Positions 1 to 64,000 of a DNA stretch of 64,000 bases are shown here, one piece after another (the first letter of the stretch is position 1; each line of letters begins with the position of its first letter). The position numbers and the translations under genes are program-made. The notes below the pieces were generated by a model, which was given only the letters and a program-made list of their open reading frames with translations, had not been told where the DNA came from and made no database searches. Origin of the DNA: a candidate division WOR-3 bacterium (GTDB lineage Bacteria; SDB-A); NCBI GenBank assembly GCA_016934535.1, contig JAFGSQ010000037.1, positions 8,654 to 72,653 of the forward strand. Reading direction: 5' to 3'.

Positions 1-1
1 A

Positions 2-565
2 GACGCGGCGACTCCGGGAATAGTCCTTTTCTCCTCTCCGGAACAGACGGCCGGTTACTTCATGCTCGGAGAGACTTCTAAAACTTCGGCCGCAGGCAAA
101 GACCGCGGTAAAACACGATCTCCATTCACTCAGCCTTTTTTCCCGAGAACCCATAAACTCCAGGCCGACAGGTTCAGGGATTTGGCCGCATTATTCGACA
201 ATTTGCAATCCTGGATGATGAACACGGGATTTGTTGGCGGCGACGCAAGGGACGTCGAGAATAAAAAGGCTCTGAAAGTCAAGATTTCGCATTCCTCGGC
301 GATGATAGAAGCTTTGTTTGAAGACAGAATCACCTGGAAAAAAGATCCTGATTTCGGTTATCAGATAGTAGATGTCGCCGACGGAGCCAATTCGTGGCTT
401 CTCGAAAGAGTACCCGCCGAGATCCTCAATCCGGTTTTGTTTTTCGAAAAAAGCGGGAGAATGGAAGAATACCGGTTCTGGGTTCAGAAAATGAAAAGCG
501 AAAGGCGTGCTTTTCTCGAAAAATTCAAGGTCGAAAGCAACATTATTGAATCTGTCTGCGGCTGA
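2..565 (+). CDS. pckA: Phosphoenolpyruvate carboxykinase (ATP-type), C-terminal part
   Basis: Partial gene cut by the window edge; the frame is open from base 2, so the first visible ATG (62) is internal. The family converts oxaloacetate and ATP to phosphoenolpyruvate and CO2. Visible family landmarks are an EQTAGYFMLGETSKTSAAG stretch (cf. the EQxxYHFLSGxTAKxAGT region of known enzymes), an FFPRTHKL segment at the position of the conserved FLSLHPTQY, MMNTGFVGG (cf. LVNTGWxGG), and a C-terminal IPTELPG-like stretch reading ERVPAEILNP. About the last third of the protein is present. It is convergent with tamB, with only 18 bases between the two stops and no evident hairpin. A PEPCK-like relative (for example DUF4914) rather than a true enzyme cannot be excluded, because the nucleotide-binding loop lies outside the window. 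Confidence 0.75.
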   Translation, partial: DAATPGIVLFSSPEQTAGYFMLGETSKTSAAGKDRGKTRSPFTQPFFPRTHKLQADRFRDLAALFDNLQSWMMNTGFVGGDARDVENKKALKVKISHSSAMIEALFEDRITWKKDPDFGYQIVDVADGANSWLLERVPAEILNPVLFFEKSGRMEEYRFWVQKMKSERRAFLEKFKVESNIIESVCG

Positions 566-583
566 ATCGTTTGTTCAAGCAGT

Positions 584-3500
584 TCAATACCGCCATATCC
601 ACTGCAGACCTGCTCCCATGATGTCATCGGAGTCCTTGTTAAGGATGAAGGAAGTGTTCTTCCATATCCTGTAGGTCAAAGTAATATCCGCAGGGGTGTT
701 GTTGAGAATGTCTTTCTTGTATTCGACATAGACATCGCGAGTGACGTATTTGGCGAGGGTCAGTTTGGCGCTGTTCGACGAACCCAGTTGAGTCTCGAGA
801 TTTATTACACTGAGGTTCAAAGCCCTTTCGAGTCTTGAAAATACTTTGGTCCTGAGAAGGTAGTTTACCGCCCTGTTAGGCACGGCAGATGCAATAGTTG
901 AAATCGAAGTTATGTTGCTCCAGGTCGTGTTGAAAGTCAGCAGTGAAATGATATCCTGTTCAGACATTTTCGGTTCAGATGTCAGTGTCAGGGAAGGTGA
1001 GTTGATGTTGCCTGAAAGCCGGGCGATTATTGTCACTTCTCTCGACTCAGGAGAAGTCCCGTTCGCGGGATCGGAGTAATATATTTCAGTCTTTCCGTAA
1101 AAATCTATTTCGCCGTCAATTTGAGTCGAGTCGGTTATGAGCAGCAGTTGTCCCTCGGTTATCCTGAAACTCCTGTCGAGATAGAAAATGCTGCCGCGTT
1201 CTGCGATCAATTCGCCTTTCGTGCTGATCAAGCCGTCGAATGAAGAAACATTGTAAGTCCCGCTGAGTTCGACTTCGGCCATTTCGTGCCTGAATATAAT
1301 GTTCCCTGAAGAACCGTCAATGAATATTTCCATGTCAGGTATTTCCTGGTTTGCGGCAGGCTGTGACTGTGTTTCTGAAACAGGAGAGATGAGAGCCTGA
1401 TTTATGAAAGCGTCGCCTCTTATAGACGAGTGAAAATTGGAGTCTACTTGAATTTCGAGATTGCCCGTGACGTTTGCCCAAACTCCTTCGAATCCCGTAT
1501 AGTCAACGTCCTTGAAATCTATTTTTATCCGGGAATTGAACGACCTGTAACCTTCGGTCATTACCAGGTCGCCTTCGACGCCGAAATGTCCCCGTGAATT
1601 CGTGCCTGCGACGCTGAAATTTATAGAGTCGTCGTGAAAATCGGCTTTAGCCGAAATGTTTTGAGCTATTTGACCTGCGGGTTTGATGAACGCGGCGCCT
1701 TCGACAAGCTCAACTTGTCCGTAAATGTCCGGATCTTTGTACGTCCCTTTTATGGAGGCGTTTCCCCTGACATTCCCGGAGAGCATGACAGCAATGTCTG
1801 AGAGGAATTCAAGAGGCCAGAGGCCTATGTCGTCGAAAAGAATTTTAAGATCGATCTCGTCTTCAGTCCCGAAGGGGAGATAACCCGAAATTGTCGAGGT
1901 TCTATTTTGAAAAACCAGCTCGCATGTATCGATTTTCAAGCCTCTCAAAGTCGTTTCGCCTTCCAAGTGAGCGAAGTCGAGAAAAAGCAGTCCGGACTTG
2001 ACTTTTCCCGTACGGATCAGAACGTGAGCCCGTGGGTCTGAAAGCGGGCCCGAGAAGCCGGATCTAAGGTTTAGATAACCGTGTATAGGGGGTAAGGATG
2101 GAAAAAACGGATTCAAGTTCATGCTGACGCTGTCTGCGTTGAGAAATCCTGATATGTTGTCCCCGTTTATCTCGCAGGAAGCGGAAAAATTCAGGCCGGA
2201 ATAACCTTCGGCGTAAAATGTGTCCAGTGACAGACGATTGTCGGCAAAACTGACGATCAACGGCGAAGTCGTCAAAAGAAAAAACGAATCCGAGTTGATA
2301 GTTAAATTTTCAAATAAGATATTTGAATTTTCAGCGTCAAAAGCGAAAAAAGAACCGGCGTCGAAAAATTCAGAGGAGAGTGACACTTTTCCTTCGAGCA
2401 AATCGTCCGTTGTTTCTGCAAAAAGGGCAAACGTTTCTGCCGTGAACTTATTGTAAACCAGACCTCTTCCCGAAATCCTGACTGCGTCGGCGGTGAATTT
2501 TGTGGCTTCGAAGTTTTCAAATTCCATGTCTATGAAGCGGCAGTAAAAACCGTTGAATTCGGCGTCCTCAGCGGTTACGTCGGCGTTTAGAAATTTTCCA
2601 TCATACGTCAGAACGCCGTTGAGCCTGCCCCGGATCTGCCGGTCCGTGATTTTAAGTTGCGACAACAGAGAAACATTGAAATCCTGAAGACGGCAACTTA
2701 AATCGTAACCGTTTTTTGAAAAATCTATCTGTGCTCCCAGGTTACCATACTCTCCTGTAACGCAGGCGATGGAGAGAGCGTAATGTCCCGCTCCTGCATT
2801 TAGCGTTCCGTAAAGTGAATTCAACGAGACATCGTTTACTGAAGAGTTGGCGAAAGAAAAAACCGCTTCGCAGACAAGAGAATCGGGATTCTTCAGTTCT
2901 TTTATCCAGCCTGCGGCCGTCCCGTTGGCAGTGAAATGATTTGGTGAAAATCCGGAAAGAAATCCTATGTCCAGAGATCTGATTCCTTGAAATTCCGACT
3001 GAAAAGACATCGAATCAGTTTTGGGAGCGTAAGAACAGTTAAGAAGCATCTCTCCGCCGCCCAAATATATCCTGGAGTTGTCTGTCGATATCATTTCATC
3101 TTCGTAGGAAATTTCCGAGGAAATCGAGTCGGCGAAATACTTGTCAAACGACAACCCTTCGGCAAATAAATTGAAATCGGCATATTTCAACCCTTCATGA
3201 TATGTAAAACTTCCCTTTCCTGTAATTCTTCCTGAAATTTCTTTGCGCCACTCACTGACATCCGACCAGAAAGTGTCGATGACTGCACTGAATCTTGCTT
3301 CTCTCGAAAACACGTCGGCACGGGCAACAACGAAAGTGTTGCCGGTTCCGATTTCCACCAATCCTGATAATCTAAGGTCGGGATAGAGCACGACATCTGA
3401 TTTTAAAAAAATCTGACTGGAAACATAACAGGTCGAAAAAGCGGCTTTTTCGACAGTTATGTTTATGCCTTCGGGATAAGACAGCAGGACAGCGTCGACC

Positions 3501-4051
3501 GATATGTCGGATATTTCTTTGGCGTCGTAAATGAGACGGCCGTTTGAAACAAATATCCTTTCGGCGGAAATTCTGGGGAAAGATATGTCTCCGGGCGGTT
3601 TACCGTCCTGAGGTTTAGGATCAAGATTCCAGTTGAGTACACCGGATTCGGAGTGCGTGAATTGCAGAAACAGCCCGTCCGAAAAGACTGATTTGACTTG
3701 CCTTTTGTTTATAATGTCAAAAAAGCTGAAATTGATTTCAGCGTAAGGACAGCTCAGAAGCAGTTCTTCTCTGTCGTTGTATACGTGAAGGTCTTTGATC
3801 CAGACAGAAGGCTTGGAAAAAAACCCGGCCTGTTGATAGGTGACTTTGATGTCGAAAATATTTTCGAATATTTTTACTGTCTCTTTGAAAGCGAATTCTT
3901 CGGCTTTACCCTGAAAAACGGACGCGATGGCAAAATAGAGAATCCCCGTTGCAAATAAAAGGGGGACGAGTCTCAATCGCGGAAAGAATTTCCTCCAGCG
4001 CTCTTTGGGTTTTACTGTCCGTTTATTGTCAGAAGGGATTGCCGAAAGCAA
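584..4051 (-). CDS. tamB: TamB-like translocation/assembly module protein (DUF490)
   Basis: Inner-membrane-anchored, periplasm-spanning protein of the TamB/AsmA-like superfamily, which works with an Omp85 partner in outer-membrane protein insertion or phospholipid transport. The 1155 residues begin with a basic segment and one membrane helix (about residues 27-46, LVPLLFATGILYFAIASVF). A long run of beta-strand-rich repeats follows, and the C-terminal DUF490 region (about 880-1155) ends in a strand-rich tail closing with LQWIWRY, an aromatic C-terminus like that of outer-membrane partners. Length is close to E. coli TamB (about 1260). The start overlaps the 3' end of the upstream Omp85 gene by 23 bases, indicating translational coupling. 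It is the last gene of the minus-strand run. Family assignment is secure from architecture and pairing; the exact substrate is not known. Confidence 0.85.
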   Translation of the reverse strand: MLSAIPSDNKRTVKPKERWRKFFPRLRLVPLLFATGILYFAIASVFQGKAEEFAFKETVKIFENIFDIKVTYQQAGFFSKPSVWIKDLHVYNDREELLLSCPYAEINFSFFDIINKRQVKSVFSDGLFLQFTHSESGVLNWNLDPKPQDGKPPGDISFPRISAERIFVSNGRLIYDAKEISDISVDAVLLSYPEGINITVEKAAFSTCYVSSQIFLKSDVVLYPDLRLSGLVEIGTGNTFVVARADVFSREARFSAVIDTFWSDVSEWRKEISGRITGKGSFTYHEGLKYADFNLFAEGLSFDKYFADSISSEISYEDEMISTDNSRIYLGGGEMLLNCSYAPKTDSMSFQSEFQGIRSLDIGFLSGFSPNHFTANGTAAGWIKELKNPDSLVCEAVFSFANSSVNDVSLNSLYGTLNAGAGHYALSIACVTGEYGNLGAQIDFSKNGYDLSCRLQDFNVSLLSQLKITDRQIRGRLNGVLTYDGKFLNADVTAEDAEFNGFYCRFIDMEFENFEATKFTADAVRISGRGLVYNKFTAETFALFAETTDDLLEGKVSLSSEFFDAGSFFAFDAENSNILFENLTINSDSFFLLTTSPLIVSFADNRLSLDTFYAEGYSGLNFSASCEINGDNISGFLNADSVSMNLNPFFPSLPPIHGYLNLRSGFSGPLSDPRAHVLIRTGKVKSGLLFLDFAHLEGETTLRGLKIDTCELVFQNRTSTISGYLPFGTEDEIDLKILFDDIGLWPLEFLSDIAVMLSGNVRGNASIKGTYKDPDIYGQVELVEGAAFIKPAGQIAQNISAKADFHDDSINFSVAGTNSRGHFGVEGDLVMTEGYRSFNSRIKIDFKDVDYTGFEGVWANVTGNLEIQVDSNFHSSIRGDAFINQALISPVSETQSQPAANQEIPDMEIFIDGSSGNIIFRHEMAEVELSGTYNVSSFDGLISTKGELIAERGSIFYLDRSFRITEGQLLLITDSTQIDGEIDFYGKTEIYYSDPANGTSPESREVTIIARLSGNINSPSLTLTSEPKMSEQDIISLLTFNTTWSNITSISTIASAVPNRAVNYLLRTKVFSRLERALNLSVINLETQLGSSNSAKLTLAKYVTRDVYVEYKKDILNNTPADITLTYRIWKNTSFILNKDSDDIMGAGLQWIWRY

Positions 4052-5825
4052 ATTGGATCATTCCTTTGTAACGATGTTCGCCGACCATTGGCAATCCGTA
4101 TTCGAGCCTGATCGGTCCGGCCGGTGTGTTGTAAATAATTCCGATTCCCAGTGAAATACCTACGTTTTCGTAAGGCGATATATCTTTCGAAGAGTTCCAC
4201 AATCCTCCTGCGTCGGCGAAGAATTCAAGCGCGAATTCGCCTGAGCTGTAATGGATTTGCGTCATGGCGTTCATGAGGACGTTGCCGCTGTTGCCGCCGA
4301 TTTCATCGGGGTCTCCCAGGGAACCCTCCGGATAGCCTCGGAGTGAATTCACTCCGCCCAGTGTGATTTTCTGGTCGGAACTTATGCCGTTTTCGAGGGA
4401 CACCGAATAAGGAAAAGTCCATGTCGAACGAAGGAAAACGTAGTATCCGAATTGCGACGGTTTCGCCAGCCGCACCCAGTCCCAGCCGAGTCTGTAGAAA
4501 TAATTGTCACCGCCAAGGGGTCTGCCGGCCATCTGAAACCTAAAATTCTGTTTTAGACCGGTAGTGGGAGAAAACGGATTGTCCCTGGAATCGAAAGTGT
4601 AGCCGAATATAAGACTGTTTGTGAATTTACTGTATGTAAATTGCGGCTGATCCGTTCCGGATGAAGATGTCGTGTCAAGCCATGCTTTGTGAAAGACGAG
4701 GCCTGAATAAACAACGCCGCAGGCGGATATCCTTTTGCCCAGAGAAGGCGAAAATTCAAGGTATTCAATGTTTCTTTCTCCGATACCTTTTCTTTCGCCT
4801 TTAAGAGAGCTCGAAAAAATAAGCGAAGTGCCTAAAAAATAAGGTTCGGAATAGTTCAATTCCGCATTTTCAATGTAATCACCTTGAAAATCAGTGTCGT
4901 AGGAGACAGAAACTGAAATCCTCTGAGCGTTGCCGAAAAGATTGTAGTTTCCCCACTTGAGATTTATACCGGTTTTTCTGTCGCTTTTGTAGTTCAGTGA
5001 GACGAGGAAAAATGACATTTTGGATTCCTCGACCATGATTATGACTTTCAAACTGTCTTCGTGCAGTTTTGACGGCATAGGTTTTACCGAGACATACGAG
5101 AAAAGACCCGTGTAATAAAGATTGTTCCTGACCCTGGCGAGCATATCGGGGAAGAAAAGCTGTCCGCTTTTCAATCTTGATTCCATCTCTATTATTTTTG
5201 TTCTCACTCTGGAATTACCAAGTATTTCGACATTGTTAATAAAAACTTTGTTTCCAGTGTCTACGGAAATAAAAATGTCGCACAAAAGTGAATCCGCACT
5301 CAAAGGAACGATTGTGTCTTCGATCTTTATGTTGTAATATCCTCTGTTTATGTATTCTGAGGCAATTTTTATCTGTACCATCGTGAGGTTAATCTGATTC
5401 AAAGGCTTTCCCGGAAGGATGTCGTGCTGTTCAAAAGCCGACATGTCTGTTCCGGAATCACACCCAGACAAACTCACTGAATTGATGACCGACCTTTCTC
5501 CTTCATTTATCTCGTATTTCAGGACGTATCCTCTGGGTGTGAGAGAATCGGTTTGATTGAGAACAGCCGCTTTGAGAAATCCGAGCTGAGAGTAATAAGC
5601 GAGTATGTTTTTGACATTTTTTGAGCTTGAGAAAGGGCTGTATAAATCGTTTTCGTCCGAATAAAGATAAGGCCGTATGTCTTTTACACTGACCTCTTCA
5701 CAACCGGTCAATTCGACTTTGTATATTCTGGCAAAAGAACTGTACGGGTCTTTTCTGGTTCCGCAAGAAAAAAGAAGCAAAAGTGCAGTCGTAATAATTA
5801 TGGGTTTAAGTTCGAGGTGTTTCAT
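4029..5825 (-). CDS. tamL: Omp85/BamA-family outer-membrane protein, TamL-like lipoprotein
   Basis: 598 residues: N-terminal lipoprotein signal with lipobox LFSC (Cys21), POTRA-type domains over about residues 30-270, then a 16-strand Omp85 barrel. The barrel contains the lid-loop signature LRGYPEGSLGD and ends in Phe (AFGNPF), the usual outer-membrane sorting signal. Acylated TamA-type proteins paired with TamB are known in Bacteroidetes as TamL; the lipobox and the downstream tamB make that the best match here, rather than BamA or classical TamA. Start is the ATG at 5825, 19 bases after serS. No other bam gene is visible. Predicted role is insertion of proteins into the outer membrane together with TamB. 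Confidence 0.85.
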   Translation of the reverse strand: MKHLELKPIIITTALLLLFSCGTRKDPYSSFARIYKVELTGCEEVSVKDIRPYLYSDENDLYSPFSSSKNVKNILAYYSQLGFLKAAVLNQTDSLTPRGYVLKYEINEGERSVINSVSLSGCDSGTDMSAFEQHDILPGKPLNQINLTMVQIKIASEYINRGYYNIKIEDTIVPLSADSLLCDIFISVDTGNKVFINNVEILGNSRVRTKIIEMESRLKSGQLFFPDMLARVRNNLYYTGLFSYVSVKPMPSKLHEDSLKVIIMVEESKMSFFLVSLNYKSDRKTGINLKWGNYNLFGNAQRISVSVSYDTDFQGDYIENAELNYSEPYFLGTSLIFSSSLKGERKGIGERNIEYLEFSPSLGKRISACGVVYSGLVFHKAWLDTTSSSGTDQPQFTYSKFTNSLIFGYTFDSRDNPFSPTTGLKQNFRFQMAGRPLGGDNYFYRLGWDWVRLAKPSQFGYYVFLRSTWTFPYSVSLENGISSDQKITLGGVNSLRGYPEGSLGDPDEIGGNSGNVLMNAMTQIHYSSGEFALEFFADAGGLWNSSKDISPYENVGISLGIGIIYNTPAGPIRLEYGLPMVGEHRYKGMIQFAFGNPF

Positions 5826-5844
5826 GATTGGACAGAAAAGCGGA

Positions 5845-7101
5845 TCAGAGAGATAAAGTCTCCCTGCCCGGGAAGTATTTTTTCAAAACTTCAGGAACCG
5901 ACACTTCTCCGTTTTCCTGCTGATAATTCTCCAATATGGCTATCATCGTTCTCGGGGTGGCAAGAGCGCTTCCGTTTAAAGTGTGAACGAATGAAATTTT
6001 ACCTTCTTCGTTTTTAAAGCGGATGTTGATCCTGCGTGATTGAAAATCCCTGAAAAGCGACACCGATGACACTTCGAGGTACTTTTTCGACACGGGAGCC
6101 CAAGCTTCCAAATCGTATGTTATCGCGCTGGCAAAACTCATTTCACCGGTGCAAAGTTTTCTTGTCCTGAAAGGTATTTCTAATTTTTTAAGCACGAGCT
6201 GACTTTCTTCGAGAAGTTCCTCGAGACTGTTTCTGCTTTCCTCGGGTTTCGACAGATGCACGAGTTCGACTTTGTTGAACTGATGCATTCTCATTAGACC
6301 TTTCGTCTCCTTTCCGTAGGATCCCGCTTCACGCCTGAAACAAGTTGTGTAAGCGCAGATTTTTACAGGCAGTGATTCACAGCCGAGTAATTCCTGGGAA
6401 AACAGGTTTGTAACAGGCACTTCTGCGGTCGGATTGAGGAAGAGGTCGTCTTTTTCAATCAGATACATGTCCTCCTCGAGTTTCGGAAGCTGGCCCGTGC
6501 CGAACATCGCGTTTCTGTTGACGAGATAAGGCGGCAATAACTCTCTGTAACCGTTTTCGGAGTGCATCTCCATCATAAACATAATAAGAGCGAGTTCAAG
6601 CCGTGCTCCGTTTCCAGTGTACAGAGGGAAAGCGCTTTTTGAAACTTTTCCCGCGGAAGCGAAATCGAGAAGTTTTAATTTTGAAGAAAGCTCAAAATGG
6701 TCAAGTCCCTTTTTCTCGGAGCCGGGTTTGCCCCAGGAATAAACCGTTTCGTTGTCTTCGGCTGATTTTCCCGTTGGCACGTCCTGGTCCGGCACATTCG
6801 GTATCCAATACAGGGCTTCTTTCCATTTTTTGTCAGTTTCGGCGAATTCCTTTTCGTCGGACTTTATCTCGGAAGAGAGTTTTTTTGACTCCGCCAGGAG
6901 ATCCTGTCCGTTTATTTTTTTTGCAGATATTTCTTTTGAAAGAGCGTTGAGCCTGCTTCTCTTGTTTTCTATCATCTTTAAAGAGAACTTTCTCGCTTCA
7001 TCAATTTCAAAAAAAGCGTCAAGATCGCATTTTTCTCCTTTCGACGCGACGGCAATCTTCACATATTCTCTGTTTTCTCTTATATATTTTACGTCAAGCA
7101 T
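5845..7101 (-). CDS. serS: Seryl-tRNA synthetase
   Basis: Charges tRNA-Ser with serine in the cytoplasm. The 418-residue length is typical. The N-terminal domain (about 1-105) is the expected long antiparallel coiled coil, rich in Lys/Glu (KMIENKRSRLNALSKEI). The class II core follows, with motif 2 CFRREAGSYGKETKGLMRMHQF-like residues around the TTCFRREAG segment and motif 3 GSALATPRTMIAILENYQ near the C-terminus. The ATG start overlaps the end of the upstream Lon-like gene by 8 bases, so it is probably translated from the same message. No T-box leader is visible, as expected inside an operon. Confidence 0.97.
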   Translation of the reverse strand: MLDVKYIRENREYVKIAVASKGEKCDLDAFFEIDEARKFSLKMIENKRSRLNALSKEISAKKINGQDLLAESKKLSSEIKSDEKEFAETDKKWKEALYWIPNVPDQDVPTGKSAEDNETVYSWGKPGSEKKGLDHFELSSKLKLLDFASAGKVSKSAFPLYTGNGARLELALIMFMMEMHSENGYRELLPPYLVNRNAMFGTGQLPKLEEDMYLIEKDDLFLNPTAEVPVTNLFSQELLGCESLPVKICAYTTCFRREAGSYGKETKGLMRMHQFNKVELVHLSKPEESRNSLEELLEESQLVLKKLEIPFRTRKLCTGEMSFASAITYDLEAWAPVSKKYLEVSSVSLFRDFQSRRINIRFKNEEGKISFVHTLNGSALATPRTMIAILENYQQENGEVSVPEVLKKYFPGRETLSL

Positions 7102-9481
7102 ATCTTCCTCTCTTCACGGCGTATGATTTTTCGAAGTAATTTTTCAAACCTTCTTTTATGCGTTTTTCTATGTACTGCATTTTATTTCTTTCGTTTCCGG
7201 TGTCCAATATCAGACAAAGCGTTTCGTCAATTGAATTCACGGAATATATAGAGAATGATCCGGCGGCTGACGATTGTCGGATGTCTTTCCCGAGCATCAG
7301 CGAATTTTCGTTGTCTTTGGGTATTATGAGCGATCCGTTCCTTATTTTTTTCATTTTACACGTTCTGTAAAAACCTTCTATTTTTTCGTTGATTCCTCCG
7401 ACTGCCTGAACATTTCCTGTCTGATCGACTGATCCGGTAACGGCAAAATTCTGTTTGACAGGGATTTTGGAAATGCATGACAAAAGAGCGCATATTTCTG
7501 CGACGGAAGCGCTGTCGCCGTCGATAATGTTGTAGGACTGCTCGAAACAAACGGATGCGTGTATGGACAAAGGGGATTCCTCGGCGTATTTACCTCTGAG
7601 ATACCCGCTTATGATATTGACTCCCTTTGTGTGGATTTCTCCTGAAAGGTTGGATTTTCTGTCTATGCTTATTATGCCTTTCTCTCCGGGTGACACCCGC
7701 GCTGTTATCCTCGCCGGCAGTCCTACGGGGATGTCGTCTGTGTCAATAATCGTCAGGCCGTTCACTTGACCGATCTGACTTCCTTTGAGAAAAATTTTAA
7801 TGACGTTGTCACGTATCAGTCTGAGGTATTCTCTTTCGAGAGACGTTCTTCTGAATCGCATCATGTCTATTGCTTTTTCGACGGATTTTTGGGTGACCGT
7901 TTTCGCTTTTTTGTTTTTCTTGGTTTCCCAGTAACTGCTTTCCTTCATCAGATCGGATATTTTTCCGAATTTTGTGCTTATCAGTTTTTTGTCCCCGGCG
8001 AGTTTGACGGCGTATTCACAAATGCTGATCACCGACTCGCGTGAAAAATGCGGCAAATTTTCTTTTTTCGACGTCAGGGCGATGAAATTTGAATATTTTT
8101 TAAGGTTTCTTTTCGAAAGCAACATGTGCTCGTCGAACTTGGCCTTGATTTTGAATATCTTCGGGAAATCGGGATCCTTGTAATATAGCGCAGAATATAT
8201 TTCGTCGTTCCCTATCATGACAACTTTAACGTCGATTTCAACCGGATTCGGTCTTAGATAACTTCGCGAGGAGAGAGGATTGGCCACGGGTGTTATTTCC
8301 AGTCTCTGGGTTTTGAGCGTTCTTTTAAGTCTTTGCCATGAATTTTCCTCCTGAAGGAGGTCAAATGCGTCGATTATCAAAAAGCCTTTGTGGGCTTTTA
8401 GAAGACTGCCGGCTTTAATGCTGGTGTGGATCTTTTCGCTCGAGCTGACGTTTTCGACAGTTCCGAACAGATTGTTCTCTGACGGAAAACTCTCGATAAT
8501 GACTGGCCTTTTAATTTTTTTGTGGTTGTTGACGGCGACGTTTATGCTCATAATACTGTCTATGCTTTCTTTCTCGGATTTCCATTTTTCTTTGTCCTGT
8601 TCGGCCTCCATGAGAGTTTTCCAGAGAGATATGTTGGTAAGCATATAGTCGAGGTAAAAATCGAGATAATCTTTCATTTCCGCCGAAGAAGTGAGCTCTT
8701 TCAGGTCTTCGAAAATGAGTTTCAGAAAAGGGTATGCCGTGTCTATGTCGAGCTTTTTCTTTCTGTTTGAAAAAGCCGTTCTCAAAGTTTTAAAATCGTT
8801 CAGATATAAAGCTATCGTTTTTTCGATCTCGTCTTTTTTTTCGAGAAATTCCTTCAGTTTTTTGTTTTTTAGCTGGTTTTTCTCAACCAGTTCGGTAAGT
8901 TCGTTGAAGCTGAAAACTTTTTTTTTGTGAACGGGCATAAGTTCCATTTTCGAGCCTTCTCCTTCGGTCTTCATCCACCTGAATCCCGAAGTTTTAACGA
9001 GTTTGTCGATTTTGGAAAAAATTCTGTTCTCTTCCTTTTTTTCTTTTTTTTCAAAAGTCATAAGTTCCGACATGTATTTGTCGTTGAAATAAATGGCCGA
9101 TATAAGATTTTCAAGATTCTCGAGAAGTTCCTCCAAAGCCCGTGAAAGCAGTATTCCTTCACCTTTCGAGAGTTTGATTGAAACAGGCTCTTCGGGAATG
9201 TCGAAGTTGTATAGAAAAATTATGTCTTCAAGATTTTTTTCGCCTCTTCCTATTTTTTTAGTAAGAAACTTGTGAAGAGTGCTTTTTCTCCCCGTACCGG
9301 CTAATCCGGAGATGAATACGTTGTAACCCTGCCCGTCTATCTCAATGCCGGTCGTTATGGATTCTATTGCTTCCCGCTGACCTATTATGTCTTCGGTGGG
9401 ATTCAACTCGGAGGTGGTTTTGAATTTGAAAACATCTTCTGGGCAGGACCATGTGAGCTTGGAAGCGATTATTTTTTTCAA
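7094..9481 (-). CDS. Lon-related AAA+ ATP-dependent protease (AAA_32/S16 type)
   Basis: 795 residues of the Lon-like family that carries a long insertion in the AAA module. Walker A is GLAGTGRKST (about residues 60-69). A helical, Lys/Glu-rich insertion spans about 150-330 and a Walker B region lies near LIIDAFDLLQEE. The C-terminal S16 peptidase domain has the Ser-Lys dyad at Ser657 (DGDSAS) and Lys700 (GGINEKIEGF); the 43-residue spacing equals that of E. coli Lon (679/722). The start is TTG at 9481, overlapping the preceding stop as TTGA; the next residues (SKLTWSCPEDVFKFKTTSEL) match the family N-terminus, supporting this start. Likely a cytosolic quality-control protease. It is not classical LonA because the N-terminal LAN domain is absent. 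Confidence 0.9.
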   Translation of the reverse strand: MKKIIASKLTWSCPEDVFKFKTTSELNPTEDIIGQREAIESITTGIEIDGQGYNVFISGLAGTGRKSTLHKFLTKKIGRGEKNLEDIIFLYNFDIPEEPVSIKLSKGEGILLSRALEELLENLENLISAIYFNDKYMSELMTFEKKEKKEENRIFSKIDKLVKTSGFRWMKTEGEGSKMELMPVHKKKVFSFNELTELVEKNQLKNKKLKEFLEKKDEIEKTIALYLNDFKTLRTAFSNRKKKLDIDTAYPFLKLIFEDLKELTSSAEMKDYLDFYLDYMLTNISLWKTLMEAEQDKEKWKSEKESIDSIMSINVAVNNHKKIKRPVIIESFPSENNLFGTVENVSSSEKIHTSIKAGSLLKAHKGFLIIDAFDLLQEENSWQRLKRTLKTQRLEITPVANPLSSRSYLRPNPVEIDVKVVMIGNDEIYSALYYKDPDFPKIFKIKAKFDEHMLLSKRNLKKYSNFIALTSKKENLPHFSRESVISICEYAVKLAGDKKLISTKFGKISDLMKESSYWETKKNKKAKTVTQKSVEKAIDMMRFRRTSLEREYLRLIRDNVIKIFLKGSQIGQVNGLTIIDTDDIPVGLPARITARVSPGEKGIISIDRKSNLSGEIHTKGVNIISGYLRGKYAEESPLSIHASVCFEQSYNIIDGDSASVAEICALLSCISKIPVKQNFAVTGSVDQTGNVQAVGGINEKIEGFYRTCKMKKIRNGSLIIPKDNENSLMLGKDIRQSSAAGSFSIYSVNSIDETLCLILDTGNERNKMQYIEKRIKEGLKNYFEKSYAVKRGRYA

Positions 9482-9798
9482 TCATCGCTCCTGTATATAA
9501 CTACGTCCCCTTTTTTTACTTTATCACCCGGTTTGATTTTCAGAACCATTACTTTTCCGCGGTATTCGGAAAAGATCTTGTTGTAGGATTTCATCGCTTC
9601 AATTACGTAAAGGATGTCTCCTTTTTCAACCCGAGAGCCTTCGCGGACAAAGATTTCTTTTATTATTCCGGGGATCGGAGATTTCTCTTCCTTCTGCGTG
9701 TTTTTTTCAAAATTGACGCCAGGATTTTTTCTTTTGAAATTATTGGTTATATAAAAAGAGTCGTCGACGTTGAGTTCTATCTTTTCGTTAAACATCAT
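9478..9798 (-). CDS. Biotin/lipoyl carrier protein of an acyl-CoA carboxylase or decarboxylase
   Basis: A 106-residue protein whose C-terminal half (about 35-105) is a biotinyl domain with the attachment motif EAMK (Lys70) and a preceding Pro-Gly-rich entry strand (SPIPGIIKEIF). It carries carboxybiotin between partner subunits. It lies 6 bases downstream of the carboxyltransferase gene. The upstream sequence AGGAG sits 3 bases before ATG 9798 and 6 before a second in-frame ATG at 9795, so either may be used. No biotin carboxylase and no membrane beta subunit is encoded nearby; the same pair could belong to propionyl-CoA carboxylase or to a Na+-pumping methylmalonyl-CoA decarboxylase. Confidence 0.88.
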   Translation of the reverse strand: MMFNEKIELNVDDSFYITNNFKRKNPGVNFEKNTQKEEKSPIPGIIKEIFVREGSRVEKGDILYVIEAMKSYNKIFSEYRGKVMVLKIKPGDKVKKGDVVIYRSDD

Positions 9799-9804
9799 TC
9801 GCTC

Positions 9805-11349
9805 CTAAACAGGCATATTGCCGTGGTGTTTCCAAAGCGACTGCCTCGACTTTTCCCTAAAAATGCCCAGCATGTTTATCAGTATCTGGCGGGTTTCTTC
9901 GGGTTCAATGACGGCGTCGACGAAACCCTTTGAGGCGGCGACATAGGGATTTGCGAATTTTTCCTGATATTCGGTTATTTTTTCTTTTCTCGTTGCGTCT
10001 GGATCCTGGCTGTTTTCTATTTCTTTCTTGAAGAGTATGTTCGCGGCGCCTTCCGGTCCCATGACTGCGATTTCCGCGGTCGGCCATGCCGCGACGAAGT
10101 CAGCACCGAGGTGTTTACTGCACATCGCAATGTAGCCTCCGCCGTATGCCTTTCTTATAATAACTGTCAGTTTAGGTACAGTGGCTTCGGAATAGGCGTA
10201 AAGAACTTTCGCGCCGTGACGAATGACTCCCGCGTGCTCCTGATCTATGCCCGGAAGATAGCCGGGAATGTCGACAAAAGTCAGAAGGGGAATGTTGAAG
10301 GAATCGCAAAATCTTATAAAACGAGCAGCTTTATCCGCCGCGTTGACATCGAGAACTCCAGCGAGATAATAAGGCTGGTTGGCGACTATTCCGACAGAAT
10401 GTCCCCCGAGTCTGCCGAAACCGACAACTATGTTTTTTGCCCAGTTCTCGTGAACTTCCAGGAACTCGGACTTGTCGGTTATTGAGCTTATAATGTCAAG
10501 CACGTCGTATGTGACTTTCGGATCGGATGGTATCGTTTTTGTTATGTCGAATTGTTTTTTCGGGTTTTCTGCAGGGATGAGAGAAGGCATCTCTTTGTTG
10601 TTGGCAGGGATGTAAGACAAGAGAGCTTTTATGAGGGAAAAAGCTTCCGGCTCGCTGGGAGCAACGAAATGCGCGTTGCCGGTGATCTCGGCGTGGGTCA
10701 TTGCCCCGCCCAAATCCTCCATGGAAATTTCTTCACCTATGACGGCTTTAATAACTTCCGGACCGGTTATGAACATATTGCTTATTTTTTCGACAACTAT
10801 CACAAAATCGGTGAGGGCGGGTGAATATACCGCCCCTCCTGCGCAAGGACCAAGTATGACCGATATCTGAGGCACAACACCCGAGAGTTTTGTGTTTTTA
10901 TAAAAGATGTCGCCGTATCCCGCCAGTGCGCCGACTCCTTCCTGAATTCTTGCTCCGCCTGAGTCGTTTAGGCCTATGAGAGGCATGCCGGAATCTCTTG
11001 CCATGTCCATGACTTTCACTATCTTCGAGGCGTGACCTTCTCCGAGAGATCCGCCTGCGACGGTGAAGTCCTGGGCGAAAAGAGCCACGGGTCGGCGGGA
11101 AATTTTTCCTACGCCGGTTATCACTCCGTCACCGGCAAGCATGACTCCGTCCAGTCCGTATCCTCGAGCTTTGTGTTCGACGAAGAGGTCTGTCTCAAAG
11201 AAACTGCCTTCGTCGATCAGAGCTTCGATCCTTTCTCTGGCTGTCAGTTTGCCCTTGTCTTTCTGCCTTCTGATTGATTTCTCGCCGCCTCCGGATTTCC
11301 ACTTCTGAACTCTGACAATGAAATCGGCAATTACAGATTTAATGTCCAT
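9805..11349 (-). CDS. Acyl-CoA carboxylase carboxyltransferase subunit (PccB/MmdA type)
   Basis: A 514-residue crotonase-fold carboxyltransferase that moves CO2 between biotin and an acyl-CoA, most likely propionyl/methylmalonyl-CoA judging from length and sequence. Recognisable segments: KLTARERIEALIDEGSF near the N-terminus, the acyl-CoA oxyanion region NDSGGARIQEGV (about 105-120), GPCAGGAVYSPAL, and in the C-terminal half DIPGYLPGIDQEH and RKAYGGGYIAM. ATG 11349 has a GAGGT Shine-Dalgarno 5-6 bases upstream. It is followed by the biotin carrier gene. Without the partner subunits the direction (carboxylase or Na+-coupled decarboxylase) cannot be decided; mmdA and pccB are equally possible names. 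Confidence 0.9.
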   Translation of the reverse strand: MDIKSVIADFIVRVQKWKSGGGEKSIRRQKDKGKLTARERIEALIDEGSFFETDLFVEHKARGYGLDGVMLAGDGVITGVGKISRRPVALFAQDFTVAGGSLGEGHASKIVKVMDMARDSGMPLIGLNDSGGARIQEGVGALAGYGDIFYKNTKLSGVVPQISVILGPCAGGAVYSPALTDFVIVVEKISNMFITGPEVIKAVIGEEISMEDLGGAMTHAEITGNAHFVAPSEPEAFSLIKALLSYIPANNKEMPSLIPAENPKKQFDITKTIPSDPKVTYDVLDIISSITDKSEFLEVHENWAKNIVVGFGRLGGHSVGIVANQPYYLAGVLDVNAADKAARFIRFCDSFNIPLLTFVDIPGYLPGIDQEHAGVIRHGAKVLYAYSEATVPKLTVIIRKAYGGGYIAMCSKHLGADFVAAWPTAEIAVMGPEGAANILFKKEIENSQDPDATRKEKITEYQEKFANPYVAASKGFVDAVIEPEETRQILINMLGIFREKSRQSLWKHHGNMPV

Positions 11350-11360
11350 TTTTTACCTCT

Positions 11361-11657
11361 TTAGATGTTGTTGAAACCCATTACGTTCTTTTCGGGTTCA
11401 TCGGTTTTTATGATGCCGAACTTGTCCTCGAAATCTTTCACGCGTTCTTCGAGAAGTTTTATCAGTCTTTTTGCTGTCTGAGGGGGCATTATAATTCTGC
11501 TGTTGATCTTTGCTTTGTTTTTTCCCGGTACAAGCCTCGCAAAATCAACTACAAATTCGGCAGGTGAAGACAAAATTATGACAAAATTGCTGTAAGTTCC
11601 GTCGGAGACCTCGTCGGGGAGTTCTATGGATATCTGCGCCGGAATTTGTTGTTTCAT
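11361..11657 (-). CDS. DUF3467 family protein
   Basis: A 98-residue soluble protein of the DUF3467 family, function unknown. Visible family traits are the central YSNFVIILSSPAEFVVDF segment, a Pro-Gly step, and RIIMPPQTAKRLIKLLEE. The start is set at ATG 11657 because GGAGG lies 5-6 bases upstream; a further in-frame ATG at 11690 lacks such a site. It is the first gene of the minus-strand run ending in tamB, and is divergent from the J-domain protein gene; the 134-base gap holds a tandem palindromic repeat. Confidence 0.8.
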   Translation of the reverse strand: MKQQIPAQISIELPDEVSDGTYSNFVIILSSPAEFVVDFARLVPGKNKAKINSRIIMPPQTAKRLIKLLEERVKDFEDKFGIIKTDEPEKNVMGFNNI

Positions 11658-11720
11658 CAATCCTCCGTTTTTATGAAAATTTGCATACAATCATTGATTA
11701 TACTTTAAATTTTCAAGCCG

Positions 11721-11762
11721 TGGCAAGATAATAACTTGCCATGGCAAGATAATGACTTGACA
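11721..11762. repeat. Tandem 21-base repeat, candidate operator
   Basis: Two head-to-tail copies (11721-11741 and 11742-11762), 19 of 21 bases identical. The first copy is itself a hairpin, TGGCAAG-ATAATAA-CTTGCCA; the second is a degenerate version ending in TTGACA, which forms the -35 box of the promoter for the J-domain gene. It sits between the divergent DUF3467 and J-domain genes. The arrangement suggests a repressor site covering the promoter, but no cognate regulator is visible. It does not match the CIRCE heat-shock operator. Confidence 0.6.
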
Positions 11763-11785
11763 GAAATCTGTTCAATATTTAATAT
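11757..11785 (+). promoter_or_regulatory. Sigma-70-type promoter for the J-domain gene (leaderless geometry)
   Basis: TTGACA (11757-11762), a 17-base spacer, then TAATAT (11780-11785). A start 7 bases after the -10 box would fall on the A of the ATG at 11792. No Shine-Dalgarno lies before that ATG. The -35 box is the end of the second 21-base repeat. Confidence 0.6.
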
Positions 11786-11791
11786 CTCAAG

Positions 11792-12451
11792 ATGGAAGAT
11801 TTCTACGAAATCCTCGGAGTGACGTTTAATGCCACAGACTCTGAAATAAGAGAAAGATACATAGCCCTTGCCAAACAGCATCACCCGGATCACATTGAAG
11901 ATAAAACGGGTCTTTCGTGGAGGAAAGCAAACGACAGATTCGCTGAGATAACAAGAGCATACAAAACCCTGATAGACAGAGACAGAAGGAACGAATATGA
12001 CAGAAAACTTTCCGGAGAGGTCGACAAAAGCCTCGTCGTTCAGGCGAAAAACCTTTTTGCCCAAGCCAGAGCGGCTGTTAAAGCGAAAAATTGGTCCAGG
12101 GCCGAGATACTGATCGATGCCGCCATTAAAGTGCACAAAAAAACGGAGTATCTTGTTTATCTTTCGATGATTAGAGTATCAACGGGCCGGGAAGTAGCGA
12201 AGAACATTGAATCAATCCAGAGATCGCTCAAGGACAGAATTTTCGAAGGATTTTTTCACGCCGTATACGCCTGGGCTCTTTACGGAATGAGAAGATTCGA
12301 CGAGGCCCGTTTTTCCCTCAACGAAGCTTTCAAATGGGATCCCGAATGCATCGAGGCCATTGATCTGAAAGAAGTTCTTGAAGGAGATTTCCCCGAAACG
12401 GCAAAGAAGGGTGTTTTCAAAAAAGTCAGGAATATTTTCAAAAAAGAGTGA
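11792..12451 (+). CDS. J-domain (DnaJ-like) protein with C-terminal TPR-like region
   Basis: 219 residues. The N-terminal J domain (about 1-70) begins DFYEILGVTFNATDSEIRERY and has the HPD motif (QHHPDH, about residues 30-33) that stimulates Hsp70 ATPase. The rest lacks the Gly/Phe and zinc-finger regions of true DnaJ; instead residues 85-200 look like helical TPR-type repeats (WSRAEILIDAAIKVHKKTEYLVYL and FDEARFSLNEAFKWDPE). It is therefore a specialised Hsp70 co-chaperone, not DnaJ itself. First gene of the long plus-strand run; promoter at 11757-11785 with no Shine-Dalgarno. comEC overlaps its 3' end. Confidence 0.85.
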   Translation: MEDFYEILGVTFNATDSEIRERYIALAKQHHPDHIEDKTGLSWRKANDRFAEITRAYKTLIDRDRRNEYDRKLSGEVDKSLVVQAKNLFAQARAAVKAKNWSRAEILIDAAIKVHKKTEYLVYLSMIRVSTGREVAKNIESIQRSLKDRIFEGFFHAVYAWALYGMRRFDEARFSLNEAFKWDPECIEAIDLKEVLEGDFPETAKKGVFKKVRNIFKKE

Positions 12452-14735
12452 TTTTTTAAGAGAGAATATAGCTTTTTGGCTTTTTCTCTGCGCCTGTCTC
12501 GGAACATATTTTGCCGGTTGTCTTTTTCCGCTTAATATTGCGATAGTGTGTTCTGTCTTGTTATTGTCCACTGGTATTTTACTGGCGATAAAAAACAATA
12601 CGGTCCTGTCCAGGTGGTTGTTTATGTCGGCTGCGGTCTTTCTGTATGTAATCTGGGGTTACCTGAAAATACCAGGACCCGGCTCCGAATACATCTACCA
12701 AGAGAGAATGGACTGTGAGATAACCGGCAGTGTCAAGCCGGTGACTAGAAAAAGCAGGCGCATTTCGATAACTCGTCTGAACGGCAGACCAGCCAGGTTC
12801 GACGCCTGTATTTTGACCTATCAGCCTCTCGAAGACGGCCAGAATGTCTGGGCTTTCGGGCATTTTGGCACTTTGCCTTTTTCGACGAATCCGCATCAAT
12901 TTGACTACGGCAGATTTCTTCTCGAAAATTCGATGAGCGTCGTTTTTTATTGCGACAGTTTCATTGTCACCGGAAACAGCCGCTGCCTGTCCGATTTGAC
13001 GAGAAACAAAATAAGGCGTCTAATACTCGAAGAATTTTCCGACGACAGCGCTTTGGCTTCTTTCGCTTTAGCTGTTTCGATAGGTGACAGGCTGTTCATA
13101 GATGAAGAAACCAGGGAAGATTTTCTTAAAAGCGGCATTTCACACATATTGGCCATTAGCGGACTTCACGTCGGTATAATTCTGTTCATAATTCTCATGG
13201 CGGCTTCTGCCGTCGGCGTCCCGAAAAAAGCTTCATACCTCGTCTCCATAATTTTGATTTTTCTCTATCTCTCTCTGACCGGAGGTCACCCGTCTGTATG
13301 GAGGGCGACAGTTGGTTCTTCGGTTTTTTTAGCCTGCCTCATCTTCGAGAGAGAAAGAAATCCGTATCAGATGCTCGGTATTGCGGGCACAGTGATTTTG
13401 ACGAGAAATCCTCTTTCTCTTTGGAACGCGGGATTTCTGATGTCTTTCGGCAGCGTTCTCGGCTTGGTGTCTTTTATGCCTCCTGTTTCCGGTCTGATCA
13501 AACAAAAACAATTCAGCGCTCCTGTTACATATATGTTGCTCGGATTCGCTGTTGTCACAATTGTCAATATATGCCTTTTGCCCGTCATTTCCGTAACTTA
13601 CGGCAGAGTTTTCCTTTTCTCTACTATGGCTAATCTCTTCGTCATTCCGATTTTGTACATTTTCATTCTCTCTCTCGGACTTTTTATTTTTTTTCCTTAT
13701 TTCCCTGTTTTTTCGGGAGCCGTCTGGGCTGCCGGAAAGTCAATATTGCTCATTGCCGACGCTGTTTCAGTGTATTGTCCCAATGTTAGTCTGTCTCCAT
13801 TTCAACCTTACGAAACTGTTTTGTTTGTTTTTTGCCTTATTCTTCTTAAACTCGCCTTCAAGAAAAGAAAACTTCTCGGCTGCTTTTTCGCATTCGCTTC
13901 AGTTTTTCTGGCCGTTTTTTTCGGAAGGAGGATTTTATTTGAAAAAAGTTACATACTTTTTTTCGACGTGGGTCAGGGAAACTCGTGTTTGGTCCATTCA
14001 AATGAAGGTCACAACTTCGTTATAGACGCCGGAAGAAACGAGCATTGCGCTCAAATTATTGTAAATTACATTGATCTTGAACATTCAGGATCTGTCGACG
14101 CAGTCTTCGCAACTCATCAGGATAAAGATCATGTCGGGGGAATGAAAAGCGTCATTTCCCGACTCGAAACCGAAGTCGTGTTTTTCAACGGTGTGCTGAA
14201 AGTAGAAGACTTTCTTTCCGATTACATGGTCTCAGCGGGCGATAGACTGAAAGAGCTATCTTCTGATGACACTTTGATTTTCGGTGAGATTTTCGTCGCC
14301 GTGCACTCTCCTGAAAAAGAAGGTAAAGCAGAATTTTCGGGAGATCAGAACGGATTTTCACTTTTTATGACCGCCGCCTCGGGGAATTGCCTCATTTTAT
14401 TGCCCGGAGACAGAACACTTTTCTGCCGGCCGGAATTTTTATCATATGACAAGGTGGTTCTTCTCGCGTCGCATCACGGTGACGGCAGGGCTAATCCTCT
14501 GGATGTAATCGGTGAGATCTCTCCCGACATGACCGTTATAAGCGTTGGCAGAAACAATCCCTACGGGCATCCTTCAAAAGCGTTGATCGAATATCTTACG
14601 GCGTTGAAATCGACCGGTTTCAGAACCGACAAAGACGGAGCCGTTAAAATATTTCTTCCGGATTTGTCGGTCAAATGCTACAATAACAGAAGTTATCTTT
14701 GGCATTTTAGCCGGGAAGAAGTTCTCGGAAAATGA
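12378..14735 (+). CDS. comEC: ComEC/Rec2-family DNA uptake protein
   Basis: Inner-membrane channel component for transport of single-stranded DNA in natural transformation. About 785 residues: an N-terminal soluble region, a multi-helix competence domain (about 230-500) with the signature HILAISGLHVGII, and a C-terminal metallo-beta-lactamase-like domain (about 535-770) with FFDVGQGNSCLV, the metal motif THQDKDHVGG, and SHHGDGRANP. The start is uncertain: TTG 12378 or GTG 12411 would overlap the J-domain gene by 74 or 41 bases, and neither has a good Shine-Dalgarno. No ComEA or type IV pilus genes occur in the window, so competence cannot be concluded from this gene alone. Confidence 0.9.
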   Translation: MKEISPKRQRRVFSKKSGIFSKKSDFLRENIAFWLFLCACLGTYFAGCLFPLNIAIVCSVLLLSTGILLAIKNNTVLSRWLFMSAAVFLYVIWGYLKIPGPGSEYIYQERMDCEITGSVKPVTRKSRRISITRLNGRPARFDACILTYQPLEDGQNVWAFGHFGTLPFSTNPHQFDYGRFLLENSMSVVFYCDSFIVTGNSRCLSDLTRNKIRRLILEEFSDDSALASFALAVSIGDRLFIDEETREDFLKSGISHILAISGLHVGIILFIILMAASAVGVPKKASYLVSIILIFLYLSLTGGHPSVWRATVGSSVFLACLIFERERNPYQMLGIAGTVILTRNPLSLWNAGFLMSFGSVLGLVSFMPPVSGLIKQKQFSAPVTYMLLGFAVVTIVNICLLPVISVTYGRVFLFSTMANLFVIPILYIFILSLGLFIFFPYFPVFSGAVWAAGKSILLIADAVSVYCPNVSLSPFQPYETVLFVFCLILLKLAFKKRKLLGCFFAFASVFLAVFFGRRILFEKSYILFFDVGQGNSCLVHSNEGHNFVIDAGRNEHCAQIIVNYIDLEHSGSVDAVFATHQDKDHVGGMKSVISRLETEVVFFNGVLKVEDFLSDYMVSAGDRLKELSSDDTLIFGEIFVAVHSPEKEGKAEFSGDQNGFSLFMTAASGNCLILLPGDRTLFCRPEFLSYDKVVLLASHHGDGRANPLDVIGEISPDMTVISVGRNNPYGHPSKALIEYLTALKSTGFRTDKDGAVKIFLPDLSVKCYNNRSYLWHFSREEVLGK

Positions 14736-14760
14736 AGTTATACTGGTGAAGGAGACAATA

Positions 14761-16080
14761 ATGAAAAAAATTCTTTTACTCGGGGCGGGACTTGTAGCAA
14801 AACCTTTGATTGATTATTTTTTGTCTTTTGAAGACATAAATTTAACTTTGGCCAGCAGAAGCGGCGACAAAGGTCTTTTGGCAGGAAGGCCGCGCGGAAC
14901 CTCGCAGAAATGGAACATAGAAGACATCCCTGGTCTTCAGAAACTGATTGATATGCACGATCTCGTGATAAGCCTTTTGCCGGCGGACTATCATCCTGTC
15001 GTCGCCGAATGCGCTCTGAAATCCTCAAAGCACATGATGACAACTTCATACGTCAGTCCTAAAATGCGTTCTTTCGACGAAGAAGCCAAAAGCAAGAATC
15101 TTCTCTTTTTGAACGAATGCGGAGTTGACCCCGGAATGGATCACATGTCGGCGATGAAGATAATAGATACGGAAAAAGCAGCCGGAGGGAAAATCAAAAC
15201 TTTTATTTCTTTTTGCGGAGGACTCCCTTCGCCGAGTTTTTGCGACAATCCTCTCAATTACAAGTTTTCGTGGAGCCCGAGAGGCGTCCTCGTCGCCGCG
15301 ACCAGCCCTGCCAGATATTTGAAGAACGGAAAAACGGTCGAGATTGACGGGTCCGAACTTTTTCACTGCTGTGAATGCGTCGAGGTCGGTGACATAGGAA
15401 TATTCGACGGATACCCCAACAGGGATTCTACTGTATACAAGGAAATATACAGCTTGAACGATATTGAAACCCTTCTTAGAGGGACCCTCAGATATCCTGA
15501 GCACTGTGAGCTTTTCAGCAGAATGGTAAAACTGGGTCTTTTCTCAAAAGAGAAAATGGATTTTTCAAACAATCCGACGTATTCGGGAATGACGTCGAGA
15601 CTGATCCCAGATTTTACGGGCGGAGACATCAGGAAATCTTTGGCCAAATTCATAGAAACCGATGAAGACGGCGAAGTGATGAAAAAACTGGAGTGGCTCG
15701 GGTTGTTCGGAGACGAAGAACTTCCATATAAAAATGCCGCTCCGATAGATCTGATGACCGATCTCATGAAAAAAAAGATGGAGTTCAAGCCCGGCGAAGT
15801 TGACATGATAGTCATGAAGCACAGGTTCGAAATCCTGTGCAAGGACAGCAGATTGAAGGAAATAATATCTTATTTCGTCTATTACGGCACTCCGGACGGC
15901 GATTCGGCCATGTCGAAGTCGGTCAGTTTGCCCGTCGCCATAGCGGCCAAGCTGTTTTTGGACGGAAAAATAAAACTCACTGGCGTCAGAATACCAGTCG
16001 TTCCTGAACTATACCTCCCGATACTCGAAGAGCTCGAGAAACTCGGAATGGTTTTCAAGGAAGAAGAAAGATTCCTTTAA
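14761..16080 (+). CDS. Saccharopine dehydrogenase family protein (LYS9-like)
   Basis: 439 residues. An N-terminal Rossmann domain begins KKILLLGAGLVAKPLIDYF (GxGxxxxP/xxxx dinucleotide loop), followed by the LYS9-type C-terminal domain with FLNECGVDPGMDHMSA and FCGGLPSP. The family makes or splits saccharopine-type imino bonds in lysine or polyamine (carboxynorspermidine-like) metabolism; LYS9-type size and motifs favour saccharopine dehydrogenase (glutamate-forming), but the substrate cannot be settled from sequence and no other lysine pathway gene is near. Start ATG 14761 has AAGGAG 6 bases upstream; an earlier in-frame GTG (14746) would include that site. Confidence 0.85.
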   Translation: MKKILLLGAGLVAKPLIDYFLSFEDINLTLASRSGDKGLLAGRPRGTSQKWNIEDIPGLQKLIDMHDLVISLLPADYHPVVAECALKSSKHMMTTSYVSPKMRSFDEEAKSKNLLFLNECGVDPGMDHMSAMKIIDTEKAAGGKIKTFISFCGGLPSPSFCDNPLNYKFSWSPRGVLVAATSPARYLKNGKTVEIDGSELFHCCECVEVGDIGIFDGYPNRDSTVYKEIYSLNDIETLLRGTLRYPEHCELFSRMVKLGLFSKEKMDFSNNPTYSGMTSRLIPDFTGGDIRKSLAKFIETDEDGEVMKKLEWLGLFGDEELPYKNAAPIDLMTDLMKKKMEFKPGEVDMIVMKHRFEILCKDSRLKEIISYFVYYGTPDGDSAMSKSVSLPVAIAAKLFLDGKIKLTGVRIPVVPELYLPILEELEKLGMVFKEEERFL

Positions 16081-16132
16081 GGCTTGAACCGGGGATTTTC
16101 TTTGTGTTATTTTTGGACTTGAACGGCTGATT

Positions 16133-17311
16133 TTGCCGGAGACTTATTCAATAAAGGTATTCGGCTGTAAGGTAAACCAGTACAACGCCGAAATAATTGA
16201 AAGCTCTCTCTCATCGGCCGGTTATGTCAAAAAGAAAAATTTTCCCGATTTTACAGTTGTTTTTTCCTGCAGTGTCACCGAAGAAGCGCGCAGGGAATGT
16301 ATTTCCCAGATAAAAAAATCAAAAAAAGAATCGGGCAGGATTTACGTCAGCGGCTGTTTTAAAGGCGAAGCCCAACGAGGTGAAGAGATTCTGAATGAAA
16401 TCGGCGTCGAAAAAGCGGATTACCCTCTTGTCAGGAAGAGATCGAGGCCTGTTGTCTCAGTTCAGGAGGGCTGCGTTTCCTTTTGTTCTTTTTGCGTCGT
16501 CAATCCGATGAGAGGGAGATCAGTTACGAGAAATCAGGCGAGTGTAATACAGGAGATCTCGATGCTCGAAAGTTCGGGTTATCCTGAAGTTGTGATTGCC
16601 GGCATAAGTCTCGGCAAAACGGAAGGCGGATTCGGCAAGTTCCTTAAAAAACTTGTTTCGTCCACAGAATCAATAAGCTTCAGAATAGGCTCGCTCAATC
16701 CCCGCGATATCATAGACGACGCCGAATTCAATGAGATGTTGAACGAAAAACGCGTGTTGCCTCACCTTCATCTTTCCATGCAGAGCGGATCACCGGCAGT
16801 TTTGAAGGACATGATGAGAAAATACGAACCGCAAGAGGTTATAAAATTTGTTTGTCATTTCAGGGACAAAAGAGAAAATCCGGGTGTAGGGGTGGACATC
16901 ATTGCCGGATTTCCGACAGAATCCCCTGAAAGCCACGCCGAAACAATGGATTTTCTTCAAAAACTGTCTCCCTCCTATGCTCATGTCTTTCCTTTTTCGG
17001 CGAGGAAAGGCACTCTTGCCAACCTTTGTCCCGACACTGTCGGATCGGAGGAGAGGACGAAAAGGGCTTTGGAAATCAGGAATATGGCTAAGAATCTCAG
17101 CAGAAAATTTCTCGAAAGCCTTGTCGGGACAACAAGACTTGCCGTCGTCGAAAGGAATAACGGCGGTTTATATACGGCGAGAACAGACAATTACGCCGTC
17201 GTCGAAATAATCTCCGATAAATATATGAAAAACTCTTCAAAAGTGAGAATTGTGATAGAATCCTTCGATCAGATAAAAAGAAAACTGAAAGGAAAGCCGT
17301 GTTCGGAGTGA
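16133..17311 (+). CDS. mtaB: tRNA t6A37 methylthiotransferase (MtaB-like)
   Basis: Radical-SAM methylthiotransferase of the MiaB family, predicted to convert t6A to ms2t6A at tRNA position 37. The N-terminal UPF0004 domain has three Cys for the second iron-sulfur cluster (VFGCKVNQYNAE, FSCSVTEEA, VSGCFKGEA). The radical-SAM motif is CVSFCSFC (CxxxCxxC), and the domain includes PHLHLSMQSGS. The GCKVNQYNAE start is typical of MtaB against GCQMN of MiaB. At 392 residues it is slightly short, and the C-terminal TRAM-like part is small. The TTG start at 16133 lacks a Shine-Dalgarno; an in-frame CTG/ATT lies just upstream, so the exact N-terminus is uncertain. Confidence 0.88.
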   Translation: MPETYSIKVFGCKVNQYNAEIIESSLSSAGYVKKKNFPDFTVVFSCSVTEEARRECISQIKKSKKESGRIYVSGCFKGEAQRGEEILNEIGVEKADYPLVRKRSRPVVSVQEGCVSFCSFCVVNPMRGRSVTRNQASVIQEISMLESSGYPEVVIAGISLGKTEGGFGKFLKKLVSSTESISFRIGSLNPRDIIDDAEFNEMLNEKRVLPHLHLSMQSGSPAVLKDMMRKYEPQEVIKFVCHFRDKRENPGVGVDIIAGFPTESPESHAETMDFLQKLSPSYAHVFPFSARKGTLANLCPDTVGSEERTKRALEIRNMAKNLSRKFLESLVGTTRLAVVERNNGGLYTARTDNYAVVEIISDKYMKNSSKVRIVIESFDQIKRKLKGKPCSE

Positions 17312-17329
17312 TGGAATCAAGATTCTTTC

Positions 17330-17338
17330 TGATATAAT
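17330..17338 (+). promoter_or_regulatory. Extended -10 promoter before miaB (near-leaderless geometry)
   Basis: TGATATAAT is a perfect extended -10 (TGnTATAAT), with TATAAT at 17333-17338 and only 8 bases to the miaB ATG at 17347. No good -35 is present, as is common for extended -10 promoters. No Shine-Dalgarno precedes the ATG. It lies in the 35-base gap after mtaB. Confidence 0.55.
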
Positions 17339-17346
17339 CTTCGTCT

Positions 17347-18567
17347 ATGAAATACTATATAAAGACATACGGCTGTCAGATGAATTTCTCTGAGTCGAGA
17401 TACATGGCAGAAGAGCTCGGTTCGAGAGGGCTGTTGTGGACCGACAACCTGAGCGAAGCGGACCTTATAATAGTCAACGCCTGCTCTGTTAGAAAGCACG
17501 CCGAAGACAGGGCGGTCGGATGGATAAGCTCGGTTTCGGGGAAAAAGGCAAAAATCCTCGCCGTGGGCTGTCTCGCCTCACACGTTCCGGAAAGGCTCAA
17601 AAGCGCCGGAGCCGACGAAGTCTCTGCAAAAATAGATTTTGAAAAAATTGACCGGATTGAAAGAGGGGAAGGTATTTTTTCAAATGATCTTAAATTCGAC
17701 CGGATCGAATACGAAATTCCTGTTGTCGTCGGTTGTGACAGATTTTGCACTTATTGTATAGTTCCTTATCTTCGAGGAAAAGTCGTGTCGAAAAATCCTG
17801 AAGAAATTTTTAGCGACGTCGAAAAATGTGTGTCAAAAGGAGGCGAGGTATTCAGTCTCCTCGGTCAGAATGTCAACAGATATGATTACAAAGGTTACAG
17901 GTTTTCTTCTCTTTTAAACGACGTGTCATATATTGCAGGTGTGAAGAAAGTGACTTTTATGACGTCTCATCCCGCCGACCTTTCAAAAAAAACAGTGGAG
18001 ACTGTCGCCGGAAACGGAAAGATACTCAAGCATTTTCATCTGCCCTTCCAGACCGGTTCTGATAAACTTCTCAAACAGATGAAGAGAGGTTACGACGTAA
18101 AAAAATATACTGATGACATAAGTATGATAAAGGATATTTATCCTGAAATGCGCCTGACAACTGACGTAATGGTCGGTTTACCCGGAGAATCGAAATGTGA
18201 TTTTGAAGATACGCTCGATCTTGTAAGAAAAATAAGATTCGACGAAGCATACATGTACGCTTTTTCTCCGAGAAAAGGAACTCTCGACAACTTGATGCCC
18301 TGTCAAGCAGAGGAAGATGTCGGGAAAAAACGGCTGGCCGAACTTATAGTTTTGCAAAACGGCATATCTCTGGAAAAAAAGAAAGAGAGACTGAACACCA
18401 TGCAAAGAGCTATGATTACGTCAATATCGCGTTTCGGCGGATATTCTCTGGGAATACTTGCTGATTTTTCACCCGTTTTAATAGACGCCGAATTTGAAAG
18501 GGGCAGGGAGTTGGACGTAATGTTGAGCGGATTGAAAGGAGCGACGCTTTTTGGACGGCCTGTTTGA
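17347..18567 (+). CDS. miaB: tRNA-2-methylthio-N6-dimethylallyladenosine synthase
   Basis: Radical-SAM enzyme adding the 2-methylthio group to i6A37 of tRNA. 406 residues: N-terminal cluster-binding domain with YGCQMNFSESR, NACSVRKHAEDR and VGCLASHVPE; radical-SAM motif CDRFCTYCIVPYLRG; and HFHLPFQTGSDKLLKQMKRGY, all diagnostic for MiaB. It follows mtaB directly, so both position-37 methylthiotransferases are side by side. The mutS start codon overlaps its 3' end by 17 bases. It probably has its own extended -10 promoter in the short gap upstream. Confidence 0.95.
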   Translation: MKYYIKTYGCQMNFSESRYMAEELGSRGLLWTDNLSEADLIIVNACSVRKHAEDRAVGWISSVSGKKAKILAVGCLASHVPERLKSAGADEVSAKIDFEKIDRIERGEGIFSNDLKFDRIEYEIPVVVGCDRFCTYCIVPYLRGKVVSKNPEEIFSDVEKCVSKGGEVFSLLGQNVNRYDYKGYRFSSLLNDVSYIAGVKKVTFMTSHPADLSKKTVETVAGNGKILKHFHLPFQTGSDKLLKQMKRGYDVKKYTDDISMIKDIYPEMRLTTDVMVGLPGESKCDFEDTLDLVRKIRFDEAYMYAFSPRKGTLDNLMPCQAEEDVGKKRLAELIVLQNGISLEKKKERLNTMQRAMITSISRFGGYSLGILADFSPVLIDAEFERGRELDVMLSGLKGATLFGRPV

Positions 18568-21112
18568 GGATGCTCTTTCCGTACCGCAGACACCTTTTCT
18601 GAAGCAGTATTTCAGGGAAAAAAGCAAATTTCCCGACGCCATCCTTTTTTTCCGGATGGGCGATTTTTATGAGACGTTCTTCGACGACGCCAAAACGGTT
18701 TCGGAACTCACCGGAATAGCCCTGACTTCGAAACCGGCGGGTAAAAACACGAGAGTCCCTCTTGCAGGGGTTCCGGTCAAGGCAGTTGACAATTATATCA
18801 ACAGTATTATAGGAAAAGGATACAAGGTCGCTGTGTGCGAGCAACTCGAGCCGCCCGGAAAAAAACTGATAAAGAGGGAGATAGTCAATCTGATAACACC
18901 GGGAACGGCGGTCGAGCCGTCTTTGGTCAGCCCTGAAAAAGATCTGTACGTATGCTGTATCATACCGGGGAAAAAAACCACGGGATTCGCTTTCGCCGAA
19001 GCTTTGAGCGGTGAGTTCAAAACCGGGGAAATACAGACTGAAAATCTCGAAGAAGAACTTCAGAGAATTTCCCCCAAAGAAATACTTCTGCCCGAAGGAA
19101 TTGAGTTCGAAGCAAAAGACTGGTTTATATCGCGTCTTGACGACACATATTTCAGTCCTGCCGTGTCATCCAAACTTAAAAAAAAGCTCGGAACCGCAAC
19201 TTTTTTGGGTTTTGGAATAGAGGACGGCTCCCTACCGGCTCTTGCGGCCTCCGCGCTTTTTGAATATTTGTCGAGGACGACAAACAGCGGAATGGACCAT
19301 ATGAATAAGCTTCAGAAGCACGATTTTTCAAAATCCATGACCTTCGACAGAACTACGGCAAAAAATCTCGAAATAATCGAATCTTCTTCTGGCGATAAAA
19401 ACGATTCTCTGTTCGGAGTACTCGACTACACCGAGCTTTCCTGCGGAAAAAGACTTTTAAAAAAATGGCTGTCCGAGCCTCTTACTGAAGCGGAAAATAT
19501 TGAAGAAAGACTGGACGCCGTGCAGGAATTGAAAGAAAAAAGCGGGATCCGAGACGAGTTGACTTTTCTTTTTAAGGATCTGCACGACCCGGTCAGGCTG
19601 TCAGGCAGGCTGGGGACGGGCAGAGCAACCGTTTACGAACTCACAAAATTAAAAAGCGTATTGAAGTGCATTCCTGAAATAAAGAAAACGGTTGGTGCGC
19701 TTACATCAAAAATTCTCAGAGACATATCTGAAAAACTGGATCCCCAAAGCGATGTATATGAAGTGTTGAAAAATTCTTTGGCTGAGATCGCTGAAGAAAG
19801 CGTCAAAAGAGGATTCAGAGAAGAGCTTGACCTTTTGAGGGATGACGTCAAAGATGCTTTGTCCAAGATCACTTCACTCGAGAAGGAACAGAAAAAAATC
19901 ACGGGAATTTCATCCCTGAAGATAAAGTATAACGCCGTAATAGGTTATTACTACGAGATCACGAAACCGAATCTGGACCTTGTGCCGTCGGAATTCCGCA
20001 GAAAACAATGGCTTTCCAACGCAGAGCGATTCAGCGACAGAGAACTGGAAGAACTTGAAGAAAGAATTTTAAGCGGACAGCAGAAAATAAAAATCATGGA
20101 AGAAAATATAATAGACGAAATAAGGACTCTGTGCTGCTTAGCGTCGAAAACGACAAGAGAAAACGGCGAACTGATTTCATGTCTCGATGTTCTGATGTCT
20201 TTCTCTAAAGCCGCAGAAAATCAAGGATACGTAAGACCGAAACTCGCCGATAGCAATGTTTTACACGCATTGGAATCCAGGCATCCCGTCGTTGAGAAAA
20301 AGACGGGAAACGATTCTTTCGTTCCAAACGACATTTTTCTCGACGGTGAAAACGGCCCTTCTCTTGCCATAATAACAGGCCCTAACATGTCGGGTAAATC
20401 AACTTACATGAGGCAGGCGGCTCAAATCGCAATAATGGCCCAGGCGGGTTCGTTCGTTCCGGCAAAATATGCAGAGATCGGGTTGACGGACAGAATATTT
20501 TCGAGAATTGGAGCCAGTGACGACATTTCAAAGGGAATAAGCACATTCATGGCCGAAATGATTGAAACAGCCAACATTACAAACAACGTCACACCGCGCA
20601 GCCTCGTCATCCTCGACGAGATCGGAAGAGGGACAAGCACATACGACGGCATTTCAATAGCGTGGTCAGTCGCCGAATATCTTGTCTCGCGTATAGGATG
20701 CAGAACTTTGTTCGCGACTCATTATCATGAATTGACGGGACTTTCCGAAAAATATGATTTTGTCGAGAATCTTAATATTTCGGTTCAGAGATCGGGTGAA
20801 AAAATACTGTTTCGGAGAAAAGTGGAAAAAGGATCGAGCAGTCACAGTTACGGAATTGAAGTTGCGAGAATTGCAGGACTGCCCGTCGAGATTATTAAAA
20901 AGGCAAGGGAAATACTGAAAATACTTGAAAAAAGCGAAACCATCATTCATGATTCAGCGGCAGAATCATCTGAAATAATCGAAACTGACGGTTTGGAAAA
21001 TGTAATAGTCGAATACTTGAAAAAAATTGACCCTGAGAATATTACGCCGAAAGAGGCGCTCGACGTCCTGTTCAGGTTAAAAAAAATAGAAAGGGAGGGA
21101 AAAATTGTTTGA
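18551..21112 (+). CDS. mutS: DNA mismatch repair protein MutS
   Basis: Recognises base mismatches and small loops and recruits MutL. The 853-residue length is typical. The N-terminal mismatch-binding Phe-X-Glu is present (GDFYETF, Phe39 and Glu41), and the C-terminal ABC-type ATPase has Walker A GPNMSGKST (610-618) and Walker B SLVILDEIGRGTSTYDG. The TTG start at 18551 lies inside the 3' end of miaB. No mutL is in the window. The 3' end overlaps the next gene by 8 bases. Confidence 0.97.
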   Translation: MDGLFEDALSVPQTPFLKQYFREKSKFPDAILFFRMGDFYETFFDDAKTVSELTGIALTSKPAGKNTRVPLAGVPVKAVDNYINSIIGKGYKVAVCEQLEPPGKKLIKREIVNLITPGTAVEPSLVSPEKDLYVCCIIPGKKTTGFAFAEALSGEFKTGEIQTENLEEELQRISPKEILLPEGIEFEAKDWFISRLDDTYFSPAVSSKLKKKLGTATFLGFGIEDGSLPALAASALFEYLSRTTNSGMDHMNKLQKHDFSKSMTFDRTTAKNLEIIESSSGDKNDSLFGVLDYTELSCGKRLLKKWLSEPLTEAENIEERLDAVQELKEKSGIRDELTFLFKDLHDPVRLSGRLGTGRATVYELTKLKSVLKCIPEIKKTVGALTSKILRDISEKLDPQSDVYEVLKNSLAEIAEESVKRGFREELDLLRDDVKDALSKITSLEKEQKKITGISSLKIKYNAVIGYYYEITKPNLDLVPSEFRRKQWLSNAERFSDRELEELEERILSGQQKIKIMEENIIDEIRTLCCLASKTTRENGELISCLDVLMSFSKAAENQGYVRPKLADSNVLHALESRHPVVEKKTGNDSFVPNDIFLDGENGPSLAIITGPNMSGKSTYMRQAAQIAIMAQAGSFVPAKYAEIGLTDRIFSRIGASDDISKGISTFMAEMIETANITNNVTPRSLVILDEIGRGTSTYDGISIAWSVAEYLVSRIGCRTLFATHYHELTGLSEKYDFVENLNISVQRSGEKILFRRKVEKGSSSHSYGIEVARIAGLPVEIIKKAREILKILEKSETIIHDSAAESSEIIETDGLENVIVEYLKKIDPENITPKEALDVLFRLKKIEREGKIV

Positions 21113-22010
21113 AATTATTTATATTATCCTCTCAATTCTCGACTCTCATAACGTTTCCTGCCTGGAATATGAATCCGGTGCAGTTTACGCCGGTACTTTG
21201 GGAGGCGGGCTTTACATTATTGAAACGGAAGATTTTCTTGTCAGAAAATTGCCGGATTCCTGTCTGCCTTGTCCGTATGTCTCATCAGTCTACAAGCGTG
21301 GAAATATTTTTCTTGTGGGCACATATAACGGATTTACAGCCTTGAGCGAAGACGGCACCTGCCTGTTTTCGTACGTCTCCGCAGATCATTACGAGAGATT
21401 CGTGACGTCTATCGAACGATTCGGCGATCGCACGGTTCTCGGAACTTCGTCGGGAATTGTGGTTCTTGGAAACGGATCCGTTTTTAAAAGACCTGTGACT
21501 TCGCCGGTTTCCTGCATGGTTATAGCCGGTGATTCCCTTTTAATAGGCGCTATGGACGGAATCTACGTGATGAGAGAGGATTATGAATCCGAAAAGATTT
21601 CTGTCAACGGTTCATTTTTCAATCATCCGGTCAGATCTATTCTCGTCGACAGCGGATGGATATGGACAGGTCTCGAAGACGTTTACGAAGGATATTCACC
21701 TGGCGGGTTGTATCTTGTGGGGGGGCCAAATCTTTTTTTCAGATTGGATGTTTTGACCGGATTAAGGTACTACGGAGTCCGGGCACTCTGCATGGTCGGA
21801 GACTCACTGCTTGTAGCGACTTATGAAAATTCAACCGGATCCGGATTCGGAGCCCTGCAGATATTGTACGCGGGAAAGATCGAAGAATTCGAATCGCCGG
21901 GTATCGGATCATCTTTCAACAGAGCGGTGAACGATATTCTCTACATAAAGGAAAGAAAAGAGATCTGGATTGCTACGTCCAGAGGGATTGAGATAGTAAA
22001 AACGGAATAG
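21105..22010 (+). CDS. Predicted beta-propeller protein, function unknown
   Basis: 301 residues. The N-terminus (FEIIYIILSILDSHNVSC) is hydrophobic and could be a short signal sequence or anchor. The rest consists of repeats with alternating short strands of the two-component-regulator-propeller type, e.g. GAVYAGTLGGGLYII, NIFLVGTYNGFTAL, SLLIGAMDGIYVM, WIATSRGIEIV; about six to seven blades can be counted. No enzymatic motif is seen. The TTG start overlaps mutS by 8 bases and folC begins 7 bases after its stop, so it is co-transcribed with DNA repair and folate genes. Such propellers usually bind proteins or sense ligands; no function is assigned. Confidence 0.7.
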   Translation: MFEIIYIILSILDSHNVSCLEYESGAVYAGTLGGGLYIIETEDFLVRKLPDSCLPCPYVSSVYKRGNIFLVGTYNGFTALSEDGTCLFSYVSADHYERFVTSIERFGDRTVLGTSSGIVVLGNGSVFKRPVTSPVSCMVIAGDSLLIGAMDGIYVMREDYESEKISVNGSFFNHPVRSILVDSGWIWTGLEDVYEGYSPGGLYLVGGPNLFFRLDVLTGLRYYGVRALCMVGDSLLVATYENSTGSGFGALQILYAGKIEEFESPGIGSSFNRAVNDILYIKERKEIWIATSRGIEIVKTE

Positions 22011-22016
22011 GTTTGT

Positions 22017-23261
22017 TTGAAGTATATTGAAATCAAAAAACTGATAGACGGTCTCGAAAACCGCGAAAAAGGTATGATGAGGTATTTCGAGCCCAATTTG
22101 ACCGGGCTCAGGAATGTCGCCGCTTCTATGAGCATGAGAAAAAGAAAAACGGTCAAAGTTGTCGGCACCAACGGCAAAGGTTCAGTCTGCGCTATTTTGA
22201 CGTCAATTCTCGCTGAAAGCGGACTTAAAACAGTCACTTTCACTTCTCCTCATCTCGTCAATGAACTGGAGAGGATTAGAATAAATGGAACCGACGTCCC
22301 CGAGGAGATTTTTTATCCGGCGATTTCAAAGGTCTTCAGATACGCCGGCAAGTTTCTCACTTATTTCGAGGCGATGTTTTTAACAGCCCTGACAGTAGCT
22401 GAAGATGAAGACGCAGACGTTCTGATACTCGAGGCGGGGATGGGAGGTAAATTAGACGCTACTAACGCAGTTGAATGCGACGTGTTTTGCTGTACGTCAA
22501 TTTCCATCGATCACTCTGATGTTCTCGGAGAGACAGTATTTCAGATAGCACTGGACAAGGCCGGCGGAATGAGCCCCGGTTGTGACGTAGTGTTAGATCT
22601 CAAAAAGCCATTGAGAGATCTGTTCGAGCTCCGGGCTTCCCTGAACGGATCGAGATTTTTTCCGGCGGACGATCTGATAGAAAAAGTGTCAGGGCGCTGT
22701 TCCGGCGAAGGAATCCTTTTCAATTGTCGAAATTTCGGAGAAGTATTTGTTCCCCTCAAAGGCATGTTTCAGATAGAAAATATCAAATTAGCCCTGGCGA
22801 TAATAGAAAGACTGAAAAGCGAATTTAAAATCGAAACCCGTCATGTGCTGATAGGCGCTGAAAAAACAGTTCATTTAGGGCGGCTTCATTATGTAGGTCG
22901 AAATCCCCTGAAGATTATAGACGGAAGCCACAACGTCAATGGTGTGCGCGAAACCGTGAAATTTCTTTCGGATACACACGGGGGCTTGAAATTTTCAGTT
23001 TTTTTTTCGGCCATGAGGGACAAGGATTATCTTGGAATGATAGAAGCACTCGATTCTGTAGCCGGAGTGTTTTACGCATCTGGAATAACAGACAGAATTC
23101 TTAAAAAACAGGAATATGAGGAGGCTTTTAACAGGATTGGTCGCAAGTTCAATTATCTGGAAAGAGATGAATTCATTACGGAATTTATAAAAAACAAAGA
23201 TGACAGCATAGCGGTCGGAAGCCTTAGAACGGCCGGCGAAATTCTTAAAGCGTTGACATAA
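22017..23261 (+). CDS. folC: Bifunctional folylpolyglutamate/dihydrofolate synthase
   Basis: Mur-ligase-family enzyme that ligates glutamate to dihydropteroate or folate with ATP. 414 residues: P-loop GTNGKGSVCAIL (about 50-61), FTSPHLVNELERIRING (substrate loop), LEAGMGGKLDATNAV, DHSDVLGET (metal and ATP His/Asp) and DGSHNVNGVRETV in the C-terminal domain. The order and spacing fit FolC rather than Mur enzymes. TTG start at 22017. The 3' end is followed by the xseB promoter, which lies inside its last codons. Confidence 0.93.
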   Translation: MKYIEIKKLIDGLENREKGMMRYFEPNLTGLRNVAASMSMRKRKTVKVVGTNGKGSVCAILTSILAESGLKTVTFTSPHLVNELERIRINGTDVPEEIFYPAISKVFRYAGKFLTYFEAMFLTALTVAEDEDADVLILEAGMGGKLDATNAVECDVFCCTSISIDHSDVLGETVFQIALDKAGGMSPGCDVVLDLKKPLRDLFELRASLNGSRFFPADDLIEKVSGRCSGEGILFNCRNFGEVFVPLKGMFQIENIKLALAIIERLKSEFKIETRHVLIGAEKTVHLGRLHYVGRNPLKIIDGSHNVNGVRETVKFLSDTHGGLKFSVFFSAMRDKDYLGMIEALDSVAGVFYASGITDRILKKQEYEEAFNRIGRKFNYLERDEFITEFIKNKDDSIAVGSLRTAGEILKALT

Positions 23262-23281
23262 AATAGCAATGGTGATAACTC
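23253..23281 (+). promoter_or_regulatory. Promoter for xseB (leaderless geometry)
   Basis: TTGACA (23253-23258) overlaps the end of folC. After 17 bases comes TAACTC (23276-23281), preceded by TGA so that it forms an extended -10. A start 7 bases later would be the A of the xseB ATG (23288). The -10 hexamer itself is weak. Confidence 0.4.
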
Positions 23282-23287
23282 TAAACT

Positions 23288-23506
23288 ATGGAAAAATCAA
23301 AGAGCGTGTCTTTTGAGAAGATGATGTCGAGGATAGGCGAGATTGTCGACTCTCTGGAAGACCCGAATTTGCCTCTGGAAAAGTCTATTGATCTCTACGA
23401 AGAAGGCATGAAGCTCATAAAAAAGACCCGATCGTATCTTTTTGAAGCCGAAAAGAGGATCAAAATAATTACCGAAGAAGATAAGATCGAGGAAGCGGAT
23501 ATTTGA
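23288..23506 (+). CDS. xseB: Exodeoxyribonuclease VII small subunit
   Basis: 72-residue helical subunit that partners XseA in a single-strand-specific exonuclease. The pattern SFEKMMSRIGEIVDSLEDPNLPLEKSIDLYEEG is characteristic: a first helix, an L-P-L-E-K/S turn, then a second helix. ATG 23288 has no Shine-Dalgarno; see the promoter just upstream. Its stop overlaps the TTG start of the prenyl synthase (TTGA). xseA is not in the window. The xseB-ispA-dxs order is common in many bacteria. Confidence 0.93.
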   Translation: MEKSKSVSFEKMMSRIGEIVDSLEDPNLPLEKSIDLYEEGMKLIKKTRSYLFEAEKRIKIITEEDKIEEADI

Positions 23507-24384
23507 TCTCAGTGGAAAACCGGCTAAAAGAGAACAGGGGACTGGTCGAAAAGTGGCTGAATGAGAACTTGCCCCAAAAATCCGATTTTCCCGAGATCAT
23601 ACACGAAGCGGTAAGATACTCGGTCCTCGGAGCAGGCAAATATCTGAGGTCATATCTCGTTCTCGAAGCTTGCAGAGTGTCCGGCGGCAAAGAAATAAAC
23701 GCCCTTCCGGTCGCCGGAGCCATAGAGATGCTTCATTCGTACAGTCTTATTCATGACGACCTGCCGGCGATGGACGACGACGATCTGAGAAGGGGAAAGC
23801 CGACCTCTCACAAAAAATTCGGCGAGGACATAGCCGTTTTGGCCGGTGACGCCCTTTGCACTTACGCTTGGCAGGTTATAGCGGATTCAACACCTCCTGA
23901 AGTCTGCTCGGAAGTCGTCAAAGTGTTGGGAAAAGCGGTCGGCACAAAAGGAATGATAGGCGGACAGGTTGCCGATATGCACTGGCACCGGATGACTTTC
24001 AAAAAACAAAAAATGCTGAGATACATCCACAGACACAAAACGGCGGCTCTCATTTCGGCTTCTTTAACATGCGGTTCCGTTTGTGCCGGTGCCGACAAGG
24101 TTTTAACAGGTAAATTTGAAAGAGCCGGCATACTTCTCGGCATGGAATTTCAGATTGTCGACGATATTCTCGATGAAACGGGCGATGAGAAAAAAATGGG
24201 TAAAAAACTGAAAAAAGATTCTTCGAGCAACAAACTCACTTATCCTAACTTTTACGGTTTGAAGACTTCGAGGTTTTTAGCCGAAAATTACGCAAAAAGA
24301 GCCGAGAAGATTTTTTCGAAGATGGGCGAAAAAACCTCCGATTTGATTGAATTGACTCATTTCATACTGGAAAGATCAAACTGA
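23503..24384 (+). CDS. ispA: Polyprenyl (farnesyl/geranylgeranyl) diphosphate synthase
   Basis: 293-residue trans-prenyltransferase that condenses isopentenyl diphosphate with allylic diphosphates. The first Asp-rich motif is DDLPAMDDDDLRRGKPT and the second is DDILDETGD; the Lys and Arg of GAGKYLRSYL bind pyrophosphate. The motif spacing fits IspA-type C15/C20 synthases. TTG 23503 overlaps the xseB stop as TTGA and has a GAGGA site about 8 bases upstream; an in-frame GTG at 23512 is the alternative. It shares one base (TGATG) with the next gene and supplies isoprenoids together with dxs in the same operon. Confidence 0.94.
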   Translation: MISVENRLKENRGLVEKWLNENLPQKSDFPEIIHEAVRYSVLGAGKYLRSYLVLEACRVSGGKEINALPVAGAIEMLHSYSLIHDDLPAMDDDDLRRGKPTSHKKFGEDIAVLAGDALCTYAWQVIADSTPPEVCSEVVKVLGKAVGTKGMIGGQVADMHWHRMTFKKQKMLRYIHRHKTAALISASLTCGSVCAGADKVLTGKFERAGILLGMEFQIVDDILDETGDEKKMGKKLKKDSSSNKLTYPNFYGLKTSRFLAENYAKRAEKIFSKMGEKTSDLIELTHFILERSN

Positions 24385-24857
24385 TGGAAATCCCTCGCAA
24401 CGGAATTAGCATTGTACTCATAACTTTGTTTTCGGGATCTCTGGTTCAGACTGTTAAAGTTATAATAGGTGTTCTGGGAGATTACAGAAAATATAAAAAA
24501 TTCATTCTCGGAAAAAACATAAAGAGAATAAACGAACCCGGCGGTATGCCTTCTTCACACTCTTCTTCAGTAATCACGCTGTCGTTTTTAGTCGGTTACT
24601 GGAACGGATTCACGAGTTTGCTTTTCGGCATAACACTCTTCTTTTCTCTAATAGTCATATACGACGCCGCAGGAGTCAGGCGTTCAGTCGGAAGACAGGC
24701 GCAAATCCTCAACAATATAATAGATGAAATGAACAGACTGGGTCATATGAAAGCCGGCAGGCTTAAAGAACTCCTCGGCCACACGGCTTTCGAGGTCTTT
24801 ATCGGCTCTTTGATAGGTTTTGTCATCGCTTGGTTTTTCGGGAGGTTCCTTTCATGA
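24384..24857 (+). CDS. DUF212 (divergent PAP2-like) membrane protein
   Basis: 157 residues of the DUF212 family, distantly related to PAP2 phosphatase/haloperoxidase proteins. It has the signature GGMPSSHSSSV and an Asp-containing IVIYDAAGVRRSVGRQA segment, both expected phosphate-binding elements, and about four hydrophobic stretches, including one at the C-terminus (FIGSLIGFVIAWFF). Its place between prenyl diphosphate synthase and dxs suggests, but does not prove, a role with polyprenyl phosphates. ATG 24384 overlaps the preceding stop by one base. Confidence 0.87.
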   Translation: MEIPRNGISIVLITLFSGSLVQTVKVIIGVLGDYRKYKKFILGKNIKRINEPGGMPSSHSSSVITLSFLVGYWNGFTSLLFGITLFFSLIVIYDAAGVRRSVGRQAQILNNIIDEMNRLGHMKAGRLKELLGHTAFEVFIGSLIGFVIAWFFGRFLS

Positions 24858-26749
24858 AAACTAAAGAAAATCAATTTCTTTCAGGGATAAACTGTCCCGG
24901 CGATGTGAAAAAACTTTCAAACGACGAGCTTGCTGTCCTGGCGGATGAACTGAGGAAATTTATTATTGATGTCGTCGCAAAGAATGGAGGCCATCTCGCT
25001 TCAAACCTCGGCGCCATAGAACTCACCCTGGCAATGCTCAGCGTTTTTGACGTGACTCGGGACAAGATAATATGGGACGTCGGGCATCAGTGTTATGCAT
25101 ATAAGATTCTGACAGAGAGGAAACATCTGTTTCATACAATCAGACAGTTCGGAGGGATTAGCGGGTTTCCCAAAATCAGTGAAAGTCCTTACGACGCATA
25201 CGGCACGGGTCACGCCTCTACCTCGATATCCTCAGCCGTCGGAATGGCCGTCGCCAGAGACGCTCTGTCTCAGAAACATGAAGTCATAGCGGTAATAGGC
25301 GACGGGGCTCTCACGGGAGGACTCGCCTGGGAGGGCTTGAATCACGCCAGCAGTTTCAGGGGTGACATAACAATCGTAATAAACGACAACGGAATGTCGA
25401 TAAGTGAAAATGTCGGAATGATCTCGGAATATCTCAACAAACTTGTCACTGCGCCCGTATACAACAGGATGAGGGACGACGTATGGGAGCTTCTCGGACT
25501 TTTGCCTTCCTTTCTCAGCAAAAGGGCGAGGGATGTTGCAAGAAGGGTAGAGGAAGGTTTTAAAAACCTTCTGATTCCTACGATTCTTTTCGAAGAGCTC
25601 GGTTTCAGGTACATAGGCCCGGTCAACGGTCACGACATTAAATCCCTCATCGATGTTTTTAAAGGAGTCAAAAGGCTTAAAGGACCCAAAGTCGTCCACG
25701 TACTCACTCAAAAAGGCCGGGGTTACGATAAGGCGGAGAATGACCCCGAGGTGTTTCACGGTATAGGACCTGTCAAAAAATCCTGTGACGAAACGGATCC
25801 CCATAAAAATGCGGTTTCGTGGACGGACGAAGTATCGGATTTGCTTATCGAACGAGCCGAAAAAGATCCGTCAATAGTAGCAATAACGGCGGCCATGCCT
25901 CTGGGAACAGGACTGGACAAGTTTTGCAGACAGTTTCCGGAAAGGTTTTTCGACGTCGGCATTGCCGAAGCACACGCGTCGGTTTTTGCCGCGGGCATGG
26001 CGGCTAAAGGCTTGAAGCCTGCTATCGCTCTGTATTCATCTTTTCTTCAGAGGGCTTTCGATCCGGTCATTCATGACATAGCTTTGCAGGGATTGCCCGT
26101 TTCTTTTTTCATTGACAGGGCAGGATTTGTCGGAGAAGACGGCCCGACTCATCACGGTTTGTTCGATATCGGCTTTCTTTTGTCGGTACCCGGTATAGTG
26201 TTCATGTCGCCTGCCGACGGAAACGACTTAAAGCAAATGATGGACGTCTCTTTTGAATGCGGAAAACCGACTGTTTTGAGATATCCGAGAGACAAGATGA
26301 GAGATGGTCTTGAAGGATTTTCGCCCGAGAAGGTCGAGATCGGAAAACCTTCTTTTCTCGAAGGAGACTGCTCTCTAGCGATAGTGGGAGTTGGAACGTG
26401 CGTATACACAGCCGTTGAAGTGAGGGAGATGATGAGCGCCAACGACGGACTGACACCATGGGTAGTGAACGCGCGTTTCATAAAACCGGTCTCCGGCGAA
26501 CTCGTAGATTTCCTGAAAGACAAAAAGGCAGTTATCTGTATCGAAGAGGGTTCAAAAATAAACGGATTCGGGGCTTTCCTCTCTTTGTCACTCGCTGAAA
26601 GCGGATTCTCCGGAAAGTTTTATTCGGCGGGAGTCGAAGACAGTTTTCAGCCGCACGGTTCGAGAGACGTTCTCATCAGACGTGCCGGTCTTGACGCCCG
26701 GAGTATTTATGAAAGAACTGCCGACCTTGCGGCCGGTATCAAGAGTTGA
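24854..26749 (+). CDS. dxs: 1-deoxy-D-xylulose-5-phosphate synthase
   Basis: Thiamine-diphosphate enzyme joining pyruvate and glyceraldehyde 3-phosphate, the first step of the MEP isoprenoid pathway. 631 residues. Thiamine/Mg motif GDGALTGGLAWEGLNHA, the N-terminal GHQCYAYKILTERK, catalytic-Glu region AEAHASVFAAGMA, and DRAGFVGEDGPTHHG are all present. The start is ATG 24854 with GGAGG 8 bases upstream; an in-frame upstream start exists but would include that site. It overlaps the DUF212 gene by 4 bases and the following GGDEF gene by 1 base. Confidence 0.97.
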   Translation: MKTKENQFLSGINCPGDVKKLSNDELAVLADELRKFIIDVVAKNGGHLASNLGAIELTLAMLSVFDVTRDKIIWDVGHQCYAYKILTERKHLFHTIRQFGGISGFPKISESPYDAYGTGHASTSISSAVGMAVARDALSQKHEVIAVIGDGALTGGLAWEGLNHASSFRGDITIVINDNGMSISENVGMISEYLNKLVTAPVYNRMRDDVWELLGLLPSFLSKRARDVARRVEEGFKNLLIPTILFEELGFRYIGPVNGHDIKSLIDVFKGVKRLKGPKVVHVLTQKGRGYDKAENDPEVFHGIGPVKKSCDETDPHKNAVSWTDEVSDLLIERAEKDPSIVAITAAMPLGTGLDKFCRQFPERFFDVGIAEAHASVFAAGMAAKGLKPAIALYSSFLQRAFDPVIHDIALQGLPVSFFIDRAGFVGEDGPTHHGLFDIGFLLSVPGIVFMSPADGNDLKQMMDVSFECGKPTVLRYPRDKMRDGLEGFSPEKVEIGKPSFLEGDCSLAIVGVGTCVYTAVEVREMMSANDGLTPWVVNARFIKPVSGELVDFLKDKKAVICIEEGSKINGFGAFLSLSLAESGFSGKFYSAGVEDSFQPHGSRDVLIRRAGLDARSIYERTADLAAGIKS

Positions 26750-28821
26750 TGAATTTTAAAAAACCGCCTGAAAAAATCCATTATTATCTCTTTTTATACG
26801 CTCTTATGTTTTTGTCGCTTTTTTTTTCCTCGAACGGTACTTTTTACGACCTCGGCATGAGAGTTTTCAACAGGATCGGGATTGTTCTTCTTTTGATTGT
26901 CTGCTCCGGATTCATAATAATGCTATTTGTCAGGACTCAAAAGAACTTTTTTAAGGCGATTACATTTCACGGCATCGCCACTCTTGTTTCAACTTTTGTT
27001 ATGCTCGTTCAGCTTTCCGGAGGAGTACTCTGGGGTTTTTATTTTCCTTTGATGGTTCTCATTTCGTTCCGTTCGGAAAAGAAAAAAGCTTTGGCAGGTT
27101 TCTCGGTAATAGCTTTTGCCGAAATATCTTCGTCTGTGTTTTCAAATTCCGGCAACAACTTCGGACAAGATTACAATCCTCTTTCCCTTAGGCTCATTCA
27201 GTTGGTGTGTCTTTTCGCAACTGTCGAACTTTTTCACAGGATTTTCGTTTTCAGAAAACCTTCTGTCAGGCAAAGAGAGGCTGAATCTGCTTTCCTGCCT
27301 CCGCTTGAAAGAATAATTCCGTCAAAAAAGATTATATCCCGCAATGTCTCCAACATTCTCGGAGTGATTTTCAGCAATCCGAATGTCCGAACGGTTGTTT
27401 TGCTGTTCATTGAGAACTCGATCGAAGGAACTGTTTTTAAAATTTTTGATTTCAGGTCTTCGGCTGCGGATTTCATCGATGCTTCAAAATACGTGAAATA
27501 TTCCGGCAGTCTTCTTTCAATTGCGGCTCGAGAGCCGAAATATTTTTTGTCGCGCAATTTTACCGGAGCCGCTTTTAATCTGGGTTACTACACGGACGAT
27601 GTGGCGGTTAAATCCTTCTGCGCCTCTCCCGTCAGGATCGGCGAGGAAACGGTCGGTTTGCTTTGTGTAGACAGTGATGTTCAAGAAGCCTTTTCCGAAG
27701 AGACGGCTTTCGACGTTCACAGGTATTCCCTGATTCTTTCAGAAATCATTCAGATATCTTCTCACCTCGAAAAGAAAGAGATAGCTTCAACATTTCTTGA
27801 AATAATAAACGACCTGGCGGACAAATTCGTGCGTTCAATTTATTTCAAGGACGTCATAGAGATATTCACAGTCAAACTCAGGGAGACTTTCAATTATGAA
27901 GATTTCCTCATAGTCCTGGTCGATAAATACTCAGTCGTCACTCACACCAAATCCGGCAACAATATTTTTTTTTGCGACAGATTGGGAACCGATTTCTCGC
28001 TGAGCCCGAGATCGATAGCCAGGCTGGTCATAAAAAAGAACATCAGTTTGAATGAGACTAATTTTCAAAAAAACACTTCGGTTTCGAGATTCATCCTTCA
28101 CCCTGATGACGGCAGTGTCAACGTGATGTCCTTTTTGGCCGCTCCGGTGCCTTCGAAGGAAGAACCGTGCGGTGCAGTGTTTTTGATGAGTAATTATTTA
28201 AACAACTACGAAAAAAAGGATTCCGAACTTCTCGAAGTGTTCGCACGCCTTCTTGGAGCGGCGATTTCGAGAGCTAAATTGTACGAAGAGAAAGAAAGGC
28301 TTTCTCTCAAAGACGGCTTGACAGGGCTTTACAATCACAGGTATTTTCAGGAACTCCTGGACGAAGAGATTTCAAGATGCAGCAGAACCACTTCGTCGTT
28401 AAGTCTCCTGATCATGGATATTGATTTTTTCAAGAAAATCAACGACGCTTTCGGACACAGGACGGGAGACACGGTACTGACGGGAATATCTTCTTATCTC
28501 GCAAATTCAGTCAGGAAATTTGATTCAGTCGCCCGCTACGGAGGTGAAGAATTGACGGTGATACTTCCCGAATGCCCCTACAAGGAAGCGGTCATGATAT
28601 CTGAAAAGCTGAGACAAGGCATAGAGAGTCTCGAATGGCAGGATCAAAACGGAGTACCTTTCAAAGTGACGGTGTCAATAGGAGTCAGTTCATATCCTCT
28701 GAGGGCTCAGACAAAGGAAGATTTAATTGAAGACGCCGACGAGTCTTTATACTCCGCGAAAGAAGGCGGCCGGAATTCGACGGCTTACGCACAAAAGATA
28801 TACAATATAAACATAACTTAA
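26749..28821 (+). CDS. Membrane diguanylate cyclase with GAF-like sensor region
   Basis: 690 residues. About five hydrophobic helices over residues 10-165, then two GAF-like regions (about 185-340 and 355-510), then a GGDEF domain (about 525-688). The active-site motif is GGEEL (598-602), a functional variant, and the inhibitory I-site RxxD is present as RKFD (589-592), five residues before it. Predicted to synthesise cyclic di-GMP from GTP in response to an unknown signal and to be product-inhibited. ATG 26749 overlaps the dxs stop (TGATG), tying it to the isoprenoid operon. No EAL or HD-GYP protein is visible in the window. Confidence 0.9.
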   Translation: MNFKKPPEKIHYYLFLYALMFLSLFFSSNGTFYDLGMRVFNRIGIVLLLIVCSGFIIMLFVRTQKNFFKAITFHGIATLVSTFVMLVQLSGGVLWGFYFPLMVLISFRSEKKKALAGFSVIAFAEISSSVFSNSGNNFGQDYNPLSLRLIQLVCLFATVELFHRIFVFRKPSVRQREAESAFLPPLERIIPSKKIISRNVSNILGVIFSNPNVRTVVLLFIENSIEGTVFKIFDFRSSAADFIDASKYVKYSGSLLSIAAREPKYFLSRNFTGAAFNLGYYTDDVAVKSFCASPVRIGEETVGLLCVDSDVQEAFSEETAFDVHRYSLILSEIIQISSHLEKKEIASTFLEIINDLADKFVRSIYFKDVIEIFTVKLRETFNYEDFLIVLVDKYSVVTHTKSGNNIFFCDRLGTDFSLSPRSIARLVIKKNISLNETNFQKNTSVSRFILHPDDGSVNVMSFLAAPVPSKEEPCGAVFLMSNYLNNYEKKDSELLEVFARLLGAAISRAKLYEEKERLSLKDGLTGLYNHRYFQELLDEEISRCSRTTSSLSLLIMDIDFFKKINDAFGHRTGDTVLTGISSYLANSVRKFDSVARYGGEELTVILPECPYKEAVMISEKLRQGIESLEWQDQNGVPFKVTVSIGVSSYPLRAQTKEDLIEDADESLYSAKEGGRNSTAYAQKIYNINIT

Positions 28822-28833
28822 TGTGAGGTGAAA

Positions 28834-29514
28834 ATGAAAAAAATCTTTATCGGTCCTGTTTTTTTGCTGGTTTTTATTCTCGGCTTTGCCGCGGGATTCG
28901 TATTTTCCGCCGTCAGATTCAATTCCTCAAAAAACGTTGTCCCCATGAATGTCGGCAGCGCCCTGCCAGTCAAAGCTGAACAGGTTATTTCAGGCCTCAA
29001 GAGTTATTTGTCACAGTGGAAAGGAAGACTCGAGATATTGTCGCAAGGAGATTTACAAGACAGCCTTATAATAGTCTCTCTATATGATGTCGATCCGGTC
29101 AACGTGAAAGGACTAATGATTTCTGATTCATCTTCGAAGCGTTATTATCCGCCCGAAATCGAATTTGAGGCCGACAAAGGTGATTTTGGGTTCAATTTCA
29201 GCCTCGAACCATTCTACGTGGTTTACTCTTCGGAAAGGACGATCGCCGTTCTGTTGGATCAGAGTGTTCTCGAGAAGAGAGTCGCGCTTCAGGCGATGTC
29301 CAGCTCAGCGACGCCGTTTACAACTGTTTTGTTTTCCGGAGAAAAACAGGTCTTTTCCAGTGACGAAGCTTTTACCGCGCCATACGACACTTTGTATGCC
29401 TTTACAGACACAGGAAGCGTTTGGACTGACGGTACGATAGAAAAATACTGGAAAAAATTCCAGATTGAAAATGTCTTTCTGACAATAGTGATTCACTACG
29501 GAAAAGATTTGTAA
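28834..29514 (+). CDS. Membrane-anchored protein of unknown function
   Basis: 226 residues: one N-terminal hydrophobic helix (FIGPVFLLVFILGFAAGFVFSA) and a probably periplasmic domain of about 195 residues without cysteines or obvious catalytic motifs. The domain is beta-rich and mildly acidic. I do not recognise the family. Start ATG 28834 has GAGGTG just upstream. It lies 12 bases after the GGDEF gene and 2 bases before uridine phosphorylase, so it probably shares their transcript. Confidence 0.65.
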   Translation: MKKIFIGPVFLLVFILGFAAGFVFSAVRFNSSKNVVPMNVGSALPVKAEQVISGLKSYLSQWKGRLEILSQGDLQDSLIIVSLYDVDPVNVKGLMISDSSSKRYYPPEIEFEADKGDFGFNFSLEPFYVVYSSERTIAVLLDQSVLEKRVALQAMSSSATPFTTVLFSGEKQVFSSDEAFTAPYDTLYAFTDTGSVWTDGTIEKYWKKFQIENVFLTIVIHYGKDL

Positions 29515-29516
29515 AT

Positions 29517-30275
29517 ATGAAAGCTTATCACATAAAACTTTCCGAGAAAGATATCGGCGGTGTCAAGACGGCTCTTCTCCCCGGAGATCCCATGAGAGTC
29601 GAAAAAATCGCTTCTCTTGCCGGAAAAAATAATTTCAAAAAACTTACCAGCAACAGAGAATTCTTTAGTGCACTTTGCACGGTTCAGAATATTCCCATTC
29701 TCGTGATATCTACAGGAATCGGCTGTCCTTCATTGGCCATCGCCGTGGAAGAACTGGCCCATTTGGGAATTGAGAACTTCATTAGAGTAGGAACGACCGG
29801 AGCGATCCAGCCGGGCATACTTCCGGGGGACTTAATAGTAAGCACTGCGGCCGTGAGGCTCGATGGCACTTCAGGACACTACGCTCCGATGTCATATCCC
29901 GCTGTCGCTTCTTATGACATCGTCAACGCTCTTGTAAGATCGGCAAAAAAATTTAAAATCAGGCATCACATCGGAGTGACTGTAACGAGCGACACGTTTT
30001 ACCCGGGGCAGGAAAGATACGACACTTTTACCGGCCACATAATAAGAGATTACAGAGGCTCCATGGAGGAATGGAAAAAGCTGAAAGTTCTCAATTATGA
30101 AATGGAATCTTCAGCTCTGTTCGTTATGGCAAGCGTTTTCGGTTTAAAAAGCGGAACCGTCTGCGGAGTAATTGTAAACAGGTCGGAAAATGAGAAACCG
30201 GACGACTCTTTTATAGAAAAAGTCGAAAAAGAAACTGGAACTGTAGCGCTCGAAGCCGCCACAAAGTTAAAATAA
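29517..30275 (+). CDS. udp: Uridine phosphorylase-type nucleoside phosphorylase
   Basis: 252-residue member of the PNP/UDP family that splits nucleosides with phosphate to give ribose 1-phosphate and a base. Features: LLPGDPMRVEKIA (phosphate loop), RVGTTGAIQPGI, and NYEMESSALFVMAS (ribose-binding Met-Glu-Ser). The FYPGQERYDTF segment, with Gln/Arg for uracil, supports uridine over purine substrates. Last gene of the plus-strand run before the mreB promoter; no terminator hairpin was seen after its stop. Confidence 0.9.
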   Translation: MKAYHIKLSEKDIGGVKTALLPGDPMRVEKIASLAGKNNFKKLTSNREFFSALCTVQNIPILVISTGIGCPSLAIAVEELAHLGIENFIRVGTTGAIQPGILPGDLIVSTAAVRLDGTSGHYAPMSYPAVASYDIVNALVRSAKKFKIRHHIGVTVTSDTFYPGQERYDTFTGHIIRDYRGSMEEWKKLKVLNYEMESSALFVMASVFGLKSGTVCGVIVNRSENEKPDDSFIEKVEKETGTVALEAATKLK

Positions 30276-30276
30276 C

Positions 30277-30305
30277 TTGACATCAGGTCTCTTTAAGTAT
30301 ATATA
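30277..30305 (+). promoter_or_regulatory. Sigma-70-type promoter upstream of mreB
   Basis: TTGACA (30277-30282), 17-base spacer, TATATA (30300-30305). The predicted leader is about 50 bases, with GGAG at 30348-30351 before the mreB ATG. A second candidate with -10 TATACT (30333-30338) and -35 CTGTCA (18-base spacing) follows, so tandem promoters are possible. Confidence 0.65.
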
Positions 30306-30361
30306 AAACTGTCAATTAAGCCACTTTATAAGTATACTTGTAGGAACGGAGTGATGTATTT

Positions 30362-31417
30362 ATGGCTTTTCAGATAAATAGATTGAGAAAGACATTTTCG
30401 AGTATGATGTCCAATGATATGGCCATCGATCTTGGAACAGCCTCCACGCTGATTTATATAGAAGGCGAAGGAATCGTTTTAAATCAGCCTTCAGTCATAG
30501 CTTACCGTGTCAGTGATAAAAGTATTGTCGCCGTGGGAGACGAAGCAAAAAGGATGTACGGAAGAACCCCGGGCGGTCTTGAATCCGTGAGGCCGATGAA
30601 AGACGGTGTCATAGCCGATTTTTCTCTTGTAGAAGAAATGTTGAGGTATTTTATTCATCAACAGCAGAAAAAAGGACTCATGGGTCACCCGAGAGTTCTT
30701 GTCTCTGTCCCGACAGGTATAACTGCAGTTGAAAGCAGGGCAGTCAGGGATTCTGTCGAACACGCAGGAGCGAGAGAAGTCTTTCTCGTATACGAACCGA
30801 TAGCGGCCGCGATAGGAGTTGACATTGATGTCCTTTCTCCCAGCGCAAGCATGATCATAGATATTGGCGGCGGAACCACAGAAATAGCGGTTATAGCATT
30901 GTCCGGCCTTGTAGCGAAAGGGTCTGCGAGAGTTGGAGGAGACGAGGTAGACGAATATATACAAAGATGGCTCAAAAATAATTTTCATCTGGACATAGGC
31001 CTCAATACAGCAGAGGAGATAAAGAAAAAAATAGGATCAGCTTTTGTCCTCGACGAAGATAGAGAGATGGAAGTCAGGGGAATGAATTACGACACGGGAA
31101 TACCCAAAAGCATTAAACTCAGTTCGAGTGATGTCAGGGAAGCAATAAGAGAGCCTGTGAAAATGATAGTCGCTGCAGTACAGGAAACTCTGAAAAAAAC
31201 AAAACCGGAACTGAGTTCAGACATAGTTGACAAAGGCATACTCATGACCGGAGGGGGCTCCATGCTTTACGGCCTTTCCGCATTGATACAGGAAGAGATA
31301 AACATAAGGGTCAGGGTGGCTGACAACCCAATTGAATGCGTAGTCCGAGGAGCGGGAAAAATACTGGCGAACATGGACAAGTTTGAAAAAGTAATCAAAA
31401 AAGGCGACGAAGAATAG
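30362..31417 (+). CDS. mreB: Rod shape-determining protein MreB
   Basis: Actin-like ATPase that forms membrane-bound filaments guiding cell-wall elongation. 351 residues with all actin-fold phosphate loops: DLGTASTLIYIEGEGIVLNQ (phosphate 1), MIIDIGGGTTEIAVIALSG (phosphate 2) and TGGGSMLYGL (adenosine). The N-terminus MAFQINRLRKTF resembles a short amphipathic membrane-targeting helix. It is followed by mreC; mreD, PBP2 and RodA genes, often next in the cluster, are not here. Confidence 0.97.
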   Translation: MAFQINRLRKTFSSMMSNDMAIDLGTASTLIYIEGEGIVLNQPSVIAYRVSDKSIVAVGDEAKRMYGRTPGGLESVRPMKDGVIADFSLVEEMLRYFIHQQQKKGLMGHPRVLVSVPTGITAVESRAVRDSVEHAGAREVFLVYEPIAAAIGVDIDVLSPSASMIIDIGGGTTEIAVIALSGLVAKGSARVGGDEVDEYIQRWLKNNFHLDIGLNTAEEIKKKIGSAFVLDEDREMEVRGMNYDTGIPKSIKLSSSDVREAIREPVKMIVAAVQETLKKTKPELSSDIVDKGILMTGGGSMLYGLSALIQEEINIRVRVADNPIECVVRGAGKILANMDKFEKVIKKGDEE

Positions 31418-31464
31418 ACACTGAAACCCAGTCAAATCATAAGGTTGACACTTTCAGCCTTGTA

Positions 31465-32286
31465 TTGATCCTGGTTTTTTCCTTTTTTCTTATAATTCTG
31501 GACTTCCAGGCAAGACACGTCGTACTATCGGTTGTTTCTCCGAATCCGGTTACGAAAGTCATGAAAATAGCTGCAGCTTTCAGAGAATACAAGCATCTGA
31601 GAGAAGAAAATGAAAAATTAAGAAAACAGCTCGCTTACATGGTCCTCAACAGGATTACATATGAAGAGCTGATAAGAGAGAACGAGAATCTGAACAAACT
31701 CCTGGGTTTCAGGCAATACAGTTCTTTCAGACTAATACCGGCGGAGATAATTTCCCGGTCGGAGGATTATGCCAACTTTTCACTGACGATAGGAAAGGGG
31801 TACAGAGACGGCCTCTACAGAAATTCGGTTGTTATCGGTGTAAACGGCATTGTCGGAAAACTGATAAAAGTCATGTCGAACTATTCAATTGTCCAGACCT
31901 ATTACGATCTCAATTTCAGGATAAGTGCGATGGATCTCAGATCGAACCAGATAGGCATCGTCAGCTGGGACGGAAGAGGCAGAAACCTGACTTTTCAGGT
32001 CTCCGCGGATGTAGACATAGCCGAAGGAAGCAGAATAATATCTACGGGAATTGGAGGCATATATCCCAGGGGACTGGACATAGGAGTCGTCGGTCCCGGA
32101 CCCTACGACAGGAGTACATTGTTTTTAAAAGTTCCGGTCATACCCTCTCAGAGTCTTTCCGCGATGGACAATGTCTTTGTCATATCAGGAGACCTTATTG
32201 AAAGCGACAGCCTTGAAATGTCTGATTTTCAGGGTGAATTGATTTTCGAGATATCGGACTGGCGGCTGAAGTTCACCGTCGATTAA
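31465..32286 (+). CDS. mreC: Rod shape-determining protein MreC
   Basis: Membrane-anchored periplasmic scaffold of the elongasome. At least 273 residues: hydrophobic segment at the N-terminus (ILVFSFFLIILDF), coiled coil (about 40-75, EYKHLREENEKLRKQL), then the double beta-barrel MreC domain with the GKGYRDGLYRNSVVIG and GVVGPGPYDRSTL regions. The annotated TTG start (31465) has no Shine-Dalgarno and begins inside the membrane helix. The frame is open back to a stop at 31384-31386 with no ATG, GTG or TTG; an ATA at 31414 overlapping the mreB stop would give the expected hydrophilic head before the helix. The true start is therefore uncertain. Confidence 0.9.
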   Translation: MILVFSFFLIILDFQARHVVLSVVSPNPVTKVMKIAAAFREYKHLREENEKLRKQLAYMVLNRITYEELIRENENLNKLLGFRQYSSFRLIPAEIISRSEDYANFSLTIGKGYRDGLYRNSVVIGVNGIVGKLIKVMSNYSIVQTYYDLNFRISAMDLRSNQIGIVSWDGRGRNLTFQVSADVDIAEGSRIISTGIGGIYPRGLDIGVVGPGPYDRSTLFLKVPVIPSQSLSAMDNVFVISGDLIESDSLEMSDFQGELIFEISDWRLKFTVD

Positions 32287-32287
32287 T

Positions 32288-32875
32288 TCAGAATTTCCGG
32301 CAATCGTAAATTATACTCGTCCATTTTCCTCTTTCTTTAATTATCTCTTCTCTGCTGAAAATGAAATTGCTGTATTTCAACTTATTTTCAACTTTTGACG
32401 GAGAGTGATAAAAAGATTCGATTTTGAATTTTTTGTTGAAGACGTTGAGCGAAAGAGGTGTTTTTTGAGGTATAATGTTGAAAACGAAACGGCCGTTTTG
32501 TTTTAGTATCTCATAAACAGATGAAAATAATTCTTCCGGGTGTTCAATATGAACCATGAGGAACGATGCGACAGCCAGGTCAAAACAGGCGTCTTTAAAC
32601 GGGAGGCAGAGAGCGTCCGCGACCACCCGGAGATTTTTTGAACCGCTGTTTTTTTTAAGAATTTCTTTTGCCAGGTCCAGGCTTACTACAGTCAATGATC
32701 TTTTTTTCAACTCGGCGAATAATCTGCCGTCACCGGCGCCAATATCCAGTGTCAGAACCGATTTTTCAAGATGTTCGACGAATTCCGTTCTGTCGAACGA
32801 ATCGAGATAGGCGTGGTGCTTAAAGTATTTTTCGCTGTAAAAGTTGTACCCTGTTTTGGAATCCAGTGTTTTCAA
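32288..32875 (-). CDS. Class I SAM-dependent methyltransferase
   Basis: 195 residues with a standard Rossmann methyltransferase core: motif I LTLDIGAGDGRLF, acidic end of strand 2 VVSLDLAKEIL, motif II-like RVVADALCLPFKDACFD, then LKQNGRFVFNII. It resembles Methyltransf_11 proteins; the substrate cannot be deduced. The start is the TTG at 32875-32873, which overlaps the upstream stop as TTGA; the longer open frame upstream to 33199 reads low-complexity basic sequence antiparallel in frame to a better gene and is discarded. The 3' end is 1 base from the convergent mreC stop. Confidence 0.82.
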   Translation of the reverse strand: MKTLDSKTGYNFYSEKYFKHHAYLDSFDRTEFVEHLEKSVLTLDIGAGDGRLFAELKKRSLTVVSLDLAKEILKKNSGSKNLRVVADALCLPFKDACFDLAVASFLMVHIEHPEELFSSVYEILKQNGRFVFNIIPQKTPLSLNVFNKKFKIESFYHSPSKVENKLKYSNFIFSREEIIKERGKWTSIIYDCRKF

Positions 32876-33654
32876 CGCGTCCAGGAAATTATGTATGTTC
32901 CGGTGAGGATCTCGCTTTTCAGTTTCAAAGAGGCGAGAGGGGGAAATCCCATTGAATCCGATATTTTTTCGAGAAGTGGATGATAATGAGCGGGAAGGCG
33001 TCTCAGGTTGTATGGTAGCTTGATTTTCTCGACACATCGCAGTACGGATTGAAGGGTTTTTAAAGCCAAAGAAGGGTCTTCTTTCAGTCTGGAAAGTTTT
33101 TTTATGTCGATTCTGTCTTTTACAATTATTTTTTCTATGGAATATTCGTTTTTTTTCAGCATCAGGGTCTGCACGGCGCCCATTTTGTTTTTCGTGCATG
33201 ACACGTCAAAAAAAACTGCAAGGTCGGGATATTCTGAAAGAGTGTAATATTCTCGGAAATTATTTTTTAGCCAGTGAGATCTTTCGGGAAAGAACCCGAA
33301 TGTTTTCACGGAAGGGCTCACAAGGTTTTTCAGCTCGGGAGTGATGTCTTCCATGTCGAACAGACGGCTACATCCACCCGAAGGTGTTTTTTCTTTTTCG
33401 AGCATTTTTCTTAACGGATCATCAGGTGAGAGAAGCGGCAGTACAGAGTTTTTTAAAAAAAGGACCAAGTCGGGATTTTTAGTTATCGAGTTTTTTGATG
33501 TGACATCAATATTTTCTTCTCTGACCTTTAAACGGGAAGCTTTTTCATTGAGCGGAAGTTTCCTTGTGAGGAATTTTTCTTGTTCGTTCTCAAAATACCA
33601 CGCAACGGGTTCCAGAAACGGGTATTTTGCGGTTAAAGTTCCGACGGATTTCAC
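32872..33654 (-). CDS. Conserved-looking protein of unknown function
   Basis: 260 residues, no signal peptide or membrane helix; two cysteines near the middle. The sequence has well-formed amphipathic helices (e.g. SLALKTLQSVLRCVEKIKLPYNLRRLPAHYHPLLEKI) and no motif I recognise. It starts at GTG 33654 with no Shine-Dalgarno. A TTAACA-17-TATATT promoter upstream would start transcription at that GTG. Its stop overlaps the TTG start of the methyltransferase, so the two are translationally coupled and may act together. Confidence 0.65.
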   Translation of the reverse strand: MKSVGTLTAKYPFLEPVAWYFENEQEKFLTRKLPLNEKASRLKVREENIDVTSKNSITKNPDLVLFLKNSVLPLLSPDDPLRKMLEKEKTPSGGCSRLFDMEDITPELKNLVSPSVKTFGFFPERSHWLKNNFREYYTLSEYPDLAVFFDVSCTKNKMGAVQTLMLKKNEYSIEKIIVKDRIDIKKLSRLKEDPSLALKTLQSVLRCVEKIKLPYNLRRLPAHYHPLLEKISDSMGFPPLASLKLKSEILTGTYIISWTR

Positions 33655-33660
33655 CAGATA

Positions 33661-33689
33661 AATATATCAGATACGGAAATAAATGTTAA
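33661..33689 (-). promoter_or_regulatory. Promoter for the unknown protein/methyltransferase pair (leaderless geometry)
   Basis: On the minus strand: TTAACA (33689-33684), 17-base spacer, TATATT (33666-33661), then six bases to the GTG at 33654, which is 7 bases downstream of the -10 box. The -35 lies inside an 18-base palindrome. Confidence 0.5.
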
Positions 33690-33696
33690 CATTTAT
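33679..33696. repeat. 18-base perfect palindrome between divergent genes
   Basis: ATAAATGTTAACATTTAT reads the same on both strands. It covers the -35 box of the minus-strand promoter and lies 40 bases before the recJ ATG, so it is placed like a dimeric regulator's operator. A chance AT-rich palindrome of this length is possible but unlikely at this position. Confidence 0.5.
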
Positions 33697-33735
33697 GATG
33701 TTGACTTTGAAGTTCATATATTGCACTCTTTCCTT

Positions 33736-35421
33736 ATGAAAGGTAAAATCTACAGGTGGATCTTTCCCCCTGACGTCTCCGCCACTCAAGCGACCGGGAT
33801 ATCCAGTAAATTCAATGTTCATTCTGTCGTCGCGAAACTGCTTTTGCAGAAATCACTGAGCGAAGAGGATTTTGACAAATTTCTCAACCCCGATTACAAA
33901 AACATTTCTTCGCCTTTTGTTTTCGGCAGTATGGAAAAGGCTGTAGACAGAGTACAAAAAGCAGTTCGAAAAGGCGAGAGGATTATAGTGTACGGAGATT
34001 ACGACGCCGATGGTGTTTGCGCAACTGCAATGCTGACTAAAGTTTTGAATTCAGCCGGAGCGACCGCTATTCCATTCATACCCAACAGGCTCGAAGAAGG
34101 ATACGGACTCTGCATTGACAACATAAAAAAAATGGACGAATTTTCGCTCATCATAACTGTTGATAACGGCGTGCGTTCGGTCGCAGAAGTTGAATTCATC
34201 AACGGGCAGGGAAAGGAAATTATAATCACCGATCATCATCCTCCTGGGCCAGACCTTCCGCGAGCTCTCGCAATCGTCAATCCTCATCTTGAAAACGAAA
34301 TTACCCCGTTCGCCGGATGCGGAGTCGCTTTTCAATTGATAAGAGCGCTTGACGAAAAATTGGGTGACGTCGAACCCGAACAATTCCTTGACATCACTGC
34401 CATAGGAACTTACGCAGACATCGTTCCGCTTTCGGGAGACAACAGGATTATTGTCAGAGAAGGTTTGAAAAAAATAGCCGGTCAAAACCACGCCGGTATC
34501 ACCTCGCTTCTGCAAATAGCCGGAAGAAAACCCGAAGAGGCCGACGAGTACGATCTCGGGTTCGTTCTCGGTCCGAGGCTTAATTCAGCAGGAAGGAAAG
34601 GAGACGCGAGTGCGGCTCTCGAGATTCTTTCGATTTCAGAAGATTTCAAGGCGGCGTCCATGTTCGCCAGAGAACTCGAATCGTACAACGATTGGCGAAG
34701 AAATGAAATGGAAAGGATAGAGAACGAAGCTCAGGAGATGATAACGAAAACGGAATCTCTTCCTCCGGCGATAATTCTCGAAAACAGCAACTGGCACCTC
34801 GGCATATTGGGACTCGGAGCTTCGAGACTGAGCGAAAATTTCAACAAACCCGCCATACTGCTGAAAAAAAACGGCGACATTCTCAAAGGTTCCGGAAGGA
34901 GCCCAGGCAAACAATTCGACATGATTAAGAACCTCGAGAAATGCTCGGAATTTCTTGAAACTTTCGGGGGGCATTCACAGGCGGTGGGAGTGACAATAAA
35001 AAGTGAGAATTTTGAAGTTTTCAGAGAACGCTTCTTTTCTCTGGTTTCAATCCAAAACGACGGATCAACTCCGGAAAAAACAATAGAAGTTTCCGGTGAG
35101 CACACACCTGCTTTTGACGATTTTCGCCTCTTTAATGACGTCTCAAGACTTTCTCCTTTCGGTTATTGCAACGATAAACCTTTGTTCCTTGCCAGAGACG
35201 TGGCTTTTGCAGATGTTAAAGTTGTAGGCTCAAAGCATCTAAAAATGCTCCTCGTAACAAAAAGAGGCAAAATAGATTCCATAGGATTCGGCCTAGGACA
35301 CCTGGCGGACGAAGTCAGGGGCAAGTGCGGAGATGTAATATACAGTCTCAGCCTCAACGTTTTTAACGGAAGGAAAAAAATTCAGGCAAACATCAAGGAT
35401 CTCAGGACAGGGGAAGGATGA
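33736..35421 (+). CDS. recJ: Single-stranded-DNA-specific exonuclease RecJ
   Basis: DHH-family 5'-3' exonuclease of recombinational repair. 561 residues with motif I VYGDYDADGVCATAML, motif III IITDHHPPG, GCGVAFQLIRAL, and the DHHA1 region LGILGLGASRLSENFNKPAI with GSGRSPG. The OB domain at the C-terminus ends QANIKDLR. ATG 33736 was chosen; an in-frame TTG at 33721 is possible. Neither has a Shine-Dalgarno. It overlaps the next gene as ATGA. Confidence 0.95.
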   Translation: MKGKIYRWIFPPDVSATQATGISSKFNVHSVVAKLLLQKSLSEEDFDKFLNPDYKNISSPFVFGSMEKAVDRVQKAVRKGERIIVYGDYDADGVCATAMLTKVLNSAGATAIPFIPNRLEEGYGLCIDNIKKMDEFSLIITVDNGVRSVAEVEFINGQGKEIIITDHHPPGPDLPRALAIVNPHLENEITPFAGCGVAFQLIRALDEKLGDVEPEQFLDITAIGTYADIVPLSGDNRIIVREGLKKIAGQNHAGITSLLQIAGRKPEEADEYDLGFVLGPRLNSAGRKGDASAALEILSISEDFKAASMFARELESYNDWRRNEMERIENEAQEMITKTESLPPAIILENSNWHLGILGLGASRLSENFNKPAILLKKNGDILKGSGRSPGKQFDMIKNLEKCSEFLETFGGHSQAVGVTIKSENFEVFRERFFSLVSIQNDGSTPEKTIEVSGEHTPAFDDFRLFNDVSRLSPFGYCNDKPLFLARDVAFADVKVVGSKHLKMLLVTKRGKIDSIGFGLGHLADEVRGKCGDVIYSLSLNVFNGRKKIQANIKDLRTGEG

Positions 35422-36062
35422 TAAACGCCGTTGAGATTGCCCGGCTGGATGGAGCTGTCTTCTTCACGGGCACGAGGCATTTTGTTTTTGAAGAAAAAAA
35501 GATTTCAAGTATAACCGGAGCCGAAGCTTTCGTTTTCCCTGTAAAACAGGTTCATTCAAACAAGACGGCTGTTTTTCCCGGCGAGAAGCCTCTTGATTGC
35601 GACGGTATCATCACTGAACAAAGACGTATCGCGATAGGTGTAAAAACAGCAGACTGTATGCCGGTGTCCCTATATGACCCGGTCAGGCATATCATCGCAA
35701 TATTTCACTGCGGTTGGAGAGGGCTTCATGACGGCATACTTCAACTCGGACTTCAAAGAATGATTTCTCTGGGCGCTGAACCCGATAAAATGGTCTGTGT
35801 CATTCATCCTCACATTTGCTCAAAGTGCTACGAAGTTAAAGAAGACGTGTCCATGCTTTTTCCCGATAGTTCCGTCGTGAAATTAAAAGACGGACAGCGG
35901 CTTGACCTGTCCGGGTTTGCCGAAAGCATTTTGAGAGAAAGAGAAATTGAAAAATTCATCGTTTCACGGCTCTGCACGCATCACAATCCAGGGATTTTTC
36001 ATTCGTACAGAAGAGACAAAGAAAACGCCGGCAGGATATTTTCCTGGAGCATGATTGAATGA
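35418..36062 (+). CDS. pgeF: PgeF/YfiH-type Cu-dependent purine nucleoside phosphorylase (laccase-domain) protein
   Basis: 214-residue member of the multicopper polyphenol oxidase (DUF152) family; characterised members include YfiH/PgeF, which edits peptidoglycan precursors, and mammalian FAMIN, which acts on purine nucleosides. Metal ligands are in QVHSN, VKTADCMPV and AIFHCGWRG, with a late CSKCYEV and FHSYRRD..AGR. Overlaps recJ and the next gene by ATGA junctions on both sides, so the three form one translation-coupled unit. Confidence 0.9.
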   Translation: MINAVEIARLDGAVFFTGTRHFVFEEKKISSITGAEAFVFPVKQVHSNKTAVFPGEKPLDCDGIITEQRRIAIGVKTADCMPVSLYDPVRHIIAIFHCGWRGLHDGILQLGLQRMISLGAEPDKMVCVIHPHICSKCYEVKEDVSMLFPDSSVVKLKDGQRLDLSGFAESILREREIEKFIVSRLCTHHNPGIFHSYRRDKENAGRIFSWSMIE

Positions 36063-37336
36063 AGGGTGAATCCGATGTCTCCAGAGACATCAGCGAATTG
36101 TTAATACAACTTGAGAAGCAATCCGGAGCGGATAAGGACGACTATTCCGGAAAAAACAAAATTCAGCCGAAACTTTCCAACGAAGGCGTTTTAAAAAACG
36201 AGACCGAGTCCGACGTTAATTTTGTCGCAGAACATGACATTGTCTCAGAGGAGAAAGTTATAGATTCCGATATAAGTTCTGAGATTATTTGCATAGAAGA
36301 ACTGCTCGAAAAATCTGACATCATTGAAGAAAACGGGCAAAGTGATGTCTTTCTCGAACTTCTCTGCGAAAATTCTGATAAAGAATCCGCCAAGGAAATA
36401 TCTTTTAATCTGTTTGCCGGAAGACCCCACGACAGAATGATGAAGAGTTTGGCAAAGGAGAAAGAGAACGGAGAAAACTTCAATTCGGTTATTCTGGGCG
36501 GCTTTTTATCTTTCTGGATGGTCATGATAATTGTTTTTACTTTTATTCCTAACCCTCCCCTGAACCTGGGGCTCGAGTCTTACTACGAATGGAAAGTCAG
36601 AATGGCGGACGATGAGATGTTTGAAAGAATATTCAGAAAGAGAGCTGAAACGAACGGACTTCAAACGCCTTCAAATGTTCACACAGTCTCTTTTGCCGGA
36701 TCAGGCGCTTCATCGTCAACTTCTGTAAACGGCTTTTCCGTCACACAGCCGCGGGTTCAGAGAGCGCTGAGAGTGATGACCGCCCCGACCGTTTATCAAG
36801 GCGGACTGTCTTCCGGAGATGCTACAATTCAGGATCTGCTTGCCGACCCATCGTCGATCTCTCTTACAGGAGGGTCACCTTTATCACATTTGCCCATGGG
36901 CGGCGGCATGGTAATGAGGACTGTTGCATCAGACACTCAAGCCCTGAATTTCCAGTCAACAGGAGGTGAATTGACGCACAGCACCAGAATCGAGCTGTCT
37001 TATCCTCCTACTCTCACCGGAGATCCCGCGACGATGTCACAGAGGTCCAGTGAATCCATCAGCAGAGTCGTCACAAGGCATTTTTCTGCGGTGAGTCATA
37101 TTTTCAATTCATCGAGAGAGCTGAATCCGAGCCTCAGCGGAAAGGCGGTGGTATCGATAACGATAGCTTCAAACGGTGAAGTGCTCGAAGCGGCCATAGT
37201 TTCTTCAACTCTCGACGACGGCAATTTTGAAAGAAGACTGTTGGAACTTGTCCGTAAATGGAGATTTCAGCCTCTCGAGGATTCTTCACTTGCTCCCGTT
37301 GTGGTTTCTGTTCCTTTCAATTTCATAGATTTTTGA
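36059..37336 (+). CDS. TonB-family energy transducer-like protein
   Basis: 425 residues: an acidic cytoplasmic N-terminal region (about 1-140), one membrane helix (VILGGFLSFWMVMIIVFTFI), a Ser/Thr/Gly-rich periplasmic linker, and a C-terminal TonB domain (about 350-425) with GKAVVSITIASNGEVLEAAI and RKWRFQPLE. The unusual features are the long cytoplasmic head and the lack of the Pro-Glu/Pro-Lys spacer of classical TonB. No exbB/exbD or TonB-dependent receptor lies in the window. The head could instead give it a signalling or gliding role. Confidence 0.8.
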   Translation: MKGESDVSRDISELLIQLEKQSGADKDDYSGKNKIQPKLSNEGVLKNETESDVNFVAEHDIVSEEKVIDSDISSEIICIEELLEKSDIIEENGQSDVFLELLCENSDKESAKEISFNLFAGRPHDRMMKSLAKEKENGENFNSVILGGFLSFWMVMIIVFTFIPNPPLNLGLESYYEWKVRMADDEMFERIFRKRAETNGLQTPSNVHTVSFAGSGASSSTSVNGFSVTQPRVQRALRVMTAPTVYQGGLSSGDATIQDLLADPSSISLTGGSPLSHLPMGGGMVMRTVASDTQALNFQSTGGELTHSTRIELSYPPTLTGDPATMSQRSSESISRVVTRHFSAVSHIFNSSRELNPSLSGKAVVSITIASNGEVLEAAIVSSTLDDGNFERRLLELVRKWRFQPLEDSSLAPVVVSVPFNFIDF

Positions 37337-37375
37337 AGTCCAAACATTTTTTTGACGCATGGAAGGAGAGACAAA

Positions 37376-37561
37376 ATGCCTTACGTCGAAGTACGGGTGG
37401 CCGGAGAGTTAAAAAACGAACAGAAAAAAATGATAGCAAACGGAATAGCAAAGCTTCTCGAAGAAGTTGCGGGTAAACCGCAAAACGCGACCTACGTAGT
37501 GTTTGACGAGGTCAAAAGGAGCAATTGGGCGGTGGGTTCAAAACTGCTGTCCGAGTCCTGA
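37376..37561 (+). CDS. 4-oxalocrotonate tautomerase family protein
   Basis: 61 residues. Proline directly after the initiator Met (MPYVEVRVAG) is the catalytic N-terminal base of this superfamily, and the size matches the 62-residue 4-OT subunits that form hexamers. VVFDEVKRSNWAVG corresponds to the conserved FxExxxxxWxxG region. ATG 37376 has GGAAGGAG upstream. The native substrate is unknown; most such genes in this context are promiscuous tautomerases. Confidence 0.88.
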   Translation: MPYVEVRVAGELKNEQKKMIANGIAKLLEEVAGKPQNATYVVFDEVKRSNWAVGSKLLSES

Positions 37562-37572
37562 AAGGTTTGGAT

Positions 37573-38997
37573 TCAGTAATCCACTTCAAGGACTTTAATG
37601 TATAATTTTCCCATTACCGTCATGATTCTCGCCTGTTCCGCGCTGTTACCCCTCGAAATTGTCAGATGAGTAGCGTCGGCTGAATTCTGGCCGAAAGTGG
37701 GATCGACGGATATCCAGCCGTCAACGTAGGCTTCGCACCAGGCGTGATAGTAAAATCCGTCGTTGTTGGCGTAAACCACACCGACTGCCAGTCTCGAAGG
37801 AATTCCGCTCGCTCTGAGCAAAGCGCAAAGCAGAGTGGAATGCTCGTTGCAGTCGCCCTTCATCGAATTGAGGATGTCTGCGGAAGATGGAACGGTGAAA
37901 GTCGGTTCTTTTATCAGATTGCGGAAGACCCACTGATTAAGCGCATAAAGTTTTTCTCTGGGAATCCGTATGCCCGAAGTTATTTCCGAAGCTTTTTCGA
38001 TTATCTTGGTATCTTTAGACTGTATGAGAGGAGAAGGTTCCAGGTAAACGAGAACAGAATCCGGAACAAAAGAACCTTCGGATAAATCCGTGTTTCTTAT
38101 AATCTCTACGGTGTCGGCGTTTTGAATTTGATTGAAAGAAGATATATCTGTGGAGAGACCCTCTGCAACTATTAAAAGCCTGGACACGGACGTCGGATTC
38201 TCGATGCGCGTGTCAGACCGGACCCTGAACTGTTTGTAAATATCGGGCGAAAGTCCGGCCGATGACATATTCTCGGCGACCTCTTTCGGTTCGGCTATCA
38301 GAAGCATCTGAAGGGCTGATATCTCCTGTTTGACGAACATGTTGTTTTCGTCGAGCCACAGTTCGACCGGTATGCCGAGAAGGTCAACCGTGTAATGACG
38401 AAGTTCTCCGAAATCGAAAGTCGTATCCAAACCTCTGTTTATTATGTTTATACTGACGACTTCCTGAGTGCTCGGTTCGAATATTTCCATCGTCACAACG
38501 CTGTCAGTTCCGAAAAATCTTATGGCTTCAACTATGTTCAAAGGGAGCCTTTCGGACGCGATTTTTCTCGACTCCTCGGAGTTGTCTGTGAAAGATTTAA
38601 ATGACAAACTGTCATTGCTGTAGATGCCGCTCATAAGAAGATTCTGGTCATGTGATTTGATGTTGTAGAAGAAACTGTCTACAAATCCTTCACTCGATCC
38701 GAAGCTGATACCTTTGGTTGATATTTCCATGTTCTTGGATCCGGCAGTAAGCTGCATGAACATGAATTCTTTTTCCGAAATTGTGCCGTCCGGGAGCGTT
38801 TCGAGAGAATACACAGAGTACCCGACTTTGTTTCCACCTATGTACAAACCGAGCCATTCGTCGCGTTCAGTGAAAGAAAAATCGAGTGCGTTCGTTATCG
38901 CCTCTGCCTGGGGATGTTGTATTTCAGGCTTTTCAGTACAGCCGGTCAAAAAAAACAATATTAAAAACGACAGAGCGAAGATCTTGGCGTTTTTCAT
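37573..38997 (-). CDS. Lipoprotein with transglutaminase-like (cysteine protease fold) domain
   Basis: 474 residues with a lipoprotein signal (lipobox LTGC, Cys20). The C-terminal transglutaminase-like domain (about 345-445) keeps the Cys-His-Asp triad: Cys383 in GDCNEHS, His418 in YYHAWCEAY, Asp432 in SVDPTFGQ. The long N-terminal region (about 40-330) is beta-rich and similar in style to envelope proteins of the same family. Likely a periplasmic peptidase or cross-linking enzyme, substrate unknown. ATG overlaps the glyA stop (ATGA), and the gene ends 11 bases from the convergent tautomerase. Confidence 0.88.
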
Positions 38998-40268
38998 CTT
39001 TCCAGCCTTTGCTCGTAAAGAGGGAAGGCCGATGTGAGATCGACCACTTCCGATTTGACGCTGGACAAAGCGCTTTCGTCATTGATGGCCGAAACAGCTT
39101 TGTCTATGAGAAGAGCTATTTTCTTCATTTCATTTGTTCCCATTCCCCTTGTAGTCACTGAAGGAGTTCCCAATCTCAGGCCGCTGGCGACGAAAGGTTT
39201 TTCAGGATCGAAAGGAATTGTGTTCTTGTTTGCAGTTATTCCGGCTTTATCCAGAGCTTCTTCGGCGGCCTTACCGGTAACGCCTTTGGATCGGAGGTCG
39301 ACGAGCATCAGATGGGTGTCGGTGCCGTTTGTGACAAGCCTGAAGCCTTTTTGCTTCAGCGCTTCCGACAAAGCTTTTGCGTTTTCAACAATTTTGTGCT
39401 GATACTGCTTGAATTCGGGTTTCAGTGCTTCTCCGAACGCGACTGCTTTGGCGGCTATGATGTGTTCAAGAGGGCCTCCCTGAATTCCGGGGAAAACCCA
39501 TCTGTTCACGTCGTTGTAATTGTCTTTTTTGCAGAGAATCAGTCCGCCTCTTGGTCCCCTGAGGGTTTTGTGCGTAGTAGAAGTCACCGCGTCTGCGTGA
39601 GGCACCGGAGAATTGTGAATTCCGGCGGCGACGAGTCCGGCTATGTGAGCCATGTCGACGACGAGTTTTGCCCCGACTTCGTCTGCAATTTCTTTGAATT
39701 TTGTGAAATCCAGCTCCCGTGGATAGGCGCTCGCTCCCGCGATTATCAGCTTCGGTTTCGATTCAGCGGCGAGTTTTTTCAGCGCTGAAAAGTCAATCTG
39801 TTCCGTTTTCGGGTCAACGGCATAATGAACCATGTTGAAGAATATTCCAGAAAAACTGATGGGATGTCCGTGTGTCAAATGTCCGCCGTGAGAAAGATCG
39901 AGCCCCATGACTACTGGTTTGGGGGCTCCTTCTGGCCATTCCTCGGGCTTGAGGAGGGCGAAATACGCCGCCATGTTTGCCTGGCTTCCTGAATGCGGCT
40001 GGACGTTGGCTCTTTCGGCTCCGAACAGCTCCTTAACTCTGTCCCGAGCTATTTTTTCGGCCACGTCGACAAATTCGCATCCGCCGTAATAGCGTTTTCC
40101 GGGGTAACCTTCGGCGTATTTATTTGTCATTACCGAACCCATCGCCTCAAGGACCGCTTCGCTGACAAAGTTCTCCGAAGCTATGAGTTCGAGATTGTCG
40201 GCTTGTCTGCGTGTTTCTCCCATGATCGCTTCGTATATTTCCGGATCCGTTATTTTTAAAGCGCTCAT
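38994..40268 (-). CDS. glyA: Serine hydroxymethyltransferase
   Basis: PLP enzyme interconverting serine and glycine with tetrahydrofolate. 424 residues. The PLP lysine is in [13 protein letters not shown]; other hallmarks are [49 protein letters not shown] and [13 protein letters not shown]. It lies between rpiB and the transglutaminase lipoprotein gene; rpiB-glyA is a frequent bacterial pair. Confidence 0.98.
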
Positions 40269-40284
40269 TTGTTCCCCCCTGATT

Positions 40285-40716
40285 TTAGTTATTGTCTATT
40301 TGCTGAATTCTTTTTTGGTGCCGGCCGCCTTCGAATTTTTCGTTCAGCCAGGCGTCAACCCAGCTTATCGCGAGGTATTCGGTCGTCAGATCGGAGGCCA
40401 GAACGAGAACGTTTGCGTCGTTGTGGCGCCTGCTCGAGAGGATCTGTTCTTTTGACGTGCAAAGAGCCGCCCTGACTCCTTTTATCCTGTTTGCGGCTAC
40501 GCTCATGCCTATGCCTGATCCGCATACGAGAATGCCGAAATCGGCTTTTTTTTCAGTCACTTTTAGTCCAACGGCTGAAGCGAAAACCGGGTAGTCGGCC
40601 GATTCAGGGGAATGAGACCCTTCGTCTGATACTTCGATGTCTTTTTCCGACAGGTAGCGCGTGAGAGTTTTTTTCAAAAGATAGCCTCTGTGATCACTGC
40701 CGATGGATATGGTCAT
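40285..40716 (-). CDS. rpiB: Ribose-5-phosphate isomerase B
   Basis: 143-residue isomerase of ribulose 5-phosphate and ribose 5-phosphate. Hallmarks: [13 protein letters not shown] at the N-terminus, [12 protein letters not shown], and [20 protein letters not shown] (anion hole and catalytic region). Start ATG 40716 follows GGGGGA; an upstream in-frame ATG at 40749 would place this site inside the gene. The 106-base gap to trmFO has a weak minus-strand promoter candidate (TTGACC, then TTAATT after 17 bases). Confidence 0.95.
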
Positions 40717-40822
40717 GATTCTTCCCCCGGTTGTTGCAAAAATATACAATTAATACATATATCCTGAGCAGGTCAAGTTTTTTGTGGAATCGCCACAGCA
40801 GTTATTGTCACAAGGTCATTAT

Positions 40823-42136
40823 CTAAAACAGAATTTCCCGCAGAAAACCGTTCCTCCATTGAATTATCGCTTCCATCGAGCGGGAAGACATGTAAGCCTG
40901 CTTTTCTTTTTTGTTTTTAAACCTCATTTCCGGCGCTTCGACGAGGGAATAATTCGCGGCACTGGGCTGAAAGTCACTTTTTTCTTCATGAACGTGCCTG
41001 AAAAGTCCTCCCATGAGAGTGTGCTCGGGTGGAGGAACAAATTGTATGTTTTTTATCTTTGCGAGGACGCAGAACGCTGCAAGCATTCCTGATGCGGCGG
41101 ATTCAGTGTAACCTTCAACCCCGCTCAACTGACCTGCAACAGCAGTCTTCAAGTTTTTAATGAACATGGTGTCTTTTTCTAAAATTTTCGGCGAATTGAT
41201 GTATGTGTTTCTGTGTGCCTGACCGTATCTTATGAATTTTGCGCCGTTTAGTCCAGGTATGGACAAAAATATCTTTTTTTGTTCAGAATATTTGAGTCTT
41301 GTCTGGAAACCGACAATATTCCATCTTTTCATCTCTTTGTTCTCTCTTCTCAGCTGACAGACCGCGAACGGTTCCTTGCCGGTATGGGGATCTTTGAGTC
41401 CCCTGGGTTTCATAAGGCCGAATCTCAGCGTGTCGTAACCTCCCGCAGCTATTTCTTCAACGGGCATACATCCCTGGAAGAATACATTTTCGTCGTGATG
41501 AGATTCAGCCCTCTGTGCCAGGGCGAGTTCTCTAAGGAATTTTTCATAGGTTTCAGTGTCGAAAGGGCAATTGAGATAATCATCTCCAAAACCGTACCTG
41601 CCCGCCATGTAGCAGATATCGAGGTCAATATGTTCCAGTTCCACAATAGGCGACATCGCATCGGTGAAATAAAGAAAATCGTGTCCCGTCACATTCTTTA
41701 TCCAACTGCATATATTTTCGGACGACAGGGGACCAGTGGCGATTATCCAGAGCCCTTCTGACGGCGACTTCACTTCTTCTCTGATGATTTTTATGTTGAC
41801 GTTTTTTTCGATCGTTTCGTGAACTAGACGTGAAAAACCGTTTCTATCTACAGTGAGCGCTTTCCCGCCGGGAACGGATGTTTTTTCGGCGCAGTCGATG
41901 ACGAGAGAACCCAGAGACTTCATTTCGCTTTTAAGCAAACCGTGCGCGTTTGTCAGTTCGGTGCTTTTGAAAGAATTTGAACAGACGAGTTCGGCCAGGC
42001 AATCTGTTCTGTGTGCCCCCGTTTTCACCAGTGGTCTGGCTTCGTAAATATTGACTTTAATGCCGGAATTCGTTAAGAGCTGTGCGGCCTCACAGCCGGC
42101 AAGGCCGCCCCCGGCGATGTTTACAGTTTCAGACAT
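40823..42136 (-). CDS. trmFO: tRNA (uracil-54-C5)-methyltransferase, folate/FAD-dependent
   Basis: Forms 5-methyluridine at tRNA position 54 using methylenetetrahydrofolate and FADH2. 437 residues: FAD loop NIAGGGLAGCEAAQLL, DCLAELVCSNSFKS, VDRNGFS, and GQLSGVEGYTESAASGMLAA. The downstream glyA makes the same folate donor. ATG 42136 is preceded by AGAAGG. Divergent from the xer gene. Confidence 0.96.
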   Translation of the reverse strand: MSETVNIAGGGLAGCEAAQLLTNSGIKVNIYEARPLVKTGAHRTDCLAELVCSNSFKSTELTNAHGLLKSEMKSLGSLVIDCAEKTSVPGGKALTVDRNGFSRLVHETIEKNVNIKIIREEVKSPSEGLWIIATGPLSSENICSWIKNVTGHDFLYFTDAMSPIVELEHIDLDICYMAGRYGFGDDYLNCPFDTETYEKFLRELALAQRAESHHDENVFFQGCMPVEEIAAGGYDTLRFGLMKPRGLKDPHTGKEPFAVCQLRRENKEMKRWNIVGFQTRLKYSEQKKIFLSIPGLNGAKFIRYGQAHRNTYINSPKILEKDTMFIKNLKTAVAGQLSGVEGYTESAASGMLAAFCVLAKIKNIQFVPPPEHTLMGGLFRHVHEEKSDFQPSAANYSLVEAPEMRFKNKKEKQAYMSSRSMEAIIQWRNGFLREILF

Positions 42137-42235
42137 GTGCCTTCTGACGGAGTTAAGTTATATTTATATGGTTAAAGATTCATCCATAAAGTATAATTCT
42201 ATGAATAAAAAATCTTAAGTAAAGTAATATATGAG

Positions 42236-43132
42236 ATGAATGAATACGAATCTGAAATCAACGACTACCTGAAGAAACTTTCTGTACTGAAGGATTCTTC
42301 GGAAAAAACACTCAGGGCTTACAGATCCGACCTGCTCGCTTTTTTCTCGTTTGTCGGGACTTTTGCGGATATAGCCGGAATTGAGGACGTCACAACTGAA
42401 CACGTCAGAGGGTATGTAGTCAAGTTAATGAAAGAAAATTGCAAAAAGACGACAATTGCGAGAAAGATTTCGGTAATAAAGAACTTTTTCAGGAGCAGTA
42501 TGAAAGAAGCAAGTCCCGCTGAAAAAATAACACCCATGAAAAAAGACAGGTACCTGCCTTCTTACGTGACTGAAAAGGACATGGCTTCTCTTTTGAACAA
42601 AAAATCTCAGTCCGCGCCGAAAAATTTCAGGGACGAGGTGATAATAGATCTGCTATACAGCACAGGCATAAGATCCGAAGAACTCGCCCGCATTGACATA
42701 GGGGACGTAAATCTCGCTGAAAGAGAGATACGTGTTCTCGGCAAGAGAAACAAGACGAGAATCGCCCCTTTTCCCGAAGCTCTCTTGAAACGGCTGGCGG
42801 ACTACATCCATGAAAGAAAAAATGAAAAGTCGAAAGACGGTTCCAATGCGCTTTTTTTGGGAAAACGGGGAGCGAGAATAAACACAAGAGAAATCAGAAG
42901 AATAGTGCACAGGGCGATTACCCCATTTATAACTGCTGAAAGGATGGGCGCTCACGTGCTCAGGCATTCTTTTGCGACTCACCTTCTCGACAACGGAGCT
43001 GACCTGAGGTTTGTTCAGGAACTTCTGGGTCATGCGAGCCCGACGACTACTCAGATTTACACGCACGTGTCTCTGAAAAGACTGAAAGACATTTACAAAA
43101 CCGCCCATCCCCGGTCGGGGAAAAAGGACTGA
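42236..43132 (+). CDS. Tyrosine recombinase XerC/XerD
   Basis: 298 residues of a chromosome-dimer-resolving recombinase. N-terminal SAM-like core-binding domain (about 1-95) and catalytic domain with Arg in STGIRSEEL, Lys in GKRNKTR, His-x-x-Arg in [15 protein letters not shown], His in [11 protein letters not shown] and the nucleophile Tyr in IYTHVS. Size and lack of cargo fit a housekeeping Xer protein rather than a phage or integron integrase. XerC and XerD cannot be told apart here. A TATAAT at 42192-42197 may be its -10 box but lacks a good -35. Confidence 0.92.
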
Positions 43133-43133
43133 C

Positions 43134-43991
43134 ATGAAGATAGAGTTCAGACCGAATGAACAGAGAAAAGTTGTCGTGTCGTCAGGCTCCGGAATAGCGG
43201 TTAAAGTATTTATCATCGCCTGTGTGAGCGTTTTTATAGTTCAGTTCTTTTCCGGTCCCGAAGTTGGCATGAACATTCTCGCGCAAAAGTTAGGACTGGT
43301 CCCGCTCAGGGTGTGGAAGAATTTTGAACTTTGGAGGCTGGTGACCTACGTGTTCCTTCACGGCGGTTTTTTTCACCTGTTTCTCAACCTGTTCGTATTC
43401 TGGATGTTCGGATCCGAACTCGAAACGCATTGGGGCAGCGGAGAATTCCTGAAATACATTACTATTGGCGGAATAGGCGCCGGGTTGCTTCAGGTAGTCG
43501 TAAGTCACAATTCACTAATACCGGTCGTCGGGGCTTCAGGAGTCGTTTTTGCGCTCCTTCTGGCGTACGGTTTGGAATTTCCGGACAGGAAAATTTATCT
43601 TTATTTTCTTTTTCCTGTCAAAGCGAGATATCTCGTCATGATACTGGGTGCCGTCGAGATTCTGATGATTATTTCCGACAGATCGTCCAACATAGCTCAT
43701 CTGGCTCATCTCGGAGGCATGGTTTTCGGTTTTATTTATCTCAGGTTTTTAAAAAAAACGAAGATTTCGAGCAGAAATTCGCAGTTCAACATTCCTTACA
43801 GAGCCTTAAGTGAAGATGACAAAACGCTGAAAACAGGAAATTTGATCAGATTTTACGACGACGAGACTATAAAAAGAGAACTCGACAGGATTCTGACCAA
43901 GATTAAGTACCAGGGTAAAGAATCCATCACCGTCGAAGAGATGATGATTCTCAAGGAAGCCGGCAGGCGTTTCAGCAGAAATTTCAACTGA
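43134..43991 (+). CDS. Rhomboid-family intramembrane serine protease
   Basis: 285 residues with six hydrophobic helices. Catalytic Ser135 in VVGASGVVF and His192 in HLAHLGGM form the dyad; the oxyanion motif is HGGFFHLFLNLFVFW. After the last helix (about residue 210) comes a soluble, charged C-terminal tail of about 75 residues ending in a helical ITVEEMMILKEAGRRFS element, common in envelope rhomboids of diverse bacteria. Begins one base after the xer stop. Confidence 0.93.
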   Translation: MKIEFRPNEQRKVVVSSGSGIAVKVFIIACVSVFIVQFFSGPEVGMNILAQKLGLVPLRVWKNFELWRLVTYVFLHGGFFHLFLNLFVFWMFGSELETHWGSGEFLKYITIGGIGAGLLQVVVSHNSLIPVVGASGVVFALLLAYGLEFPDRKIYLYFLFPVKARYLVMILGAVEILMIISDRSSNIAHLAHLGGMVFGFIYLRFLKKTKISSRNSQFNIPYRALSEDDKTLKTGNLIRFYDDETIKRELDRILTKIKYQGKESITVEEMMILKEAGRRFSRNFN

Positions 43992-44027
43992 ACAGTCAAG
44001 GGAGGATAAATCAGCGACATTGAAACC

Positions 44028-44993
44028 TTGAAAGAACTTTCCGAAACTTTTTCGGAGCTTAAAAGAAAACTTAACCAAGTCGTAATAGGCCAGGAGAGGA
44101 TGACGGATGTAATAATCTATTCTCTTCTCTGCGGCGCTCACAGTCTGATAATCGGCGTACCCGGTCTCGGCAAAACCCTTACGGTACAGACAGTGGCGTC
44201 TCTTCTTGACCTCGATTTCAGGAGAATTCAGTTTACTCCGGACCTAATGCCATCGGACATCACGGGATCTGATGTTCTCGAAGAAGACGCACTGACCGGA
44301 AAAAGGGAGTTCAGATTCATAAAAGGCCCTTTGTTCGCCAACATTATTCTCGCTGACGAGATAAACAGAACTCCTCCGAAAACGCAGGCGGCTCTGCTCG
44401 AAGCCATGCAGGAGAGGCAGGTCACCGCTTCAGGCAAAACATACGCTCTGCCTTCGCCTTTTTTCGTTCTGGCCACTCAAAATCCAATCGAACAGGAAGG
44501 GACTTACCCTCTACCCGAAGCCGAACTCGACAGATTCATGTTCAGCTATACAATGGATTATCCATCGGCCCAGGACGAAGCGAAGATAACGCTTGATACC
44601 ACATCCGAAAGGGACGTCACCTTCTCTCCTGTTCTTGGTAAGCAAAAAATGGAAAAATTCAAAAAGCTTGTCGAGAAAATCCCCGTTTCTCAGAGTTTGG
44701 TGAACAAAGCGGTTGAAATCTCGAGAGCGACCAGACCGTCGAAGTCTTCACCGAAATGGGCTTCAAAATACATACTTTGGGGAGCGGGGACGAGGGCTTG
44801 CCAGAATCTGATTTTCGGTGCCAAAGCAAAAGCCGCAAGCGAAAACAGAAGCACACCGAATGAAGACGATTTGTTCTTTTTTATTGATTACGTTTTAAAA
44901 CACAGACTGGTCCTGAGTTTTACCGCAGAAGCCGAGCAGGTAAACCATCAGGACATTTTGGAAATGCTCAAGAAAGAAATAAACCGGAGGTAA
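44028..44993 (+). CDS. MoxR-family AAA+ ATPase
   Basis: About 321 residues of an AAA+ chaperone-like ATPase. Walker A GVPGLGKT, Walker B IILADEINRTPPKTQAALLEAMQER, sensor VLATQNPIEQEGTYPLPEAELDRF. MoxR proteins usually work with VWA-domain partners in protein or cofactor maturation; no VWA gene is next to it here. The TTG used here (44028) is 22 bases from the only Shine-Dalgarno (GGAGG 44001-44005); in-frame ATC (44010) or ATT (44019) lie closer, and the true start may be one of them, adding up to six residues. Confidence 0.93.
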   Translation: MKELSETFSELKRKLNQVVIGQERMTDVIIYSLLCGAHSLIIGVPGLGKTLTVQTVASLLDLDFRRIQFTPDLMPSDITGSDVLEEDALTGKREFRFIKGPLFANIILADEINRTPPKTQAALLEAMQERQVTASGKTYALPSPFFVLATQNPIEQEGTYPLPEAELDRFMFSYTMDYPSAQDEAKITLDTTSERDVTFSPVLGKQKMEKFKKLVEKIPVSQSLVNKAVEISRATRPSKSSPKWASKYILWGAGTRACQNLIFGAKAKAASENRSTPNEDDLFFFIDYVLKHRLVLSFTAEAEQVNHQDILEMLKKEINRR

Positions 44994-44995
44994 CA

Positions 44996-45712
44996 GTGAA
45001 AAAATTCCTTTTGATAGCGATTATGCTTTGTTCAGTTCTTTTATCCGCCGAAGTTCCCTGGTCGGTGGGGGAGAACCTGAGATTTTCAGTACAATACGGA
45101 GCCATTACAGCGGGGGAAGCGGTCATGGTAGTTCAGAGCTACGAAACCGTGTCGGGAAGACAGACATATAAAATTGTCAGTTACCTGAGAACGAACGACT
45201 ATTTTTCCAAAATATTCAGGATAGACGACACTTATCAGAGTTTCATGGACATTGAACTTCTGTCTTCGAGGAAATTTGTAAAGCACATCGAAGAAGGATC
45301 ATACAGGGCTGAAAGAGAGATAATTTTTATTCCGGAATTGAACGTCGCGCTGTATGACGAAGAAAAATTTCCAATTGAAGATAACACGCAGGACCTCCTG
45401 TCCTGCATATATTACGCCAGAACGCTTCCTCTCGAAGTTGGCGAGAAATATCCCATAAACATTCATGATTCAAAAAAGAATTATTCCGGATACATAGACG
45501 TCCTCCGTTCCGAAACAGTCAGCACTCCTCTTGGGGAGTTTGAGTGCGTTGTAGCAAGAGCCACGGTAGAAGGGGCCACTATTTTTGCCAGCAGAGACGG
45601 TCTTGAAGTCTGGTACACTAACGACAACTGGCACATACCGGTTCTCGTCAGCCTTAAAATAATGGTAGGTTCGATTCAAATGGTTTTGGTCGACGCGGAC
45701 ATGGGAAATTGA
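44996..45712 (+). CDS. DUF3108 secreted protein
   Basis: 238 residues with a cleavable signal peptide (KKFLLIAIMLCSVLLSAEVP). The mature part matches DUF3108: VGENLRFSVQYGAITAGEAVM at the start and a VWYTNDNWHIPVLVSLKI segment near the end. Probably periplasmic or outer-membrane-associated; no activity known. GTG 44996 follows GGAGG. Its stop overlaps the next start as TTGA. Confidence 0.85.
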   Translation: MKKFLLIAIMLCSVLLSAEVPWSVGENLRFSVQYGAITAGEAVMVVQSYETVSGRQTYKIVSYLRTNDYFSKIFRIDDTYQSFMDIELLSSRKFVKHIEEGSYRAEREIIFIPELNVALYDEEKFPIEDNTQDLLSCIYYARTLPLEVGEKYPINIHDSKKNYSGYIDVLRSETVSTPLGEFECVVARATVEGATIFASRDGLEVWYTNDNWHIPVLVSLKIMVGSIQMVLVDADMGN

Positions 45713-46767
45713 ACTCCCCTGTCAAACTCACTTCAGTAATAATTGCTGGAGGCAAAGGCGAACGGTTCTGGCCTCTGAGCACCTCCGAAAGGCCGAAGCA
45801 GTTCATAACCCTTTGGAACGCCGACAAAAAGAGCATGCTTGATGTGACTTATGAAAGGCTGGAAACTCTTTCGCCTGGCGACACCTGGATACTTACAACA
45901 TCGTCGCTGAAAGAGCCTCTCAAAAAAGCAGGGTACGGGGAAAACAGGATCATTTTTGAACCGGAGGGAAAGAACACTGCCATGGCTGTCGCTTTTGCCT
46001 GCGTGATGTTCGAAAAAGCGACCATCGGCGTTTTTCCCGCGGACCATGTAATAGAAGGCGAAATTAAATTCCAAAAATGCGTGGAACAGGCCTGCGAACT
46101 GGCAGAAAAAGGCGACATCGTCATTTTCGGAATTGAACCGGACAGAGCGGACACGGGATACGGATACATAGAAATCGGAAAAAAAACAGGTGATAATTCG
46201 CACGAAGTTTCTCAGTTCAGGGAGAAACCGGACCTCGCGACGGCGAAGTCTTATTTAGAGAAAGGCAATTACCTCTGGAACGGAGGGATGTTCGTATTCA
46301 GAACCGACGTAATGCTTGAAGCATTCAGGAAACACGCTCCACATTTCGATGAATCCATATCTTTGCTAAAAAATTACGCGAAGACAAAAGACGGAATTTT
46401 CCTCGAAAGAGCTTATGCGGCAGCGCAATCACAACCGATAGACATAGCAATAATAGAAAAAACCCGAAACGTCAAATGTGTTTCGTGCGATTTTTTCTGG
46501 GACGACGTAGGATCCTGGCTCGCGCTCAGAAGACTGAGAAAACCCGACGCAGACGGCAATGTTGTGATTGGAAACGTGTCAGTTGAAAACGTGAAAAATT
46601 CCATACTTCTTTCGGAAGATTCTCTGCTGGCAATGGGATTGTCTGAAGCAGTAATCGTTCAGGGGAAACACGGCACACTGATTTCCAGCGTCGAAGAAAT
46701 CGGTTCTTTAAAAAAAGCTATAGGACGTCTTAGTGAAAATTCTGCTGGCGACAAACAACAGGGATAA
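45709..46767 (+). CDS. manC: Mannose-1-phosphate guanylyltransferase
   Basis: Makes GDP-mannose from GTP and mannose 1-phosphate. 352 residues of the nucleotidyltransferase domain only, without the isomerase half of bifunctional enzymes. Signature IIAGGKGERFWPLSTSERPKQF, EPEGKNTAMAVAFA, FPADHVIE, DTGYGYIE, FREKPDL and WNGGMFVFRTD are all present. TTG start overlaps the preceding stop as TTGA. GDP-mannose would feed surface polysaccharide or glycolipid; rmlC elsewhere in the window supports polysaccharide synthesis. Confidence 0.94.
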   Translation: MNSPVKLTSVIIAGGKGERFWPLSTSERPKQFITLWNADKKSMLDVTYERLETLSPGDTWILTTSSLKEPLKKAGYGENRIIFEPEGKNTAMAVAFACVMFEKATIGVFPADHVIEGEIKFQKCVEQACELAEKGDIVIFGIEPDRADTGYGYIEIGKKTGDNSHEVSQFREKPDLATAKSYLEKGNYLWNGGMFVFRTDVMLEAFRKHAPHFDESISLLKNYAKTKDGIFLERAYAAAQSQPIDIAIIEKTRNVKCVSCDFFWDDVGSWLALRRLRKPDADGNVVIGNVSVENVKNSILLSEDSLLAMGLSEAVIVQGKHGTLISSVEEIGSLKKAIGRLSENSAGDKQQG

Positions 46768-47338
46768 GCGAAGAGAAATTTCTGACGTACTCTCCTCGGA
46801 CCGGATTGAACTCGTCTTTCCCGAATCTTTGCCTGAAACGCCGCCATTTGTCGTCGAGGATGGATTTTCTTACGAAGAGAATTCGCTTAAGAAAGCCCGC
46901 GCCTTTTCGCTTTGGGCTGGAATGAGCGCCCTGGCGGACGACACCGGACTCGAAATTTCCGCTCTTTCCGGTGAACCGGGAATTTATTCGGCAAGATACG
47001 CCGGCGAAAAAGCTTCCTACGAGGACAACGTCAGGTTGCTTCTTGAAAACCTCAAAGACCAAAGCGACAGAAGAGCAAAATTCGTTTGTGTGATATGTTT
47101 ATACACTTTTTTAAAAGAAAGTTTTTTCTTCAGGGGCGAAATCGAAGGCTTTATATCGTTTTTTCCCTCGGGAAATAAAGGATTCGGGTACGATCCCGTG
47201 TTTGTACCAAATGGACACGGCGTGAGTTTCGCTGAAATGCCTGAGGAATTAAAAAACAAGATCAGCCACAGGGCAAAAGCTCTTGAAGCGTTTTCTCGGT
47301 GGCTGAAATCCGTTGACCTTCGGATTTTGGGCGTTTAA
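46733..47338 (+). CDS. rdgB: XTP/dITP pyrophosphatase (RdgB/HAM1 family)
   Basis: Removes deaminated purine nucleotides (dITP, XTP) from the pool. 201 residues with LLATNNRDKRREI, ALADDTGLEISALSGEPGIYSARYAG, and GFGYDPVFVPNG; the later SHRAKAL helix binds the base. GTG 46733 overlaps manC by 35 bases. The tRNA-Pro gene follows 12 bases after its stop. Confidence 0.96.
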   Translation: MKILLATNNRDKRREISDVLSSDRIELVFPESLPETPPFVVEDGFSYEENSLKKARAFSLWAGMSALADDTGLEISALSGEPGIYSARYAGEKASYEDNVRLLLENLKDQSDRRAKFVCVICLYTFLKESFFFRGEIEGFISFFPSGNKGFGYDPVFVPNGHGVSFAEMPEELKNKISHRAKALEAFSRWLKSVDLRILGV

Positions 47339-47350
47339 AATGCTTTTATT

Positions 47351-47423
47351 CGGGGTGTGGCGCAGTTGGAAGCGCACCTGCTTTGGGAGCAGGGGGTCGT
47401 TGGTTCAAATCCAATCACCCCGA
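47351..47423 (+). tRNA. tRNA-Pro (anticodon TGG)
   Basis: A complete cloverleaf: acceptor CGGGGTG pairs with CACCCCG; D stem GCGC/GCGC; anticodon stem CCTGC/GCAGG with loop TTTGGGA giving anticodon TGG; T stem GTTGG/CCAAT with loop TTCAAAT; discriminator A. The 3' CCA is not encoded. Lies between rdgB and an anchored unknown protein, on the same strand, so it may be processed from the operon message. Confidence 0.95.
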
Positions 47424-47451
47424 TAAAACAAATTAAACCTGAAGGCGGAAC

Positions 47452-47856
47452 TTGAAAAAAAAAGTAATAATTACTCTTTTTTTCCTTGCCGTTTTCATAT
47501 CCGGTTTTGTATTGGGTCTGGCACAACCGCCGTGGGTCAGAATGAACGAAAATCACCCCGGACATCTGGAATCACTCCATGAGTTTCCCGACACTTCAAA
47601 CCTGATTTTGTCGGAACATGAAGACAGTTCAAATGACGTCGAATCGGCAGCCGTCCTGACTGTATTGCCCGAAACTTTACAAACTTCAGGGATAATTTCC
47701 GCTGAAACTGTTCATACAGACCCGCCAGGCGAATCAGACACTGCCGTAGATAATACTGAAGTCATTTTTCCGGTTGAAACACAGCCTGAGACGACTGCGG
47801 TTCTGACTGATACCTTCACAGCGCCGATAATTGACGACACTCTTGAAAGGTTTTGA
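47452..47856 (+). CDS. Small membrane-anchored acidic protein of unknown function
   Basis: 134 residues: a hydrophobic N-terminal helix (VIITLFFLAVFISGFVLG) followed by an acidic Thr/Ser/Glu-rich, probably unstructured extracytoplasmic part. No family recognised. TTG 47452 follows GGCGGA. The GH57 glucanotransferase starts 4 bases after its stop. It may be a spacer or anchor protein; low complexity makes homology hard to judge. Confidence 0.55.
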   Translation: MKKKVIITLFFLAVFISGFVLGLAQPPWVRMNENHPGHLESLHEFPDTSNLILSEHEDSSNDVESAAVLTVLPETLQTSGIISAETVHTDPPGESDTAVDNTEVIFPVETQPETTAVLTDTFTAPIIDDTLERF

Positions 47857-47860
47857 AGCT

Positions 47861-49936
47861 TTGCCAAAAAATTATTTCATTCTCGGACTTCACTGCCATC
47901 AGCCCGTTGGAAATTTCGGGTTCGTTTTCGAAGAGAATTTTAAAATGGCCTACGAACCCTTCATAGAAATGATGAAAAAATTCGACAGAATAAAAGTCGC
48001 GTTGCATTATTCCGGTCCTCTTCTCGAATGGGCCGAAGAAAACAATCCGGAGTTTTTAAATAACCTCGCATCTTTCTCCTCCCAGGAAAGAATCGAAATT
48101 ATTTCGGGGGGATTTTACGAGCCCATACTTCCCGCCATACCCAGATGGGACGCGCTGGGACAGATAAAATACATGAACGGGTGGATATTTGAAAGATTTG
48201 GCGTTAAACCGAAAGGATTATGGCTCGCTGAAAGAGCGTGGGAGCCGCATCTACCTTCCTTGCTCTACGACGCCGGAATGAATTTCACATTTCTCGACGA
48301 TTTTCATTTTTTCGGAGCCGGTGTCGCTGAAGACAGACTTGGCGGATATCACGTCAGTGAAGATCAGAATAAAAAAATAAACGTCTTCCCGATTTCGAAA
48401 GACCTGAGATACGCCATTCCGTTTCACCAGGTCGAAGAGGCCGTAAGACTTGTAAAATCGGCGCCGAAAAATCTCAATGGAGATTCTCTTGCCGTTTTGT
48501 TCGACGACGGGGAAAAATTCGGAACGTGGCCCGGAACTTTTCAACACGTATATACAGGAAGCTGGCTTGAAAACTTTTTCAGAGCCATTTCTGAAGATCC
48601 CGAAATTGAGATGATACTGCCTTCGCAAGCGGTGGCGAAACTTTCTCCGGCAGGATTGACCTATTTTCCGGCTTGTTCATATTTTGAACTGACTCAGTGG
48701 TGCCTGCCCACCGAAGCGAGGATTGATATTGAAACTTTTTCTGAGAATGTGAAAAAAAACGGAAATAACGAGAAATACGAAGGATTTTTAAGAGGCGGAT
48801 TTTGGAGAAATTACCTGTCGAAGTATCCGGAATCCAATCAGCTGAACAAGAGAGTCGCGTTGATTTCCGAATCATCGCTCGACGATGACTGCCGGCCAGA
48901 CGAAAAAAGGAAATGTATTTGGAGAGCACAGTGCAATTGCGGATATTGGCACGGTATATTCGGAGGGATATACCTGCCGCACCTCAGAGAAAGCCTCTAC
49001 AAAAATCTTCTGTCGGCCGAGAAAATTCATTTTGCGGAAACAAAAGAAGGATCGGACTGGTCTAAATTATCAGCCGTAGATATCAACTCCGACGGCAGGG
49101 ATGAATTGCTTTATCACGATTCGAAAATCACGGCCGTGATAGATCCTTTCAAAGGAGGAATGATAACAGAGCTCAGCGACAGGGACGTCATGTTCAATTT
49201 TGCCAACTGTCTTACACGAAAAGAGGAAGCTTATCACAGACACATGAAGACCTTGCCGGAAGATAACGACAGTGGAGTTGCGACCATACACGACAAATAT
49301 CTTTACAGGGACCGGGATGCCGCACAATTCCTCTATTTTGACACCGATTCGCAGGGGATTTTTTTCGATCTTGTCTCTCTCGGCAAAGAGAACGAAGACC
49401 CGTTCAGAGATGGAGTGATTTTTGACAGCAGAAAATCCTTCAGAGATTGCTCGACTAAAAAAGAAGGTGATAACTGGATATTCGATTTCGAAAAAGATAT
49501 GACCGAAAAATTTTCTATTAAAAATACAAAAATTTTGACGGCAAATTCAAAGAGAATCATGTCCTTTTATTCACTCGAAAACCTTTCGGATGCCTGTCTT
49601 TATTTCAGGTGTTATATTTGCCTTCTCGTGCCCGAAGCCTTCAGCGAGAAGAGGCGTTTCTCTTTCGGTAACGGCGAAAAATCAGCCTTTCCCGGAGACA
49701 GAACCGAATTCAATGGAAATGCTTTGAAATTTACCGATGAAGTGGTTGGATCAGTATTGACGATGTCTTCCTCCGTATCAGCAGATTGGCTTTTAACGCC
49801 TGCTTATTCTGTTAATCTCAGCGAAAGCGGATTTGAAAAGAACATGCAGTCGGTCATAATATCAGCCGGACGCTGGTTTTGCGAAGACAGAAAAGAAGAA
49901 ATGACGGTTGAAATAAATATTAACAACTGGAGGTAA
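47861..49936 (+). CDS. Glycoside hydrolase family 57 4-alpha-glucanotransferase
   Basis: 691 residues closely following Thermococcus litoralis 4-alpha-glucanotransferase: N-terminal NYFILGLHCHQPVGNFGFVF, HYSGPLLEW, ISGGFYEPILPAIP, catalytic nucleophile Glu124 in LWLAERAWEP, general acid Asp215/216 in FDDGEKFGTWPGTF, and RGGFWRNYLSKYPESN. The beta-sandwich DUF1925/DUF1926 C-terminal part completes it. It would remodel maltodextrins or glycogen in the cytoplasm. Start chosen at TTG 47861, where residue numbering equals the family; an earlier TTG at 47831 would overlap the previous gene. Confidence 0.92.
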   Translation: MPKNYFILGLHCHQPVGNFGFVFEENFKMAYEPFIEMMKKFDRIKVALHYSGPLLEWAEENNPEFLNNLASFSSQERIEIISGGFYEPILPAIPRWDALGQIKYMNGWIFERFGVKPKGLWLAERAWEPHLPSLLYDAGMNFTFLDDFHFFGAGVAEDRLGGYHVSEDQNKKINVFPISKDLRYAIPFHQVEEAVRLVKSAPKNLNGDSLAVLFDDGEKFGTWPGTFQHVYTGSWLENFFRAISEDPEIEMILPSQAVAKLSPAGLTYFPACSYFELTQWCLPTEARIDIETFSENVKKNGNNEKYEGFLRGGFWRNYLSKYPESNQLNKRVALISESSLDDDCRPDEKRKCIWRAQCNCGYWHGIFGGIYLPHLRESLYKNLLSAEKIHFAETKEGSDWSKLSAVDINSDGRDELLYHDSKITAVIDPFKGGMITELSDRDVMFNFANCLTRKEEAYHRHMKTLPEDNDSGVATIHDKYLYRDRDAAQFLYFDTDSQGIFFDLVSLGKENEDPFRDGVIFDSRKSFRDCSTKKEGDNWIFDFEKDMTEKFSIKNTKILTANSKRIMSFYSLENLSDACLYFRCYICLLVPEAFSEKRRFSFGNGEKSAFPGDRTEFNGNALKFTDEVVGSVLTMSSSVSADWLLTPAYSVNLSESGFEKNMQSVIISAGRWFCEDRKEEMTVEININNWR

Positions 49937-49937
49937 T

Positions 49938-50699
49938 ATGGAAAATGATATCGGCGCTATCTTCAACGTACTCAAATACGGATCCGAAAAAGAAAAAAAA
50001 ACTATATACATAAAATTCGGAACGGATGAAAAACTGCTGGGCGAGTTTCTCAAGAACGTGACAAGCTCGGATTATCTCGACAGGATTACGATAGCAAAAG
50101 CCGCTGCCTACGTTCAGTCGAAAAAAATGCTCGGACCAGTCATGGGCCTTTTGAGCGATGAAAACAAATACGTCAGGCAGGCCGCATGCGACGCGCTCGG
50201 AGAAATGGAATACAAGGAGGCGGTTCCTTATCTAACAAAAGAAATGTATTCCGACGAATCGTATATAGTGTGGACGAGAGCCGCAGTGGCTCTCTATAAA
50301 CTCGGCGAAGACAAGGGCGTAAAAATGCTCGTCGAAAATTACAATTTCACTGAACCTATGAAAACAGAACCGGCAGTAACGGAAGCGCTCAGAGAACTCA
50401 AGATAGACCCGGCTACGTTCAAAGGAAAAAAGGAAAAATGTTTTGTAGTCACTGCCTGCGAGGGTGAGAATTCAGACACTGTTTTATGCCTTTCAAGATG
50501 GCGGGATGATTTTCTGATAAAAACTTTATGTGGGAGAACTTTTGTTTCATTATACAACATTGTGGGCCCTCCGGTCGCCAAAACTATTGAGAAATCTGAT
50601 GTTCTCAGAACAGTGGCGAGAAAAACACTTATCCGGCCCTTATTTTATGTAGTATCGAGATATTTAGCCAATGACGACAGGCATTCTGAGGCATCTTAA
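49938..50699 (+). CDS. HEAT-repeat protein with CFI-box C-terminal domain
   Basis: 253 residues. The N-terminal two-thirds (about 10-150) is a HEAT-like helical repeat (e.g. KYVRQAACDALGEMEYKEAVPYL). The last part (168-245) matches the CFI-box C-terminal domain: CFVVTACEG in place of CFIATAAYG, then RWRDDFL, GRTFVSLYN, VGPPVAKTI and a final R-hydrophobic-P. CFI-box domains occur at protein ends in many bacteria with unknown function. GGAGG lies 6 bases before ATG 49938. It is co-transcribed with the GH57 gene. Confidence 0.82.
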   Translation: MENDIGAIFNVLKYGSEKEKKTIYIKFGTDEKLLGEFLKNVTSSDYLDRITIAKAAAYVQSKKMLGPVMGLLSDENKYVRQAACDALGEMEYKEAVPYLTKEMYSDESYIVWTRAAVALYKLGEDKGVKMLVENYNFTEPMKTEPAVTEALRELKIDPATFKGKKEKCFVVTACEGENSDTVLCLSRWRDDFLIKTLCGRTFVSLYNIVGPPVAKTIEKSDVLRTVARKTLIRPLFYVVSRYLANDDRHSEAS

Positions 50700-50765
50700 A
50701 ATATACATTCATTGTATATGTATTTCTAACGAACTCCGTTTGTATGCCTTTATGAATAATTATTA

Positions 50766-50793
50766 TTGACATTTTTTTTAAAAATGTTATAAG
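50766..50793 (+). promoter_or_regulatory. Strong sigma-70-type promoter with extended -10
   Basis: TTGACA (50766-50771), 16-base spacer, TATAAG (50788-50793) preceded by TG (TGTTATAAG). The leader is about 25 bases, with GGAGG at 50814-50818 before ATG 50824. It drives the histone-like gene. A small hairpin ATATACA-TTCAT-TGTATAT at 50701-50719 follows the previous stop but has no U-tract. Confidence 0.75.
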
Positions 50794-50823
50794 TAATATA
50801 GTTAACATCAAATGGAGGCAAAA

Positions 50824-50946
50824 ATGGCAGTAAAGAAGAAAGCGACAACGGCGAAGAAGACTTGCAAAACAGCTAAACCGGCGGCCAAGAAAACAGTGAA
50901 AAAAGCCGCGGCGAAAAAACCGGCAGCGAAAGCCAAAAAGAAATAA
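50824..50946 (+). CDS. Small Lys/Ala-rich histone H1-like protein
   Basis: 40 residues, almost entirely Lys, Ala, Thr and Pro: repeats such as KPAAKKTVKKAAAKKPAAK, like eukaryotic H1 tails and chlamydial Hc1/Hc2 or other bacterial KAK-tail proteins. Likely binds DNA or RNA non-specifically. It has its own strong promoter, a Shine-Dalgarno at the right distance and a terminator downstream, so it is a real and probably highly expressed gene although very short. One Cys (residue 13) is unusual. Confidence 0.85.
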   Translation: MAVKKKATTAKKTCKTAKPAAKKTVKKAAAKKPAAKAKKK

Positions 50947-51058
50947 CACTAGTTATTTCGGAGATCAGGAATCTCTGTGAAAACAAGCGGCTCGAATAGC
51001 ATTTGCTGGTTATCTCGGCGCCGCTGACAGGGTTTTGATGTTTGCTGTTTTTTTCTTG

Positions 51059-51090
51059 AGAGGTTCTCCACGAGGAGAACCTCTTTCGTT
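51059..51090 (+). terminator. Rho-independent terminator
   Basis: Perfect 11-base stem AGAGGTTCTCC / GGAGAACCTCT (51059-51069 and 51074-51084) with loop ACGA, followed by TTCGTTT. Ends the histone-like transcript. The 112 bases between that gene and this hairpin include AGCGGC...GCCGCT (about 50985-51035) and GAGAT-CAGGA-ATCTC stems, so the long 3' region may fold. Confidence 0.8.
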
Positions 51091-51135
51091 TAGGCTTAAA
51101 ATGTACAACAATCATGGAACACACGGAGAAAGGAA

Positions 51136-51354
51136 ATGTTTTTTGGTTCTGAGCTGAGCGGCCAAAAAGCTGATGAATTCAGCGGCGACGACTCCAATGA
51201 ATTTTTGGAAGCGGACGATTTTGAAGACGGCAGAAAAAAGAGAGTAAAGATCAGAGACAGAAAAACTTCGGACGAATTCCCTTACGAAAGCAAATGGAAG
51301 AAAATGAGCGCGGACAAAAGAAGAAAAAAAAAGAATTTTAAAAAAAAACATTGA
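51136..51354 (+). CDS. Small charged protein of unknown function
   Basis: 72 residues with an acidic first half and a strongly basic C-terminus (KRRKKKNFKKKH). No membrane helix or motif. A Shine-Dalgarno-like AGAAAGGA precedes the ATG. The high charge makes the amino-acid composition resemble small nucleoid- or ribosome-associated proteins. The opposite strand is also open here (51112-51357), but that reading is hydrophobic and has no start signal, so the plus strand is preferred. Confidence 0.5.
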   Translation: MFFGSELSGQKADEFSGDDSNEFLEADDFEDGRKKRVKIRDRKTSDEFPYESKWKKMSADKRRKKKNFKKKH

Positions 51355-51427
51355 CATTCCCTTTGTTTTTTCAAGTCACTTGAAATAGAATTTACCTTTA
51401 AATTGAAATCATAAGATCGGCAAATCA

Positions 51428-52138
51428 ATGAAAAAAACTGGGGCAATTTACTTTATAACTATTCTTTTCTCAGTCGTGTCAAGCGCTCAATTACCTTTAA
51501 TTGAAAAGATTGAGAAAAAAAGTTACGTATATCTGCTCGGCGGATACAACAGGGCTGAGATGTCAGAACTCAACACCTCTTTGAGAAAATTCGGCTATCC
51601 TGAATTCTGTCAGCGCTTTTATTCTTACGGGATAGGTTATCACTACAAAGTCGGCGACAGGTACATCCTCAGACTTGCCGGGAGAAAATATCTGCCTCAG
51701 AAGAACGCTGAAGGAGGCAGAACGATCAGCGTCAGCGCTGAATGGATATACGCCGAAAGTCAATTTGGTTATGTATTTAAAAAAAGCGAAAATGCGGATT
51801 TTTATTTGCTTTTCGGAGCCGGGATCAATGATGTCAGATTGAAGATATTTGATGCCGAAAAGACCGGATTTGATTCTCTTTTACTTTTTCCCGAAAGAGG
51901 AATTGAATTTTCCGGCAAAATTTTCAGCGTGTCTTTATCAATAGGAACTGATTTGCTTATTGGCCCTCTGAAGTGCGTCTCTGAAAAATCGGGAATAGTG
52001 CTCGGGGGTAATTTTGGTTATCGTTTCACTCCTTATTGTTTTTCCTGGGAAACCCCTTCTTTCAATGTCGAAGGAGGCCCGTCCATGGATATATCAGGAC
52101 CATTTTTTGAATTTTACGCAGGCTGGGGAGAACTTTAA
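51428..52138 (+). CDS. Predicted outer-membrane beta-barrel protein
   Basis: 236 residues: signal peptide (TGAIYFITILFSVVSSAQ), then amphipathic strands rich in Gly/Tyr/Phe (e.g. YVYLLGGYNRAEM, YSYGIGYHYKVG, LLFGAGINDVRL, FEFYAGWGEL). Small eight-to-ten-stranded barrel expected; resembles OmpW/OprF-like or YjbH-like barrels in style only, and no family is assigned. TTGACA at 51351-51356 could be a -35 but lacks a convincing -10. Confidence 0.65.
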   Translation: MKKTGAIYFITILFSVVSSAQLPLIEKIEKKSYVYLLGGYNRAEMSELNTSLRKFGYPEFCQRFYSYGIGYHYKVGDRYILRLAGRKYLPQKNAEGGRTISVSAEWIYAESQFGYVFKKSENADFYLLFGAGINDVRLKIFDAEKTGFDSLLLFPERGIEFSGKIFSVSLSIGTDLLIGPLKCVSEKSGIVLGGNFGYRFTPYCFSWETPSFNVEGGPSMDISGPFFEFYAGWGEL

Positions 52139-52157
52139 AAAAAACCGGAGGTTGCTC

Positions 52158-53393
52158 GTGCCCGAAAAACAAAGAACAGTAATTCACGCCGAGACTCTAT
52201 TCGACGGCATAAAGAAAATTGATGACGTGAATGTGGTGATCGAAAAAGACAAAATCACCGATATCTCAAAAAGTTCCGCCAGAGCTGATATTTCAGGAAT
52301 AGTAACTCCGTCTTTCATAGACGCCCATTCTCACATCGGAATGGCCAGGGAGGGTGAACCCGGAGACGAAGAAGAGACCAACGACATAACCTCGCAATTC
52401 CTTCCTCTCAACGATCCTTACAACAGCATTTATTTCGACGACAGGGCTTTTTCTGACGCTGTGGATTTCGGTGTACTTTACAGCTGTGTTGTCCCCGGCA
52501 GCGGGAATCTTCTCGGCGGAAAAGCAGTCGTTATAAGAAATTTCGCTCAGAACAGGGGAGAAGGACTCTTTAAAGAGTACGGTTACAAAATGGCTCTCGG
52601 ATACAATCCCCGTTCTACAGGTCAGTGGAAAGGCGAAAGACCCAACACAAGGATGGGAATCTACGCCATGCTTGAAAGCAAATTCGACGAAGTGCTTTGC
52701 AAGAGAGAGAAGGCCGGAGTAGCCGCCGAAAAAGAAAAATCGGCGTTGTCGAGATCGCTTTCCGAAAAAAAAATAACCGGAGACGAGGCGAAAGAAGAGA
52801 CGGCGAGAATAGAAAAAGCTTTTGAGCTCGAACTTTCCTCAGCCGAAAAAGAGATCCTAAAAATCCTCGACGGGAAGAAGACTGTCAAAGTCCACGTTCA
52901 CAAAGAGGACGACGCCCTTTATCTCATAGACCTTGTAAAAAAATACAAAATTAAAGCGACGGCGGACCATCTCGGCAACGTTTTTCACAAAGAAATATTC
53001 GATGAACTCGCTGAAAACGGTATTCCGATAGTGTATGGACCGCTGAACTCATTCTCGTACAAGGTTGAACTCAAACATTCGTATTACCAGAATGTAAAAC
53101 TGCTGATGGAATCGAAGGCTTTTTACGGTTTGATGACGGATCATCCCGTCATTATGACAGGCTCTCTCAGGGACAGTCTCAAGTATTTCATGATATACGG
53201 CATGACTGAGGAAAAGGCGATAGGAATAATAACAAAAAACAACGCGGAAATTCTCGGAGTTGAAGAAACTCTCGGAACCGTGGAGACCGGAAAACTCGCC
53301 AGCCTCGTCGTGTGGGACAATGATCCCTTGCATTTTTCAGCTTATCCCCGCGCCGTATTCGCCGAAGGCAGACTGATAAGACAAAGAAACTGA
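52158..53393 (+). CDS. Amidohydrolase family protein (imidazolonepropionase-like)
   Basis: 411-residue metal-dependent hydrolase of the COG1228 type. N-terminal beta domain, then the metal site DAHSHIG; other expected residues lie in VHVHKEDDALYLI (His), TADHLGN (His) and LMTDHPV (Asp/His). The C-terminal beta strand reads GTVETGKLASLVVWDNDPL. The enzyme probably hydrolyses a cyclic amide or dipeptide, but the substrate is unknown. GTG 52158 with GGAGG 6 bases upstream fixes the start; the frame is open upstream to 52014 but overlaps the preceding gene. Confidence 0.87.
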   Translation: MPEKQRTVIHAETLFDGIKKIDDVNVVIEKDKITDISKSSARADISGIVTPSFIDAHSHIGMAREGEPGDEEETNDITSQFLPLNDPYNSIYFDDRAFSDAVDFGVLYSCVVPGSGNLLGGKAVVIRNFAQNRGEGLFKEYGYKMALGYNPRSTGQWKGERPNTRMGIYAMLESKFDEVLCKREKAGVAAEKEKSALSRSLSEKKITGDEAKEETARIEKAFELELSSAEKEILKILDGKKTVKVHVHKEDDALYLIDLVKKYKIKATADHLGNVFHKEIFDELAENGIPIVYGPLNSFSYKVELKHSYYQNVKLLMESKAFYGLMTDHPVIMTGSLRDSLKYFMIYGMTEEKAIGIITKNNAEILGVEETLGTVETGKLASLVVWDNDPLHFSAYPRAVFAEGRLIRQRN

Positions 53394-53394
53394 T

Positions 53395-54150
53395 TTGACT
53401 TTGTTTTTTTTGATTATGACATTCGGTTTGCAGGGGAACATAGCGGTTTCTTCTGAAGTCGGCGAAAGGATTTCAACCGTTCTGTCGGCACTGAAAATCC
53501 ACTGCGACAGGTGTGAGCTTTCGAGAGAGGGGCATCTTTATTACATAGATCCCGCCGAATATCTTCCGGAGACTCCTGAGTCTCCCCGCTTAGGACAAAA
53601 AAGAGGTGACGACGAAGGCGTGTCGGTCCAGAGACTCGTTTACGGCATTCCTTACAAAGTTGACGGAGAAGAAGTGATTTTTGAAATCGAAAGTGTTTAC
53701 CCGGTCAGAACGGGCCGCCTCGGTTTCGGTTTTCTAAGAAGATCGGGCAGGACTCCGACGGGATTTTACGTTTTCGGAGATTATTATCTCGCGCAGGAAA
53801 AATATACAAACCTCAGCTCGACTCATCCGGGCGAAATAACGACAGGAAAAATTCTTCTCGTCAACGTCATTAAAAACGGAAGGTCCATATACGAGGAGAC
53901 ACTGGGTCAGAACAACCCTCTGTTGAGAGGTGTCATTGTCCACGGCTTCGGCCTTTCTGAGGAAGAAGAGGCTGGCGAAGATGAAGGTTCGAAGGGTTGT
54001 ATTCACGTTACGGCATACGGCATAATCGACATGATAAGCACGCTGAAAAGAAACAGAGGCAGAACTTATATTTTCATTTGGGGCTCGTCGCCGGGTTTTG
54101 ACGACCTGCCGGATTATGAAAAGCGAATTTTCGAGAGTTTGAGCAGATGA
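53395..54150 (+). CDS. L,D-transpeptidase (YkuD-type) family protein
   Basis: 251 residues, N-terminal hydrophobic segment likely a signal sequence. The catalytic domain (about 110-240) has SGRTPTGFYVFG, VIVHGFG and the active-site motif SKGCIHVTAYGI (Cys202) of the S-x-G-C family; the usual Arg after Cys is replaced by His. Forms 3-3 cross-links in peptidoglycan or attaches proteins to it. TTG 53395 lies one base after the amidohydrolase stop; an ATG at 53416 is the alternative start. Confidence 0.87.
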   Translation: MTLFFLIMTFGLQGNIAVSSEVGERISTVLSALKIHCDRCELSREGHLYYIDPAEYLPETPESPRLGQKRGDDEGVSVQRLVYGIPYKVDGEEVIFEIESVYPVRTGRLGFGFLRRSGRTPTGFYVFGDYYLAQEKYTNLSSTHPGEITTGKILLVNVIKNGRSIYEETLGQNNPLLRGVIVHGFGLSEEEEAGEDEGSKGCIHVTAYGIIDMISTLKRNRGRTYIFIWGSSPGFDDLPDYEKRIFESLSR

Positions 54151-54178
54151 TAATCCGGAAAAAACGAGGGGAAATTAA

Positions 54179-55330
54179 ATGAACATGATCATACTGCTGT
54201 CTCTGCTTTGCAGTCAAAGGGTGTTTTTCGATCCGGTTCTGATAACCGATGACTACATTTACGATAAATTCGGTTTCAGGCAGGTCACAGTAGAAGCTCC
54301 AGACAGGTCTGTTGTGATAACTTTGGCCGGAGATATAAACATGTCGGCGTCGAAAACTTACGTTGACTCAGGTGGTGCGGTTTCGAGCAGGGGAGTCCTC
54401 ACTTTTTCCGTCTTCAGCGACTCCATAAAAGGACAAATCAACGGAGACATTAACTACTGCAATCTCGAAACCGTAGTTCTGAACGACAATACTCTCAGAC
54501 ATGCAGACAAGAGTTTTTGTTTCAGGATGCACACCAACGCTTTTCGTCACCTTCTCGGGTTAGGCTTCAACCTTTTCGGTCTTGCAAACAACCACATGGA
54601 AGATTACGGTGCCCAGGGTATAATCCAGACCATTGATAACATTTCGGCACTGCAGTCGGATTTCACGTTTTCTTTCGCAGGCGCCGGGAAAAATTATGAA
54701 GAATCTGTCAAACCGTCTGTTTTTGAGGTAAAAGGTCACACGTTCGCGTTTTCGAGCATAGGCATTTCCGGTCTGCCGGCGACGAGGTACGGAGCAGGTG
54801 TCGCTCTGACTTCATTCTGCGACAGAGTACTTCAGGAATTGTCTGTGGCCGAAGCCGATTACAGAATACTTGCCGTTCACGCCGGTCTTGAGAGAAACGA
54901 ATTTGTGACTCAGATACAGACATCGGTCTTCAGAAAAGCTCTCGACGAATACAAGATAGATCTCGTCGTCGGCACGCACCCTCACATAGTTCAGGGCGTC
55001 GAATACAACGACGGAAGAATAGCCTTCTACAGTCTCGGAAACTTCCTTATGCTCGGCGCGCGCGACATGTCAACGGTCGAAAACTCTTACTGTAAAAAAG
55101 ACTTCGGACTGTTCGTAAGAATCTATCTGTCGGATTCCCTCGATCTCGACTCAGTGACCGTACACCCTGTCTTCAACATGCATTTTCAGCCGTATTTTCT
55201 CGTGGACTCGGTTTCGGTGAGAAGGAGAATAGACTGGCTCAACAGGATAAGCTTTCAGCCTTATCTCAGTCCCGGCGGTGAAAAAGTGCATTTCGAAAGC
55301 GACGGCAGCAGAGGGATTTTTGTCCCTTAA
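54179..55330 (+). CDS. capA: CapA-family (PGA_cap) metallophosphatase-like protein
   Basis: 383 residues of the CapA/Ywt family related to calcineurin-like phosphoesterases. Metal-site motifs: LAGDINM, FGLANNHMEDYG, VVGTHPHIVQGVEY and FYSLGNFL. The N-terminus has a short hydrophobic stretch (MIILLSLLCS), perhaps an export signal. Family members act in poly-gamma-glutamate capsule or other envelope steps; no other pgs gene is present. ATG 54179 follows GAGGGG. Confidence 0.9.
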   Translation: MNMIILLSLLCSQRVFFDPVLITDDYIYDKFGFRQVTVEAPDRSVVITLAGDINMSASKTYVDSGGAVSSRGVLTFSVFSDSIKGQINGDINYCNLETVVLNDNTLRHADKSFCFRMHTNAFRHLLGLGFNLFGLANNHMEDYGAQGIIQTIDNISALQSDFTFSFAGAGKNYEESVKPSVFEVKGHTFAFSSIGISGLPATRYGAGVALTSFCDRVLQELSVAEADYRILAVHAGLERNEFVTQIQTSVFRKALDEYKIDLVVGTHPHIVQGVEYNDGRIAFYSLGNFLMLGARDMSTVENSYCKKDFGLFVRIYLSDSLDLDSVTVHPVFNMHFQPYFLVDSVSVRRRIDWLNRISFQPYLSPGGEKVHFESDGSRGIFVP

Positions 55331-55339
55331 TCCGGGCGG

Positions 55340-55891
55340 ATGAAACACTATTTAAAAAACGTCTCTGCGAGACAGAAAATATTTCAGATATCATTGATAA
55401 TTATTGTCGTCGCATTGAGCGTTCTCATTTTGATTTTCAGGAACAGAATTGAATATCTGAAGGATTACGGTTACGCAGGTCTTTTTCTCATCTCCGTTCT
55501 CAGCTCGGCGAGTATAATACTTCCAGTCCCCGGACTTTTTCTGGTTTTTACCTTCGGAGCGGTCCTGAATCCCGTTTTAGTCGGGGTGGTATCAGGCGTC
55601 GGTTCCGCAGCCGGTGAGATAACCGGATACCTTCTCGGATACGGCGGCAGGATAGCTGTCGAAGACGGAGAAAAGTACAGAAAAATATCAGGTTGGATGA
55701 AAAAATGGGGCGGTCTGACGATTGTCGTCCTGGCTTTCATTCCCAACCCCCTTTTTGATGTAGCGGGGATAGTATCGGGCATGTTGAGGTATCCTCTTTG
55801 GAAGTTCCTTTTGTACAGCCTTGTTGGCAGAATACCGAAACATATCATATTCGCTTACGCCGGGTTTTACAGTTTGTACTACTTTTTGTGA
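55340..55891 (+). CDS. VTT-domain (DedA/TVP38-like) membrane protein
   Basis: 183 residues with about five hydrophobic segments and the VTT/SNARE-associated motif region: ILPVPGLFLVFTFGAVLN and FIPNPLFDVAGIVSGMLRYPLWKFL followed by GRIPKHIIFAYAG. Members are lipid flippase or scramblase candidates for undecaprenyl phosphate or phosphatidylethanolamine. Begins 9 bases after capA, suggesting an envelope operon with the L,D-transpeptidase and CapA. Confidence 0.86.
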   Translation: MKHYLKNVSARQKIFQISLIIIVVALSVLILIFRNRIEYLKDYGYAGLFLISVLSSASIILPVPGLFLVFTFGAVLNPVLVGVVSGVGSAAGEITGYLLGYGGRIAVEDGEKYRKISGWMKKWGGLTIVVLAFIPNPLFDVAGIVSGMLRYPLWKFLLYSLVGRIPKHIIFAYAGFYSLYYFL

Positions 55892-55981
55892 TTCACCATT
55901 CCAGGGGTTTCGGTATGTCTGAATGTGTGATAATCTTTATCGTGGCTCCGGTTTTTCAAACATTGTAAACGCGGATTGAAA

Positions 55982-58900
55982 ATGAGAATTCTGGTCCCTG
56001 AAATGATATGCGAACGCTATTGTGAAGGCAGAAAAGAAGGTCGTTTCAATTCGTTCGTACTGACTGCCGATATAGCGGGCTTCACTTCCATAACCGAGTC
56101 TCTTTCTGAAAAATCCGGCGCGGGTTCGGAAATAATCTCCGACGCAATAAACAGAATATTCACGCCAGTGATTGATATTATTGATGTTTACGGAGGATTC
56201 GTATCTTCCTTCGCGGGAGATTCTTTTACGTCGCTTTTTCCTGAAAACTCGGTCGGCGTCAAAGAAATTTTGGATGTTTCAGGAAGAATAATAACGTCGC
56301 TTTCCGAAACCGGTGAAATAAAAACAAAATTCGGCGATTTCAAGTTTTCTGTAAAAGTCGGGCTTTCAAGAGGAAGCGTATTCTGGCGAATTATAGAGAG
56401 CCGCAGCTGGGCGACTTTTTTTTTCTACGGAGATCCCCTGAAAAAAAGCAACGATCTTGTCAGAAACTCTTCTCCGGGAGCCGTGGCGCTCGACAGAGCT
56501 CTCGTCGATTCCTGTGGTCTCGTCGCCTTGGACGCCGCCACAGCAGAAGACGGTATCTTTTACGCTAAAAACGCAGTTTCCAGGATAAAAAAGATTGCCA
56601 GTGTGGACGTCAAGAAAAAACCGTTTGATCTTGAAACTGCGCCGATGAAAAGGTTTTTTTCTGAAAACCTTTTAAAGACAAGCGTCTCAGGCGAATTCCG
56701 CGGAGTCATACCATGTTTTATTTTTGTAGAAGAAAACTCAGTCAACGACGAAAATATAGGAAAAATCATTGAAACCGCGTCAAAATATTCGGGTTATTTC
56801 AACAAAATAGACTTCGGGGACAAGGGATGGGTAATTCTTGTCGTTTTCGGCGCTCCGTTGGGTTTGGAAAATATGGCAAAGAGAGCCTGCAACTTCGCCC
56901 TGGACACAATGGACGCTCTCGGAGGAAAAGCCAGGATAGGAATGACCTCCGGCACGGTATACGCCGGTTTCATTGGCAGTGAAAAAAGGTCGGAATACAC
57001 TGTTCTCGGTTCTGTTGTCAATCTTGCGGCGAGGATATCGCAGGTGTCCGGATGGGGCGAGATATCTGTTGATAAAAGCATGATAGGAGACGTCTGCCGC
57101 TATTGCACTGTCGTCGGTGAAAGAAATGAAGTTCTGAAAGGATTTGAAAAAAATGTGATTCGTGTCTGTTCTATTGACAGGGGTAAAACGTTTTCACAGG
57201 GTGAAAATTTCGAAGGTCCTTTCATATCGAGAAGGGATGAGACGGAAAGACTGAAGAAAATACTTTATCCGATGTTCGAAAAACGCTTTGCGGGAGTGGT
57301 TCTGGTGGAAGGATCCGCGGGAGTCGGCAAAACGAGATTTTTGAGACACATCAAAAATATTGTGCTTTCTGAAAGCGATGTGAATTGGTTCAGCATGAAT
57401 TGCGACGACCTTATGGCGAACAGTTTTCATCCGTTTACTGATTTTATAAGAAAGTTCGCAGAGCGGCCGGAATACTGTTCAGACGAAGAAAAAATATCGG
57501 CTTTTGACATGGCGTATGATTCGCTGAAATCGGAATTGAAAGATGAAAATGCGAGATCTGATCTGGAGTTCGGCCGTGTTTTCTTTTACGCTCTTCTCGG
57601 ATTTGAACAGGGGTCTCAGATATATTCTCTGTACGACGCGAAAGCCGTTTATGACAACACGTTAAATTCCCTGAGGAACTTTTTTCGTTCTTACGCTTCG
57701 ATTAAACCGCTCGTCATTGAAATCGAAGACACCAACTGGATCGACACTGACTCGCTCAAACTGCTCAACTACATAATTGCGGACGCAGAGTTCACACCTC
57801 TCTGCGTTCTGTTGTCCTACAGGATTGTTGCGGGTAAAACCGTCCCTCCGTACGAAATACTTTCTGAAAAAATTTATAAAATATCACTGAACTCTTTCGG
57901 AAGGGAAGACTCCCATGCTTATATTTCGGGAAGGCTGAAAGAACTTTCTGGAAACGAAAACTCGGTTCCGGATTATGTCGTGGAAAAGATAATTGATATC
58001 ACCGAAGGTAATCCGCTTTTCATGGAACAGATACTCCTTTTTTTGAAAAACAAGGGCAGTTTGTCCACCGAGAGCAGTTTGGATACTGAAGAAATCGAAT
58101 TTCCGTCCAACATCAATTCACTTATAATTTCAAGATTGGACCTTTTGAAATTCAAGCTGAAGGGTCTGATTAAAGCCGCTTCAGTCCTCGGCAAAGACTT
58201 CGAAACCCTCGTACTCTCAAAGGTGACGGAACTCGGCGACATTTCGCCGTTTCTCGAAGAAGGCGAAAACGAAGCAATATGGGCGCCCCTCTCGGCGAGT
58301 TTTTACGCTTTTTTACACGCGATGATACGAGAGTGCGTTTACCGCATGCAGTTGAAAAAGGATTTAAAATCGCTTCACGAAAAAGCGGGAGAGACGATTG
58401 AGATCGTTTATTCAAGTGATCTCGAAGACAGATTCGAAGAGTTGTCCTATCATTTCGAACACGCGGAAAACGAAGCAAAACGGCTTTATTACCTTTACAA
58501 ATCAGCCGAAAAATTATCTTCAAAATACCGTTATTCTGACGCCTCAGTATATTACGGGAAACTTGTTACCTCGGTGGCTTTTTCCGGAGATAACGCCATT
58601 TTGTCGGATGAAATCAACGATGAAAAGGCCGAAGAGATTGATCGGAAAATGAAACTTGTCGATGCAGACCTGAAATTTGAGTCAGTCCTCATCAGAGCCG
58701 CTGAAATTGAAAGATTTCTTGGAAATTGGCAGAAGGCCGAACAATATTACAGATTTGCCTTGAGTTTATCATCAAAAAAAGGGGACAGTCACTCTCATTC
58801 TTTGGCGCTACGCAACTTGGGCAGGCATCTTTTAAACAAAGGTGAATACAACGAAGCCCAGAAAATACTGAAAGAAGCCGAAAAATATTTTTTAGACAAT

Positions 58901-60412
58901 CACTGCGACAAAGAACTTGCGCAGGTTTACGGAGACCTCGGCTTTTTGATGACAAGTCAGGGAGATTACGCCGGAGCTCTCGAATACTACGAATCACAGA
59001 GGATTATTTACGAAAGGATTTCAGATGAAAGAGGCCTTTCTCAGGTCATGCTCGATCAGGGAGTCGTCTTCTGGAGACAGGGTTTCATGGACAAAGCCAT
59101 GCAGGCTTTCGAGAAACAGCTCGAAATGGCTCAGAGAATTCAGGACAAGAGGCTTTACGCCCGGGCAGTCGGAAACATGGGGCTCGCTTTTGCGATGCAG
59201 GGTAAATACGAGAAAGCGAAGGAATGCCTCGAAGAAAATTTGAAGGTAGTTAAAGAGCTCGGTGACAGGGTGGAACTTTCGAAAACTTACGGCAATCTCG
59301 GAGTTCTCAACAAAGACACCGGAAATCTGACTGAAGCCGAAAGACTTTACAATCTCAAACTATCCGTCGCGAAAGAACTCGGCGATAAAGCCGAGACACA
59401 GCAGGTGACAGCCAACATCGGCCTTCTGAAAATGCAGTTGGGAGAGCTGAAAACGGCACGCAAATATTTCAAGGATTCTCTATCGATGGCGAATTCGCTC
59501 ATGGACGAAAAAGGCAAAGCCTTCATTTTAAGAAGCATGGGACAGCTGTATTACCAGAAAGGGAACTACATCGAAGCCATCGGATATTTCAAAAAAAGCA
59601 AGGACATCTCGGAAGCCATTGGAGAACAGATCGGCGTTTTTTCCTCTCTCGGCAACATCGGAATAGCATACATAGATATGGGTCAGAACAAAAAAGCATT
59701 AAAATTTCTTGAAGAACAACTTCGAGAGGCTAAAAAAACGGGTGTCCAGTGGAATCTTATGTACGCCATGATAAATCTCGGGATAGTGAGCGTAAAAACT
59801 GGTGAAATTGACCTGGCATTAAAATATTTGAAAAAAGCAGAAAATATTGCAAGTGAGCTGAAACACGGCAAATTCGTTAAAGATATACATCTTCTGCAGG
59901 CGGACGCTGAGATTTCCAGAGGAAGGCTGAAACCGGCCTCAAGAATTGTTAACTGTATACTTGAGCTTTCAGATAAAGACGAAGCTGACATCACGGCCCA
60001 GGTCTTGCTGTCGAAGATAACGCGTCTGAAAAAATCATCGCCGTCGGAAAAGAAGAATTCTATTTATCGCTTGGCTCTTTTGTCCGACAGGGAAATGACT
60101 TTAAAAAACAGGGCTGACATCCTTCATGAAATGGCTAAAACTTATTCATCTATTGTCAAAACCGGTGAAGCTGTTTTGCTGGCCAAAGACAAAGAATTTT
60201 TAGAGAGCATAAAAACCATCGCGTCAGCAAAAAAAACGGACGGATCAGCCGAAAATAATCCGGAAAAAGTAGATAAATTTCTTTATTCCTCGGCTCAAAG
60301 ACACTTGAAGGAATTGATCAAGATCCGGCCGACTCGCGACCACATTAAAAGAAGCATGGAGATAAAACGATTTTTGGAAAGGAAAAATAATGCAGTCGGA
60401 AAAAAGAAATGA
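55982..60412 (+). CDS. Soluble-adenylyl-cyclase-like tandem cyclase/ATPase/TPR protein
   Basis: 1476 residues from ATG 55982 (GCGGA 6 bases before it; TTG 55976 is an in-frame alternative). Order: class III cyclase domain 1 (about 20-190), cyclase domain 2 (about 225-385), STAND/AAA ATPase (about 415-700; Walker A GSAGVGKT 444-451, Walker B-like VIEIEDTNW with Asp583), then helical repeats and TPRs (about 850-1400). Domain 1 keeps both metal Asp (Asp30 in TADIAGF, Asp80 in FAGDSF) but not the VNxxxR residues. Domain 2 lacks the Asp pair yet keeps Asn347 and Arg351 (VNLAAR) and Thr340. This matches the split active site of soluble adenylyl cyclase (ADCY10). Ser76 replaces the base-binding Lys. 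A weak extended -10 (TGTGATAAT, 55926-55934) lies upstream. Confidence 0.88.
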
Positions 60413-60887
60413 TTATCTGACCTGGGATGAATATTTCATGGGCGTAGCAATACTTTCTGCAAAAAGAAGCAAAGACCCCTCGACGCAGGTTGGCGCCTGC
60501 ATAGTCAACTCAAGAAACAAAATTGTCGGCGTCGGTTACAACGGATTTCCCCTCGGATGTTCCGATGACGATTTTCCATGGGAGAGAGAGGGGGACTTTC
60601 TCGACACAAAATATCCTTACGTGTGTCACGCCGAATTAAACGCCGTCATAAATAAAATAAGCGTCGAACTATACGACTGCAGAATATACGTCGGTCTTTT
60701 TCCGTGCAACGAATGCGCCAAAGTTATAATACAGTCGGGAATAAAGGAAGTCATTTATCTTTCAGACAAATACGCCGAATCCGACCAGACGATTGCCGCA
60801 AAAAAGATGTTCGACAGCTCGTCGGTAAAATACAGTAGATTCGACGGCGCGAGGAAAAATATTGTAATTGACTTTGAAAATACCTGA
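60390..60887 (+). CDS. dCMP deaminase (ComEB-like)
   Basis: 165-residue zinc deaminase converting dCMP to dUMP for thymidylate synthesis. Catalytic HAE (CHAELNAV) and zinc ligands PCNEC are present; [19 protein letters not shown] is the family's substrate loop. The [16 protein letters not shown] insert matches dCMP rather than riboflavin or tRNA deaminases. ATG 60390 overlaps the cyclase gene by 23 bases. ComEB in Bacillus lies next to competence genes, but here it is next to signalling proteins. Confidence 0.93.
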
Positions 60888-60934
60888 ATGCAATATATCC
60901 ACGCAAGCAAAAACGGATTCACCGGAAGGGTGTA

Positions 60935-62833
60935 TTGAAAGAAAAAAACAGGTCTACCTCCGATATTTCCGAATTAAATCCCAAAGTACTTGAGCAGAAA
61001 ATTTCAAAAAGCGACGATCCCAAAAAAAAGATTTCTATGCTTATAGAGCTTGTCGCTTACCATGAAAAAAACAGAAATTACCACCTGAGCCTGCAGACTC
61101 TCGACAGGGCTCTGACGATGGCAATCGAAGACAGGAACGACGACGCTCTCGCGACTGTCTATCATATCACGGGGAGAATATATTACAGCATTAAGAACTA
61201 CGAAAAATCCATCGAGAACTACCTTAACGCTTTGACTCTGAGAGAAAGCCTCGACGACCCGGATAAGATATCAGCCACTCTGAATAATCTTTCAATAGTC
61301 TACATAGAAATCCTGAGATACGACAACGCCCTCGAATGTCTTTTCAAGGCGCTGAACTGCAGTGAATACACAGGTGATTACAGAAGCCTTTCCGGTATAT
61401 GCAACAACATAGGAATTCTCTACCTCAGAAGCGGCGATATTGATAAAGCCAACAACTATTTCGAAAAATCGCTTAAAACGATGGAAAATGCAGGCGACGA
61501 TCAAATACTTTCAGACCTTTACATGAACATTGGGACTACGTTGTGCGAGACAAACGATTTCAAAGAATCATTGGAATATTTTGAAAAAAGCATAAAGATA
61601 AAACAAAAAATAAACGACACCAGAGGTCTGTCTTCGGTGATGCTAAATCTCGGGAAAGCTTATCAAGGCATCGGAAATTTTTCAGAATCCCTGAATTTGC
61701 TTAATAAATCTCTCGAAGAAAGAAAAAAAACGGGTGACAAAAAAGATCTTGCAACAATAAATCACGCAATAGGAGCTGTATACGTTGAAATCGGAGACAA
61801 TCAGAAAGCCCGTGATTACTTTGAAAAGGCTTACGCTTATTCATCGGGAATAGACATGCCGTATCACAAAAACGAGATAGTTAAAGACCTTTCTGAAATA
61901 TGCAAGAAACTCGGCGACTTCGACAAAGCGTACAAGCTTTTAATAGAATACTACAAAATTCAGGAAGTGATAAACGACAACGAAAAGAAAACAAAAATAA
62001 TTGACATAGAACTGAACCACGAAATAGACAAGATAGAGAGAGAAAATAAAATCTTCAAAGAAAAAAACCTGGAGCTTGAAAAAGCGAAAAAGAAAATAGA
62101 TCTTCATCAGGTGGAATTGAATAAAGTTTACGAAGAACTTGCAAAGGTGATTCAGGTCAAGGAAAATCTCTTCGGTTTTATTTCCAAAGACCTCAAGGAG
62201 AGCATGGATTCAATAAATTCAGCGATCGAACTGATGTCCGCGAAGAAGAACGAAGACTCCGGAGACAGCTGCAAATACATCAAATCCATAAGCGAAACGG
62301 TAAAAGATTCTCTCGGTTTGATTGAAAGGATAACCAGGCTGTCTCATCTTGAAGAGCCGTCTTTTTCTTTGAAACTCACAAAAAAAGACATCCCGGTCTG
62401 CCTCGAAAAGCATTTTCCGTTGTTTGAAAAGACCGCGCAGAAAAAAAACATTAGTTTAAAGCTTTCGGTAAAAACCGTCCGTGCAGAGGTTTTTATTGAC
62501 GAGTCCGCGTTTATAGAGATAATTGAAAATGTTCTGGAGAACTCCATAAAATACACTGAACCTGGCGGAATTATTGAAATTGAGATCTCGCATAAATCCG
62601 GGAACGCAGTCCTGACGGTTAAAGATAACGGACTCGGGACTCTTTCTGAATACATTCCTTCTATCGGCGAAAAATTTCTTCCGTCTTCGAGAAACGGCAC
62701 GAGGGGAGAAAAAAGCGCGTGGCTGGGTCTTGTCATAGCGAAAAAACTTGTGATCTTTCACAAAGGCAGTATTTCAGTCAGATCAGAAATCAATTCAGGC
62801 ACAGAATTCAGAATACTTCTTCCTCTCGCTTGA
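60935..62833 (+). CDS. TPR protein with degenerate histidine-kinase domain
   Basis: 632 residues from TTG 60935 (GGAAGGG upstream). Residues 30-345 contain about eight TPR motifs, e.g. NNLSIVYIEILRYDNALECL; a coiled coil (about 350-405) leads to a dimerisation-like region and a HATPase domain (about 500-632). In the H-box the phospho-acceptor His is replaced by Lys418 (GFISKDLKESM). The N box keeps Asn536 and the G1 box is DNGLG (564-568), so ATP binding looks preserved; the G2 box is altered (SAWLGLVIAKK). It is probably a sensor that binds ATP but does not phosphorylate a response regulator by the usual route. Confidence 0.82.
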   Translation: MKEKNRSTSDISELNPKVLEQKISKSDDPKKKISMLIELVAYHEKNRNYHLSLQTLDRALTMAIEDRNDDALATVYHITGRIYYSIKNYEKSIENYLNALTLRESLDDPDKISATLNNLSIVYIEILRYDNALECLFKALNCSEYTGDYRSLSGICNNIGILYLRSGDIDKANNYFEKSLKTMENAGDDQILSDLYMNIGTTLCETNDFKESLEYFEKSIKIKQKINDTRGLSSVMLNLGKAYQGIGNFSESLNLLNKSLEERKKTGDKKDLATINHAIGAVYVEIGDNQKARDYFEKAYAYSSGIDMPYHKNEIVKDLSEICKKLGDFDKAYKLLIEYYKIQEVINDNEKKTKIIDIELNHEIDKIERENKIFKEKNLELEKAKKKIDLHQVELNKVYEELAKVIQVKENLFGFISKDLKESMDSINSAIELMSAKKNEDSGDSCKYIKSISETVKDSLGLIERITRLSHLEEPSFSLKLTKKDIPVCLEKHFPLFEKTAQKKNISLKLSVKTVRAEVFIDESAFIEIIENVLENSIKYTEPGGIIEIEISHKSGNAVLTVKDNGLGTLSEYIPSIGEKFLPSSRNGTRGEKSAWLGLVIAKKLVIFHKGSISVRSEINSGTEFRILLPLA

Positions 62834-62843
62834 GAAAAAACTT

Positions 62844-63383
62844 TCAGAAAAAATCTATAATATTTGATAAAAGAGGAAGCGTTCTGTCTTTTTCCGACAT
62901 CACGTGAGGTCCGTTCGGCCATGGAATGCCGAGTTCGGGGTCGTCAAATGAGATCCCTCTTTCGCAAGACACGTTATAATTGCCGGAAACGCAGTAGACA
63001 ACTTTTGCCGTTTCGCTCAAAACGCAGAATCCGTGGGCGAAACCTTTTGGTATGTAAAATATTTCGGGATTAGAAGAGTCGAGGACCGCGCTTGTCCAGT
63101 TTTTGAAAGTAGGAGATTTCAGTCTGATATCAACTGCGACGTCGAAAATCTTACCCTCGACGACGTGTATCAGTTTTGACTGACTGTGGGGTTCAATCTG
63201 GTAATGGAGTCCCCGCAAAGCGTTTTTAATCGAATAAGAATAATTGATCTGTTTGATTTCTTCGAAATCAGGAAATGGAGCTTTAGCCGAATTGAATATT
63301 TCGAAAAAACTCCCCCTCGCGTCCTCGAATTTGTCGAGTTCGGCGAGAATCAGCCCATTTATTGAAAGTTTTTTTATCTTCAT
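62844..63383 (-). CDS. rmlC: dTDP-4-dehydrorhamnose 3,5-epimerase
   Basis: 179-residue cupin in dTDP-L-rhamnose synthesis. Motifs ARGSFFEIFN, ALRGLHYQ (catalytic His), DIRLKSPTFKNWTS, FYIPKGFAHGFCVL and FDDPELGIPWP match RmlC. The other rml genes are not in the window. ATG 63383 has no clear Shine-Dalgarno. It ends 10 bases from the convergent TPR-kinase stop. Confidence 0.95.
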   Translation of the reverse strand: MKIKKLSINGLILAELDKFEDARGSFFEIFNSAKAPFPDFEEIKQINYSYSIKNALRGLHYQIEPHSQSKLIHVVEGKIFDVAVDIRLKSPTFKNWTSAVLDSSNPEIFYIPKGFAHGFCVLSETAKVVYCVSGNYNVSCERGISFDDPELGIPWPNGPHVMSEKDRTLPLLSNIIDFF

Positions 63384-63460
63384 GTTTCAAGAATTTTAAT
63401 ACAAAATCGCAAACATGTCCTGAAAAATTAATCCGCCTGTTATGATGGGTTTTATTTATG

Positions 63461-63651
63461 TGGTTAACTAAATTTATTCTTTGCTCTTATTCGTGATCAT
63501 TCTTGTCACGATATTTTCATCTATGATGAAAAATCGGATTCGTGGTTAACTTATTTGTATTTATTCTTGTTCATTTTTGGTTAACTTAATTTATTCTTTG
63601 CGTTTATTCTTGTTATGATATTTGAATATTCGATTCAAATATCGAATTCAT
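63461..63651. repeat. Degenerate repeat array with stem-loops in the 63384-63717 intergenic region
   Basis: This 334-base gap holds no supported gene until 63718. Three copies of TGGTTAAC begin at 63461, 63543 and 63578. Copies 1 and 3 agree over 23 of 24 bases (through ATTTATTCTTTGC) and share ATTC-TTG subrepeats. Each leads to a stem-loop: CGATATTTTCATC with GATGAAAAATCG (63509-63536, one bulge) and GATATTTGAAT with ATTCAAATATC (63617-63643, perfect). A further TCGTGA/TCACGA pair spans 63491-63511. The two main stems have different sequences but are both paired. Confidence 0.6.
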
Positions 63652-63667
63652 TGTTTTCACAGAACTA

Positions 63668-63696
63668 TTGACATAAATCAAAACAAAAAAGATAAT
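63668..63696 (+). promoter_or_regulatory. Sigma-70-type promoter for the small basic protein
   Basis: TTGACA (63668-63673), 17-base spacer, GATAAT (63691-63696). The ATG at 63718 follows AGGAG, giving a leader of about 15 bases. Confidence 0.75.
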
Positions 63697-63717
63697 TTAT
63701 ATAGAAAGGAGAATATT

Positions 63718-63834
63718 ATGGGAACAAAAGGAAAGAAAGACAAAGGCCAGAAAGAGGCCAAGAAAGAACCCAAATTCACGAAAAAAGAAAAAAGAAAAAT
63801 GAAACAGGAGAAAAAAGCTCAAAAAGATATTTAA
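63718..63834 (+). CDS. Small highly basic protein of unknown function
   Basis: 38 residues, more than half Lys/Glu/Gln (MGTKGKKDKGQKEAKKEPKF...). No hydrophobic core, so probably disordered and nucleic-acid-associated. It has a strong promoter, AGGAG Shine-Dalgarno and a terminator, which supports a real, well-expressed gene. Comparable in style to the small histone-like protein at 50824-50946 but without sequence identity beyond composition. Lies in the AT-rich repeat region. Confidence 0.75.
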   Translation: MGTKGKKDKGQKEAKKEPKFTKKEKRKMKQEKKAQKDI

Positions 63835-63859
63835 TCTTTAACATTCAGATTTTATTTAT

Positions 63860-63887
63860 GGCGCTGACCCATTCAGCGCCTTTTTTT
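63860..63887 (+). terminator. Rho-independent terminator
   Basis: Perfect 8-base stem GGCGCTGA / TCAGCGCC with loop CCCAT, followed by seven T. Placed 25 bases after the small basic protein stop. Confidence 0.9.
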
Positions 63888-63922
63888 AAACTATCTCATC
63901 CAAATCAAAATCTAATTTCTAC

Positions 63923-63995
63923 CACGAAGTTATAAAATTTGTGATACAAATTTTATAAAGAAATATTTCTTTATGATTTTCTTCACTTCGTGAAG
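63923..63995. repeat. Nested palindrome cluster at the window end
   Basis: Outer inverted repeat CACGAAGT (63923-63930) and ACTTCGTG (63985-63992) encloses a perfect 13-base stem TTATAAAATTTGT / ACAAATTTTATAA with loop GAT (63930-63958) and a 20-base palindrome centred at 63964/63965 (ATAAAGAAAT and its complement). A last hairpin CTTCAC-TTC-GTGAAG ends at 63995. The array may continue beyond the window. Confidence 0.65.
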
Positions 63996-64000
63996 GAAAA

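Follow-up and report, generated by a model that had tools for sequence, protein, structure and literature searches.

The window, that is, the whole stretch of 64,000 nucleotides analysed, contained on its forward strand a gene for a protein of the soluble adenylyl cyclase (sAC) type. The open reading frame extended from 55982 to 60412 and encoded 1476 amino acids, counted from the ATG at 55982. The original prediction had given the span as 55982-57230, which holds the cyclase part, but the gene itself ends at 60412. The reading frame and its translation agreed with that prediction, and D30, S76, D80, the LKKSNDLVR stretch (153-161), N347 and R351 were all present. Pfam placed Guanylate_cyc on a portion of the second cyclase domain and also showed AAA_16 and TPR_12, and the ATPase and then the TPR regions were found 3' of the cyclase domains, in an ADCY10-like order as had been proposed. 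ADCY10 produces the messenger cAMP in human sperm. The features of the locus were as follows.

55982..60412, + strand: sAC-type protein with C1, linker, C2, STAND ATPase and TPR array (ORF; Pfam; family profile against ADCY10)
56036..56515, + strand: cyclase domain C1, about residues 19-178, with the metal aspartates D30 and D80, the PPi lysine K125 and a degenerate stretch of 13 residues where VNxxAR is expected (ADCY10 alignment; census of 65 homologues; model)
56207..56209, + strand: Ser76 codon, equivalent to the bicarbonate ligand K95 of ADCY10 and not to the adenine lysine (alignment; roles from PMC12867704)
56450..56452, + strand: Asn157 codon, equivalent to R176 of ADCY10, the bicarbonate switch (alignment; PMC12867704)
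56516..56686, + strand: C1-C2 linker, about residues 179-235, which stops before the conserved GEFR (237-240)
56687..57187, + strand: cyclase domain C2, about residues 236-402, with the adenine contacts K275 and T340, the transition-state residues N347 and R351, F248, and no metal Asp (alignments; census; model)
57200..58516, + strand: STAND-type ATPase, about residues 407-845, with Walker A GSAGVGKT at 57311-57334, an 11-residue Walker B region at 57713-57745 and GNP from 58007 (Pfam AAA_16, E 5e-16; conserved motifs; model)
58700..60000, + strand: TPR array, presumed sensor, about residues 907-1340 with approximate limits (TPR_12 in five stretches; TPR_MalT)
60935..62833, + strand: TPR / HATPase_c neighbour in conserved gene order, given as context (Pfam; gene order kept in L119)

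The likeness of the cyclase core to ADCY10 was seen in both sequence and structure. A PDB sequence search with residues 1-416 returned human ADCY10 as the top match with both domains aligned (E about 1e-17), and the identity was about 21-22%. The profile of 27 relatives matched ADCY10 in one stretch (residues 35-471, E 1.8e-55), while the best single-domain cyclase against the same 27-row profile was CyaB (2.9e-26). The AlphaFold2 model of residues 1-416, built from a 65-sequence alignment and no templates, had a pLDDT of 90.2 and a pTM of 0.90, and a Foldseek search with this model placed human sAC at all ranks from 1 to 24. Superposition on 4clk with VIA-align covered 386 residues at 2.5 Å (Z 39.9); since it spanned model residues 1 to 402, the agreement with ADCY10 extends to both domains and to how they are placed relative to each other. 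Superposition on ADCY10 C1/C2 was the check proposed with the original prediction, which survived it, as the two domains packed as a pseudo-heterodimer. The structural matches that came after human sAC were the membrane cyclase AC9 (Z about 35) and then 6yii from P. aeruginosa (Z 26).

Shared with ADCY10 (4clk, 4usu and others) were the tandem C1-C2 arrangement, the composite site, the packing, the catalytic residues, the N-terminal segment and the linker element. The two proteins are also alike in layout beyond the core, where a P-loop ATPase comes first and then an extended C-terminal region. The window protein differed from ADCY10 in having S76/N157 for K95/R176, in its low identity, in its prokaryotic origin and in its many paralogues. 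CyaC (1wc0), CyaB (3r5g) and Cya2 (2w01) have the class III fold and the C2 motifs in common with the window protein but matched it one domain at a time; these three enzymes are homodimers with two complete sites.

In the linker region, R240 was invariant and F225 and E238 were nearly so, and SELR of ADCY10 aligned at the same place as GEFR. This element bears on whether the two cyclase domains pair within one chain. Active STAND proteins often oligomerise, which would favour pairing of C1 and C2 between chains. However, the monomer model packed C1 on C2 in the ADCY10 arrangement with a pTM of 0.90, and the GEFR/SELR element is common to ADCY10, so we give pairing between chains hardly any weight.

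The functional residues of ADCY10 have been listed as the metal ligands D47 and D99, K144, the adenine lysine K334, and N412 and R416 (Table 1 of PMC12867704), and the adenine role of T405 has been named in PMC12250328. In the alignment these residues corresponded to D30, D80, K125, K275, N347, R351 and T340 (D47 to D30, D99 to D80, K144 to K125, K334 to K275, N412 to N347, R416 to R351 and T405 to T340), all of them identical, and thus every listed catalytic residue was kept in the window protein. C1 carried K154 and D158 at the equivalents of N412 and R416, and C2 carried F248 at the position of the first metal Asp, a placement made by hand against N298 of ADCY10. D280 of C2 belongs to a loop with the sequence FDKG in ADCY10 and is outside the metal ligands listed for that enzyme. 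Each domain alone was thereby incomplete, as first claimed: C1 had the metal aspartates with K154/D158, and C2 had N347/R351 with F248. The residue map and the pseudo-dimer model agreed in giving a single composite site of the ADCY10 kind, which bore out the earlier reading. From this map and model, one active site is predicted at the C1-C2 interface, and the second, pseudo-symmetric pocket, which lacks both residue sets, would be dead.

The composite site was conserved well beyond the window protein. In an alignment of 65 homologues that represent many phyla, D30, D80, G150 and N347 were invariant, R351 and T340 were each kept in 62, and K275 was kept in 56, a count somewhat inflated because that lysine was part of one of the two scan patterns used. 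These homologues do not have full sites in each domain, so the original prediction also survived the second of its own refutation tests. Since both halves were conserved across these homologues and phyla, the split active site is more than chance.

The protein might instead be a pseudo-cyclase without catalytic activity, which binds ATP and does no more than pass on conformational signals. Such a role would fit the match to 6yii, a tandem class III AC-like protein which covers both model domains in one chain and carries the PDB name of an ATP-binding protein, not a cyclase, although it is more distant than ADCY10; several paralogues in the same genomes also lack catalytic residues. Against it, the window copy and its orthologues L066 and L067 had a whole composite site, as did nearly all of the 65 homologues, and the decay was limited to the pseudo-site. 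We therefore regard a dead cyclase as unlikely at this locus. A non-catalytic role is possible within the family, since some paralogues are clearly without catalytic residues.

Ser76 had been taken as the position of the adenine-binding lysine, and a doubt about the substrate or activity had been drawn from it. Neither held: the adenine lysine K334 corresponds to K275, which is kept and lies in the other domain, the base residues K334/T405 are K275/T340, and Ser76 bears on bicarbonate. A substrate other than ATP (GTP, CTP or UTP), whether through Ser76 or as in the Pycsar cyclases, is very improbable, because base recognition would be by the sAC pair K275/T340 while Ser76 belongs to the bicarbonate pocket and not to the base pocket. 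What speaks for such a substrate is a weak PADLOC match to PycC (E 6e-9), but that match spans only a generic class III stretch. A Pycsar cyclase was rejected as a candidate in view of the AC-type base residues, and no Pycsar-like effector family was found among the window proteins scanned, which covered part of the window genes. A change of substrate through Ser76 was likewise rejected, the base lysine being K275.

In human sAC, K95 binds bicarbonate and R176 is the other bicarbonate residue (PMC12867704). Ser76 of the window protein aligned with K95 and N157 with R176, and both are neutral. The same study (PMC12867704) reported that neutralising K95 or R176 greatly lowers the activity of ADCY10, and the lack of both in the window protein, like its low identity to ADCY10, counts against its reading as an active cyclase, although the sea urchin and salmon enzymes, each without one of the two residues, are still active; sea urchin sAC also has Asn at the R176 position. 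The K95/R176 pair is absent from most non-mammalian animal sACs and is a mammalian trait, and in the two enzymes tested, from sea urchin and salmon, control was exerted by pH rather than bicarbonate (PMC12867704, 2026).

Our results showed that the pair was also missing from the bacterial relatives examined, in agreement with the non-mammalian animal enzymes of PMC12867704. The K95 position of the 65 homologues was occupied by S (32), T (20), A (7), G (3), N (2) and I (1). Because one of the two scan patterns behind this set favoured S or A at Ser76, the count was repeated on a less biased set of 56 paralogues from four genomes, collected by whole-protein similarity, in which the position held S in 14, T in 8, V in 8, G in 7 and other residues in the rest. 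The conservation of Ser76, which the original prediction had raised, was thus partial: S or T was commonest among the homologues (52 of 65), but the four-genome paralogues varied. Lysine occurred at this position in 4 of the 56 paralogues, three of them in a degenerate subfamily. Arginine at the R176 position was found in 0 of 65 homologues, where A was most frequent (35), and in 0 of 56 paralogues. Contrary to the expectation that no bacterial protein would have K95, two sequences from two genomes of a further phylum had it, with V or A at 176. These two bacterial sAC-type proteins (L192 and L195) have the lysine in GGEVVKFAGDA and GGDVVKFAGDA, and their motifs are otherwise very ADCY10-like. 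The full pair was seen in no bacterial sequence among those aligned.

ADCY10-type bicarbonate control of the window protein is unlikely on these alignments, since none of the aligned bacterial relatives has R176 and few have K95. Regulation as in mammalian sAC would be in line with the shared architecture, and some sAC-like cyclases of bacteria have been reported to respond to bicarbonate (PMC3085406). The neutral S76/N157 and the residues of the aligned homologues nevertheless speak against it, and in animal sACs the loss of these residues accompanies the loss of the response (PMC12867704), which leaves such regulation with only a small chance of being right. The missing K95/R176 pair puts the window protein outside the mammalian subtype and leaves its family membership untouched, as most non-mammalian animal sACs lack the pair too.

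The model of residues 385-900 had a pLDDT of 84.6 and a pTM of 0.82, and its structural matches were MalT (Z 24.0), the TPR-STAND protein 6mfv (Z 23.7) and Apaf-1 (Z 22.2). The window protein thus has the NB-ARC/MalT-like nucleotide-binding fold of STAND ATPases with Walker A, Walker B and a GxP-type motif, together with superstructure-forming repeats, and the Walker A and GNP motifs were conserved. The fold of the ATPase core is common to the window protein, MalT (8bob), 6mfv and Apaf-1 (3sfz), and the sensor is TPR in 6mfv, by its title, and TPR-like in MalT. The output differs, being DNA binding or oligomer assembly in MalT, 6mfv and Apaf-1 and a cyclase in the window protein. Among orthologues all regions were about equally conserved (52/59/55%). 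Among paralogues the cyclase was better conserved (31-37%) than the C-terminal part (22-27%), and the TPR half was kept least, in a region-by-region comparison whose repeat alignment was noisy. This pattern fits one output with many inputs, as read from the paralogue sequences.

The family was large in the genome from which the window came. Its 2.23 Mb contained 14 proteins with a full C1-C2 core, and besides these a set that had diverged further and a single interrupted copy. The D/D and N/R residues were kept in 11 of these 14, and 8 of the 14 also had the adenine pair (K or R, T or S). In the same census, 13-15 full cores were counted in each of two congeners and in a less closely related genome of the same family. 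Strong matches numbered from 1 to 19 per genome among 44 other genomes from public records, with 10 or more in several lineages; the 44 had been picked for having at least one match, and two of them apparently repeat a congener (G002) and the family member (G003). The same 2.23 Mb genome (L001-L006) had 22 Guanylate_cyc matches, including further class III cyclases besides the 14 of the sAC type. In a divergent sAC-like copy of this genome (L114, C7:55262-56341), an in-frame TAA breaks up the cyclase part. Three congeners share an orthologous subfamily of sAC-like proteins (L113, 492-4226, + strand; L084, 3-1541, - strand; L101, 3-3302, - strand) that has lost the catalytic Arg as well as the first metal Asp, and from its sequences it is apparently a conserved pseudo-cyclase.

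Recent tandem duplication was ruled out as the source of the 14 copies, which fell in separate clades, many with orthologues in two congeners. As they did not group together in the tree and many had these congener orthologues, the copies are old and retained. In the separate-domain tree, C1 of ADCY10 grouped with bacterial C1 (100/100) and C2 with bacterial C2 (96/79), and the ordinary cyclase domains of the same genome stood apart; its outgroup was small, with six rows that came from a single genome and included an identical pair, and the branch of ADCY10 C1 was long. Because each domain grouped with its own counterparts, the split site is most likely ancestral, the fusion and the division of labour being older than the divergence of the human and bacterial proteins. 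In the whole-core tree ADCY10 was placed next to a divergent bacterial row, a position flagged for long-branch attraction, and we therefore make no claim on which bacterial subfamily is closest to ADCY10.

Bacterial sAC homologues with an ATPase domain have been attributed by citing papers to Roelofs and Van Haastert (2002) and to Kobayashi, Buck and Levin (2004), and by those descriptions the domain structure is common to bacterial and eukaryotic sAC. The window protein adds to these known homologues, and the design itself is known. A limited search of open papers found no description of the many-copy family in these lineages or of the family-wide loss of the bicarbonate pair.

The gene order around the cyclase gene was conserved and was kept in L119: amidohydrolase, LD-transpeptidase-like, PGA_cap, VTT, sAC, dCMP deaminase, TPR-HATPase and RmlC-like, of which the amidohydrolase, transpeptidase and RmlC were named by eye and the others by Pfam. 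At the place of the histidine kinase motif (S/A)H-(E/D)-L, the downstream TPR-HATPase_c protein (60935-62833) had SKDLK and its orthologue (L119 7887-9782) SKDIK, so both species have apparently lost the phospho-accepting His. The genome also encoded five cNMP-binding domains, three of them with a phosphate-binding motif of the GE...R-S-A type, and one of those three was on a CRP-like regulator.

We consider it quite probable that the window protein is a member of the sAC lineage with a composite site, in which the STAND-TPR half gates cAMP synthesis and cNMP-binding proteins act as effectors. The order of events is modelled on MalT-like STAND proteins and ADCY10. C1 would give the metal aspartates D30/D80, and C2 the adenine contacts K275/T340 and the transition-state residues N347/R351. 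A ligand or partner would bind the TPR half and switch the STAND ATPase, and this switch would alter the C1-C2 interface and turn cAMP synthesis on or off. The cAMP may then act on CRP-like and other cNMP-binding proteins. By analogy with these systems, the protein is likely a ligand-gated cAMP synthase.

More tentatively, and with doubts that outweigh the case for it, several uncultivated bacterial lineages might operate a cAMP network with many inputs. A dozen or more ancient STAND sensors of the sAC type, each having a TPR input of its own and none dependent on bicarbonate, would then feed a few cNMP receptors, and the bicarbonate-sensing human enzyme would have branched off late from this bacterial family. 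The present analysis corrects how the active site had been interpreted functionally and supplies a large set of bacterial sAC relatives. With this set one can test directly if control by bicarbonate was there from the start or was added late, in eukaryotes and mainly in mammals. The analysis also suggests a bacterial signalling arrangement that would couple cyclase output to STAND-TPR sensors, and some genomes of 2-3 Mb have 10-19 copies of it.
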